Under the pieces are notes generated by a model. The model had not been told where the DNA came from, did not search any database, and saw only the letters and a list, made by a program, of their open reading frames with translations. A stretch of DNA of 40,798 nt from Deltaproteobacteria bacterium (GTDB lineage: Bacteria > Desulfobacterota > Desulfobaccia > Desulfobaccales > 0-14-0-80-60-11): the NCBI GenBank assembly GCA_030655955.1, contig JAUSOZ010000012.1:1-40798 (forward strand), given 5' to 3'. This document shows, in pieces, positions 1 to 40,798 of the stretch. Each line of letters begins with the position of its first letter. Positions within the stretch are counted from its first letter, which is position 1. A program made the position numbers and the translations under genes.

Positions 1-1
1 C

Positions 2-250
2 GTGAGCCGCAGCCTGGGGCACGTCCCCATCATTGACAGAAACTCGCGGGGGAAAGAAGTTGTTCCCCTGGCCCCTCATGAGGCGGCCCGCTACCGGGAA
101 AGGTCCGTTGCCGAGCGGTTTAACAGCCGGTTGAAAGAAAATTTCGGGGCTGGCAACGTCATGGTTCGGGGGGCAGAAAAAGTCAGGTTGCACCTCATGT
201 TCGGCGTCATCGCCCTGTTCGCCGATCAGCTGCTCAAGCTCATTTGCTGA
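2..250 (+). CDS. DDE transposase, C-terminal part (cut by window edge)
   Basis: The reading frame is already open at the window edge, so only the last 82 residues are visible. They contain the stretch ERFNSRLKENFG followed by VRGAEKVRLHLMFGVIAL and a final DQLLKL. This is the C-terminal catalytic-domain signature (the E of the DDE triad lies in the E-R-x-N-x-R-L-K motif) common in IS4/IS5/IS1182-superfamily transposases. The rest of the gene and the left inverted repeat are outside the window. I see no obvious terminal inverted repeat in the 300 bases after the stop, so the right end of the element is not defined. The copy may be intact or a fragment. The family call is from motif recognition only. 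Confidence 0.75.
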   Translation: MSRSLGHVPIIDRNSRGKEVVPLAPHEAARYRERSVAERFNSRLKENFGAGNVMVRGAEKVRLHLMFGVIALFADQLLKLIC

Positions 251-546
251 GTGGCTGAGGGCGACAGGATGTTGTTCCAAGTGGAAAGGGAGAGCCACGC
301 CCAAAATTCGGGTAACACGCTGATTTTGTGACCAAACTTCAAGAAATTCATTACACAAGTTACCGAAGTCTCCATATTGGCTATTCCCGGCGATTTCTCC
401 CGGACAACCCCGGAACATTTTGCAAGAGGCTCCCTTAGTATAATCTTTTTTCTGGTCCTTGACGAGTTGCCGGGGCATCCCCGTGGGTGGAGGTTCTCAT
501 GATGGAGACGGGGAGGAGCCGACTTCCGTGGGATAGACCAGTGGGG
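251..546. other. Gene-free gap between transposase and lytic transglycosylase
   Basis: About 300 bases with no supported gene. It should hold the right end of the insertion sequence and the 3' flank of the minus-strand lytic transglycosylase. I see no clear hairpin-plus-T-run terminator and no copy of the palindromic repeats that fill most other gaps. Confidence 0.5.
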
Positions 547-2007
547 CTAGAGACCAGAAGCACGTTTTTCCAGGAGGCAATAGAGCCCCATGACCTGGGT
601 GACGAATTCCTGGGTTTCTTTGATGGCTGGAACCTGACAACCCGCCGAGATTACCCGATGATACCCGGCATTATACCCGGCCAGGGCCAGGGGCACGTTC
701 CCCTGAAAGTAATCCAGCAACTGTCGGAAATAGCGGCACCCCGCCAGGATATTTTCCCGGGGATCAAAGGGGTCTCGAACCCCTAAGGAAGCCGCGGTCC
801 CCGGCATGAGCTGCATCAACCCCATGGCTCCCTTGGGAGACACGGCCTGATGGACAAAATTTGATTCCTGCCGTATGAGAGCCAGGACCAAGGGAATCGG
901 CAGTTGGTACAGCCCAGCCGCCTCGATGATGCAGGATTGCACGGCCGGGGAAACTCGCCGCAAAAAATTCATCGCACCATCCCGGTCCGACATGCCTTCA
1001 GCCGAGGCCCGGGTAAATATATGCACCACGCCGCGTTGGTCTCGCTGGGCCACCACCATCGGGGCTGAAGCTCCGGATGGCGGCTTGACCAACCCCGGCC
1101 CCCAGGCCATTGCCGGTGGCGTTGGGGTTACCGGAGGGTCATGGGCGGCCGCCGGCACCGCGATCTGCCCGGCCGAGGCCACTAAGGGACCCTCGGGTGA
1201 TTGTAAGTCCGGGGCCGGTGCGTTGACGATATGCCAGACGCCTTGGGGGCCCCGGTAGCGGCGCACGGTTCGGCCAACCCAGACGGGGGCGTGACTCTGG
1301 AGCTTGGCTTCAAGGTAGGCCGCAACCTCTGGTCCCAACTCCGGGCACGACGCCGTCTGCACGGCCGGAAGAATCAGTGCGGGGGCGCGCGCCTGCGTCT
1401 GAACCGCCGGGGCCATCAGCGGCACCTCATCCATCGCCACATTCGTGATATGAATTACCCCCTGGCGGTCCCGGCGAATGACAATTTTGCCTTGGGAGGC
1501 TGGCGTTACCGGCTGAGGTGGAGACCAGGACACCCGCCGGAGTTGAGCGCTGGGAGTTTCGGCCGCCGTTCCTGGCCCCGCTTGGTTCCCGGTCCGGTCG
1601 GCCAACGGCATCACCCTGTCTGAACCTTCTGGATGGGTGACCCGGGAACCGGGTTGGGGATCAACCGGAACCGGTTCGCCCGGAGCCGCCTCGGGCTTGG
1701 GAACTGGGGCTTGGGCCTCGGAATCGGGAATTGGGGCCTGAGCCTCGGGGTTAGGGGCAGGGGCTTGGGCCTGGGGAGCAGGTTCCCTGGCGGGCATGGG
1801 GGGCGGAGCTTTCCCGGGAAAGCTGCTGGGACGAAGAGGTGCTGCAGGGCTGGGAGAATTTGCCGGACTGCCCTGCTGCTTGGACCCGATGTTGGTAATG
1901 TGCACGGTGCCCTGACTATCGGTAAAGCTTTCGATGTCACGAGCGTGGGCAACGAGGGAAAGCTGCATCAACCCCAAAACGATAATGAGGCCCTTTCCCC
2001 AGTTCAT
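547..2007 (-). CDS. Secreted lytic transglycosylase with four DUF4124-like modules
   Basis: 486 residues. A signal peptide (about 1-22, GLIIVLGLMQLSLVAHA) directs export, so the protein acts on periplasmic peptidoglycan. Residues about 355-480 are a Slt/MltE-type lysozyme-like domain: catalytic Glu381 lies in IRQESNF, followed by GLMQLMPGTA (396-405) and GYNAG (444-448), the usual transglycosylase motifs. The N-terminal 350 residues are unusual. A proline/alanine/glutamate-rich linker (about 50-125) and four short hairpin-like modules of the form D-x-x-G-x-x-H-I-x-N occur near residues 30-40, 180-190, 253-262 and 323-331; the first matches DUF4124. Such modules may bind cell-wall material, but this is inference. 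The gene stands alone on the minus strand. The start is ATG with GGGTGG upstream. The enzyme class is secure; the biological role is not. Confidence 0.88.
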   Translation of the reverse strand: MNWGKGLIIVLGLMQLSLVAHARDIESFTDSQGTVHITNIGSKQQGSPANSPSPAAPLRPSSFPGKAPPPMPAREPAPQAQAPAPNPEAQAPIPDSEAQAPVPKPEAAPGEPVPVDPQPGSRVTHPEGSDRVMPLADRTGNQAGPGTAAETPSAQLRRVSWSPPQPVTPASQGKIVIRRDRQGVIHITNVAMDEVPLMAPAVQTQARAPALILPAVQTASCPELGPEVAAYLEAKLQSHAPVWVGRTVRRYRGPQGVWHIVNAPAPDLQSPEGPLVASAGQIAVPAAAHDPPVTPTPPAMAWGPGLVKPPSGASAPMVVAQRDQRGVVHIFTRASAEGMSDRDGAMNFLRRVSPAVQSCIIEAAGLYQLPIPLVLALIRQESNFVHQAVSPKGAMGLMQLMPGTAASLGVRDPFDPRENILAGCRYFRQLLDYFQGNVPLALAGYNAGYHRVISAGCQVPAIKETQEFVTQVMGLYCLLEKRASGL

Positions 2008-2640
2008 ATCGCCACCCGCACTTCTTAGGTAATCTCCCCTAAGTCAACTTGTAACGTTAAGTAACTGCTCATCGGTCCGGTCCGACAAAAATTACTCGAT
2101 AAAACAAGTAAAACAGCCCTACGCCACACATTCAGTGCTGTATCGGTCCAAGAAAAAACCAGAACAATGCAACGAGTTATTGGGCACAGGGTAAATATTA
2201 ACACACTCAAGGGGCCCTTACCCGAGATTTTACGACAGCCTTGTCTGCCTCGGTCACAAAATGGTTTTTGGGACCTCCGGACCCGGTGAAAATCCCCAAG
2301 TTGCTACTCTTGAAGCCGAATTCTCTCGTCAACGGCATGATAGCACAAATTCCCCAGAAGAAGTACTTTTTTGTTTGATATTTGGGTATACCACACCCTT
2401 AGAGACAAGATACTTCAACGGTTGTGGAGCTTAAGAACCCGTGGCCAACACCGCCTGGCAGTGGTGAATCAGAGGGAGGGATGAGGCGACAGGTGCATAC
2501 TACCTCAGGGCCTGGCAAGAAACTCTCGCCTCAAAGCATGGCCAACTGCTTCTCAGGGGGTTTATTTTGTAAAGCCTTTGTTGTCTTTCGGGTCAGGTGA
2601 ACACCTTAGAGACAAGCTCTTAAATCAAAGCCTGAGGGAA
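2008..2640. other. Gene-free region upstream of the lytic transglycosylase
   Basis: No supported gene in either strand. It should contain the promoter of the minus-strand lytic transglycosylase, but no convincing -35/-10 pair stands out. A 16-17 base direct repeat (ACACC(C)TTAGAGACAAG) occurs at 2393-2409 and 2601-2616, about 200 bases apart. Its meaning is unknown. From about 2646 rightwards the gap is filled with palindromic repeats, described separately. Confidence 0.5.
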
Positions 2641-2645
2641 GCCAC

Positions 2646-2889
2646 TCATGGGCCTTTGGTCCACCCGCAAATTATGAAAAGATGTGTAGGGCGGGCACTG
2701 CCCGCAGTTCCCGATCAGCAAGTGGTGCGTAGGACGCACCCTACAAAAAACTTTTCAGGACAGTCATTCATGGGCCTTGGGCCCACCCATAAGGCATGAA
2801 AGGTTTGGTGGGCGGGTCTCCCTGCCCGCCGCCTTTGGTGGCACAGGCTTCCAGCCTGTGCGCCGCACCGGCAAGATGCCGGTGCCACC
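2646..2889. repeat. Composite island of palindromic repeats
   Basis: Several short palindromes of the families seen all over this window are packed here. There are two copies of a CATGGGCC...CCACCC...ATGAAA(A/G)G unit (2647-2681 and 2768-2803) and GGGCGGG/CCCGCC hairpins (about 2686-2706 and 2808-2831). A GGTGCG...CGCACCCTAC hairpin lies at 2724-2744. A GGTGGCACAGGC/GCCTGTGC hairpin (2837-2861) is joined to GCACCGGC...GCCGGTGCCACC (2864-2889). No gene is visible in the island. Confidence 0.8.
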
Positions 2890-3035
2890 AAAAACTTTTT
2901 GGAACAGGTTTTAATTTAGGGCGGGGGGGCAAGTCAAGCCCACATTCCGGGTCCGACAATCGGGTGGGCTGGCGGAGGATCTCCGCCTGGATGGAGCGGT
3001 TTTTCTCTTAAGGCGGAGAACCCCGCCCGGATCAC

Positions 3036-3425
3036 TCAGGACGGGGGCTTGCCGTTATCCTCGGCCAGCAACCTGGTGAGGACGGGCAGAAGTTCCGTTT
3101 GGACCTTGCGCTTGGGCACATAGGCGCTGACCCCGGCCGCGGCCGCGCCAGCCCTATGGGCCTCATCGTCATAAATGGTGAGCATCACCACCCGGGTTTC
3201 GGGCACCGCCGCTTTGATGCCCTGCGCGGCTTCGATGCCGCTCATGCCGGGAAGGCCGATATCCATGATGACCAGACAAGGAGACATGGTTTGGGCCACG
3301 GTGATCGCTTCTTCGCCGCTTTTGGCTTCCAGCAACTGGTAGTGCGGGAACGATAGTTCCAGCCATTCCCGCAGCGATTGGCGCACACCTTGGTGATCCT
3401 CCACAATCAGGATATGAGGACTCAT
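3036..3425 (-). CDS. Receiver-only response regulator
   Basis: 129 residues forming one complete CheY-like receiver domain and nothing else. Visible motifs are acidic Glu9-Asp10, the phospho-acceptor Asp55 in MDIGLPG, Thr83 and Lys105 (YVPK). The sequence resembles NarL/FixJ-type receivers, which normally carry a C-terminal LuxR helix-turn-helix, but the protein stops after AEDNGKPPS and no DNA-binding domain follows in any frame. It is therefore a single-domain regulator or an output-less derivative. The nearest upstream gene on the same strand is a NarX-type histidine kinase (3752-7111), its likely partner, although 326 bases of palindromic repeats separate them. ATG start with AAGGA upstream. 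Confidence 0.85.
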   Translation of the reverse strand: MSPHILIVEDHQGVRQSLREWLELSFPHYQLLEAKSGEEAITVAQTMSPCLVIMDIGLPGMSGIEAAQGIKAAVPETRVVMLTIYDDEAHRAGAAAAGVSAYVPKRKVQTELLPVLTRLLAEDNGKPPS

Positions 3426-3465
3426 AGTTATTCCTTATTTTCTCAGAGATTTTATCATTTCAGTT

Positions 3466-3683
3466 ATTCATGGGCCTTCGGCTCACCCGAAAAACATGAA
3501 AAGTTCGTGGGGCGGGCGTCCCGCCCGCCATGTTGGTGCGCCGGGCGCACCCTACACCTGCACAGGCTGGAAAGCCTGTGCCACCACCTTAGATGGTGGG
3601 GCGGGCCTCCGTGCCCGCCGCCGTTGGAGGCACAGGTTTTCAACCCGTTACCCACACCGGAAAGATACCAGTGCCACCAAAGA
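3466..3683. repeat. Palindromic repeat island between kinase and regulator genes
   Basis: The 326-base gap between the histidine kinase and its putative regulator is almost entirely repeats: a CATGGGCCTTCGGCTCACCC unit with ATGAAAAG (3468-3501), GGGCGGG/CCCGCC hairpins, a GGTGCG...CGCACCCTAC hairpin (about 3534-3555), and two GCACAGGC/GCCTGTGCCACC-type hairpins (3557-3586 and about 3626-3683). The order resembles the islands at 2646-2889 and 33450-33903, so the composite looks like a recurring unit. Confidence 0.8.
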
Positions 3684-3751
3684 CTTTTCGGAACAGGGTT
3701 TGAGCCCGTTCCAGACCTCCGCCTGGGCATCGGCCAGGAACCCAGTGAGGC

Positions 3752-6700
3752 TCATCGGCTTACCTCCACCACCACCCGGGTACCCTGGCCAGGCTGGGAC
3801 TCGATGCGGCAGCGGCCGCCGGCCGCCGCGGCCCGCTCGCTCATGGTCATGAGGCCCCAGAGGTGGCGGCCCTCCGGCTGACCCAGCCGCTCCTGGTCGA
3901 AACCGACGCCGTTGTCGGCGATGACCAGGCGGACCGTGCCGTTGTCCTCCGCCTGGGTCAGGACCACCCCCGTGGCCTGGGCGTGCTTGGCCACATTGGC
4001 CATGGCTTCCTGGACGATGCGGAACATGGCCAGTTCCACCGGCGCGGCCAGGCGAGGGACCGCCTCCTGGCCCTGGACGTCCACGCCGATGCCCGTCTTA
4101 CCGGAGAACTCCGTTCCGTACCAGTGCAGCGCCGACAGCAGCCCATAGTCGTCTAGCATCGGGGGCCGCAACTCGGCCATCACGTCCCGGATGGTCTCCC
4201 CGATTTGCTCCACCAGGGCCACGGCCCCGGCCATCCGGCCCCGAAGCTTGGTCGCCGCCTTCGGGGGCATCTGAGTCTGGAGCAGGGTTAGAGTGAGGCT
4301 CAGGGCGGTGAGGCTCTGGCACACCTGGTCGTGCAGTTCCCGGGCCAGATGCTCCCGCCCCGTTTCTTCCACATTCGCCAGCCGGGCCGCCAGGGCCCGG
4401 AGCTGGCTACTTTGCCGGACAATCTCGGCCTCGGCCCGCTTGCGCTCGGTAACATCTCGGCCCACGAAAAAGATCAAACCTTCTTCCAGTAAGGGGAAGG
4501 CGTTCCAGGAGAGCCAGCGATAGGAGCCGTCCCGGCATCGGTAACGGTTCTGAAAGGCATAGACCGCTTCGCCGGCGGCCAGTTGTTCCCCCGCGGCAAT
4601 GGTGGCGGCGCGATCCTCAGGGTGCACATATTCTATCCAGGGCTTCATCAGCAGTTCCTGATCGGTCCAACCCAACATTTTTTCCCCGGCGGGATTGACT
4701 TGCTTGAAGAAACCGTCAAGCCCGCCAATACACATTATATCCAGGGAGAGATTAAACATGCGGTCGCGTTCAGTTTCCGTTTGCTTGCGCGCGGTGATAT
4801 CTTGGGCGGTGCCCGTCAGGCGTTCCGGGTTGCCGGACTGATCAGTGATTAATCCACCTTCTCCCCGGATATGTCGTACGTTTCCGTCGGGCAGGACAAC
4901 CCTGAAATCCAGTGTTGGCGTTTTGATCTGAGCAATCGTTTCCTCGACCCATCTTTCCATACGCGGCCGATCATCGGGATGGAGGAGTTTCAGAAACGAT
5001 TCCGGCGTGTGGGGGAATTCATCTTTGGTTACGCCGTAGATGCGATACATTTCATCCGACCATTTGATTATATTATCGGTTAGATTCATACTCCAGCTGC
5101 CGATATGGGCGATGCGCTGGGCTTCCCTGAAAAGGGCTTCACTGGCTTGCAGCGCCGCCTCGGCCTGCTTGCGTTCGGTGATATCCTGCAAGATCACCAG
5201 GTTCTTGTTCCCGATCCTGGTGCCGATTATTTCGGCGATACGCACCGTGCCATCCTTGCAGGTCACCCGGGATTCGGACGGTGCAATATCCGTATCTTCC
5301 CGGGCCGCCTTTTCCACGGCCTTCCGCCAGTTGGCCATGCCTTTGAGGCGATGGTGCTCGTCGGGATAGGCGCACCGCCACCAGGCCTCCATGTTCGGGA
5401 TATCGTCAAGGTTATAGCCAAAAGTCGTCAGGAAACGGTCATTCAAATACTCAATATCACCCTGCCGGTTGATAATGACGACCGGGACCGGAGATAGCTT
5501 GGTCAGTCGCCGGAAATGTTCTTTGCTCTGGCGCAAGGTGGCCTCAATCTGCCGCTGCTCGGACATCGCTTTGGCCAGCTTGAGGTTGCTGAAGCTCAGC
5601 TTGGAAACCAAGGCCGAGAATTTCGTCAGGAAATCCATCAGGGGCTTGACCCGGGCCCGACTGATGCGTGGCACCCGCTGCAGGGCTGACAGATACTGTC
5701 CCTGATCAAAGCCATATTTGGCCGCCTGGTCGATGAACAGCTGCTCATCAACGGCTTCATCGTCGTAGAAGAACTGACCGGTATAGATATTGCCGACGTG
5801 CTTGTTGCCGATGAACAGGGGGGTCGCCACATCCCAGAGGTGGTTCTGGCATTTGTGGGCTACATACTCGCCCGGCCGCAAGTTCTGGGCCAGGAAGAGA
5901 TCACTTTGGGTGCAGTTTTGCGCCGCCTGCGGGTGGACCCGGTGGTATTGGGTGCAGATGTCTTGCCAGCCAGTGGCCACCAGCACCTGCCCCTGGAGAT
6001 CGAGAATCGCTATTGCCATGCCCGTCAGACTGGTGAAGTCCTCCATCAGGGCTTGAATCGCCGGGGTATCGAGGATGTTGCTTAAATCCTCGTCGACGAT
6101 CGCGGCATCCGGCGAGAGAATGGAATCCAGCTTCAGCCGCAACCGTTCTTCGGTGGCCCGCAAGGCTTCCTCGGCCTGCTGGCGGGCCGTCACATCCTGG
6201 AACATGCAGTGGGTCCGGACAAAGCGGCCCTGGTCGTCGAAAGCGACCCGTGCGGAAAAGGAGACGGTGATCCGGGCGCCGTCTTTACGAACCATCTCAA
6301 AATCTACATTGCACACCTCCCCGGTGTCCTTGAGACAGGAAAAGCGCTCCGGAAACAGCTCAAAATAATCCGGCGGGAGAAAGTCGTCGAACCGGCGGCC
6401 GATCACCTCTTGCCGGGAGTATCCCAGGACGTCCAGCCAGGCCTGGTTGACCTCCCGGATAATGCCGTTTTCGTCCAGGGATTGGTAGCCCAGAGGGGCT
6501 TTTTCATACAGCAGGCGGAACTTTTCTTCGCTGCGGCGCAGGTCGTCCTCAGCGTTTCGGCGCCGGGTGATGTCGGTGATGGCCATGCGATACTGGATAA
6601 CCTGGCCCCCGGCCTGGACCATCGCCAGACTCTCCAGGGAGATGGCGCAGAGGGGGCCTTGTAGAGGATTGATCTCCAGTTCCGAGGACTGGGGGGCGCC

Positions 6701-7111
6701 GCCGGCTGGCAGGTGCTTGAGGTAGGCATAGAAGGCCTGACGGTCAAAGGGGGCGACTAACAGGATGAAGGGCTTCTGGAGTAATGAGTTCCGGGGCGCT
6801 CCCAATAGCCTGGCCCCCGTGAGGTTGATTTCATTGATGAGCCCTTGCGGGTCCAGGGTGACATATCCCACCGGTGCGAAGTCGTAGAGATCGGCATACC
6901 GGTTCCCGGTCCCGGTGATGGCTTCCTGAGCCCGGAGCAGCTCCTCGTTCTGCATCTCCAGTTCGATCTGGTGTACCTGGAGTTCGTGCACCAGCTCCAG
7001 AACATCTTCCGGGGGCAACTGTTGCAGGCCTATCCCTCCAGCCGCCAGCAATTGCTCGGCCCGGACCCGCAGGTTGCCGGGAACGTTGGCAGGGGAAGGC
7101 TTCTTGGTCAT
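3752..7111 (-). CDS. PocR/multi-PAS sensor histidine kinase (NarX-type core)
   Basis: 1119 residues with no signal peptide or membrane segment, so probably cytoplasmic. Domains in order: PAS about 70-185; PAS 195-315; a PocR-type ligand domain about 335-500 (Cys386, Cys400 and Cys421, with PLFIGNKHVGNIYTGQFF); three more PAS domains, about 530-648, 655-776 and 785-893; a HisKA_3 dimerisation helix with phospho-acceptor His927 (ARELHDQ); and an HATPase_c domain with N-box Asn1039 and DNGVGF from 1066. PocR domains are known from PocR/PduR-type regulators and are thought to sense small organic molecules, so this kinase may read both metabolites and redox state. The HisKA_3 core normally phosphorylates NarL-type receivers, consistent with the receiver gene just downstream (3036-3425). 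The ligand is unknown. Confidence 0.88.
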   Translation of the reverse strand: MTKKPSPANVPGNLRVRAEQLLAAGGIGLQQLPPEDVLELVHELQVHQIELEMQNEELLRAQEAITGTGNRYADLYDFAPVGYVTLDPQGLINEINLTGARLLGAPRNSLLQKPFILLVAPFDRQAFYAYLKHLPAGGAPQSSELEINPLQGPLCAISLESLAMVQAGGQVIQYRMAITDITRRRNAEDDLRRSEEKFRLLYEKAPLGYQSLDENGIIREVNQAWLDVLGYSRQEVIGRRFDDFLPPDYFELFPERFSCLKDTGEVCNVDFEMVRKDGARITVSFSARVAFDDQGRFVRTHCMFQDVTARQQAEEALRATEERLRLKLDSILSPDAAIVDEDLSNILDTPAIQALMEDFTSLTGMAIAILDLQGQVLVATGWQDICTQYHRVHPQAAQNCTQSDLFLAQNLRPGEYVAHKCQNHLWDVATPLFIGNKHVGNIYTGQFFYDDEAVDEQLFIDQAAKYGFDQGQYLSALQRVPRISRARVKPLMDFLTKFSALVSKLSFSNLKLAKAMSEQRQIEATLRQSKEHFRRLTKLSPVPVVIINRQGDIEYLNDRFLTTFGYNLDDIPNMEAWWRCAYPDEHHRLKGMANWRKAVEKAAREDTDIAPSESRVTCKDGTVRIAEIIGTRIGNKNLVILQDITERKQAEAALQASEALFREAQRIAHIGSWSMNLTDNIIKWSDEMYRIYGVTKDEFPHTPESFLKLLHPDDRPRMERWVEETIAQIKTPTLDFRVVLPDGNVRHIRGEGGLITDQSGNPERLTGTAQDITARKQTETERDRMFNLSLDIMCIGGLDGFFKQVNPAGEKMLGWTDQELLMKPWIEYVHPEDRAATIAAGEQLAAGEAVYAFQNRYRCRDGSYRWLSWNAFPLLEEGLIFFVGRDVTERKRAEAEIVRQSSQLRALAARLANVEETGREHLARELHDQVCQSLTALSLTLTLLQTQMPPKAATKLRGRMAGAVALVEQIGETIRDVMAELRPPMLDDYGLLSALHWYGTEFSGKTGIGVDVQGQEAVPRLAAPVELAMFRIVQEAMANVAKHAQATGVVLTQAEDNGTVRLVIADNGVGFDQERLGQPEGRHLWGLMTMSERAAAAGGRCRIESQPGQGTRVVVEVSR

Positions 7112-7385
7112 GAAGTCTCTCTCATAAGCGCGGTTTGGGGGGCCGTAGGACCCCGGTATATGGCTGATGGTTTTTGGTTCCGGAGACCAGTATCCGGGAC
7201 CGCTCTGGTCAGGTTTTTCCCCTGCGATTATGTGGTTGGGCGCTTAATCATCGGCTTGGGGTCACCCTGGTATCGGTCCTAAGCCGCTCTGGCCCAGGGT
7301 CCGGTGAGCCTCGCGGCCATATGACGCCAGACTATCTTCTCTTTTTATCGGCAAGTTTCGGTTAATCCTAAAGAACCTTGTCATA

Positions 7386-7410
7386 CCCCGCCTCTATCCG
7401 GGGTTTTTTT
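7386..7410 (+). terminator. Orphan intrinsic terminator
   Basis: ACCCCG and CGGGGT form a short stem with an 8-base loop, followed by seven or more T residues on the plus strand. No plus-strand gene lies upstream between the kinase start and here, so it would end an unrecognised transcript or act against read-through. Confidence 0.55.
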
Positions 7411-7598
7411 CCTGCCGGTTCACAGCTCCGCGGCGATGCGTTTCTCCGATGTATCACTAGGTCTTGCAGCAGAAGCATCTCCGGCGATCAAGGTCATTGC
7501 GACCGCGACAACCCCTGGGGGGTTTGATCGCTGGCCCCGCACCTTGCCTGGACTACAGGGAGATTTTTCCAAAAATCCCAAAAAATGACCTCAAGGGC

Positions 7599-7626
7599 TT
7601 GACATTTTCTTTTGTTCTGATATAAT
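7599..7626 (+). promoter_or_regulatory. Sigma-70-like promoter directly before a terminator
   Basis: TTGACA at 7599-7604, a 16-base spacer and TATAAT at 7621-7626: a near-consensus promoter on the plus strand. Initiation would fall near 7633, only about 10 bases before the intrinsic terminator at 7642-7667. It would thus yield an RNA of roughly 35-40 nt, or serve as an attenuated promoter for the synthetase gene 500 bases downstream. Confidence 0.6.
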
Positions 7627-7641
7627 AATATACAAGTTTTG

Positions 7642-7667
7642 AAACCCCGCGGCCTGCGGGGTTTTTT
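7642..7667 (+). terminator. Intrinsic terminator just downstream of a strong promoter
   Basis: AAACCCCGC and GCGGGGTTT form a 9-bp stem around a 5-base loop and run into six T residues. It starts about 16 bases after the -10 box of the promoter at 7599-7626. Confidence 0.65.
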
Positions 7668-7781
7668 GTTTCTAACGGCCTCCAGCCCGGCAAACGGCTG
7701 GGGGGAGATTTTTTCCCCCTCCCGGCAGTCCCGGCCCTGGCCCCTGATACCAATCTGGGCTCATAAAGGTAATTTCCCTTC

Positions 7782-7829
7782 GTAGGGTGCGTCTTACGCA
7801 CCAAGAATGGCGCCTGAGACGCACCCTAC
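7782..7829. repeat. Two opposed TAGGGTGCG palindromes
   Basis: GTAGGGTGCG...ACGCACC at the left and a degenerate GACGCACCCTAC end at the right face each other, so the whole 48-base unit is bounded by GTAGGGTGCG and CGCACCCTAC. It belongs to the same family as the copies at the 3' ends of several genes in the window. Confidence 0.75.
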
Positions 7830-8139
7830 GGATTTTAGTGCCTCGGGAAACCATTCTCCGGACCGAAAATACTTTTCTGATAGCAACCTGAGATGGCCCC
7901 CTGCTGCCAGCTGGCGGACACCAGCCGCAGCCACGACGCCATTTCCCTTGGGTGGCCCAGCCAGTGGTCTTTACTGCCGAACCGGCTGGATTGACGACAA
8001 TAATTCGGTTAATGCCAGCCTGGCATATGGCGATTTTAGTGGCAGGATAGGCGGGGAGCCAAAAATCGCCTTCCCATTTGCTCATCCCTGCTTTATCATC
8101 GATGTATCGAGAATCATGAATTATCTTCAAGGAGGCCCC

Positions 8140-10170
8140 ATGGATATCCTTGCCAGCCTGACCCCGATCTTCAAGCCTAAAAGCGTTGCGGTCATCGGCG
8201 CTTCCACCGCCCCCGGCAAACTGGGCCATGACATTCTGGCCAATCTCAAGAACGGCGGCTTCCCCGGAACGCTGTATCCCATCAACCCCAAGGCCGACGA
8301 GATCTTAGGCCTCAAGGTCTATAAAGGCATCGGTGATACCCCGGCGGTCCCGGATCTGGCGGTGGTGGTGATTCCGGCCCGGATAGTCGCCGCTACCCTG
8401 CAACAGTGCGCCGACAAAGGGGTGAAGGCCGCCATCGTCATCACCGGCGGCTTTGCCGAGGCCGGTCCCGACGGCGAGCGCCTCCAGGACGAGCTGGCCC
8501 AGGTTATTCGTACGACCGGGATGCGGGTTATCGGGCCCAATTGTCAAGGGGTCAACATGCCCCATGAACTGATGTGCGCCTCCTGGCCGCTGATCACCAC
8601 CCGGGGCCGGATCGCCATGGCGTCGCAGTCCGGCACCGTGGGCGCCGCCTTCCTGGATATGGCCGCGGCCGAACACCTGGGCGTCAGCGGCTTCGTGTCG
8701 CTGGGCAACCGGGTGGACGTGGACGAGGCCGAGGTGCTCATGTACTTCAACCAGGACCCCCACACGAAAGTCATCGCCCTCTATCTCGAAGGGGTCAAAC
8801 GGGCCTCCTACTTCCTCGACGCCCTCAGGGAGGCGGAAAAACCGGTGGTCATCCTCAAGGCCGGGCGCACCGTTCAGGGCAGCCGGGCCGCCGAGTCCCA
8901 CACCAAGTCAATGGCCGGGACCGACGCCATCTATGACGCCCTGTTCCGCAAGTACCGGGTCCACCGGGCCGATACCCTGGAGGAACTCTTCGACTTTGCC
9001 AAGGCCCTGGCCTATCTCCCCAAGCCGAAGGGCAAAAAGCTCATGATCAGCACCTCCTCCGGCGGGGCGGGGATTCTGGCCATCGACGAGGCCGAAAAGC
9101 ATGGCCTGGTGGTCCCGGAACCCAATCCCATCCTGAAAGAACGGTTGCGGGAGATGCTGCCGGCCCACTGCGCCGTGGGCAACCCGGTGGATCTGACCGG
9201 CGACGCCATCAGCGCCCCGGACCTCTACAAGCAGGTGATGGACAAAACCAGGGGAGACTACGACACCCAGGTGGTAATTTTCGGGGACCCCATCCCCGGG
9301 GCCTCCCAACAGGTCACCCCCGGCGCCTCGGAACTGGTTGTCTACCTGGGCGGGGCCGAGGTGGAGCGGGAAGAGCGCCAGAAGTTTTATGAGGCCGGTA
9401 TCCCGGTCTTTCCCACCCCGGAGCGGGGGATTGCGGCCCTGGCCCAGTTCTTCCGGTTCGACCCCCGGCCCGCCCCGGTCCCGGGCCGGCCTGCGGTGGC
9501 GGTCCCCGAGGGGCTCCAACTGGTCCCGCCCCCGGAAGCCGCCGCCCTGATCTCCAAGGCCGGGATTCCCGCCGCCGCCGCCCCCCTGGCCCTGGAGCCC
9601 GAGCAGGCCGTGGAACTGGCCCGGTCCTTCGGCTACCCGGTGGCCATGAAAATCGCCTCACCCCAGCTGGCCCACAAAACCGAAATGGGCGGCGTTTACC
9701 TGGGGCTGGAAAATGACGAGGAAGTGCTCCAGGCCTACCAGGAGATCATGGACGCCACCCGGCTCTATGAGCACTGGGTCACCGTCCACGGCGTCAGCGT
9801 CTCCCCCATGGCCAAACCCGGCGGCCTGGAAGTCATCCTGGGCATCGTCACCGACCCCCAGTATGGTCCCACCCTGATGTTCGGCCTGGGCGGCGTCAAC
9901 ACCGAGATCTACAAAGACGTGGCCTTCTGTATCCTGCCGGCGGAAGACGCCGAATTAGAAGACCTGATGAAAAGAATCAAGGGCTACCCGCTGCTCACCG
10001 GCTACCGGGGCCAACCCCCCCGGGACACCAAGGCCCTGGTGGCCGCCATGAAGGCTCTTGCAACCTTCGCCGGCAAACACCCGGAACTGGACCAGATCGA
10101 ACTCAACCCGCTGCTCCTCTACGAGAAAGGCCTCTTCGCCGTGGACGTGCGGATTTTTTCGCGGGGCTGA
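8140..10170 (+). CDS. NDP-forming acyl-CoA (acetate-CoA) synthetase, fused alpha-beta form
   Basis: 676 residues from the ATG preceded by AAGGAGG; an upstream in-frame extension has no RBS or family match. The N-terminal half is the CoA-binding/succinyl-CoA-synthetase-like alpha part: a Rossmann fold opening with SVAVIGAS (15-22), ASQSG (161-165), and His254 in AESHTKSMAG, the expected phospho-histidine. The C-terminal part from about 455 is an ATP-grasp beta domain (YPVAMKIASPQLAHKTEMGG; final DQIELNPLLL). The family catalyses reversible acyl-CoA + ADP + Pi = acid + CoA + ATP, and in anaerobes often conserves energy as ATP from acetyl-CoA. The substrate cannot be read from sequence. A TAGGGTGCG hairpin begins 2 nt after the stop. 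Confidence 0.88.
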   Translation: MDILASLTPIFKPKSVAVIGASTAPGKLGHDILANLKNGGFPGTLYPINPKADEILGLKVYKGIGDTPAVPDLAVVVIPARIVAATLQQCADKGVKAAIVITGGFAEAGPDGERLQDELAQVIRTTGMRVIGPNCQGVNMPHELMCASWPLITTRGRIAMASQSGTVGAAFLDMAAAEHLGVSGFVSLGNRVDVDEAEVLMYFNQDPHTKVIALYLEGVKRASYFLDALREAEKPVVILKAGRTVQGSRAAESHTKSMAGTDAIYDALFRKYRVHRADTLEELFDFAKALAYLPKPKGKKLMISTSSGGAGILAIDEAEKHGLVVPEPNPILKERLREMLPAHCAVGNPVDLTGDAISAPDLYKQVMDKTRGDYDTQVVIFGDPIPGASQQVTPGASELVVYLGGAEVEREERQKFYEAGIPVFPTPERGIAALAQFFRFDPRPAPVPGRPAVAVPEGLQLVPPPEAAALISKAGIPAAAAPLALEPEQAVELARSFGYPVAMKIASPQLAHKTEMGGVYLGLENDEEVLQAYQEIMDATRLYEHWVTVHGVSVSPMAKPGGLEVILGIVTDPQYGPTLMFGLGGVNTEIYKDVAFCILPAEDAELEDLMKRIKGYPLLTGYRGQPPRDTKALVAAMKALATFAGKHPELDQIELNPLLLYEKGLFAVDVRIFSRG

Positions 10171-10400
10171 TGTAGGGTGCGCACCGCGCACCATTGAGGA
10201 GGGCTGATAGGGAAAAAGATTTGTGGGGGGAAGGCCAGGGTTTTTCGTAAGCGGCCCTGCCCGCCCCCCCACCCCCCTCCCAACCCGTGTAAGCAGGCCA
10301 GGGAACCGGGGCGGTGGCCCCAACTTCCCCGGATGAAAAATGTAGGGTGCGCCCTGCGCACCAACAAACAAATCCGGTGGCACAGGCGTCTCGCCTGTGC
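10171..10400. repeat. Palindromic repeats between acyl-CoA synthetase and hicB-like gene
   Basis: Two TAGGGTGCG...GCGCACC hairpins (10173-10192, immediately after the synthetase stop, and 10343-10362) flank a C- and G-rich stretch. A GGTGGCACAGGC/GCCTGTGC hairpin follows at 10376-10400. No protein gene is visible here. Confidence 0.75.
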
Positions 10401-10438
10401 TAATCTTCAACTATCTAAACTGCTTACCTGAGCAACCC

Positions 10439-10630
10439 ATGAAGCCCATTAAATTTATTGTTGAAAAACATCCGGATGGTTACATTGCCTACCCCTTGGG
10501 GTTAAAGGGGGTGGTGATTGGACAGGGTGATACCTATGAGGAAGCTATGGCGGACGTCAGGTCAGCCATGAGTTTTCATGTCGAAACTTTTGGACCAGAC
10601 GCGGTTGAGATTGCCGCTTCAGAAATGTAG
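10439..10630 (+). CDS. HicB-like antitoxin
   Basis: 63 residues, MKPIKFIVEKHPDGYIAYPL at the start and GDTYEEAMADVRSAMSFHVE in the middle. This is the compact HicB-type fold (partial RNase-H-like sheet) in which the G-x-G-D-T-Y-E-E-A-x-x-x-(I/V)-x-x-A motif is highly characteristic. HicB proteins neutralise HicA mRNA interferases, and solitary relatives are common. The C-terminal helix-turn-helix of some HicBs is absent. The stop codon TAG is itself the first three bases of a TAGGGTGCG palindrome (10628-10647), so the repeat may have truncated or re-ended the gene. A hicA remnant lies about 80 bases further on. No clear Shine-Dalgarno sequence precedes the ATG. Confidence 0.75.
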   Translation: MKPIKFIVEKHPDGYIAYPLGLKGVVIGQGDTYEEAMADVRSAMSFHVETFGPDAVEIAASEM

Positions 10631-10703
10631 GGTGCGTTTTACGCACCATCATGCGAAGCAGAGCTTCGCGAACAATTGTCATTCCCAAGCTGGAGCTTGG
10701 GAA
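10628..10703. repeat. Palindromes separating hicB from the hicA remnant
   Basis: A TAGGGTGCG...CGCACC hairpin (10628-10647) starts with the hicB stop codon. GCGAAGC...GCTTCGC follows at 10652-10669, then TTCCCAAGC/GCTTGGGAA (10682-10703), the window's third repeat family. The coding sequence of a hicA-like toxin resumes immediately after. Confidence 0.75.
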
Positions 10704-10708
10704 CGAGA

Positions 10709-10792
10709 GGAAAGGCGTCAACTTTGAGAACCATCTGCACCCAGGCAGGCATTTCCCGAGCAGATTTTCTGGCCGCCTATGACAAAAGCTAA
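10709..10792 (+). pseudogene. Remnant of a HicA-like toxin (C-terminal end only)
   Basis: The plus-strand frame ending at TAA 10790-10792 reads GKAS followed by TLRTICTQAGISRADFLAAY and DKS. This matches the usual C-terminal segment of HicA (YcfA-type) toxins, where G-T-L-R-x-I-x-x-Q-A-G-I follows the catalytic-His part. The N-terminal two thirds, including the dsRBD-like core and catalytic histidine, is missing, and palindromic repeats stand in its place. There is no start codon of its own. The stop directly abuts the moeA ATG. I infer an operon hicB-hicA destroyed by repeat insertion or deletion. Confidence 0.6.
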
Positions 10793-12046
10793 ATGCCAAC
10801 CTTAGAATTCTTCCGCCTCCAAACCCGCCAAGAAGTCCTGGCCCTTTATGACCGGTTTGCCCCGGTGGGGGCTGAGGATGTGGATTTGGCCGATGCCTGT
10901 GGCCGGGTTTTGGCCGCGCCCATCAGGGCGCCGGAGGATGTGCCGGGGTTTTTGCGCGCCACTATGGACGGCTATGCCGTTAAGGCCCAAGATACCTTCG
11001 GGGCCAGTGTCGGCGCGCCTCAGTACCTGGAAATCAAGGGCGAGGTGCCCATGGGGGTAGCCCCCACCCGGGGCGTGGGTCCCGGCGAGAGCCTGCGGGT
11101 GGCCACCGGCGCCATGCTGCCCCCGGGGGCCGACGCGGTGGTGATGATCGAATACACCGCCGAGCACCCGGACGGCACCCTGGAGGTGCGCCGGGCCGTG
11201 GCCCCGGGCGAAAACGCCCTCACCCCCGGGGAGGACGTGGCCCGGGGCGAGATGCTCTTTCCGGCCGGCCGGCGGCTGCGCCCCCAGGAGATCGGCCTCC
11301 TGGCGGCCTTGGGCCTGGGACGCATAGCGGCCTATAAAAAACCCCGGGTGGCCATTATCTCCTCCGGAGATGAGATTGTCCCCCTGGACGGCACTCCTGG
11401 CCCCGGTCAGGTGCGGGATTCCAACGCTTACCTGGCCGCGGCCCAGGTGGCCGAGTGGGGCGGCCTGCCCCTGATGCACGGCATTATTCCCGATGATTTT
11501 GACGCCTTACGAAACACCCTGGCTGAGGCCTTGATTACTGCGGACCTGATCCTGATCTCCGGCGGCAGTTCCGTGGGGGTCCGGGACCTGACCCTCACCG
11601 CCATCCAGGACCTGCCCGACTCCGAGGTCCTGGTGCACGGGGTGGCGCTCCGGCCCGGCAAACCCACCATCCTGGCGGCCCTGGGGCAAACGCCTCCCAA
11701 GCCCCTCATGGGGCTGCCGGGGCACCCGGCCTCCGCCGCGGTGGTCATGGAGGTGCTGGGCCGGCCGCTGCTGCTGCGCCTGGCGGGGGCCAGCCACCAG
11801 TCCCCCTGGGGGCGCCGCGTGAGTGCGGTGCTGTCCCGGAACCTGGCCGGGGCCACGGGCCGGGAAGACTACGTCCGGGTGCGGCTGCGCCGGGAGGATG
11901 CGACCCTGTGGGCCGACCCGGTCCTGGGGCCCTCGGGGCTGCTGTCCCCCCTGGTCAAAAGCGACGGCCTGGTGATGATCCCCCTGGGAGTGGAAGGTTT
12001 ATGTAAGGGGGCAGAGGTCGCGGTGCAGTTGTTCGGCGGGTCTTGA
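10793..12046 (+). CDS. moeA: Molybdopterin molybdenumtransferase MoeA
   Basis: 417 residues, a normal MoeA length. MoeA inserts molybdate (or tungstate) into adenylylated molybdopterin, completing the cofactor used by formate dehydrogenases and related enzymes. Visible signatures are the ATMDGYA motif with Asp59, SSGDE (190-194), the MPT-binding SGGSS (256-260) followed by VG-RD, and LPGHPAS (308-314); the C-terminal beta-barrel domain (about 335-417) is present. The gene begins at the ATG directly after the TAA of the hicA remnant, with no good Shine-Dalgarno, so an internal start cannot be excluded. No other cofactor genes are adjacent. Confidence 0.93.
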   Translation: MPTLEFFRLQTRQEVLALYDRFAPVGAEDVDLADACGRVLAAPIRAPEDVPGFLRATMDGYAVKAQDTFGASVGAPQYLEIKGEVPMGVAPTRGVGPGESLRVATGAMLPPGADAVVMIEYTAEHPDGTLEVRRAVAPGENALTPGEDVARGEMLFPAGRRLRPQEIGLLAALGLGRIAAYKKPRVAIISSGDEIVPLDGTPGPGQVRDSNAYLAAAQVAEWGGLPLMHGIIPDDFDALRNTLAEALITADLILISGGSSVGVRDLTLTAIQDLPDSEVLVHGVALRPGKPTILAALGQTPPKPLMGLPGHPASAAVVMEVLGRPLLLRLAGASHQSPWGRRVSAVLSRNLAGATGREDYVRVRLRREDATLWADPVLGPSGLLSPLVKSDGLVMIPLGVEGLCKGAEVAVQLFGGS

Positions 12047-12110
12047 GGTCTGTGGTTACGTAGTGGGCGATGGTGATACTGAGTTGCGGTCAAAAAATTA
12101 AAGACGAAAC

Positions 12111-12170
12111 GTAGGGGCGCACCCGCGTGTGCGCCCTTAATTCAGGGCGGACACATGGGTCCGCCCCTAC
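12111..12170. repeat. Palindromic element bounded by GTAGGGGCG / CGCCCCTAC
   Basis: Two hairpins (GGGCGCAC/GTGTGCGCCC and GGGCGGAC/GTCCGCCC) lie inside opposed GTAGGGGCG and CGCCCCTAC ends, giving a 60-base unit after moeA. Single hairpins of the same family occur at 21312-21338 and 21388-21414. Confidence 0.7.
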
Positions 12171-12243
12171 AATAAAATTGCCGTTTGTTGGTAAACTGGT
12201 CTTAGGGCGTTGGGGATGGGAACTATCCGCAGCGAATCTTGAT

Positions 12244-12272
12244 AAAAAAGGGCAGGCCTGGGGGCCTGCCCT
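12244..12272 (-). terminator. Intrinsic terminator of the tolC-like gene
   Basis: On the minus strand AGGGCAGGCC and GGCCTGCCCT form a 10-bp stem with a 4-base loop followed by a run of six T residues, 31 bases after the tolC-like stop codon. On the plus strand the hairpin lacks a T-run, so it mainly ends minus-strand transcripts. Confidence 0.75.
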
Positions 12273-12302
12273 GATGGTTTCGGGGCGGTAAGGTGTGGAA
12301 GC

Positions 12303-13766
12303 CTATTTAGCCTTAGCGGGGGCCGGCGCGCTGACGGGCTGGACGGCCCGGCCCGGCGTGATGTCTTTCAGGGGTTTGACGTCCGGCGGCAGATTCCGGC
12401 GAAAGGCGCCGGAGGACTTGTCTAACTGAGCCACCGCCAGGTTGTAGTCATAGAGGGACATGAGGTAATCGCCCCGGAAGGTGCCGAAGCGCTCGAAGGC
12501 CTGGAAGATGTCGTCCATTTTCCCCAGCCCCATGTCGAAGTTGCTGAAAGATGTGACCATCCAGCGGCGGGCATTGATATAGGCCTTCTCCATGCCCAGG
12601 GAACCCTTGTAATTTTCCTGGACCTTGCCGTAATCCTTGGCGACCTCCACCGGAATGCCCATGAGGGCGTACTTCTCGGTGTGCCGCAATTGGTCGAGTT
12701 CGGCCCGGGCCTGGCCGATCTTGGCCTTCAAAATGCCGAAATCAAAGTGCCACTTGGCCCCCACCATGGGCAAGGCGCCAACGTCATTAAAGAAGTCGTT
12801 GTTATACGGATCGGGGTTATAATCCCGGCCCGGGGCGCCGGCCACCTGGCCCACCACCGCCAGGAAGAACGACGGATAGCGATCGGCCTTGGCCGCGTCC
12901 ACCAGCAATTGCCGGGCCACCAGGCCGCTCTTGAGCTGGGTGAATTCGGGCCGCAGCTCCAGGGCCGTGCGGATGTATTGATCCAGGCCGCCCGGGGAGG
13001 TGGGTGCCGGCAGTTCCTGGGGCACCCGGAAATCCTGGTTGGGGCCATAGCCCACCAGGGCTTTCAGGGCCAGGTAGGCCACCTTGGCGCCTTCTTCCGC
13101 CTGGGCCGCAAATTTTTCCACCCCGCCTTCATACATGGCCAGGCGGTACTGGTCGCTCTCCTTGACGTTGGGCGAGTTGACCCGCAGGAGGCGGGTAACC
13201 CGTTCCCGGGCATCCCGCAGGTAGGTGCGGGCGTCGGACACCGCCTCCTTGCCCTGGTTGGCCAGGATCAATCCGTAGTACGCCTGGGCCACCTGGACCA
13301 TGACCTCGCCTTTCTTGAGGTCCACCCCGGCCTTTTTGACCTCGATGTTCTTGGCCGCAGCTTCTTCCCGGTAGGCGATTTTGCCGAAGGTGTAGAGCGG
13401 CTGGACCAGAGAGAACGTCAGGTTGCCAAAGATGTTCATGCCGTGGATCTTGTCTTTGGGGTCCGGATAGAAGAGGGTTTTGCCCTCGCCGACCTGGCGC
13501 ACCTCGCCCCGCCGGGCATTGGGGATTACCCCACCGGTGGCCAGGGCATCGAATTGCGGCCAGCGGTAGCCGTGGGCCTCATTTTTCTGTTCTTGCGCAA
13601 AAACCACTTCGCTCTTGGTGGCTTTAACCTCGGGGCTATACTGCAAGGCCATGGCGGTGAGTTGTTTCAGGTTCAGCACCGGCGTTGCGGCGCCGCTGGC
13701 CGCCAATGGCGCCAGCAAAAGAACCAGGGCCAGCAGTGCTCCCCCTATACGGGCCCAAAGCATCAT
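12303..13766 (-). CDS. TolC-family outer-membrane efflux/secretion protein
   Basis: 487 residues from the ATG at 13766, chosen because AAAGGAGGGGG stands just upstream and a signal peptide (ALLALVLLLAPLAASGAA) follows at once; an in-frame upstream ATG would bury it. The mature part has the alternating long helices of the outer-membrane efflux (OEP/TolC) family, e.g. LNLKQLTAMALQYSPEVKAT at the N-terminus, the canonical opening of OEP repeats, and long Ala/Gln/Glu/Lys-rich helices. The family forms trimeric channels that couple to inner-membrane transporters. The C-terminus has an AP/K-rich tail. It is a single-gene unit divergent from the epimerase-ABC operon. No periplasmic adaptor or RND/MFS pump is adjacent, so the substrate is open. 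Confidence 0.85.
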   Translation of the reverse strand: MMLWARIGGALLALVLLLAPLAASGAATPVLNLKQLTAMALQYSPEVKATKSEVVFAQEQKNEAHGYRWPQFDALATGGVIPNARRGEVRQVGEGKTLFYPDPKDKIHGMNIFGNLTFSLVQPLYTFGKIAYREEAAAKNIEVKKAGVDLKKGEVMVQVAQAYYGLILANQGKEAVSDARTYLRDARERVTRLLRVNSPNVKESDQYRLAMYEGGVEKFAAQAEEGAKVAYLALKALVGYGPNQDFRVPQELPAPTSPGGLDQYIRTALELRPEFTQLKSGLVARQLLVDAAKADRYPSFFLAVVGQVAGAPGRDYNPDPYNNDFFNDVGALPMVGAKWHFDFGILKAKIGQARAELDQLRHTEKYALMGIPVEVAKDYGKVQENYKGSLGMEKAYINARRWMVTSFSNFDMGLGKMDDIFQAFERFGTFRGDYLMSLYDYNLAVAQLDKSSGAFRRNLPPDVKPLKDITPGRAVQPVSAPAPAKAK

Positions 13767-13924
13767 TTTCCCCCTCCTTTTTGCCGGGATTTCGTAATTG
13801 CAGCACTTCTGAAACACTCGCCTGTCAACAGACAAATCTTGGCTCCGATCATATCAGGGTCGCAAACAAAATTCACCTAATTTCTTATTGAGATCGTCTC
13901 TGGGGTTCGGTGGCCGGGAAACAA

Positions 13925-13954
13925 TTGCATCAAGGATGAAAAATCAGTTAAGAT
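13925..13954 (+). promoter_or_regulatory. Possible promoter of the epimerase-ABC operon
   Basis: TTGCAT at 13925-13930 and TAAGAT at 13949-13954 are 18 bases apart, about 30 bases ahead of the epimerase ATG. The match is moderate. Confidence 0.35.
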
Positions 13955-13984
13955 TATCTTTTAAGGTTAAGCAAAGGGGAACCA

Positions 13985-14923
13985 ATGACCGAGCCCAAAC
14001 GGATCCTGGTTACCGGCGGAGCCGGCTTCATCGCCTCCCACGTGGCGGACCAGTTGGTGGCCGCCGGCCACGACGTGGCGGTGGTGGACAACTTGAGTAT
14101 GGGAAAACGGGAATATGTGCCGGCCGCGGCGCAGTTTTATCCTTATGACATCAAGTCGCCGGAGACCGCTGAGCTCATCCGCGGCTGGCGGCCCCAGGTG
14201 ATCGTGCACCATGCCGCCCAGATGAGCGTCCAGGTTTCGGTGCAGGACCCCATCTTCGACGCCCGGGAAAACATCCTGGGGTCGCTCAATCTCTTGCAGG
14301 CCGCGGCCGAAGCCAAGGTGGAGAAGGTCATCTTCGCCTCCACCGGCGGGGCCATTTACGGCGATGACGCCCCGCTGCCGGCCCGGGAGACGGATCGGGC
14401 CCGGCCCGAGGCCCCCTACGGCATCGCCAAGCTGGCGGTGGAGCATTATTTGCACTTTTATCAGCGGGAACACGGCATTATCCCCATCGCCCTGCGCTAC
14501 GCCAATGTTTACGGGCCCCGGCAGAACGGCATGGGAGAAGCCGGGGTGGTGGCCATCTTCATCGACAAATTCCTGGCCGGGCAGCAGCCCCGGATCAACG
14601 GCGACGGCCTGCAAACCCGGGATTTCGTCTTTGTGGGGGATATTGTGGCCGCCAATCTCCTGGCCCTTACGTATCCCCAGGCCGGGACCTTCAACATCGG
14701 CACCGGCCAGGAGACGGATATCCTCACCGTTTATCTTAAGCTTCAGGAACTCATGGGCTCTCCCCTGGGGCCGGTGCACGGCCCCGCCAAGCCCGGGGAA
14801 CAGCGCCGGAGCGTCCTGGACAGCACCCTGGCCCGAACCGAGCTGGGCTGGCAGCCCCGGGTAAGCCTGGCCCAGGGCCTGGCCCAGACCGCGGCGGCCT
14901 TCCGGGAGGCAGCGGGGCGATAA
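13985..14923 (+). CDS. NAD-dependent epimerase/dehydratase (UDP-glucose 4-epimerase-like)
   Basis: 312 residues, an extended short-chain dehydrogenase. Motifs: the NAD-binding TGGAGFI (10-16), acidic Asp35 after the second strand (VVDN), Ser119-Thr120 and the catalytic Tyr145-x3-Lys149 in PYGIAK, then ALRYANVYGPRQ, typical of GalE/RfbB-type enzymes that act on nucleotide sugars. The exact sugar cannot be told from sequence; GalE-like is the best guess. ATG with AAAGGGGA upstream. It precedes the Gld-type ABC genes by 96 bases and is in the same orientation, so it may be co-transcribed, though the gap leaves room for a separate promoter. Confidence 0.85.
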   Translation: MTEPKRILVTGGAGFIASHVADQLVAAGHDVAVVDNLSMGKREYVPAAAQFYPYDIKSPETAELIRGWRPQVIVHHAAQMSVQVSVQDPIFDARENILGSLNLLQAAAEAKVEKVIFASTGGAIYGDDAPLPARETDRARPEAPYGIAKLAVEHYLHFYQREHGIIPIALRYANVYGPRQNGMGEAGVVAIFIDKFLAGQQPRINGDGLQTRDFVFVGDIVAANLLALTYPQAGTFNIGTGQETDILTVYLKLQELMGSPLGPVHGPAKPGEQRRSVLDSTLARTELGWQPRVSLAQGLAQTAAAFREAAGR

Positions 14924-15019
14924 GGGGTTTTGGGTAGCCCCGGCGTCGCGATGATGATTAACTTTCATGAGGGCATCGGGCTCTAACCAGTAAGCCAAGG
15001 ACAGGGGACGGATTGCCGT

Positions 15020-15967
15020 ATGCAGACCATGATTGAAGTGCAGGACCTGACCAAGTACTACGGTCCACAACTGGCCGTCAGCCGCCTGGATTTCCAGGTC
15101 GCGGCCGGGGAGATCGTGGGCTTCCTGGGCCCCAACGGCGCCGGGAAGACCACCACCTTGAAGATCCTGGCGGGGTTTTTGGCGCCGTCGGCGGGCACGG
15201 CCAGGATCAACGGCTACGACTGCGTCACCGACTCTCTGGCGGTGCGCCGCTCCCTGGGGTACGTGCCGGAGAACGTGGCCATTTACCCCGACCTCACCGT
15301 GACCCAGTTCTTGCGGTTCGCGGCCCGGGCCAAGGGCGTGGCGGCCAAAGCCGAAACCGGCGAAGTTGACCGGGTAGTGTCGGCCTGCGGTTTAGAAGAG
15401 GTCCGGGGCAAACTGGTGGGGGCCCTGTCCAAGGGCTTTCGCCAGCGGCTCGGGTTGGCCCAGGCCCTGGTAAACCAGCCGCCGCTGCTCATCATGGACG
15501 AGCCCACCATCGGCCTGGACCCCTCCCAGATCGTGGAAATCCGCCAGTTGATCAAGAACCTGGAAGGCGCCCACACGGTGATGCTGAGCAGCCACATCCT
15601 GCCGGAGGTGAGCCAGCTGTGCCACCGGGTGATCATCATCAACCGGGGCCAGATCGTGGCCAGCGACACCCCGGAAAACCTTTCCCGGCAGCTGGGCCAG
15701 GGGTCCCGGGTGCTGATGACGGTGGCCGGACCGACCGACCAGGTTACGGCCGCGCTTGCCGCCGTCTCCGGGGTGAACCGGGTGCTCAGCCAGGGAGAGG
15801 GGAACTACCTTGTGGAGGCCGACCACGGCGTGGAGCTGCGCCCGCAGTTGGCTGGTGTGGTGGTGGAGCGGGGTTGGCAACTCCTGGAATTGAAGTCCCA
15901 GGAGTTTACCCTGGAAGAAGTGTTCATCAATCTGGTAACGGAAGAGACCACGGAAGACGAGTCATGA
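15020..15967 (+). CDS. ABC transporter ATP-binding protein (GldA-like)
   Basis: 315 residues. Walker A GPNGAGKT (37-44), signature SKGFRQRLGLAQAL, Walker B LLIMDEPTIGLDP and switch His in LSSHIL identify an ABC-2-type ATPase; about 90 extra C-terminal residues form the regulatory extension usual in this group. It is the first gene of a set with an ABC-2 permease, a GldG/ABC_transp_aux protein and a DUF4340 protein. This gene order is called gliding-motility-like (GldA-GldFG) in annotation but is widespread in non-gliding bacteria. The stop overlaps the permease start (ATGA), implying translational coupling. An alternative start is the ATG 9 bases downstream. Confidence 0.9.
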   Translation: MQTMIEVQDLTKYYGPQLAVSRLDFQVAAGEIVGFLGPNGAGKTTTLKILAGFLAPSAGTARINGYDCVTDSLAVRRSLGYVPENVAIYPDLTVTQFLRFAARAKGVAAKAETGEVDRVVSACGLEEVRGKLVGALSKGFRQRLGLAQALVNQPPLLIMDEPTIGLDPSQIVEIRQLIKNLEGAHTVMLSSHILPEVSQLCHRVIIINRGQIVASDTPENLSRQLGQGSRVLMTVAGPTDQVTAALAAVSGVNRVLSQGEGNYLVEADHGVELRPQLAGVVVERGWQLLELKSQEFTLEEVFINLVTEETTEDES

Positions 15968-16752
15968 TACAGATCAGAGGTTGGCTGGCGGTGGTGCGGA
16001 AAGAATTAACCATCTATTTCTCCACCCCGATTTTTTATATCACCGGATTTTTCTTCCTGCTCCTGGCGGGGTATTTTTTCTACACCAACGTCGTCTACTA
16101 CAGCATCATCAGCTTCCAGGCGGCCCAGCAGGCGTCCAACCCCCAGGTGGCCGCCCAGCTCAATCCCCTGCAGATGGTCTTTCGGCCCCTGTTTGCGGTC
16201 CTGGGTATCATCCTGCTGTTTCTGGTGCCGTTCATCACCATGCGCCTGATGGCCGAAGAGAAGCGCTCCGGGACCGCGGAGCTGCTGTTCACCTACCCGT
16301 TGACGGATTGGGCCGTGATCGCCGGCAAGTTCGGCGCCGCCTTGCTGATCTATCTCATCATGCTGGCTTGTACGTTTACCTACCCCCTGGTGTTGGGCCT
16401 GATCACCCGCCTGGATTGGGGCGCCCTGGGCGCCGGCTACCTGGGTCTGGTCCTGTTGGGGGGCGCCTGCCTGTCCCTGGGTCTGTTTGCCTCCAGCCTC
16501 ACCGAGAACCAGATCGTGGCCGGCGTGGTGGCCTTTGCCTTGCTGCTCCTGTTCTGGATCATCGGCTGGGTCCAGGAGTTGGGGGCCGGCAATTTGGGCA
16601 AGTTCTTCCAGTACCTGTCCTTGTTGGACCACTACGAAAACTTTACCAAAGGGGTGATCGACACCCGTGACCTGGTGTACTGTTTGAGTTTCATCTACTT
16701 CTTCCTCTTTCTCACCAAGAGACAGTTGGAATCGCGACGCTGGAGAGCTTAA
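15964..16752 (+). CDS. ABC-2 permease (GldF-like)
   Basis: 262 residues from the ATG overlapping the ATPase stop; the frame is open further upstream but only as an overprint of the ATPase gene. About six membrane helices are visible: an N-terminal one (IFYITGFFFLLLAGYFFY), FAVLGIILLFLVPFITM, ALLIYLIMLACTFTYPLVLG, LGLVLLGGACLSLGLFASSL, GVVAFALLLLFWIIGW and a C-terminal one. The cytoplasmic RLMAEEKRSGTAELLFTYP segment after the second helix is the conserved coupling region of ABC-2 permeases. It should form the inner-membrane channel together with the auxiliary proteins that follow. Substrate unknown. Confidence 0.88.
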   Translation: MIQIRGWLAVVRKELTIYFSTPIFYITGFFFLLLAGYFFYTNVVYYSIISFQAAQQASNPQVAAQLNPLQMVFRPLFAVLGIILLFLVPFITMRLMAEEKRSGTAELLFTYPLTDWAVIAGKFGAALLIYLIMLACTFTYPLVLGLITRLDWGALGAGYLGLVLLGGACLSLGLFASSLTENQIVAGVVAFALLLLFWIIGWVQELGAGNLGKFFQYLSLLDHYENFTKGVIDTRDLVYCLSFIYFFLFLTKRQLESRRWRA

Positions 16753-16754
16753 CC

Positions 16755-18179
16755 GTGAGTTGGAAAGATCGATTCCAAAGTCGTGGCGTGCGGTACGGCG
16801 CCGGCTCCGTCGTGTCGGTGCTGCTGGTGGCAGGCATCTTGGGCCTGGCCGCGGGGCTTGCCGGCTGGCACCCGATGCGCTGGGACACCACCTCTGAACA
16901 GACGCAATCTCTGTCGCCGGCTAGCCTGGCTTTGCTCAAAGAGGTCACCCAGCCTCTCACCATGACGGTCTTCATACCCGAGGGCGCCCCGGAACGCCAG
17001 GGCGCCAAAGAGGTCTTGCAGCTCTACGGGTACCACAACTCCAAGGTCAGCTATCGCTTCGTGGACCCCGAGCGGGACCCCCTCAAGGCCCAGCAGGCGG
17101 GGTATCGGTTTGCCGGCAACGTGCTGCTGGACTACCAGGGGCGGCGCCAGATGGCCGACCAGACCGACGAGAACGCCATCACCAATGCCCTGCGCAAGGT
17201 CCTGAAGAAGGAGCGCCAGAAGATCTATTTTGTCGCCGGGCACGGCGAACGGGACCTGGATGACCCCAAGCCCGGAGGGTTCCAGGTCGCCAAAACGGCC
17301 CTGGACAACGAAGGCTACGAAGTCGAGCCCCTCAACCTGCTGAGCCGGGGCGCGGTGCCCCAGGAGGCCGCGGTGGTCATCGTGGCGGGCCCCAAGAAGC
17401 CGCTCTTGTCCACCGAGGTGCAGGCCCTGAAGGCTTACCTGGAAAAGGGCGGCCGGCTCTTCATTATGCTGGAGGCCTTTGAAGACGGCGGTCTGCAGGG
17501 ATTTTTGGCGGGCTATGGCGTGGGCCTGGACAACGGCCTCATCCTGGACGTCAATCAGGTGAGCCAATCCCTGGGGCTCAGCGCGGTCATGCCCCTGGTG
17601 TCCCAGTACGGCCCTTCCAAGATCACCCGGGATTTCAAGAACCTGGTCACCATTTATCCCATGGCCCGGCCCCTGATCTTGCGAAAGGACCATCCGGGCG
17701 TCTCCCTGGTGGCCCTGGCCACCACCATGTCCACCAGCTACGAGAAGCTGGGGAAGGAGTGGATCAAGGAGGAGAAAGCCGCCTTCGATGCCAAGACCGA
17801 CAAGAAGGGCCCCTTCACCGTGGGCGCCCAGGTCGAAATCAAGCTGACGCCTCCCAAGGCTGAGCCGGCCCGGAAGGACGACAAGCAGCCGGCCCCAACG
17901 GAAGGATCGAAAACCTTTCTGGTGGTTTTCGGGGATGCGGACTTCGCGGCCAACAGCTTTTTCAACCTCTTCGGCAACGGCGACCTGTTTTTGAACACCA
18001 CGAACTTTCTGGCCCGGGCCATGGAGCAGATTACGGTGCGGGGGGCCGGCAAGGCCCAGCTTTTGACTCTCAAAACCGGGCAGATCTGGGTCTTGTTCCT
18101 GGTCTGTCTGGCCGGGGCTCCCCTGGTGATGCTGGCGGCTGGCATCTGGGCCTACCGGCGGCGGCGGGGCCGGCGATGA
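16755..18179 (+). CDS. GldG-like ABC-type auxiliary protein
   Basis: 474 residues starting at GTG, 2 bases after the permease stop. There is an N-terminal membrane helix (SVVSVLLVAGILGLAAGLAG) and a C-terminal one (IWVLFLVCLAGAPLVMLAAG) followed by an arginine-rich end. The large extracytoplasmic part between them carries the ABC_transp_aux (GldG) pattern: TSEQTQSLSPASLALLKEV, the YFVAGHGERDLDD strand-loop and an AGPKKPLLSTEVQALKAYL segment resembling a ThuA/glutamine-amidotransferase-like fold. The protein is thought to cap the permease in the periplasm. It overlaps the DUF4340 gene by ATGA. Confidence 0.85.
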   Translation: MSWKDRFQSRGVRYGAGSVVSVLLVAGILGLAAGLAGWHPMRWDTTSEQTQSLSPASLALLKEVTQPLTMTVFIPEGAPERQGAKEVLQLYGYHNSKVSYRFVDPERDPLKAQQAGYRFAGNVLLDYQGRRQMADQTDENAITNALRKVLKKERQKIYFVAGHGERDLDDPKPGGFQVAKTALDNEGYEVEPLNLLSRGAVPQEAAVVIVAGPKKPLLSTEVQALKAYLEKGGRLFIMLEAFEDGGLQGFLAGYGVGLDNGLILDVNQVSQSLGLSAVMPLVSQYGPSKITRDFKNLVTIYPMARPLILRKDHPGVSLVALATTMSTSYEKLGKEWIKEEKAAFDAKTDKKGPFTVGAQVEIKLTPPKAEPARKDDKQPAPTEGSKTFLVVFGDADFAANSFFNLFGNGDLFLNTTNFLARAMEQITVRGAGKAQLLTLKTGQIWVLFLVCLAGAPLVMLAAGIWAYRRRRGRR

Positions 18180-19627
18180 CTCTTCGGCGGCTGATCCCTT
18201 ACCTGGTGGTTTTCCTGATCCTGGCCGGGGTCTACGGAGGCCTGCGGTGGCGCCAGGAACGACAAATGGCTCGGGACGAACAGGCCAAAAAAGTCTTCCA
18301 GCTTCAGGAAAGCGACCTCAGCGACCTGAGCCTGGTCCGGGGTAAAGACGAGGTGCGCCTGGTCAAAAAAGACCGGGTCTGGCACCTCACCGCCCCCCTG
18401 AACACCAGGGCCGACCAGACGGTGGTGGCCTCCATGCTGACCACCCTGACCCGGCTCCGGAAAGAGCGGGATCTGGGGGTGGAAAAGGACCTCAAACCCT
18501 TCGGACTGGATAAACCCGGTCTGGTGGTGAAATTCACCGCCCAGGGGCAGCCGCACCAGCTGGTCATCGGCGCCAAGGCTCCGGGAGACCAGAATTATTA
18601 CGCCCTCAGGGACCAGGACCCGCACCTGCTCACCATCAGCATGGGAAGCAGGGATTCCCTGGACCGTCAACTCCTGGCCCTCAGGGACAAGATCCTGCTG
18701 CCCTTTATCATGGGCGAAGTCAAGGGCCTTAAGGTCAAGAGCCCCAAGACCGCGACGGTTCTTACGAAGACCGGCCCCCAGACCTGGGTTTGGGTTGGAC
18801 ACCCTGACTTCCGGGTGCGGGGCGACCGGGTGGAAAAACTCTTACGAGACCTCCATATTGCCCGGGCCAAGAACTTTCTGGAGCCCCCCCCCAAGAAGCT
18901 GTCGCCTCTGGGCCTGGTCCCGGACCACCGGATCGAAATCACGGTGGAGACCTCGGCGGGGGACCGGACCCTCTGGTTGGGGGCCAAAAAAGACGATGCG
19001 GTTTACGGCCGCCTGGGGCCGAGAGGGGCCGTGGTGCTGGTGGATGCAGCCCTGGCCGACGAGGTCAACAAGACCCTAAAGTCTTTAGAGGACCGCCGCC
19101 TGTGGTCCGGGGCCATTGCCGCGGTGCATCAGGTCGTTTGGGGCCCCCCCGGCAAGACCTGGACCGCCCGGAAAGATCAGGGAGCCTGGAAGATCACCGG
19201 GCCGGGCCAGGCGGCCACCCAGCAGCCGGCGGCGCGCCTGGAGATGGCCCTGTGGAATTTTCAGAAGCTGGAAGCCGCCAAAAACCAGCTCCCGAAAGAC
19301 GCCCCCAAAGGTCCCCCGGTCTTTGGGCTGGATCTCCTGGACCAGGCCGGAAAACCCCTCCTGCACCTGGAGGAACTGGGAGCCAAAACCAAAACCAAAA
19401 CCAAAGGTAAAGGCAAAGATAAAGATAAAGATAAAGATAGAGATAGAGATAGAGACAAAGACCATCTCGCGGTCCGCACCGGGGAGGGGAAATCCACCGT
19501 CACGGCCCTCATAGCCCGGGAGCCATTCCGCCAGTGGCAGGCAGAAATGTACCGTCTGACGGCGACTGCCGCACCGGCCGGGCCGTCACCGAAGCAGGGT
19601 GCGGCGGACCAGGGAAGCAAGAAGTAA
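18176..19627 (+). CDS. DUF4340 domain protein with a K/D dipeptide-repeat tract
   Basis: 483 residues. An N-terminal membrane helix (LIPYLVVFLILAGVYGGL) anchors a periplasmic region with two DUF4340-like units (LSDLSLVRGKDEVRLVKKDR... and a second near AVHQVVWGPPGKTWTARKDQ), the standard partner of GldG-type proteins. Residues 404-429 are a perfect dipeptide tract: three KT, two KG, four KD, three RD and one KD, encoded by 13 hexanucleotides (19385-19462). The tract makes a highly charged linker and is probably a recent, slippage-prone expansion. Hexamer changes keep the frame, so length may vary between strains without loss of the protein. It is the last gene of the ABC operon. Confidence 0.82.
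   Translation: MTLRRLIPYLVVFLILAGVYGGLRWRQERQMARDEQAKKVFQLQESDLSDLSLVRGKDEVRLVKKDRVWHLTAPLNTRADQTVVASMLTTLTRLRKERDLGVEKDLKPFGLDKPGLVVKFTAQGQPHQLVIGAKAPGDQNYYALRDQDPHLLTISMGSRDSLDRQLLALRDKILLPFIMGEVKGLKVKSPKTATVLTKTGPQTWVWVGHPDFRVRGDRVEKLLRDLHIARAKNFLEPPPKKLSPLGLVPDHRIEITVETSAGDRTLWLGAKKDDAVYGRLGPRGAVVLVDAALADEVNKTLKSLEDRRLWSGAIAAVHQVVWGPPGKTWTARKDQGAWKITGPGQAATQQPAARLEMALWNFQKLEAAKNQLPKDAPKGPPVFGLDLLDQAGKPLLHLEELGAKTKTKTKGKGKDKDKDKDRDRDRDKDHLAVRTGEGKSTVTALIAREPFRQWQAEMYRLTATAAPAGPSPKQGAADQGSKK
19385..19462 (+). repeat. In-frame hexanucleotide microsatellite
   Basis: Thirteen consecutive hexamers of the types AAAACC (3), AAAGGT/AAAGGC (2), AAAGAT (4), AGAGAT/AGAGAC (3) and AAAGAC (1) inside the DUF4340 gene. 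They encode alternating Lys/Arg with Thr/Gly/Asp. The opposite strand reads as a spurious Ser-Leu repeat. Confidence 0.9.
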
Positions 19628-19687
19628 ATCGAGGTTCACGCCGTAGCGATCTGATTAAGGCCGCGGCCTTGAAAAGTTATGGAGTAT

Positions 19688-19935
19688 TTGGTGGCACCGG
19701 CGTCTCGCCTGTGCATGATAAAGGTGCGCAGTGCGCACCCTACACGGCTACACGGCTTCGAAGAGTTCTGGGTGGCACCGGCATCTTGCCGGTGCGGGCG
19801 CACAGGCTGGAAGCCTGTGCCACCAAAGTCTTTCGTAGGGTGCGTCCTACGCACCATCAATCCAGTTGAGTGGCGGGCGAGGACGCCCGCCCTACCTGAC
19901 TTTTCGTGCTTTATGGGTGCGCTGAAGGCCCATGA
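19688..19935. repeat. Palindromic repeat island upstream of surE
   Basis: GGTGGCACCGGC/GCCTGTGC (19690-19714), GGTGCGC...GCGCACCCTAC (about 19724-19743), a double GGTGGCACCGGC...GCCGGTGC plus GCACAGGC...GCCTGTGCCACC unit (about 19771-19824), TAGGGTGCG...CGCACC (19837-19856), GGCGGGC/GCCCGCC and an inverted copy of the ATGAAAAG...CATGGGCC unit ending near 19935. No protein gene is visible from 19628 to 20074. Confidence 0.8.
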
Positions 19936-19975
19936 GCCGCGGCCTTGAAAAGTTTCCACCTGGCTGGCCATTTCA

Positions 19976-20018
19976 CCCTCTCCCCCCAGCGGGGGGAGAG
20001 GGCTGGGGTGAGGGGGGA
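19976..20018. repeat. CCCTCTCCC-type hairpin
   Basis: CCCTCTCCCCCC and GGGGGGAGAGGG form a 12-bp perfect stem with a 3-base loop, flanked by CACC and GGGGTGAGGG. It is a REP-like hairpin of another family than the others here, about 60 bases ahead of surE. Confidence 0.75.
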
Positions 20019-20074
20019 GAAATTGTTCCAGGCAGAACGCTGCAAAGAATAATTGGGAGTAAGGAGAACACCCC

Positions 20075-20836
20075 TTGAAGATACTGCTGACCAACGATGA
20101 CGGCATTTACGCCCCGGGGCTGGCGGCCCTCTACCGCGAGCTTAAGAACCTGGGAGAGGTGCAGGTGGTGGCCCCGGAAAGCGAGCAGAGCGCCGTGGGA
20201 CACGCCATTACCCTGATGACCCCGCTGCGGGTGAAAGAAGTGTGCCTCGACGGCGGCGTGTCAGGCTTCTCGGTGAGCGGCTTCCCCGCCGACTGCGTTA
20301 AAATCGCCATGGCGGAGTTGCTCCCCAACCCGCCGGACCTGGTGGTTTCGGGCATCAACCTGGGCCCCAACGTGGGCATCAACGTCCTATACTCCGGCAC
20401 CGTGTCCGCGGCCACCGAGGCCTCTATCCTGGGGGTGAAGGGGGTGGCCTTCTCCCTGGACTCCTATGACCAGAACGCCGACTTTGGCGCCGCGGCCCGC
20501 CTGGCCCGAGAGGTGCTGGAGCAGGTCCGGGGCTGGGGCGCCTGGAACAACGGGGTCTGTCTCAACGTTAACCTGCCGCACCTGCCCCGGGCCGAGGTCA
20601 AGGGGTTCAGGGTTACCCGTCAGGACACCGGGCCTCTGGTGGAGCATTTCGAGCGCCGGGTGGACCCGCGGCGGCATGTCTATTACTGGCTGGCGGAAAT
20701 CAACGCCCGCCCGGCCCTGGACCCGGCCACGGACTACGGGGCCCTGGCCCAGGGCTATGTCTCCGTCACCCCCATCCACCACGACCTCACCGATTACCAC
20801 AGCCTGAATGATCTACAAACCCTGAAGTGGGAATAA
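20075..20836 (+). CDS. surE: 5'/3'-nucleotidase SurE
   Basis: 253 residues. SurE removes phosphate from nucleoside 5'- and 3'-monophosphates, using a divalent metal bound by Asp8, Asp9, Ser39 and Asn95, all present (TNDDGIYAPG at the N-terminus, PESEQSAVGHAIT, VSGINLGPNVG). Length and C-terminal ending (VSVTPIHHDLTDY) are normal. The start is TTG with AAGGAG 8 bases upstream; it gives the canonical M-K-I-L-L-T-N-D-D start, so it is preferred over later codons. In many proteobacteria surE neighbours pcm or nlpD; here it stands alone between repeat islands. Confidence 0.93.
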   Translation: MKILLTNDDGIYAPGLAALYRELKNLGEVQVVAPESEQSAVGHAITLMTPLRVKEVCLDGGVSGFSVSGFPADCVKIAMAELLPNPPDLVVSGINLGPNVGINVLYSGTVSAATEASILGVKGVAFSLDSYDQNADFGAAARLAREVLEQVRGWGAWNNGVCLNVNLPHLPRAEVKGFRVTRQDTGPLVEHFERRVDPRRHVYYWLAEINARPALDPATDYGALAQGYVSVTPIHHDLTDYHSLNDLQTLKWE

Positions 20837-20932
20837 TGCAAAGTTGCAATCAAAAAGCTCTTAATATTCTTGTCATTCTGAACGGAGCACCGCGGAGTGA
20901 AGAATCTCGGCGGCCTTAAAAGAGAGATTCTT

Positions 20933-21340
20933 GATATGGTGCCCAAGCAGAGCTTGGGCCGGAAATTGCATGCCCAAGCAGGAGCTTGGGAACGAGATAA
21001 AAAAGGAGGGCCGCTGGCGGCCCTCCTTCTATTTAGGCTTACGGGGTTTGGGGTCGGCCCGGAGGCCGAGGCATTATCATCCCTGGTTCCCAAGCTCCAG
21101 CTTGGGAACCCTATTGGGCGCCAAGCTCTGCTTGGCAAAGCCGATGAGAACCATACGTCTCCCAACTTACGATATGGTGCCCAAGCAGAGCTTGGGCCGA
21201 GAATTGCGTTCCCAAGCAGGAGCTTGGGAACGAGATAAAAGCAGGGGTTTGGGAACGAGGGAAAAATGGGGTGAAAGACCAGGGACGGCCGATGGATGTC
21301 GGCCCCGGGTGAGGGCGGACATGCAGGTCCGCCCCTACGG
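20933..21340. repeat. CCAAGC...GCTTGG repeat island with a 70-base direct repeat
   Basis: Two copies of a 70-base unit, at 20933-21002 and 21171-21240, differ at about five positions. Each begins GATATGGTGCCCAAGC and contains two CCCAAGC(A)...GCTTGGG hairpins and ends AACGAGATAAAA. A third, differently arranged pair (GGTTCCCAAGC/GCTTGGGAACC and CCAAGC/GCTTGG) lies at 21084-21136, and a GGGCGGAC/GTCCGCCCCTAC hairpin at 21312-21338. No protein gene is supported between 20837 and 21520. Confidence 0.82.
21003..21028 (+). terminator. Possible terminator downstream of surE
   Basis: GGAGGGCCGC and GCGGCCCTCC form a 10-bp stem with a 2-base apex followed by TTCTATTT. The T-run is imperfect and the hairpin is 170 bases from the surE stop. 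Confidence 0.5.
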
Positions 21341-21382
21341 AAAAGTGATCAGGCGGGCACGGAGGCCTGTGCCACTGAAGCA

Positions 21383-21414
21383 TAAAAAAAGGGCGACCCA
21401 GCGGGTCGCCCCTA
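21383..21414 (-). terminator. Intrinsic terminator of the flavoprotein operon
   Basis: On the minus strand AGGGGCGACCC and GGGTCGCCC form a stem ending in seven T residues, about 110 bases after the stop of the 841-residue oxidoreductase gene. The hairpin is also a member of the CGCCCCTAC palindrome family, so a repeat appears to serve as terminator. Confidence 0.65.
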
Positions 21415-21520
21415 CTTATGGGGTTTGGGGTTTTTTGTCAGGGGGTAAGGTCTTTTGGCCTTAGCCCCCTCCCCAAAACATTAAGTTCTTACCCCATTAT
21501 GCCGTTCCCAAACCGGCAGA

Positions 21521-24046
21521 TTACTCGGTATAACCTTTCAAGATTTTGGGAAGATGCTCCGGGGACAAGCGACCGAAGGTATCATCGTTGATGCGCACGG
21601 CCGGGGCCAGGGCGCAGCAACCGATGCAGCGCACCGGCTCCAGGGAGAACAGCATGTCCTCGGTGGTGCCGCCGGATTTAATCTTCAACTCTCTTTCCAA
21701 ACGCTCCAAGAGCCGGGGAGAGCCTTTGACAAAGCAGCCGGTGCCCAGGCAGACACTGACGATGTATTTGCCTCGGGGCACCAGGCTGAAGGCATTGTAG
21801 AAGGTGGCAACCCGCAGGATCTCCGCCATGGGCAGGCGCAGTTCGTCCGCCACATGCTCCAGCGCCGGCCGGGGCAGATAGTTGAAGCTGCGATTGATGC
21901 CCAGCAAAACGGGCAGCATATTGCCGCGCTCTTCCCGATATTTATTTAAAATAGCGCCCACGGTCGCTTCATCAGCGGGATTGTCATAAGCGCTGCGCTC
22001 TTTCAGCTTCTGTTGCACCACCGCGGTCGGGGCCTTATAGACCGAGGAGGTTCCGGGAGCGCCCAGTTTCTCCAGGCAATCCGAATAGCAATTCAAACAA
22101 CGGGTGGCTTCCGCCTGGGCCGTTTCCTGGGTAAAGCCTGTGGCAATTTCGTCAAAACAGGAGCAGGTATATTCCGGCGGCAACGTCGGCATCTCCGCCC
22201 GGGGGTGGACCACCCCGCCCACCGGGAAGGTCTTGGGACGATGGTGGCGTTTCCGCTTTTTGATGCGGCCTTCCTTCTGGTCGAGTCTCCGGAGGTAGCG
22301 ATCGATGGATACCGCCGCCTTTTCGCCGTCGCCGATGGCGCCCACGGCAATCCACGGTCCGGTTTGCACGTCGCCGGCCGCGAAGACCCCGGGAAGGTTG
22401 GTCTCAAAAGTGATTTCGTCCACTTCAATGGTGCTCCACTTGGTGATCTCGAGGCCGGTGCCTTCAAAAATCGAGGTGTTCGCCCGCTGGCCGATGGCGG
22501 GGATGATCATGTCCACATCGAGTATAAAATTGGAGCCCTCCATCGGGACCGGACGGCGGCGACCCGATTTATCGGGTTCGCCCAACTCCATCTTCTGGCA
22601 TTCCAAACCCGTAACCTTGCCGTCGGCACCGGTCTTCACGGACACCGGGGCCGTCAGGTAGAGGGGTTCTACGCCTTCGCACATGGCCTGCTCAACCTCG
22701 TGCTCAAAGGCCGGCATCTCGTCCCGGGTCCGCCGGTAAACGATGGTGACTTTGGAGCCCAGCCGCAAAGACGTACAGGCCACGTCGATGGCCACATTGC
22801 CGCCGCCAATGACCGCCACGTGTTTGCCCAGGGTAAAGGGCTCTTTCAGGGTGTGCTTCCGGAGGAAATCGACGCCCTGCATGACTCCGTCGGCTTCCTC
22901 GCCGGGGATCCCCAGCTTCATGCCCACGTGGCAACCTATCCCCAGGAACACGGCCTGAAAGCCGTCTTCTTTGAGGCTTTCCAGGGTGAAATCCCGGCCC
23001 ATGGCGGTGTTGTACTTCACTTCCACGCCTAAGCTCAGGATGTTGTCGATCTCTCGCTGTAAGACGTCGTGGGGGAGGCGATAGTCCGGGATGCCCACCT
23101 TCAGCATGCCCCCCAGCACCGGCAAGGCTTCGAAGATGGTGGGTTTGTAACCCGCCCGGGCCAGGTGGTAGGCGCATGACAGACCCGCGGGGCCGCCGCC
23201 GACGATGGCCACCTTCTCCGGGCGAGGCGCCGCCTTTTCCAGCCCCAACTCTTTCAAATCCACCTGGTCGGCGGCAAAGCGCTTGAGGTTGCAGATGGCC
23301 ACGGACTCATCCACGGTCTGGCGCCGGCACTCTTCCTCACAGGGATGGGGACAGATGCGTCCCAAGGTCCCGGGCAAGGGCAGCCGCTCCATAATGAGCT
23401 TGACCGCTTCCTTATCCTTGCCCTGGTTGACCAACTGCACATAGCCCTGGACATTGATCCCGGCCGGGCAGGTCAAGGTGCAGGGCGCTTGAATCTTGGC
23501 CACTTCGTGAATCCAGGCGGTGGGGCAGACAAACCCGCAAGCCCCGCATTCCTGGCAGACGTCCGACAATTCCCCGAAGGGGGTTAAAACCTCGCGTTTG
23601 GACCCGCGACCCACCATGCCGATGACGCTCAAGTTTTCAAGTTCAGAGCACACGCGGGTGCAGAGGTCGCAGAGGATACATTCGGTATCCCCCAACGGAA
23701 AGCTGGGTTCGGTTATCCCTAAATCCTGGGCGATGGACCGGAGAATGGGCAGGTTTGGACTCCGGGACCACAGAAGATCGATGACCAACCGGCGCGCCCG
23801 CAGCACCTTGGGGGCGTCGGTGACCACCTTGATCCCCTCGGCAACGGGATATGAGCAGGAGGCGGTAAGGTTGGTGCGACCACCGCTGGTGACCTCAACC
23901 ACACAAAGGCGGCAGCCGCCATACGGCTTGATCGCCTCGTAATAACAGAGGGTGGGAATCTTTATGCCTTCCTGGCGGGCGGCTTGCAGGATCGTGGTGC
24001 CCTCAGGAACTTCAACCAATTTGTCGTTGATCGTTAGTTTTACCAT
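21521..24046 (-). CDS. Fused NuoG-like ferredoxin / GltD-type NAD(P)H oxidoreductase / NuoE-like protein
   Basis: 841 residues, three modules in one chain. (1) 1-180: a [2Fe-2S] ferredoxin domain (Cys34, 45, 48, 64) and two CxxCxxCxxxC clusters (Cys123-133 and Cys164-174), as in NuoG/HydA N-termini. (2) About 185-660: a GltD/NfnB-type unit with its cysteines (189, 193, 232, 236, 240), FAD loop GGGPAG (283-288) and NAD(P)H loop GGGNVA (414-419), followed by RR in VYRRTRDEMPAF that favours NADPH. (3) About 670-841: a NuoE/HydC thioredoxin-like [2Fe-2S] domain (Cys766, 771, 807, 811). Twelve bases upstream ends a NuoF/HydB-like gene. Together they match the module set of Sporomusa-type bifurcating transhydrogenase (StnABC) in two genes. 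Function inferred; it could also serve a formate dehydrogenase. Confidence 0.85.
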   Translation of the reverse strand: MVKLTINDKLVEVPEGTTILQAARQEGIKIPTLCYYEAIKPYGGCRLCVVEVTSGGRTNLTASCSYPVAEGIKVVTDAPKVLRARRLVIDLLWSRSPNLPILRSIAQDLGITEPSFPLGDTECILCDLCTRVCSELENLSVIGMVGRGSKREVLTPFGELSDVCQECGACGFVCPTAWIHEVAKIQAPCTLTCPAGINVQGYVQLVNQGKDKEAVKLIMERLPLPGTLGRICPHPCEEECRRQTVDESVAICNLKRFAADQVDLKELGLEKAAPRPEKVAIVGGGPAGLSCAYHLARAGYKPTIFEALPVLGGMLKVGIPDYRLPHDVLQREIDNILSLGVEVKYNTAMGRDFTLESLKEDGFQAVFLGIGCHVGMKLGIPGEEADGVMQGVDFLRKHTLKEPFTLGKHVAVIGGGNVAIDVACTSLRLGSKVTIVYRRTRDEMPAFEHEVEQAMCEGVEPLYLTAPVSVKTGADGKVTGLECQKMELGEPDKSGRRRPVPMEGSNFILDVDMIIPAIGQRANTSIFEGTGLEITKWSTIEVDEITFETNLPGVFAAGDVQTGPWIAVGAIGDGEKAAVSIDRYLRRLDQKEGRIKKRKRHHRPKTFPVGGVVHPRAEMPTLPPEYTCSCFDEIATGFTQETAQAEATRCLNCYSDCLEKLGAPGTSSVYKAPTAVVQQKLKERSAYDNPADEATVGAILNKYREERGNMLPVLLGINRSFNYLPRPALEHVADELRLPMAEILRVATFYNAFSLVPRGKYIVSVCLGTGCFVKGSPRLLERLERELKIKSGGTTEDMLFSLEPVRCIGCCALAPAVRINDDTFGRLSPEHLPKILKGYTE

Positions 24047-24058
24047 TGTATGCCTCGT

Positions 24059-25969
24059 TTATTCGACAATGATGGCGTCAAACTTGCAGCGGTCAAAACA
24101 AGTTCCGCATTTGATGCATTTGTCTTGAAGAATTTTGTGGAGCTCTTTTTTGGCTCCCTCAACGGCTTCCACCGGACACACCAGACGGCAGCGCCCACAG
24201 CCGTTGCACTTCTCTTCGTCCACCGTAAAGGTGATCAGAGGCTTGCAAACCCTGGCAGGACATTTCTTCTGGGTAATGTGGGCCTCGTATTCCTCCCGGA
24301 AGTATTTTATGGTGGTGAGGACCGGATTGGGGGCGGTCTGCCCCAGCCCACACAAGGAGGCCTCCTTGATCGTTTCAGACATCTCAATCAGTTTGTCGAT
24401 GTCTTCCAGTTTGCCCTTCCCGGCGGTGATGTCCTCCAGCATTTCCAGGAGGCGCAAGGTCCCTTCCCGGCAAGGGGTGCATTTGCCGCAGGACTCCTCC
24501 ATGGTGAAGTCCAAAAAGTATTTGGCCACGTTCACCATGCAATCCCGCTCATCCATGACAATCATACCGCCGGAACCCATGATGGACCCCAAAGCTCCCA
24601 GGGATTCATACTCCACCGGGGTATCCAGGAATTTAGCTGGAATGCAGCCGCCGGAAGGCCCCCCGGTCTGGACGGCCTTAAAATTCTTTTTGCCCGCAAT
24701 GCCCCCGCCGATGTCAAAGATCATTTCCCGCAGGGTGGTGCCCAGGGGGATTTCCACCAGCCCGGCGTCAATTACCTTGCCCACCAGTGCAAAGACCGTG
24801 GTGCCCGGGCTTTTTTCGGTCCCAAAGGATTTATACCACTTGGCTCCCCGGGCCAGAATGGGTGCCACATGCGACCAGGTCTTGACGTTATTGATGATGG
24901 TGGGTTTTCCCCAAAGGCCGGATTGGGCCGGGAAGGGGGGACGCTGACGTGGTTCTCCCACCCGCCCTTCAATGGAGGCGATCAGTGCGGTTTCCTCGCC
25001 GCACACGAAGGCCCCGGCGCCCTCCCGGATTTTGAGCCGGAAGGAAAAATCCGTGCCAAAAATATTATCTCCCAAAAGCCCGCGGCTTTCGGCTTGCTCA
25101 ATGGCCTTCTCTAAACGTTTCAGCGCCAGGGGATATTCGGCCCGGCAGTAAACATAGCCTTCCTTGGCGCCCACGGCATATGCGCCGATAGCCATCCCCT
25201 CTACGACCGCATGCGGATCGCCTTCCAGGATGCCCCGGTCCATAAAGGCCCCCGGGTCGCCTTCGTCGGCGTTGCAGATGACGTATTTCATGTCGGAGGC
25301 GTTATTATGGCAGAATTCCCACTTGAGGCCGGTGGGGAAGCCGCCGCCGCCCCGGCCCCGCAGCCCCGAATCCTTGACCAGGGCAATCACCTCTTTGGGG
25401 GTCATCTCCTTCAAGACCTTGTACAAGGCCTGATAGGCGCCCCGGCCAATAGCTTCCTCGATGCGCTCCGGATTAATGAAGCCGCAATTCCGCAGAGCGA
25501 TCTTTACCTGTTTTTTGAAAAACGGCACTTCCTCGTATTTGGGCACCTCCACCGACAACTGCGCCGGCTGGGAATCGGAGTAAACCTTAAGCTTCCCATC
25601 AATGAGCAACTCCTCCTGATCAATCCGGCACAGGAGGTTCTCCGGATAGATCTGGTCTGCCTTGATGGCCTCCACCAGGGCCTCCGCCTTCTCCACATTC
25701 ATGGCCTGATAAGTTAGGCGCACTCGGTCGGGATAGACCACATCCACCAGGGGCTCCCGCTGGCAAAAACCGATGCAGCCGGTCATTTCCAGCACTGCGT
25801 CCACCCCCAGCTCGGCAATTTTCTTGGCCAGGGCCTGGTAAACTTTATCGCCGCCCGCGGAAATGCCGCAGGTGGCCATCCCTACCATGATTTTAATTTT
25901 CTCGGGGTAAGTGAGCTTTACCCCCTCCGCTTTGACCGCCTGTAAGTCGTCCAGCGTATTAATCCTCAT
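24059..25969 (-). CDS. NuoF/HydB-like NADH-binding flavoprotein subunit
   Basis: 636 residues from the ATG at 25969 (AAAGGAC upstream; longer in-frame starts add non-family sequence). Domains: an N-terminal thioredoxin-like [2Fe-2S] domain (Cys34, Cys65, Cys69); the NuoF core with NADH/FMN loop GLRGRGGGGFPTGLKW (202-217) and GEETALIASIEG (324-335); the [4Fe-4S] site Cys494-x2-Cys-x2-Cys500 with Cys540; and a C-terminal 2[4Fe-4S] ferredoxin (Cys588-598 and Cys618-628). The extra CPARVC pair (570-575) between core and ferredoxin occurs in HydB-type bifurcating proteins. The family accepts electrons from NADH at FMN, and HydB-like members bifurcate with ferredoxin. It is the first gene of the operon with the 841-residue partner. 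Confidence 0.88.
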   Translation of the reverse strand: MRINTLDDLQAVKAEGVKLTYPEKIKIMVGMATCGISAGGDKVYQALAKKIAELGVDAVLEMTGCIGFCQREPLVDVVYPDRVRLTYQAMNVEKAEALVEAIKADQIYPENLLCRIDQEELLIDGKLKVYSDSQPAQLSVEVPKYEEVPFFKKQVKIALRNCGFINPERIEEAIGRGAYQALYKVLKEMTPKEVIALVKDSGLRGRGGGGFPTGLKWEFCHNNASDMKYVICNADEGDPGAFMDRGILEGDPHAVVEGMAIGAYAVGAKEGYVYCRAEYPLALKRLEKAIEQAESRGLLGDNIFGTDFSFRLKIREGAGAFVCGEETALIASIEGRVGEPRQRPPFPAQSGLWGKPTIINNVKTWSHVAPILARGAKWYKSFGTEKSPGTTVFALVGKVIDAGLVEIPLGTTLREMIFDIGGGIAGKKNFKAVQTGGPSGGCIPAKFLDTPVEYESLGALGSIMGSGGMIVMDERDCMVNVAKYFLDFTMEESCGKCTPCREGTLRLLEMLEDITAGKGKLEDIDKLIEMSETIKEASLCGLGQTAPNPVLTTIKYFREEYEAHITQKKCPARVCKPLITFTVDEEKCNGCGRCRLVCPVEAVEGAKKELHKILQDKCIKCGTCFDRCKFDAIIVE

Positions 25970-26376
25970 GATCCAGTCCTTTTTGCCGTTATTTCTTTCA
26001 TTGTGGGTATGCGAAATTATCCACCAAACGGGCTGGGCCAAGCCCCACTTGGTCGTTCCCTCGTTAACCTGCTGCTTTGATCAGAGATAGTACCTGGTCA
26101 TCCCCGTAAAGGGACAATGGGATGGAATTTACCCGGGTGTCCCAGGGGTCCGAGGTCCTTGCAGATTGGGGCCGGTGAGGCCGCCTTGCCGGGCATACAA
26201 CTCAGGAGGCTGCCGTCATGCCGCGGCCGGCTCCAGTCTGGACCTTCCTTGGTCATTTTTGCATCGTCTGTTTTTTACCACGACCGGAGGGAAAGACGCA
26301 AGTGATAAATATCACAAATAGGGAGAAAAATCACCGCAGCCTGACCAGCCGTTGAAACCAGCGCCAACAAAGTCAA
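25970..26376. other. Gene-free leader region of the flavoprotein operon
   Basis: About 400 bases upstream of the NuoF/HydB-like gene, running to the brnA terminator. No protein gene is supported. A perfect GTGATA-AA-TATCAC palindrome (26302-26315) is the only clear regulatory-looking element. I cannot place a convincing -35/-10 pair for the minus strand. Confidence 0.45.
26302..26315. promoter_or_regulatory. CRP/FNR-family-like palindrome
   Basis: A perfect 14-base palindrome, GTGATAAATATCAC. Read on the minus strand it is TTGTGA-N6-TCACTT, close to the TGTGA-N6-TCACA pattern of CRP/FNR relatives and to the TTGTGA-N6-TCACAA site described for HcpR in sulfate reducers. It lies about 330 bases upstream of the flavoprotein operon start. 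Confidence 0.45.
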
Positions 26377-26455
26377 GAAAAAAACCGGTTTCCCCAGGCG
26401 CTGACCCGGGGAAGCCGGTTTGGTATTCATGTCTGGTGCGCGGTGCGCACCCTAC
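26377..26455 (-). repeat. Terminator-palindrome module, copy 1 (3' end of brnA)
   Basis: On the minus strand a TAGGGTGCG...GCGCACC palindrome (26435-26454) is followed by CCGGCTTCCCCGGG / CCTGGGGAAACCGG (26384-26417), a long stem, and seven T residues. The first TAG is the in-frame brnA stop codon. The same arrangement, about 90 percent identical by eye, occurs at 27051-27132 behind fhs. Confidence 0.85.
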
Positions 26456-26718
26456 GCCTGGGCTTCCTTGTAGGCCCGCAGCACCGCGTTCATCCGGCTT
26501 TGATAGCCCTTGCCCTGAGCTCTGAACCAATCCAGCACTTCCCGATCCACCCGGATAGTGATCTGGGCCTTGGGCTCCGCCCGCTTGACCACCGCTTTGG
26601 ACCAGAACTCCTCCCCTAAAGTGCTCAGGTCAGGAATCTCGGAATAATCGATATCTTTATCCTTCAGGGCATCAATCCTGGCCAAGTCGCTTTTGATAGA
26701 TTGCTTGCTCCCTCGCAT
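26452..26718 (-). CDS. brnA: BrnA-family antitoxin
   Basis: 88 residues. The C-terminal half, AQITIRVDREVLDWFRAQGK followed by GYQSRMNAVLRAYKEAQA, is the ribbon-helix-helix DNA-binding region of BrnA/DUF4415 antitoxins; the N-terminal half is the charged toxin-binding part. BrnA neutralises the BrnT ribonuclease, and the BrnA-BrnT complex represses its own promoter. The ATG at 26718 has GAGGAAAG just upstream and lies inside the brnT reading frame, overlapping it by 47 bases, so the antitoxin is the second gene, as usual for brnTA. Its stop codon TAG is the first triplet of a TAGGGTGCG palindrome. Confidence 0.88.
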   Translation of the reverse strand: MRGSKQSIKSDLARIDALKDKDIDYSEIPDLSTLGEEFWSKAVVKRAEPKAQITIRVDREVLDWFRAQGKGYQSRMNAVLRAYKEAQA

Positions 26719-26950
26719 TGGCTTTCCTCATAGAAATTATTCGGGTGTGTTCTCCCCTGGCGACGTGCACCACAACCACTACCCGCCCCGACAACTTTCC
26801 CAAGGTAATGAGACGATCTTCCCCATAATCATAGCGCTCATCGGGGATGGTGATGGTGTCTCCGGCCAAGACTTGCCTGGCGTCGTCAAAAGAGAGACCA
26901 TGCTTCTGGAGATTTGCCCGGCTTTTTTCCTCATCCCATTCCACCGGCAT
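26672..26950 (-). CDS. brnT: BrnT-family toxin (mRNA interferase)
   Basis: 92 residues, opening VEWDEEKSRANLQKHGLSFD, the hallmark of BrnT (DUF497), with ITIPDERYDYGEDRLITLGK and HTRIISMRKANAREQAIYQ. BrnT folds like RelE and cleaves RNA; the conserved R and H/Y/E-type positions of the family appear intact. The only sensible start is the ATG at 26950, and a near-consensus promoter ends 5 bases ahead of it, so the message is predicted to be leaderless or nearly so. It forms an overlapping pair with brnA. The pair is flanked by two similar terminator-palindrome modules. Confidence 0.88.
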   Translation of the reverse strand: MPVEWDEEKSRANLQKHGLSFDDARQVLAGDTITIPDERYDYGEDRLITLGKLSGRVVVVVHVARGEHTRIISMRKANAREQAIYQKRLGQD

Positions 26951-26955
26951 AAAAT

Positions 26956-26984
26956 ATTGTAACTACATTATGTAACTCTGTCAA
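26956..26984 (-). promoter_or_regulatory. brnTA promoter with palindrome in the spacer
   Basis: On the minus strand TTGACA (26979-26984), a 17-base spacer and TACAAT (26956-26961). Inside the spacer lies the 11-base palindrome TACAT-A-ATGTA (26964-26974), well placed for BrnA autorepression. Expected initiation (about 26949) coincides with the brnT ATG at 26948-26950. Confidence 0.65.
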
Positions 26985-27050
26985 ACCTTATGGTCTGGAA
27001 GCTCCAGTTTGTTGAAAGACTGTAGGGAGGGATGCGCCTAAGTCTTCTCT

Positions 27051-27132
27051 AAAAAAAAACCGGCTTCCCCAGGCGCTAACCCGGGGAAGCCGGTTTGATG
27101 GTTCATGTCTGGTGCGTAGAACGCACCCTACA
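27051..27132 (-). repeat. Terminator-palindrome module, copy 2 (3' end of fhs)
   Basis: On the minus strand TAGGGTGCG...CGCACC (27111-27130) begins 8 bases after the fhs stop. A long stem follows, CCGGCTTCCCCGGG / CCTGGGGAAGCCGG (27060-27093), with nine T residues: a strong intrinsic terminator. It is a near copy of 26377-26455. Confidence 0.85.
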
Positions 27133-27138
27133 GTTTAC

Positions 27139-28923
27139 TTAGAACAGGCCAGTCACGGTGCCTTTCTTGACATCCACGTCGACGCGGCGGAAGGCCGGGT
27201 CGGAACCGGTGCCGGGCATCAGCGAGATGGCGCCGCAGACCGGGCAGATGAACTTGGCGCCGCCGTAGACCAGGAAGTCCCGGACGGGCAGCTTCCAGCC
27301 TTTGGGGGTGCCTTTCTTGGTGGGATCGGCGGTCAGGCTCAAGTGCGTCTTCACCATCATGGTGGCGTATTCGTTGTACTTGGGATCCGCTTCAAACTTT
27401 TTGGCCTTGGCCACGGCTTCGGGGGCGAAGTCAACGCCATCGGCGCCGTACACTTCCTTGGCGATCATCTCAACGCGCTGCCGCAGCGGCATCTCATTGG
27501 GATAGAGGAACTTGAATTTCGGCTTGTCTTTGCAGGCCTCGATGACCGCATCGGCAAACTCCAGGGCGCCTTCGCCGCCATACTGCCAGTGCTTGGACAC
27601 CGCTACCCGGGCGCCTTCCGCCTCGCAGGCCCGGCGAATCACCTGGTGCTCTTCGTCGGAATCGAAATGGAAGCCGTTGATGCAGACCACCGGGTTGATA
27701 CCGGCCTTCTTGATGGTGCGGACGTGGTGCACCGCATTCTGCACACCCTCTTCCAGCCAAGCCATGGTCTCTTTCCCGGAGGAGAAGTATTGCGGGGGGA
27801 CCGGTTTGCCCGGAGGACACGGCAGGGCGCCGGCGTTGACGCCATGATGCTTCAGGCCCCGGACGGTGGCGGTAAGGACCGACACGTTGGGAATGAGGCC
27901 GCTGAAACGGCATTTGACGTTCCAGAACTTCTCAAAGCCGATGTCGGCGCCGAATCCGGACTCGGTGATATGGTAGTCAAACAGCTTCAGACCGATCTGG
28001 TCGGCGACGATGGAGGACTGGCCCACGGCGATGTTGGCGAAGGGGCCGGCGTGCACGAAGCAGGGCTGGCCTTCCACGGTCTGCATCAGGGTGGGGTTGA
28101 TGGAGGGCAGCATCCAGGCGGTCATGGCATTGCCGACTTCCAGGTCGCCGGTGGTGACGGGGTTGCCCTTCTTATCGTAGGCTACTACCATGTTGTTCAG
28201 GCGGGTGCGCAGGTCTTCCAGAGAAGTAAATACGCTCAGGATGGCCATGACTTCCGAGGACACCGCAATACCGAAGGAGGACTTCATCATGAAGCCGTCC
28301 ATCTTGCCGCCCATGCCGATGATGATGTGGCGGAGGGCCTGGCCGCAGTAGTCCATGATCCAGCCCATTTCGAAGTTTTTGGGATCGATGTTCAGGCGCT
28401 TCAGGTTCCGCTTGGCCAGCTGGGCGTCGTCATAGTTGAACTCGTGCTGCAGCCGGGCAGTGGCGGCCACCATGGCCAGGTTGTGGGCGTTCATGATGTT
28501 GTTGATGTCGCCGGTGAGGCCCAGGGAGAACTCGGTCATGGGGATCAGCAGCGAAATGCCGCCGCCCGCCGCGGTACCCTTGACGTTCATGGTGGGGCCG
28601 CCGGAAGGCTGGCGGATGCAGCCGCCCACGTTCACGCCCCGTTTGCCCAGGCCCTCGATCAGGCCCATGGAGGTGGTGGATTTGCCTTCGCCCAGGGGGG
28701 TGGGGGTGATGGCGGTGACTTCGATGTACTTGCCGTCGGGTTTGCTCTTCAGGCGGTTCAGGCACTTCATGTAGTCAACGCGGCCGATCTTCTGGCCATG
28801 AGGGATGCGCTCATCATTGGGGATTTCCAGCTTATCGCACATCTTGTCAAAGGGAATCATCTCCGCTTCGGCGATTTCAGCAATCTGCCAATCTTTCTGT
28901 TTAACCGGATCATACTTCGCCAT
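27139..28923 (-). CDS. fhs: Formate-tetrahydrofolate ligase (formyl-THF synthetase)
   Basis: 594 residues from the ATG with AAGGAGG 8 bases upstream; an in-frame upstream extension to 28998 is rejected. The enzyme joins formate to tetrahydrofolate using ATP, the second step of the Wood-Ljungdahl methyl branch, and runs in reverse in acetate or methyl oxidisers. The ATP-binding [11 protein letters not shown] (73-83) and KGTAAGGG motifs are clear, as is [16 protein letters not shown]. It is somewhat longer than the usual 556 residues, with an extended N-terminus and a C-terminal CPVCG segment. It is monocistronic, divergent from metV-metF, with its own promoter (29070-29098) and terminator. Confidence 0.95.
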
Positions 28924-29069
28924 AAAAACTGCCTCCTTAAGGGTATAGTAATTATTGACTAGGTAATGGGCATCACCAGGCGGCCCGGGTGATGGCAAAG
29001 CAGGCCCTGACCTTAAGGCCCCGGAACCGGGTCCAGTCAGAGCTCATACTTTTTTTCACATAGTCTCCC

Positions 29070-29098
29070 ATTTAATAGAGCTCAAGTGCATTTGTCAA
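29070..29098 (-). promoter_or_regulatory. fhs promoter
   Basis: On the minus strand TTGACA (29093-29098), a 17-base spacer and TTAAAT (29070-29075), predicting a leader of about 140 nt before fhs. Confidence 0.55.
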
Positions 29099-29118
29099 TA
29101 AAATTATGACCTCTAAAA

Positions 29119-29130
29119 TCAGTTAACTGA
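29119..29130. promoter_or_regulatory. Operator-like palindrome between fhs and metVF promoters
   Basis: TCAGTTAACTGA, a perfect 12-base palindrome, sits between the two outward-facing -35 boxes (29093-29098 and 29152-29157). This position suits a regulator acting on both promoters. The binding protein is unknown. Confidence 0.45.
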
Positions 29131-29151
29131 AAATTCTTCTGGTTTTTATGT

Positions 29152-29181
29152 TTGACAACGCCCCTGGTTTCGCCATAGAAT
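29152..29181 (+). promoter_or_regulatory. metVF promoter
   Basis: TTGACA (29152-29157), an 18-base spacer and TAGAAT (29176-29181) on the plus strand, predicting a leader of roughly 185 nt before metV. Confidence 0.5.
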
Positions 29182-29371
29182 TACGTGAATAGTTGTACAA
29201 GTCTTACCAGTGCGCCTTTCCGGGCTTTGGTTCGAAACCGGGCCCTGCAGAAATTACCGTATCCCCAGGCCCCACAGGGAAATCAGAGTCCCGGGGACCT
29301 TGCTTTGAGAGAAAAGTGAGGGGAAAGCAGGAATTTTTTTTGCTCTGGATTAATGGAAGAGGAGGAACGCG

Positions 29372-30043
29372 GTGGTCATAGCAGAATCAAAACCCCTGGC
29401 GGAAATCCTGGATATGGTCAAGGATTTCAAGAAAATCGTGGTGGCCGGCTGCAAAGGCTGCGTAACCGTTTGTTGCGCCGGTGGAGAGAAAGAGGTGGCC
29501 ATCCTGGCCTCGGAACTCCGGATCGCTCGCAAGGCCGCCGGCAACGAACTGGAAGTAACCGAATATACCTGCGAACGGCAGTGCGATCCCGAATACATCG
29601 AGCCGTTGGATGACCTGGTGGACGGTATCGACGCCGTGGTCTCCATAGCCTGCAGTGTAGGGCCCCAGTATGTCGCCGCCCGCTACCCCTATCTTCGGGT
29701 CTTCCCGGGCCTCAACACCACCAGCATCGGCGGGGCCACGGAGCACGGCGTCTGGCAGGAGTTTTGCCAGGCCTGCGGCAACTGTATCATCGGGAATTTT
29801 GGTGGCTTGTGCCCCATCACCCGCTGCGCCAAGCAGCTGTTGAACGGCCCCTGCGGCGGTTCTTCCCAGGGCATCTGTGAAGTGGGCAAAGGGGCCATCC
29901 CCTGCATCTGGCAACTCATTTATGACCGCCTAAAAAATCTCGGGGAGCTGCACAAGCTCACCGAGGTTCAGCTCTATAAAAATTGGTCTACCAGCCGGGA
30001 CGGCGGGTTACGCACCACGATACGGGAGGAATTGAAACAATGA
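29372..30043 (+). CDS. metV: Methylenetetrahydrofolate reductase C-terminal-type protein MetV
   Basis: 223 residues, GTG start with AGGAGG upstream. MetV is the small cysteine-rich partner of MetF in anaerobes and binds Fe-S/zinc sites that pass electrons to the MetF flavin. Visible cysteine groups are GCKGCVTVCCAGG (26-38), Cys67/Cys71, and a C-terminal set, CQACGNC (132-138), CPITRC (147-152), NGPCGG (159-163) and ICEVG, the zinc-finger-like pattern of the family. The stop overlaps the metF start (ATGA), so the two are translationally coupled. No RnfC2, HdrABC or MvhD genes, the electron partners known in some acetogens, are adjacent. Confidence 0.88.
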   Translation: MVIAESKPLAEILDMVKDFKKIVVAGCKGCVTVCCAGGEKEVAILASELRIARKAAGNELEVTEYTCERQCDPEYIEPLDDLVDGIDAVVSIACSVGPQYVAARYPYLRVFPGLNTTSIGGATEHGVWQEFCQACGNCIIGNFGGLCPITRCAKQLLNGPCGGSSQGICEVGKGAIPCIWQLIYDRLKNLGELHKLTEVQLYKNWSTSRDGGLRTTIREELKQ

Positions 30044-30984
30044 CCGCCGAATACTCCGCGGGGAGCAAACTGGAAAAAATCTTTAAGAGCGGCCAGAAAG
30101 CTGTAACCGGTGAATGCGGGCCGCCCCGGGGCGCCGACGCCGATCACTTCAGGCACAAAGCGGCCTATTTGAAAGACGTCGTCGACGCGGTGAATGTCAC
30201 CGACAACCAGACCGCGGTGGTGCGGTTCTGTTCCATGGCCGCGGCCAAAATCCTCCTGGAAATGGGCATAGAACCGGTGATGCAGATGGTCACCCGGGAC
30301 ATGAACCGTATCGCGCTCCAGAGCAACATCCTGGGCGCCGCGGCCATGGGCATCAAGAACCTGCTGTGCCTCACCGGCGACCACCAGACCTTCGGCGACC
30401 ATCCCCAGGCCAAGAACGTCCACGATTTAGATTCCGTCATGCTGGCCCACACCCTCAAAACCATGCGGGATGAGGGCAAGATGATCAGCGGCACCGAAGT
30501 GGTGGGCCGGCCCCGCATGTTCATCGGGGCCGCGGCCAACCCCTTTGCCGATCCCCAGGAGTTCCGGGTGGTGCGCATGGGCAAGAAGATCAACGCCGGG
30601 GTCCAGTTCATCCAGACCCAGTGCATCTATAACATGGAGCGCTTCGTCAAGTTCATGGAGATGGCCAATGACATGGGCCTGACGGAGAAGTGCTACATCA
30701 TGGCCGGGATTACGCCGCTGAAATCCGTCGGTATGGCGAACTATATGAAAAAATTCGTCCCCGGCCTGGACGTGCCCGACTCCTACATCGCCCGCCTCAA
30801 GGGTGTGCCCAAGGATAAGGTGGCCGCGGAAGGCATCAAGATCGCGGTGGAGCAGATCCACGAGTGCCTGGCCATGAAGGGCATCGCCGGTATCCACCTC
30901 ATGGCCATCGAATGGGAAGACCACGTCCCGGAGATCATGGAGGCCGCCGGCCTCCTGCCCCGCCCCAAGGTGGAAGCGGATTAA
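30040..30984 (+). CDS. metF: Methylenetetrahydrofolate reductase MetF
   Basis: 314 residues from the ATG overlapping the metV stop, with GGGAGGA upstream. The flavin-dependent TIM-barrel enzyme interconverts 5,10-methylene-THF and 5-methyl-THF. Catalytic Glu25 (GECGPPRG), Asp114 in LTGDHQT, and the FIQTQCIYN and YIMAGITPLKS strands fit the family. The length is that of the bacterial MetF catalytic domain without extra domains. With MetV it forms the MetVF-type reductase used by acetogens and related anaerobes, whose electron donor may be ferredoxin, NADH or another protein. An intrinsic terminator 53 bases downstream separates the pair from cooS. Confidence 0.93.
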   Translation: MTAEYSAGSKLEKIFKSGQKAVTGECGPPRGADADHFRHKAAYLKDVVDAVNVTDNQTAVVRFCSMAAAKILLEMGIEPVMQMVTRDMNRIALQSNILGAAAMGIKNLLCLTGDHQTFGDHPQAKNVHDLDSVMLAHTLKTMRDEGKMISGTEVVGRPRMFIGAAANPFADPQEFRVVRMGKKINAGVQFIQTQCIYNMERFVKFMEMANDMGLTEKCYIMAGITPLKSVGMANYMKKFVPGLDVPDSYIARLKGVPKDKVAAEGIKIAVEQIHECLAMKGIAGIHLMAIEWEDHVPEIMEAAGLLPRPKVEAD

Positions 30985-31036
30985 GCCACATATAATCCAA
31001 AGGCAGGGCGGGCGTCCTCGCCCGTCAGCGTTTGCA

Positions 31037-31067
31037 AAGCCCGGTCTGAAAGGACCGGGCTTTTTTT
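31037..31067 (+). terminator. Intrinsic terminator of metVF
   Basis: AAAGCCCGGTC and GGACCGGGCTTT form a strong stem with a small loop, running into seven T residues. Confidence 0.8.
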
Positions 31068-31108
31068 ATGAGGCAAGTTGTAGTAAGGTGAAAACATAGA
31101 GAGAGGTA

Positions 31109-31202
31109 GGGTGGGCCTCCCCGCCCACCGACCGTGAGAAACCCGACACGGCTATCGAGAGCATAAATTTTGAGACGAGCGGGCGAGGCCGTCCGCCCGA
31201 CG
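31109..31202. repeat. GGGCGGG/GGTGGGC hairpins upstream of cooS
   Basis: GGTGGGC...GCCCACC (31109-31131) and GCGGGCGAGG...CCGCCCGAC (31177-31201). A GGGCGGGCG...CGCCCG hairpin also precedes the metVF terminator at about 31006-31026. The cooS promoter must lie in or near this stretch, but I cannot place it. Confidence 0.6.
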
Positions 31203-31237
31203 CATACTTGTTAGCTTTAGGTAGAGGAGAGTTGGAG

Positions 31238-33124
31238 ATGAATCACGAGGATGCGCAAAAGGGAAAAATTTCCATTCACCCCGACGTCCTGGCCCTGAAG
31301 GACAAGGCCCAAAAAGAGGGTCTGGAAACCGTTTGGGAGCGTTTTGCCGCCCAGCAGCCGCAGTGCGGTTTCTGCGAGCTGGGGCTTTCCTGCCGCATCT
31401 GCGTCATGGGCCCCTGCCGCATCGATCCGTTCGGGGACGGCCCCCAGCGGGGGGTCTGCGGCGCCGACGCCGACATCATGGTGGCCCGGAACCTGGCCCG
31501 CATGGTGGCCGCCGGGGCGGCAAGCCACTCCGATCATGGCCGGGACTTGCTGGAAACGCTCCTCGCCGTGGGTGAAGGCAAGGCCCCGGGCTTTGGCATC
31601 ACCGATCAAGCCAAGCTGGACCGCCTGGCGGCGGAGTTCGGCGTGGCCGGTGACCTCCCGCCCCTGCCCAAGGCCAAGGAACTGGCCCTGGCCATGATGG
31701 AGGAATACGGCATCAAGAAGGGCTACCTCACCTTCACCCGGCGTCTGCCTGCCGCCCGGCTGGAGAAATGGCGCAACCTGGGCATTGATCCCCGGGGCAT
31801 AGACTGGGAAGTCACCGAAATGATGCACCGTACCCACATGGGGGTGGACAACGACGCCGTCAGCCTCCTGGTCCAGGCCATGCGGTGCGCCCTGGCGGAC
31901 GGCTGGGGCGGCTCCATGATCGCCACGGAGATCTCCGACGTCCTGTTCGGAACACCGAAACCCACGGTCTCCCAGGTCAACCTGGCAGTCTTGCAGGGGG
32001 ACCGGGTGAACCTCATCCTGCACGGGCACTCTCCCCTGGTCTCCGAGATGGTGGCCCGGGCCGCCCAGGACCCGGAACTGGTGGCCCGGGCCCAGGCACT
32101 GGGGGCCAAAGGCATCAATCTGGTCGGCCTGTGCTGCACCGGCAACGAGGTGCTTATGCGCCAGGGCATTCCCATGGCCGGCAACCACCTGGTCCAGGAA
32201 CTGGCCCTGATCACCGGGGCGGTGGAGGCCATGGTGGTGGACTACCAGTGCATCATGCCGTCTTTGGGCGATCTGGCCGCCTGCTACCACACGAAGTTTT
32301 TCAGCACCTCCCCCAAGGCCAAATTTCCCGGGGCCACCCACCTGCCCTTCACCCCGGAAAATGGGGCGGCGTTGGGCCGGGACCTGGTGGCCCAGGCCGT
32401 GGAGAATTTCGCCCGGCGCCGGCCGGAACGGGTGCTCATCCCCGGTACCCCGGTGTCCCAGGTGAGCGGTTTTTCGGTGGAAGTCATTGAGCAGGCCCTG
32501 GGCGGGACCTGGGAGCCCCTGTTAAACGCCATCAAGGCGGGCCAGATCAGGGGCGCGGTGGGCGTGGTGGGATGCAACAACCCCAAGGTGGTGCACGACT
32601 ACGGCCACACCACCCTCACCCGGAAGCTCATCGAGCATGACATCCTGGTGGTGGATACCGGCTGCGCCGCGGTGGCCCACGCCAAGGCGGGTTTCAAGCG
32701 GCCGGAGGCCGCCGAGCTCGCCGGGCCGGGCCTGAAGGCGGTCTGCCAGGCCCTGGGTATCCCGCCGGTGCTGCACATGGGCTCCTGCGTCGACAATACC
32801 CGTATCGTCAATCTGGCCGCGGTCCTGGCCAACGCATTGGGGGTGGATCTGGATCAGCTGCCCCTGGCCGCGGCGGCGCCCGAGTGGTACTCCGAGAAGG
32901 CGGCCACCATCGCCTGCTATGCCGTGGCCAGCGGCATCTTCACGGTGCTGGGGGTCATGCCCCCGGTCCTGGGGAGCGCCACGGTCACCGACCTTTTGCT
33001 CAACGGCTTGGAGACGCACTTGGGCGCCACCTTTGCAGTGGAGCCGGACCCCGCCAAGGCCGCGGACCTGATCATTAAGCACGTGGAGGGCAAGCGCCGG
33101 GCCTTGGGGCTGGAGGCGCGGTAA
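31238..33124 (+). CDS. cooS: Anaerobic Ni-Fe carbon monoxide dehydrogenase catalytic subunit
   Basis: 628 residues from the ATG preceded by AGGAGA. It interconverts CO and CO2. All C-cluster ligands are visible: His264, Cys299/300 (LCCTGNE), Cys338 (YQCIMP), Cys446 (GCNNPK), Cys476 (DTGCAA), Cys517 (GSCVDN), plus Lys554 (YSEKA). B-cluster cysteines are Cys52, 55, 60 and 74. The D-cluster site is C43-x2-C46, with Ser51 where clostridial enzymes have the second Cys of a C-x7-C motif; this is the form linked to a [2Fe-2S] D-cluster in Desulfovibrio vulgaris CODH. No cooF, cooC or acsB is adjacent, so it is a monofunctional CODH as far as visible. A TAGGGTGCG hairpin begins 4 nt after the stop. 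Confidence 0.94.
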   Translation: MNHEDAQKGKISIHPDVLALKDKAQKEGLETVWERFAAQQPQCGFCELGLSCRICVMGPCRIDPFGDGPQRGVCGADADIMVARNLARMVAAGAASHSDHGRDLLETLLAVGEGKAPGFGITDQAKLDRLAAEFGVAGDLPPLPKAKELALAMMEEYGIKKGYLTFTRRLPAARLEKWRNLGIDPRGIDWEVTEMMHRTHMGVDNDAVSLLVQAMRCALADGWGGSMIATEISDVLFGTPKPTVSQVNLAVLQGDRVNLILHGHSPLVSEMVARAAQDPELVARAQALGAKGINLVGLCCTGNEVLMRQGIPMAGNHLVQELALITGAVEAMVVDYQCIMPSLGDLAACYHTKFFSTSPKAKFPGATHLPFTPENGAALGRDLVAQAVENFARRRPERVLIPGTPVSQVSGFSVEVIEQALGGTWEPLLNAIKAGQIRGAVGVVGCNNPKVVHDYGHTTLTRKLIEHDILVVDTGCAAVAHAKAGFKRPEAAELAGPGLKAVCQALGIPPVLHMGSCVDNTRIVNLAAVLANALGVDLDQLPLAAAAPEWYSEKAATIACYAVASGIFTVLGVMPPVLGSATVTDLLLNGLETHLGATFAVEPDPAKAADLIIKHVEGKRRALGLEAR

Positions 33125-33128
33125 GTTG

Positions 33129-33148
33129 TAGGGTGCGCATTGCGCACC
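33129..33148 (+). repeat. TAGGGTGCG palindrome at the cooS 3' end
   Basis: TAGGGTGCGCATTGCGCACC, sense orientation, 4 bases after the cooS TAA and 34 bases before the next gene. It has no T-run, so it is unlikely to be a full intrinsic terminator. Confidence 0.8.
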
Positions 33149-33182
33149 TCCAGCCATTCACTAAGCGTTGGGAGAAATACTC

Positions 33183-33425
33183 ATGGCAAACGGAACCGAC
33201 AAGCTGGGGCCGAAAGATTTCATCACGGGATGCCTGGTAATAGTTGTTGCCATAGTTGTGGTTCCCCTACTGGTACTGCTCTTTAAGGTAAGTGTTTATC
33301 TGGCGGTTATCATTGGGGTGATTGTGGCGGTTATTTTAGGGATCGCCTTGCTAGGCAAGGTTGTGAGGCTCATCTTTTTCAGGGGCGGGTCAGACGATAA
33401 GCATAAGAACAACTATCTTGAGTAA
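33183..33425 (+). CDS. Small membrane protein of unknown function
   Basis: 80 residues, ATG with GGGAGA upstream. Two long hydrophobic stretches (FITGCLVIVVAIVVVPLLVL and VYLAVIIGVIVAVILGIALL) predict two membrane helices, or a helical hairpin, with a short polar N-terminus and a charged C-terminal tail (RGGSDDKHKNNYLE). I do not recognise a family. It follows cooS by 58 bases in the same direction and could be co-transcribed with it; whether it relates to CO metabolism is unknown. Confidence 0.6.
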   Translation: MANGTDKLGPKDFITGCLVIVVAIVVVPLLVLLFKVSVYLAVIIGVIVAVILGIALLGKVVRLIFFRGGSDDKHKNNYLE

Positions 33426-33449
33426 TCTTGTTTCTGGTTCCCAAGTAGT

Positions 33450-33903
33450 TGAACATGAGCCTGCGGCTCAATCAGGAAGCATAAGAAAGGTTTGGTGGCA
33501 CAGCCTTTCCAGGCTGTGCACGACTAACCTGCTTTCTTGACACAGGCTGGAAAGCCTGTGCCACCGATTTAAAGAATTTTTCAGGACAGTTCCTCATGGG
33601 TGCCCTTTGGCTCACCCGCAAAGCATGAAAAGATTCAGTGGGGCGGGCGTCCGCACCCGCCACTCAACTGGATGGATGGTGCTACATTAAGCTTTGGTGG
33701 CACAGGCTTCCAGCCTGTGCACCGTACCGGCAAGATGCCGGTGCTCCCTAAAAACTTTTGTTTCTGGTTCCCAAGCTCCAGCTTGGGAACCCCATTGCAG
33801 GCAAAGCTCCTGCTTGGCGAGAGAATCATCTATTTATTGCGCCATATGCCCCAAGCAGGAGCTTGGGGGGAAATTTACGTTCCCAAGCAGGAGCTTGGGA
33901 ACG
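33450..33903. repeat. Large palindromic repeat island before trxA
   Basis: A 640-base gap (33426-34069) filled largely with repeats. In order: an ATGAGCC...GGCTCA unit with GCATAAGAAAGG; GGTGGCACAGCC/GGCTGTGC (about 33493-33518); ACAGGC/GCCTGTGCCACC (about 33541-33564). Next come a CATGGGTGCCC...GGCTCACCC unit with GCATGAAAAG (33594-33631), GGGCGGGCG...CCCGCC, and a double GGTGGCACAGGC/GCCTGTGC plus GTACCGGC...GCCGGTGC unit (33697-33743). Last are GGTTCCCAAGC/GCTTGGGAACC (33766-33791) and CCCAAGC...GCTTGGG hairpins up to 33903. Confidence 0.8.
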
Positions 33904-34001
33904 AGGGAAAGGCGGGTTGCCCGGCCCTTTCCCGGACGGTCCCCTGGTGGGGCCGGGACCCGGTCGGGAGAGTCTTGGCGGTCCAGACCCCTTAAAAGTC
34001 A

Positions 34002-34029
34002 TTGACAAAAAGCGTCCAAAAAAGATAAT
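34002..34029 (+). promoter_or_regulatory. trxA-trxB-bamD promoter
   Basis: TTGACA (34002-34007), a 16-base spacer and GATAAT (34024-34029), 40 bases before the trxA ATG. Confidence 0.6.
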
Positions 34030-34069
34030 AATATCTCAATTAGTCCTATTTTATCATAGGAGGAAAAGT

Positions 34070-34393
34070 ATGGCTGAACCTCTTCAGGTAAGCGACGCTG
34101 ATTTCGAACAGGAAATCCTGAAGTCCGATATTCCGGCCTTGGTGGATTTTTGGGCGGCGTGGTGCGGCCCCTGCCGGGCCATCGCCCCGGTGGTGGAAGA
34201 GATAGCCCGGGATTATCAGGGCAAGGTCAAAGTGGCCAAGATGAACGTGGACGAAAACGCCAAGACTCCGGCCAAGTATGGTATCCGGGCCATCCCGACC
34301 CTGATCATCTTCAAAGGGGGCCAGGTGGTGGAGCAGATCACCGGCGCCGTCTCTCGGTCCATCATTGAAAACGCCTTGAAGAAAGCCCTCTAA
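34070..34393 (+). CDS. trxA: Thioredoxin
   Basis: 107 residues from the ATG with AGGAGGAAAA upstream; a longer in-frame start would run through repeats and is rejected. The WCGPC redox site in FWAAWCGPCRAIAPV, the cis-Pro in IRAIPTLIIF and the length are those of a standard cytoplasmic thioredoxin. It reduces protein disulfides using electrons from the thioredoxin reductase encoded 13 bases downstream. Confidence 0.96.
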   Translation: MAEPLQVSDADFEQEILKSDIPALVDFWAAWCGPCRAIAPVVEEIARDYQGKVKVAKMNVDENAKTPAKYGIRAIPTLIIFKGGQVVEQITGAVSRSIIENALKKAL

Positions 34394-34406
34394 ACACCGG
34401 TCCGGC

Positions 34407-35348
34407 ATGTCTGAGTGGGATTATGACCTCATCATTATTGGCGGCGGGCCAGGCGGGCTGACCGCGGGCATTTATGCCGGGCGGGCCCGTCTCAAGACCC
34501 TGCTGTTGGAAAAGCTCATCCACGGCGGGCAGATGATGACCACCGACCTGGTGGAGAACTACCCCGGCTTCCCGGAAGGGATTACCGGCTTCGAGCTCAG
34601 TGATCGGATGCGGCAACAGGCGGAACGCTTCGGCCTTTTAATCCGCAGCCAGGAAGTCCTGGAGCTGAAACCCGGCAAACCGGCGCACACGGTGGTCCTC
34701 CCGGATGGCCAGCTCACGGCGGGCGCCATTATTATTTCCACGGGGGCCCGCTATCGGCGGTTGGGGGTCCCGGGGGAAGACAAGCTGGTCGGCCGGGGGG
34801 TCAGCTTCTGCGCCACCTGCGACGGCGCCTTTTTTAAAGACGAGGCCATCGCCATGGTGGGCGGGGGTGACAACGCCCTCACCGAAATACTTTTTCTGGA
34901 ACGCTTTGCCAAAAAGATCCACCTGATCCACCGCCGGGATCAATTCCGGGGTGCCAAATACCTCCAGGAACGGGTCTTCGAGCTCGAAAAGCTGGGCAAG
35001 GTTGAGATTCACTGGGACAGCGAGGTGAAGGAGTTTTTAGGCCAAGGCAACCTGGAAGCCGCTACGATCAAGAATGTAAAAACCCTGAAAGAAACCCAGC
35101 TGCCGATTACCGGGGCCTTCATCGCCATCGGCATGCTGCCCAACACCGGCTGGCTCAAGGATCTCCTGCCCCTGGACGAATATGGGTTCCTGTTTACCGA
35201 CGTCAACATGGCCACCGAGATCCCAGGCATTTTTGCCGCCGGGGACGTGCGTTCCAAGCTGTGGCGGCAGATCAGCACCGCGGTGGGAGATGGGTCAGTG
35301 GCGGCCATCGCCGCCGAAAACTATTTGGAAGAGCTGAAGCGAGGGTAA
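34407..35348 (+). CDS. trxB: Thioredoxin-disulfide reductase
   Basis: 313 residues. FAD-binding GGGPGG (12-17), redox-active Cys135-A-T-Cys138 (FCATCDG), the NAD(P)H-binding loop GGGDNALTE and HRRDQFRG (Arg pair suited to NADPH), and the C-terminal GIFAAGDV all fit low-molecular-weight bacterial TrxB. The GGGDNA sequence differs from the common GGGNSA but keeps the glycines. It passes electrons from NADPH to thioredoxin (trxA directly upstream); in anaerobes some members are ferredoxin-dependent, but those lack the NADPH motifs seen here. Confidence 0.94.
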   Translation: MSEWDYDLIIIGGGPGGLTAGIYAGRARLKTLLLEKLIHGGQMMTTDLVENYPGFPEGITGFELSDRMRQQAERFGLLIRSQEVLELKPGKPAHTVVLPDGQLTAGAIIISTGARYRRLGVPGEDKLVGRGVSFCATCDGAFFKDEAIAMVGGGDNALTEILFLERFAKKIHLIHRRDQFRGAKYLQERVFELEKLGKVEIHWDSEVKEFLGQGNLEAATIKNVKTLKETQLPITGAFIAIGMLPNTGWLKDLLPLDEYGFLFTDVNMATEIPGIFAAGDVRSKLWRQISTAVGDGSVAAIAAENYLEELKRG

Positions 35349-35351
35349 CCT

Positions 35352-36083
35352 ATGACCAAAAAAGCAGTCATTCAAGGTCTCCTGGCACTAGTCCTGGTGT
35401 TCGCTTTCAGCGGGTGCAGTACGGTCAAGGGCTGGTTCGGCAAAGATAAAACTGACGATAGACCCCCGGAGGTTTTGGCCGCGAAAGGCATCAAGGATCT
35501 GAAAAAGAAGAACTATGATGACGCCATCGAGACCTTCGGAAAGGTGCGGGATCGCTACCCATACAGCGAACAGGCTCTCCTGGCCCAGCTCAAGGTGGCG
35601 GATGCCTATTTCTTTAAAAAGAAGTACGACGAAGCCTTCCAGGCCTACCGGGAATTCGAAAAACTCCATCCCACCAACAAGGCTGTGCCTTATTGCATCT
35701 ACCGGGAAGGCCAGTGTTCCTACCGCCAGCGCTCCACCATCGACCGGGACCAGACCTATACCCGTAAGGCCATAGACGAATTCAAGCGGCTCAAGCAAAA
35801 ATACCCCGACAGCCAATACATCACCAAGGCGGATTTTTATCTGACCCGCTGCCGCAAGGACCTGGCGGAACATGAATTTTATGTAGCCGAGTTCTATTAT
35901 AGGACCAAACGCTACCAGGCCGCCATCGACCGCTATCAGGCCCTCATGCAGGATTATCCCGAGTTTCCCAAGAATGGCGAAGCCAAGGGGCGCATCCAGG
36001 AATGCCAAAATCTTCTGGCCGCCCAGGATAAGCCCAAAGGCATTCTCTCCAAGGTTACCAGCATTTTCGACGCCAAGTGGTAA
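35352..36083 (+). CDS. bamD: Outer-membrane assembly lipoprotein BamD
   Basis: 243 residues. The signal peptide ends in a lipobox, FSGC, with Cys22 the lipidated residue. The mature protein is a chain of tetratricopeptide-like helix pairs (KGIKDLKKKNYDDAIETFGK, AFQAYREFEKLHPTN, AAIDRYQALMQDYPEFP) with the YPYSEQALLAQLKVADAYF segment typical of BamD/YfiO. BamD is the essential lipoprotein partner of BamA in inserting outer-membrane beta-barrels. The gene begins 3 bases after trxB, so the three genes form one operon; no clear terminator follows. Confidence 0.92.
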   Translation: MTKKAVIQGLLALVLVFAFSGCSTVKGWFGKDKTDDRPPEVLAAKGIKDLKKKNYDDAIETFGKVRDRYPYSEQALLAQLKVADAYFFKKKYDEAFQAYREFEKLHPTNKAVPYCIYREGQCSYRQRSTIDRDQTYTRKAIDEFKRLKQKYPDSQYITKADFYLTRCRKDLAEHEFYVAEFYYRTKRYQAAIDRYQALMQDYPEFPKNGEAKGRIQECQNLLAAQDKPKGILSKVTSIFDAKW

Positions 36084-36156
36084 AGGCGTCCCGGGGGGCC
36101 GGTGCCGCCGCCGGCCCGTCCCCGCCGCACCGATCTTCTCATCCCGGTTTAATCGC

Positions 36157-36312
36157 CTAATACCAAGTTGAGACCTCTGCGAAAGTCTCATGTAGGATAG
36201 CCGCCCTCGGCTGTCCATACTGTATTTGGGCGCAGGCGAGGGCGCCTACGCTACATTTTGATGATGTAGGATAGCGATAGAGACTTTCGTAGAGGTCTCT
36301 AGTTGGTATCAG
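36157..36312. mobile_element. MITE-like element with 33-base terminal inverted repeats
   Basis: The left end (36157-36189, starting CTAATACCAAGTTGAGACC) and the right end (36280-36312, ending GGTCTCTAGTTGGTATCAG) match as inverted repeats at 29 of 33 positions and enclose 90 non-coding bases. A degenerate extra copy of the right end lies at about 36385-36406 (GCAGAGGTCTCAGCTTGGTG). Inside, ATGTAGGATAGC occurs twice. No coding capacity. The rest of the 36084-36450 gap shows a GC-rich hairpin after bamD and nothing else. Confidence 0.65.
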
Positions 36313-36450
36313 AAGGGTGCATCGCTTGCCTTGAGGCTCAAAAATGCCGGGCATCACCGCAACCATGTATAGACCTTTGTTGGGCAGAGGTCTCAGCTTG
36401 GTGTTACATCGAGATTTGGCTTCATACTTTCCCATGCATGGATCGATGCA

Positions 36451-37272
36451 CTAGCCGATCAGGAACAAGCGGACGTAAACCACCAGGGGGGCGGCGAAGA
36501 GTAGGCTGTCCAGGCGGTCCAGCATGCCGCCGTGGCCCGGGAGGATCTCCGAGGCGTCCTTGACTTGGGCCTGGCGCTTGAGCATGGACTCGAACAGGTC
36601 CCCCAAGAGCCCCACCACGGCCAGGAGCAAGGCCAGCCCGGCCAGGACCATCAAGCTCATCCCCGGCAGGGCCCAGCGGCCCAACAGTGCCCCGACGATC
36701 ACGGCCGCGGCCGTGCCCCCCACCACCCCGGCCCAGGTCTTCCCCGGGCTCACTGCAGGATAGAGCTTGGTCTTGCCCCAGGTCCGGCCGGCGTAGAACG
36801 CCCCGGTATCCCCGGCCATGATGACCATGAGGAGCCAGAAGATCCACCACTGGCCGTCACTCAGATAGCGCAGCCAGACAAAGTGCCCCAAAAGCAGGGG
36901 GATATAGAGGAGGCCCAGGACATTGACCATCAAATCCCGGCTCAGGTCGGGGATGTGGCTGTAGGCGATGAGGTAGAAGAGGAAGAGGACAAAGAGAATC
37001 CCCACCAGCACGAAGAGGGGGCCGCTTGGGTTGCACAGGGTGGTGACTCGCTGGGCGGTACAGAAACTCAGGAGGAGCACCGACCCCAGGATAATGGCTT
37101 TGAGACGGCGGAAGGCGTCGGCATCGGGGCAGAACATGCCCAAAAACTCCCACTGCGCCAGCCCGTTCACCACCAGGAGCAGCAGGACAAACAGGACGTG
37201 GCCGCCTTTAAACAGCACCAGCAACAGGAGCGGCAGCATGATCAGGGCGGTCAGCCAACGGCGTGCGTGCAA
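36451..37272 (-). CDS. cdsA: Phosphatidate cytidylyltransferase CdsA
   Basis: 273 residues, about eight membrane helices. The family signature is complete near the C-terminus: LKRQAQVKDASEILPGHGG followed by MLDRLDSLLFAAP, with the metal/CTP-binding acidic residues and the upstream GDTGAFYAGR and SPGKTWAG loops. It makes CDP-diacylglycerol from phosphatidate and CTP, the branch point of phospholipid synthesis, in the inner membrane. The start is TTG with GAGGGGGTGA upstream. It lies 54 bases behind lgt on the same strand, so it is probably the last gene of the ileS-lspA-lgt-cdsA run; the usual neighbour uppS is not present. Confidence 0.93.
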   Translation of the reverse strand: MHARRWLTALIMLPLLLLVLFKGGHVLFVLLLLVVNGLAQWEFLGMFCPDADAFRRLKAIILGSVLLLSFCTAQRVTTLCNPSGPLFVLVGILFVLFLFYLIAYSHIPDLSRDLMVNVLGLLYIPLLLGHFVWLRYLSDGQWWIFWLLMVIMAGDTGAFYAGRTWGKTKLYPAVSPGKTWAGVVGGTAAAVIVGALLGRWALPGMSLMVLAGLALLLAVVGLLGDLFESMLKRQAQVKDASEILPGHGGMLDRLDSLLFAAPLVVYVRLFLIG

Positions 37273-37326
37273 CGGTCACCCCCTCGGGGCCAGTCACCGA
37301 ATCAACTTATTGCAACCAAAACCCCA

Positions 37327-38109
37327 TTAATTCTGCGCCTGGGGCCGGGCCCGAAAGCTCCAGAAGAGCAGCAGGCCGCCACAGACCAGGAACAGGCCCA
37401 GGGCCAGGATCTGGGTCATGGGCATCCAGCCGAAAAAGACCGGACCCCGGTAATCCAGGGGACTCCGGAAAAACTCCACGGTAAAGCGTACCAGGCCCGC
37501 CAGGCACAAGTACATCAGCATCACCTGGCCGTCGAAGCGCTTGCGGGTTCTAAACCAATAAAGAAACCCGAAGACCCCCAGGGCCAGCAAGGCCTCGTAA
37601 AGCTGGGCGGGATGCAGGGGCACCCGCAGGGGACAGAGGGTATCGGGGTTGCTAAAGACTACCGACCAGGGCAGGTCGGCAGGAGAGCCCCAGCAGCACC
37701 CGGCCATAAAACAGCCGAGGCGCCCGAAAAATTGCCCCAGGGGCGTCCCGACACCCAGGGCGTCCAGGGTGGCGCGCCAGGGCAGGCCGTGGGCGCGGAT
37801 GTAATAGAAGGCCACCAGGAAGGCCAGGATGGCCCCGCCTTGAAAGACCAGGCCCCCTTCCCACAGGGCAAAGATTTTCAAGGGGTGGGCCATGAAGGTG
37901 CGCAGCTCCAGCAAAACGTAGAGCAGACGAGAGCCCACCAGGGCCGCCAGGATGATATAGAAACAGAGGTCGAAAAATTTCCCTGGGGGTATGCCCAGGC
38001 GTTTGGCTTCCCGGCCGGCCACGAAGATGGCGCTCAAAAAGCCCAGGGCCAGGAGGAAGCCATAGGTAAAAATTGTGATCGGCCCGATTTTAAACAGGAT
38101 TGGATGCAT
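37327..38109 (-). CDS. lgt: Prolipoprotein diacylglyceryl transferase Lgt
   Basis: 260 residues, seven membrane helices. Lgt transfers diacylglycerol to the lipobox cysteine of prolipoproteins, the first step before LspA. Landmarks are YGFLLALGF at the start, the GRLGCFMAGCCWG signature with Arg130, HPAQLYEALL, and the C-terminal FTVEFFRSP. At the place of E. coli His103 (the SFHGG motif) this protein has Gln90 (VFQGG); other bacteria often have Tyr there, so activity is still expected. The start overlaps the lspA 3' end by 20 bases. Confidence 0.94.
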   Translation of the reverse strand: MHPILFKIGPITIFTYGFLLALGFLSAIFVAGREAKRLGIPPGKFFDLCFYIILAALVGSRLLYVLLELRTFMAHPLKIFALWEGGLVFQGGAILAFLVAFYYIRAHGLPWRATLDALGVGTPLGQFFGRLGCFMAGCCWGSPADLPWSVVFSNPDTLCPLRVPLHPAQLYEALLALGVFGFLYWFRTRKRFDGQVMLMYLCLAGLVRFTVEFFRSPLDYRGPVFFGWMPMTQILALGLFLVCGGLLLFWSFRARPQAQN

Positions 38110-38590
38110 CAGCAGTTTTCTCGTCTCGGATAATGACCCACACTAAGATTGCCGTCCCCACGCACACCAGGCTGTCGGCCACGTTGAAAGCCGGCCAGTG
38201 GTAGCGCCCCCAATAGACGTCGATAAAATCCACCACTTCTCCCAGGCGGACCCGGTCAATCAGGTTGCCCAGGGCTCCGGTCATGATGAGGCTGTAACCC
38301 AGGGCCGCCGGCCAATGGTCATCGGGCAGCCGCCACAGCAGGTAGCCCAGCACCCCCAGCACCAATCCGGTGGTGGCCACAAAGAACAGCCAGGCGTATG
38401 CCGCCGACCAGCCGGACAACAGCCCGAAAGCCGCGCCCTTATTGTGGATGTGCACCAGGTTGAGCAGCCCCGGAATGAGGGTCACCTGGCTTCCCAGGGG
38501 CAACATGAGCTGCACCAGCACCTTGGTTACCTGGTCCAGAGGCAGCCCTGTCGCCAGGATCACCATGAAGATCAGTAACTTGCGGGGCAC
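38090..38590 (-). CDS. lspA: Lipoprotein signal peptidase LspA
   Basis: 166 residues, four membrane helices. The aspartic-protease dyad Asp121 (EVVDFIDVY) and Asp139 (FNVADS), with the GALGNLIDR and NKGAAFG motifs, is complete. It cuts the signal peptide of diacylglyceryl-lipoproteins such as BamD, encoded in this window. GTG start, 3 bases after the ileS stop, and overlapping lgt downstream. The ileS-lspA order is widespread in bacteria; the directly overlapping lgt puts two successive steps of lipoprotein maturation into one operon. Confidence 0.94.
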   Translation of the reverse strand: MPRKLLIFMVILATGLPLDQVTKVLVQLMLPLGSQVTLIPGLLNLVHIHNKGAAFGLLSGWSAAYAWLFFVATTGLVLGVLGYLLWRLPDDHWPAALGYSLIMTGALGNLIDRVRLGEVVDFIDVYWGRYHWPAFNVADSLVCVGTAILVWVIIRDEKTADASNPV

Positions 38591-38593
38591 GTC

Positions 38594-40798
38594 TTATACC
38601 TCCAGGACCTGGCGGCAGCGGGCGCACACCTGGGGATGCTGGGGATCTTCCCCCACCCCTGGATAACGGAACCAGCAGCGGACGCATTTCTCTCCCGCCG
38701 CCGGCTGCACGGTAACCTGCAACCCCGGAATCTCTTGAGATTCCGGGCCCCCCAGGGGTTTGAGTTCCACCCATAGTTCCGCCACCTGGGCCAGGGTTTT
38801 AAGCTCCGCCGCCTGGGTTTTTAGCTTATCATAAAGTTGACCGTCCCTGGTCGCCAAAATCACCGCGGCCTCCTGGGCCGTGGCCAGGCGTTTTTCCTTC
38901 CGGGCCTCTTCCAGGCTGCGATTGATTTCGCCCCGCACCTTGAGCAGGAAGTCGTACTTGGCCAGCAACGCCTCATCGGGGAAACCCGTGGGCGGCGAGG
39001 GGAAGCTCGCCAGGTGTACGCTCTCTGGGCGCCCCGCCCCGGGAATATATTCCCAGATTTCATCGGCGGTAAAGGACAAGATGGGGGCCATGGCCAGGGT
39101 GAGGCCCTGGAGTATGTCATATAAGGTGCTCTGGGCGCTGCGGCGTTCCCGGGAGTCAGCCTTGGAGACGTAAAGGCGGTCTTTCAGGATGTCCAGGTAA
39201 ATGGCGCTCATCTCCACAGCGCAAAACTGGTGCAGGCGGTGGAAGACCTGGTGAAATTCATAATCTTCGTAGGCCCGTTTGACCCGGGCCAGCAACTGGG
39301 CCAGCCAGGACAGGGCCAGGCGGTCCAGTTCTTCACGCTTGCCCGGTTCCAGCCAGTGGGTCTCGGGGTCGAAGTCATAGAGGTTTCCCAGCATGAAGCG
39401 GGCGGTGTTGCGGAAGCGCCGGTAGGAGTCGGCCAGCTGCTTCAGGATGTCCGGCGACAGCCTCACATCGTCCCGGTAGTCCTCCGCCGCCACCCACAGC
39501 CTCAGGATCTCGGCGCCGTACTTGTCCATGACTTCCTGGGGCGCGATGATATTGCCCATGGACTTGGACATCTTGCGCCCGTCCCCGTTCACCACGAAGC
39601 CGTGAGTCAGCACCCCTTTATAGGGCGCCTGCCCCCGGGTGCCGACGCAGGTCAAGAGGCTCGAGTGAAACCAGCCCCGGTGCTGGTCCGAGCCCTCCAG
39701 GTAGAGGTCGGCGGGCAGCGCCAGGTCCGGGTCGGGTTCCACCACCGCGGCCCAACTTACCCCGGAATCGAACCAGACATCCAGGATGTCCGTCTCTTTC
39801 TTGAAGTCCGAGGCGCCGCAGACACACGCGGTCCCCGGGGGCAGCAAGTCCGCCGCCGGGGTGTCGAACCAGAAATCGGCTCCTTCAGTGCGCACCCGCT
39901 GGATGATCCCCTGCAGAATCTCCGGGGTGAGGAGCACCGCGCCGCACGACTCACAATGGAAGGCCACGATGGGCACGCCCCAGGCCCGCTGCCGGGAGAT
40001 GCACCAGTCCGGGCGCCGCTCCACCATCTGGTAGATGCGCTCCCGGCCCCAGCGGGGAATCCAGGTGACCCGGTCGATGGCCGCCAGGGCTTTTTGCCGC
40101 AGATCGTTGGCCGCCATGGAGATGAACCACTGCTCCGTGGCCCTGAAGATGATGGGCTGCTTGCAGCGCCAGCAGTGAGGGTAGCTATGGCTCATCTCCT
40201 CAACCCCCAGGAGCTTGCCCTGCTGCCGCAACAACTCAATGATGCCGGCATTGGCTGCTTCCACCTGTTGCCCGGCAAACTCCGGCACTTCATCAGTAAA
40301 GCGCCCGCCGTCGTCCACCGGGGAATAAGGCGGAAGATTATAGCGGCTGCCGAAGACATAGTCCTCCTGGCCGTGCCCCGGGGCGATGTGCACCAGTCCG
40401 GTGCCCGCCTCGAGGGTGACGTAGTTCGCCAGGATGACCTGGGAAATCCTGGGAATCCAGGGATGGTTACAGGTGGCGCCTTCCAGTTTTCTCCCCGGAA
40501 CCTTAAAGACCGGTTCTCCTTTCAGGGCCCAAAGCGCCATCAGTTTATCGGCCAGCTCCGCAGCCACCACCAGGGTTTCATCCCCCACCTGAATACCGAC
40601 GTAGTCAAAATCGGGATGCACCGCCACGGCCAGGTTGGCGGGGATGGTCCAGGGAGTGGTGGTCCAGATCACCAAGGAGACTTTTTTTTGGTGGCTCATT
40701 TCCGGGAATTGGGACGAAGGACTATTCAGAGAAAATCTCACGAAAATAGACGGGGTCTTGTGCTCCTCGTATTCCACCTCGGCTTCGGCCAGGGCGGT
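38594..40798 (-). CDS. ileS: Isoleucyl-tRNA synthetase, C-terminal part (cut by window edge)
   Basis: About 734 residues are visible; the frame is still open at the window's right edge, where LAEAEVEYEEHKTPSIFVRF continues an upstream part not shown, so the N-terminal HIGH motif is outside. Present are the editing domain (LVIWTTTPWTIPANLAVAV, GTGLVHIAPGHGQEDY), the tryptophan-rich WISRQRAWGVPI region, the catalytic KMSKS loop (GDGRKMSKSMGN), the anticodon-binding helices and the C-terminal zinc site (CVRCW ... CARC). It charges tRNA-Ile and is the first visible gene of the run with lspA, lgt and cdsA. Confidence 0.96.
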   Translation of the reverse strand, partial: TALAEAEVEYEEHKTPSIFVRFSLNSPSSQFPEMSHQKKVSLVIWTTTPWTIPANLAVAVHPDFDYVGIQVGDETLVVAAELADKLMALWALKGEPVFKVPGRKLEGATCNHPWIPRISQVILANYVTLEAGTGLVHIAPGHGQEDYVFGSRYNLPPYSPVDDGGRFTDEVPEFAGQQVEAANAGIIELLRQQGKLLGVEEMSHSYPHCWRCKQPIIFRATEQWFISMAANDLRQKALAAIDRVTWIPRWGRERIYQMVERRPDWCISRQRAWGVPIVAFHCESCGAVLLTPEILQGIIQRVRTEGADFWFDTPAADLLPPGTACVCGASDFKKETDILDVWFDSGVSWAAVVEPDPDLALPADLYLEGSDQHRGWFHSSLLTCVGTRGQAPYKGVLTHGFVVNGDGRKMSKSMGNIIAPQEVMDKYGAEILRLWVAAEDYRDDVRLSPDILKQLADSYRRFRNTARFMLGNLYDFDPETHWLEPGKREELDRLALSWLAQLLARVKRAYEDYEFHQVFHRLHQFCAVEMSAIYLDILKDRLYVSKADSRERRSAQSTLYDILQGLTLAMAPILSFTADEIWEYIPGAGRPESVHLASFPSPPTGFPDEALLAKYDFLLKVRGEINRSLEEARKEKRLATAQEAAVILATRDGQLYDKLKTQAAELKTLAQVAELWVELKPLGGPESQEIPGLQVTVQPAAGEKCVRCWFRYPGVGEDPQHPQVCARCRQVLEV

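Follow-up and report, generated by a model that had tools for sequence, protein, structure and literature searches.

A REP and terminator module found twice around a brnTA toxin-antitoxin pair behind fhs, and its probable origin by local copying

The brnTA pair and its flanking modules

We analysed a stretch of 40,798 nucleotides (the window), in which a small toxin-antitoxin operon, brnTA, lies between fhs and a downstream metabolic operon, with a short module on either side of it. The features of the locus are:

24059..25969, minus strand: gene for a NuoF-like subunit, the first gene of the downstream operon
26377..26455, minus strand: brnA-side module, a copy of the fhs-side module; its left flank is orthologous to the second terminator of relative G002
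26382..26421, minus strand: second copy of the terminator hairpin, 3' of brnA
26435..26455, minus strand: GTAG-type REP on the brnA side (GTAGGGTGCGCACCGCGCACC), whose TAG (26452-26454) is the brnA stop codon
26452..26718, minus strand: brnA, antitoxin of 88 aa (PF14384, E 4e-18)
26672..26950, minus strand: brnT, toxin of 92 aa, overlapping brnA (PF04365, E 2e-28)
26956..26984, minus strand: brnT promoter-like site TTGACA-17-TACAAT over a TACATAATGTA palindrome, with similar sequence in relatives
27051..27132, minus strand: fhs-side module of REP palindrome, spacer and intrinsic terminator, the proposed donor copy
27057..27096, minus strand: fhs intrinsic terminator hairpin, then a T run
27111..27131, minus strand: GTAG-type REP on the fhs side (GTAGGGTGCGTTCTACGCACC), one of about 245 genome copies
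27139..28923, minus strand: fhs, formate-tetrahydrofolate ligase of 594 aa (PF01268, NF010032)

Both the BrnT and the BrnA domain scored above the Pfam cut-off, in one operon of overlapping ORFs with the toxin gene first, and the identities that the first-pass annotation had given to brnT, brnA and fhs were borne out (PF04365, PF14384 and PF01268). The pair resembles BrnTA type II toxin-antitoxin systems in this gene order, in the overlapping antitoxin and in a promoter-like site of its own placed on a palindrome, which from its position is a candidate BrnA operator. It differs in its antitoxin end, which is two codons shorter (88 aa, ending at the TAG of the REP, versus 90 aa in relatives), and is otherwise unremarkable; truncated, frameshifted or interrupted versions of the pair occur in some relatives. 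Another BrnT-type gene was seen on a different contig of the same genome (G000:C204:11211-11414).

Alignment of the two copies confirmed that modules of ~79 bp, near-identical and in the same orientation as previously annotated, flank brnTA at a spacing of 675-676 bp. The match falls into two blocks, one of 50 nt at 92% identity (26373-26422 against 27048-27097) and one of 30 nt at 87% (26426-26455 against 27102-27131), and it amounts to 86% over the full module. Read along the minus strand, on which fhs and brnTA also lie, each module consists of a REP palindrome (TAGGGTGCG), a spacer, a G+C-rich hairpin and a T run. Minus-strand folding gave -49.8 kcal/mol (z -7.6) and -42.1 kcal/mol (z -5.9) for the two modules, values at which both are predicted to be strong terminators, in line with the strong T-run terminator annotated in each. 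Like intrinsic terminators, the modules have a stem of 17-18 pairs, rich in G+C, with a T run behind it; the difference is that here the genome has one and the same hairpin at two sites within 0.7 kb and at no other. An Rfam search returned sub-threshold matches only.

A pattern search of the whole genome found the terminator hairpin at 2 places, both of them the modules, and no other double-module site, while exact matches to the spacer TTCATGTCTGGTGCG were likewise confined to the two modules. Because spacer and terminator are unique to these two sites, the second module is a real copy, made as a block, and not a chance resemblance. Two independent landings of a REP were rejected as an origin, since the modules share the spacer exactly and the terminator nearly so, and both are absent from the rest of the genome. 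The suggested duplication of the fhs terminator module is thus supported.

GTAG REP elements and RAYT

The palindrome half of the module behaves differently, as it is dispersed throughout the genome. The core GGTGCG-N5-CGCACC occurs 11 times in the window, where 0.23 occurrences were expected, and the longer palindrome pattern with CTAC gave 245 matches (at most 1 mismatch) in the 3.5 Mb searched, versus 0 for a reversed-pattern control; exact matches that include GTAG numbered 201. An ORF on another contig (L144, ORF 1360-1908) encodes a RAYT protein, a REP-associated tyrosine transposase (NF047646, E 6e-58), and is bounded on both sides by the same REPs on both strands, in inverted orientation. 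By its sequence the palindrome is a GTAG REP as PMC2817692 and PMC3733652 use the term. The likeness to the GTAG REP/RAYT REPtrons of these two studies extends to the ~20-bp palindrome, the terminal GTAG, the hundreds of copies, the RAYT gene between the same repeats and the TAG that serves as a neighbouring ORF's stop codon. GTAG REP ends are reported to provide flanking ORFs often with their TAG stops (PMC3733652), and brnA is such a case. Unlike those elements, the REP in the window sits between a stop codon and a terminator and has been duplicated together with non-REP sequence. Recurrence of the module at many unrelated genes, which would make the bracketing coincidental, is therefore seen for its palindrome half (~245 copies) and not for its terminator half (two places). 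Other dispersed palindromic repeats in the window belong to CCCAAGCAGGAGCTTGGG and GGCACAGGCTTCCAGCCTGTG types (20933-21240 and 33842-33911; 2833-3699 and 33692-33769).

With a RAYT gene and so many REPs in one genome, it is conceivable that these moved brnTA and the terminator as one composite unit. We consider this very improbable: the modules are direct and not inverted repeats, their spacer and terminator were part of no other REP copy seen, brnTA was not seen moving with modules in relatives, and a module-brnTA-module arrangement occurs nowhere else in the genome. That the bracketed unit is confined to this site, and that in relatives brnTA stays in place, mostly with no second module, also argues against an excisable direct-repeat cassette; a putative excision by recombination between the module copies is physically possible.

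The fhs site in related genomes

The search for brnTA covered 59 relatives and then 22 family genomes, all of the compared genomes being drafts. brnTA DNA or its remains were found in eight other family genomes at 82-93% identity, so that, with the window, nine genomes under four genus labels (g1, g3, g7, g8) carry it. The pair lies directly 3' of fhs and in the same orientation in six of them (G001, G003, G010, G017, G019 and G021), although brnT of G019 appears frameshifted, matching as two tblastn pieces. G002 has brnA and a truncated brnT at the same place behind fhs, and in G005 the brnA remains and the fhs end are on separate contigs, with a transposase ORF at the end of the fhs-side contig. 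This ORF (L156 1-700, PF05598) lies close to the fhs terminator, at the expected position of brnT. Ordering the events in time by fhs and brnTA identities was abandoned, as these range mostly over 83-93% across genomes, too compressed a range to give an order.

Sites with fhs and no brnTA include those of G004, G006, G007, G009, G011, G012, G013, G014, G018 and G020. The single-module empty sites that the first-pass annotation had predicted thus exist (G009, G020, G014 and others), but the module there is independent of brnTA. At these sites the pair may have been lost or may never have been present, and the single modules fit either history; G014 retains sequence resembling the brnT promoter region. 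In G015 (L159 241-2010), two tandem genes, ~95% identical and encoding a 245-aa protein, are each followed by an fhs-like terminator and lie next to a stretch that, by eye, looks like the final codons of fhs. We did not accept this locus as a normal fhs site, as the short fhs-like tail was recognized by eye only and tblastn gave no Fhs match.

The terminator itself is conserved behind fhs. Every fhs 3' end compared has a hairpin resembling a terminator, its stem being of CCGGCTT type in nearly all of them, and relatives have a second hairpin between the fhs stop codon and the terminator, a REP in some genomes and a different palindrome in others. This two-hairpin layout is kept across the family, with or without brnTA. 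In the alignment, 87.8% of cells were paired, compared to 80.1% after shuffling, and changes on both sides of a pair were found in 27 cells versus 10.7. These counts are consistent with a conserved terminator structure, as support and not as a decisive test, because the alignment took in the brnA copy of the window and the structure was drawn from the window. We propose that the fhs-side module is old and native to fhs.

The second module has a much narrower distribution. Within the family genomes, the strict terminator pattern matched at no place other than the fhs site and the second terminator of G002, and when the stretch from brnA to the following gene was searched in the other brnTA genomes, no module rose above shuffled background except in G002, where it was clear, and in G021, where it was marginal (score 22 versus 21 shuffled). 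Degenerate second terminators in the remaining brnTA genomes were likewise dismissed. The first-pass annotation had read the direct repeats as the footprint of an insertion that brought brnTA in, either through recombination at the fhs terminator or through its duplication. Single-module sites lacking brnTA are what such an arrival predicts, and it would also accommodate the second related terminator further down in G002 and the related terminators that end each of the tandem genes of G015. Yet brnTA stands behind fhs in relatives of which only G002 has a clear second module, most of them, other genera included, having none; and at 86%, against at most 78% between orthologous modules, the two copies are too alike to date from the arrival of so widely shared a pair, unless conversion has intervened. 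We therefore regard such an arrival as quite unlikely.

In three relatives (G002, G019 and G021) brnA is followed by a hicAB-like pair that is missing in the window. HicA was above the cut-off in G021 (PF07927, 1.5e-10); the partner ORFs gave weak, sub-threshold Pfam matches only, and for this reason we call them hicB-like. The second terminator of G002 lies 3' of these ORFs, and positions 26268-26420 of the window match the G002 flank and second terminator at 88% over 154 columns. This common flank, together with the resemblance of the second hairpin to the first in both genomes, raises the alternative that the second module goes back to an old terminator which G002 also has, kept fhs-like within each genome by repeated gene conversion. 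The G002 second module is only 69% identical overall to its own fhs copy and has no REP, so the matched spacer and REP of the window would still need a recent copying event, and we hold this alternative to be unlikely.

Origin of the second module

The fhs modules of relatives are at most 77% identical to the fhs copy of the window and at most 78% to its brnA copy, compared to 86% between the two copies; together with the unique hairpin and spacer, this indicates that one module was copied from the other. By comparison with relatives, brnTA appears to have been at the site first and the repeat to have come later. We favor, with a probability of roughly two in three (0.68), a local event of recent date, in which recombination at REP and terminator homologies added a copy of the fhs module 3' of a brnTA pair already in place. 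The modules would then be ordinary intrinsic terminators with a REP in front, and brnTA an older resident behind fhs with its own promoter. In the lineage of the window, part of the fhs module, spacer plus terminator, would have been copied to a place some hundreds of bases further downstream, through ectopic recombination, gene conversion or template switching, of which we infer gene conversion or template switching between the REP and terminator homologies. The homologies used were likely a REP already present beside brnA and, at the opposite end, a related terminator that was there before. The event would have joined brnA straight to the REP, now the source of its stop codon, with the brnA/REP junction and the spacer and hairpin from the fhs side replacing whatever lay between, and it probably removed the hicAB-like pair still present in three relatives.

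We take the fhs copy to be the donor, and the copying to have run from fhs to the brnA side, because the place and the two-hairpin layout of the fhs copy are family-wide and those of the brnA copy are not. Since the sequences are short, the bases that inform on direction and mechanism are few. Between the two copies the REP loops differ (TAGAA / CGGTG), so the copying model needs a breakpoint inside the REP or a later conversion. G003, the closest genome by brnTA sequence, has no intermediate state, and none of the family genomes compared has brnTA-hicAB followed by an exact copy of the window module. As the hicAB-like pair is patchy (G002, G019, G021), its presence in the ancestor of the window, and hence its loss in this lineage, is presumptive. 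From their structure and the brnT promoter-like site, the modules appear to separate fhs, brnTA and the next operon transcriptionally, which would leave brnTA insulated from both metabolic operons.

The bracketing is real and is explained mainly by known kinds of element, mostly ordinary genome housekeeping; it also illustrates that, when a toxin-antitoxin pair lies between short direct repeats, these may wrongly be taken for the trace of an insertion. A broader and rather speculative idea is that in this family genes that arrive or are duplicated settle repeatedly on the 3' side of fhs and there gain a copy of the fhs terminator that insulates them from their neighbours, as might be the case in the window, G002 and G015. 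If true, terminator copying would be a simple route for bacteria to isolate newly placed genes transcriptionally. A literature search on terminator duplication around toxin-antitoxin pairs returned nothing pertinent as judged by title.

The operon behind the site varies as well. In many relatives it starts with an nfnA-like gene, and an NfnA-like query gave no match in the genome of the window. Here (21521-25969), and likewise in G017 and G012, it encodes a NuoF-like subunit and an 841-aa fusion of NuoG/GltD/NuoE type. One type of bifurcating transhydrogenase may thus have been replaced by another, the replacement being, as a guess, Stn-like. Upstream of the operon lies a palindromic site, CAAGTGATAAATATCACAA (26299-26317), which is kept in many relatives whichever operon follows and is a candidate regulator site.
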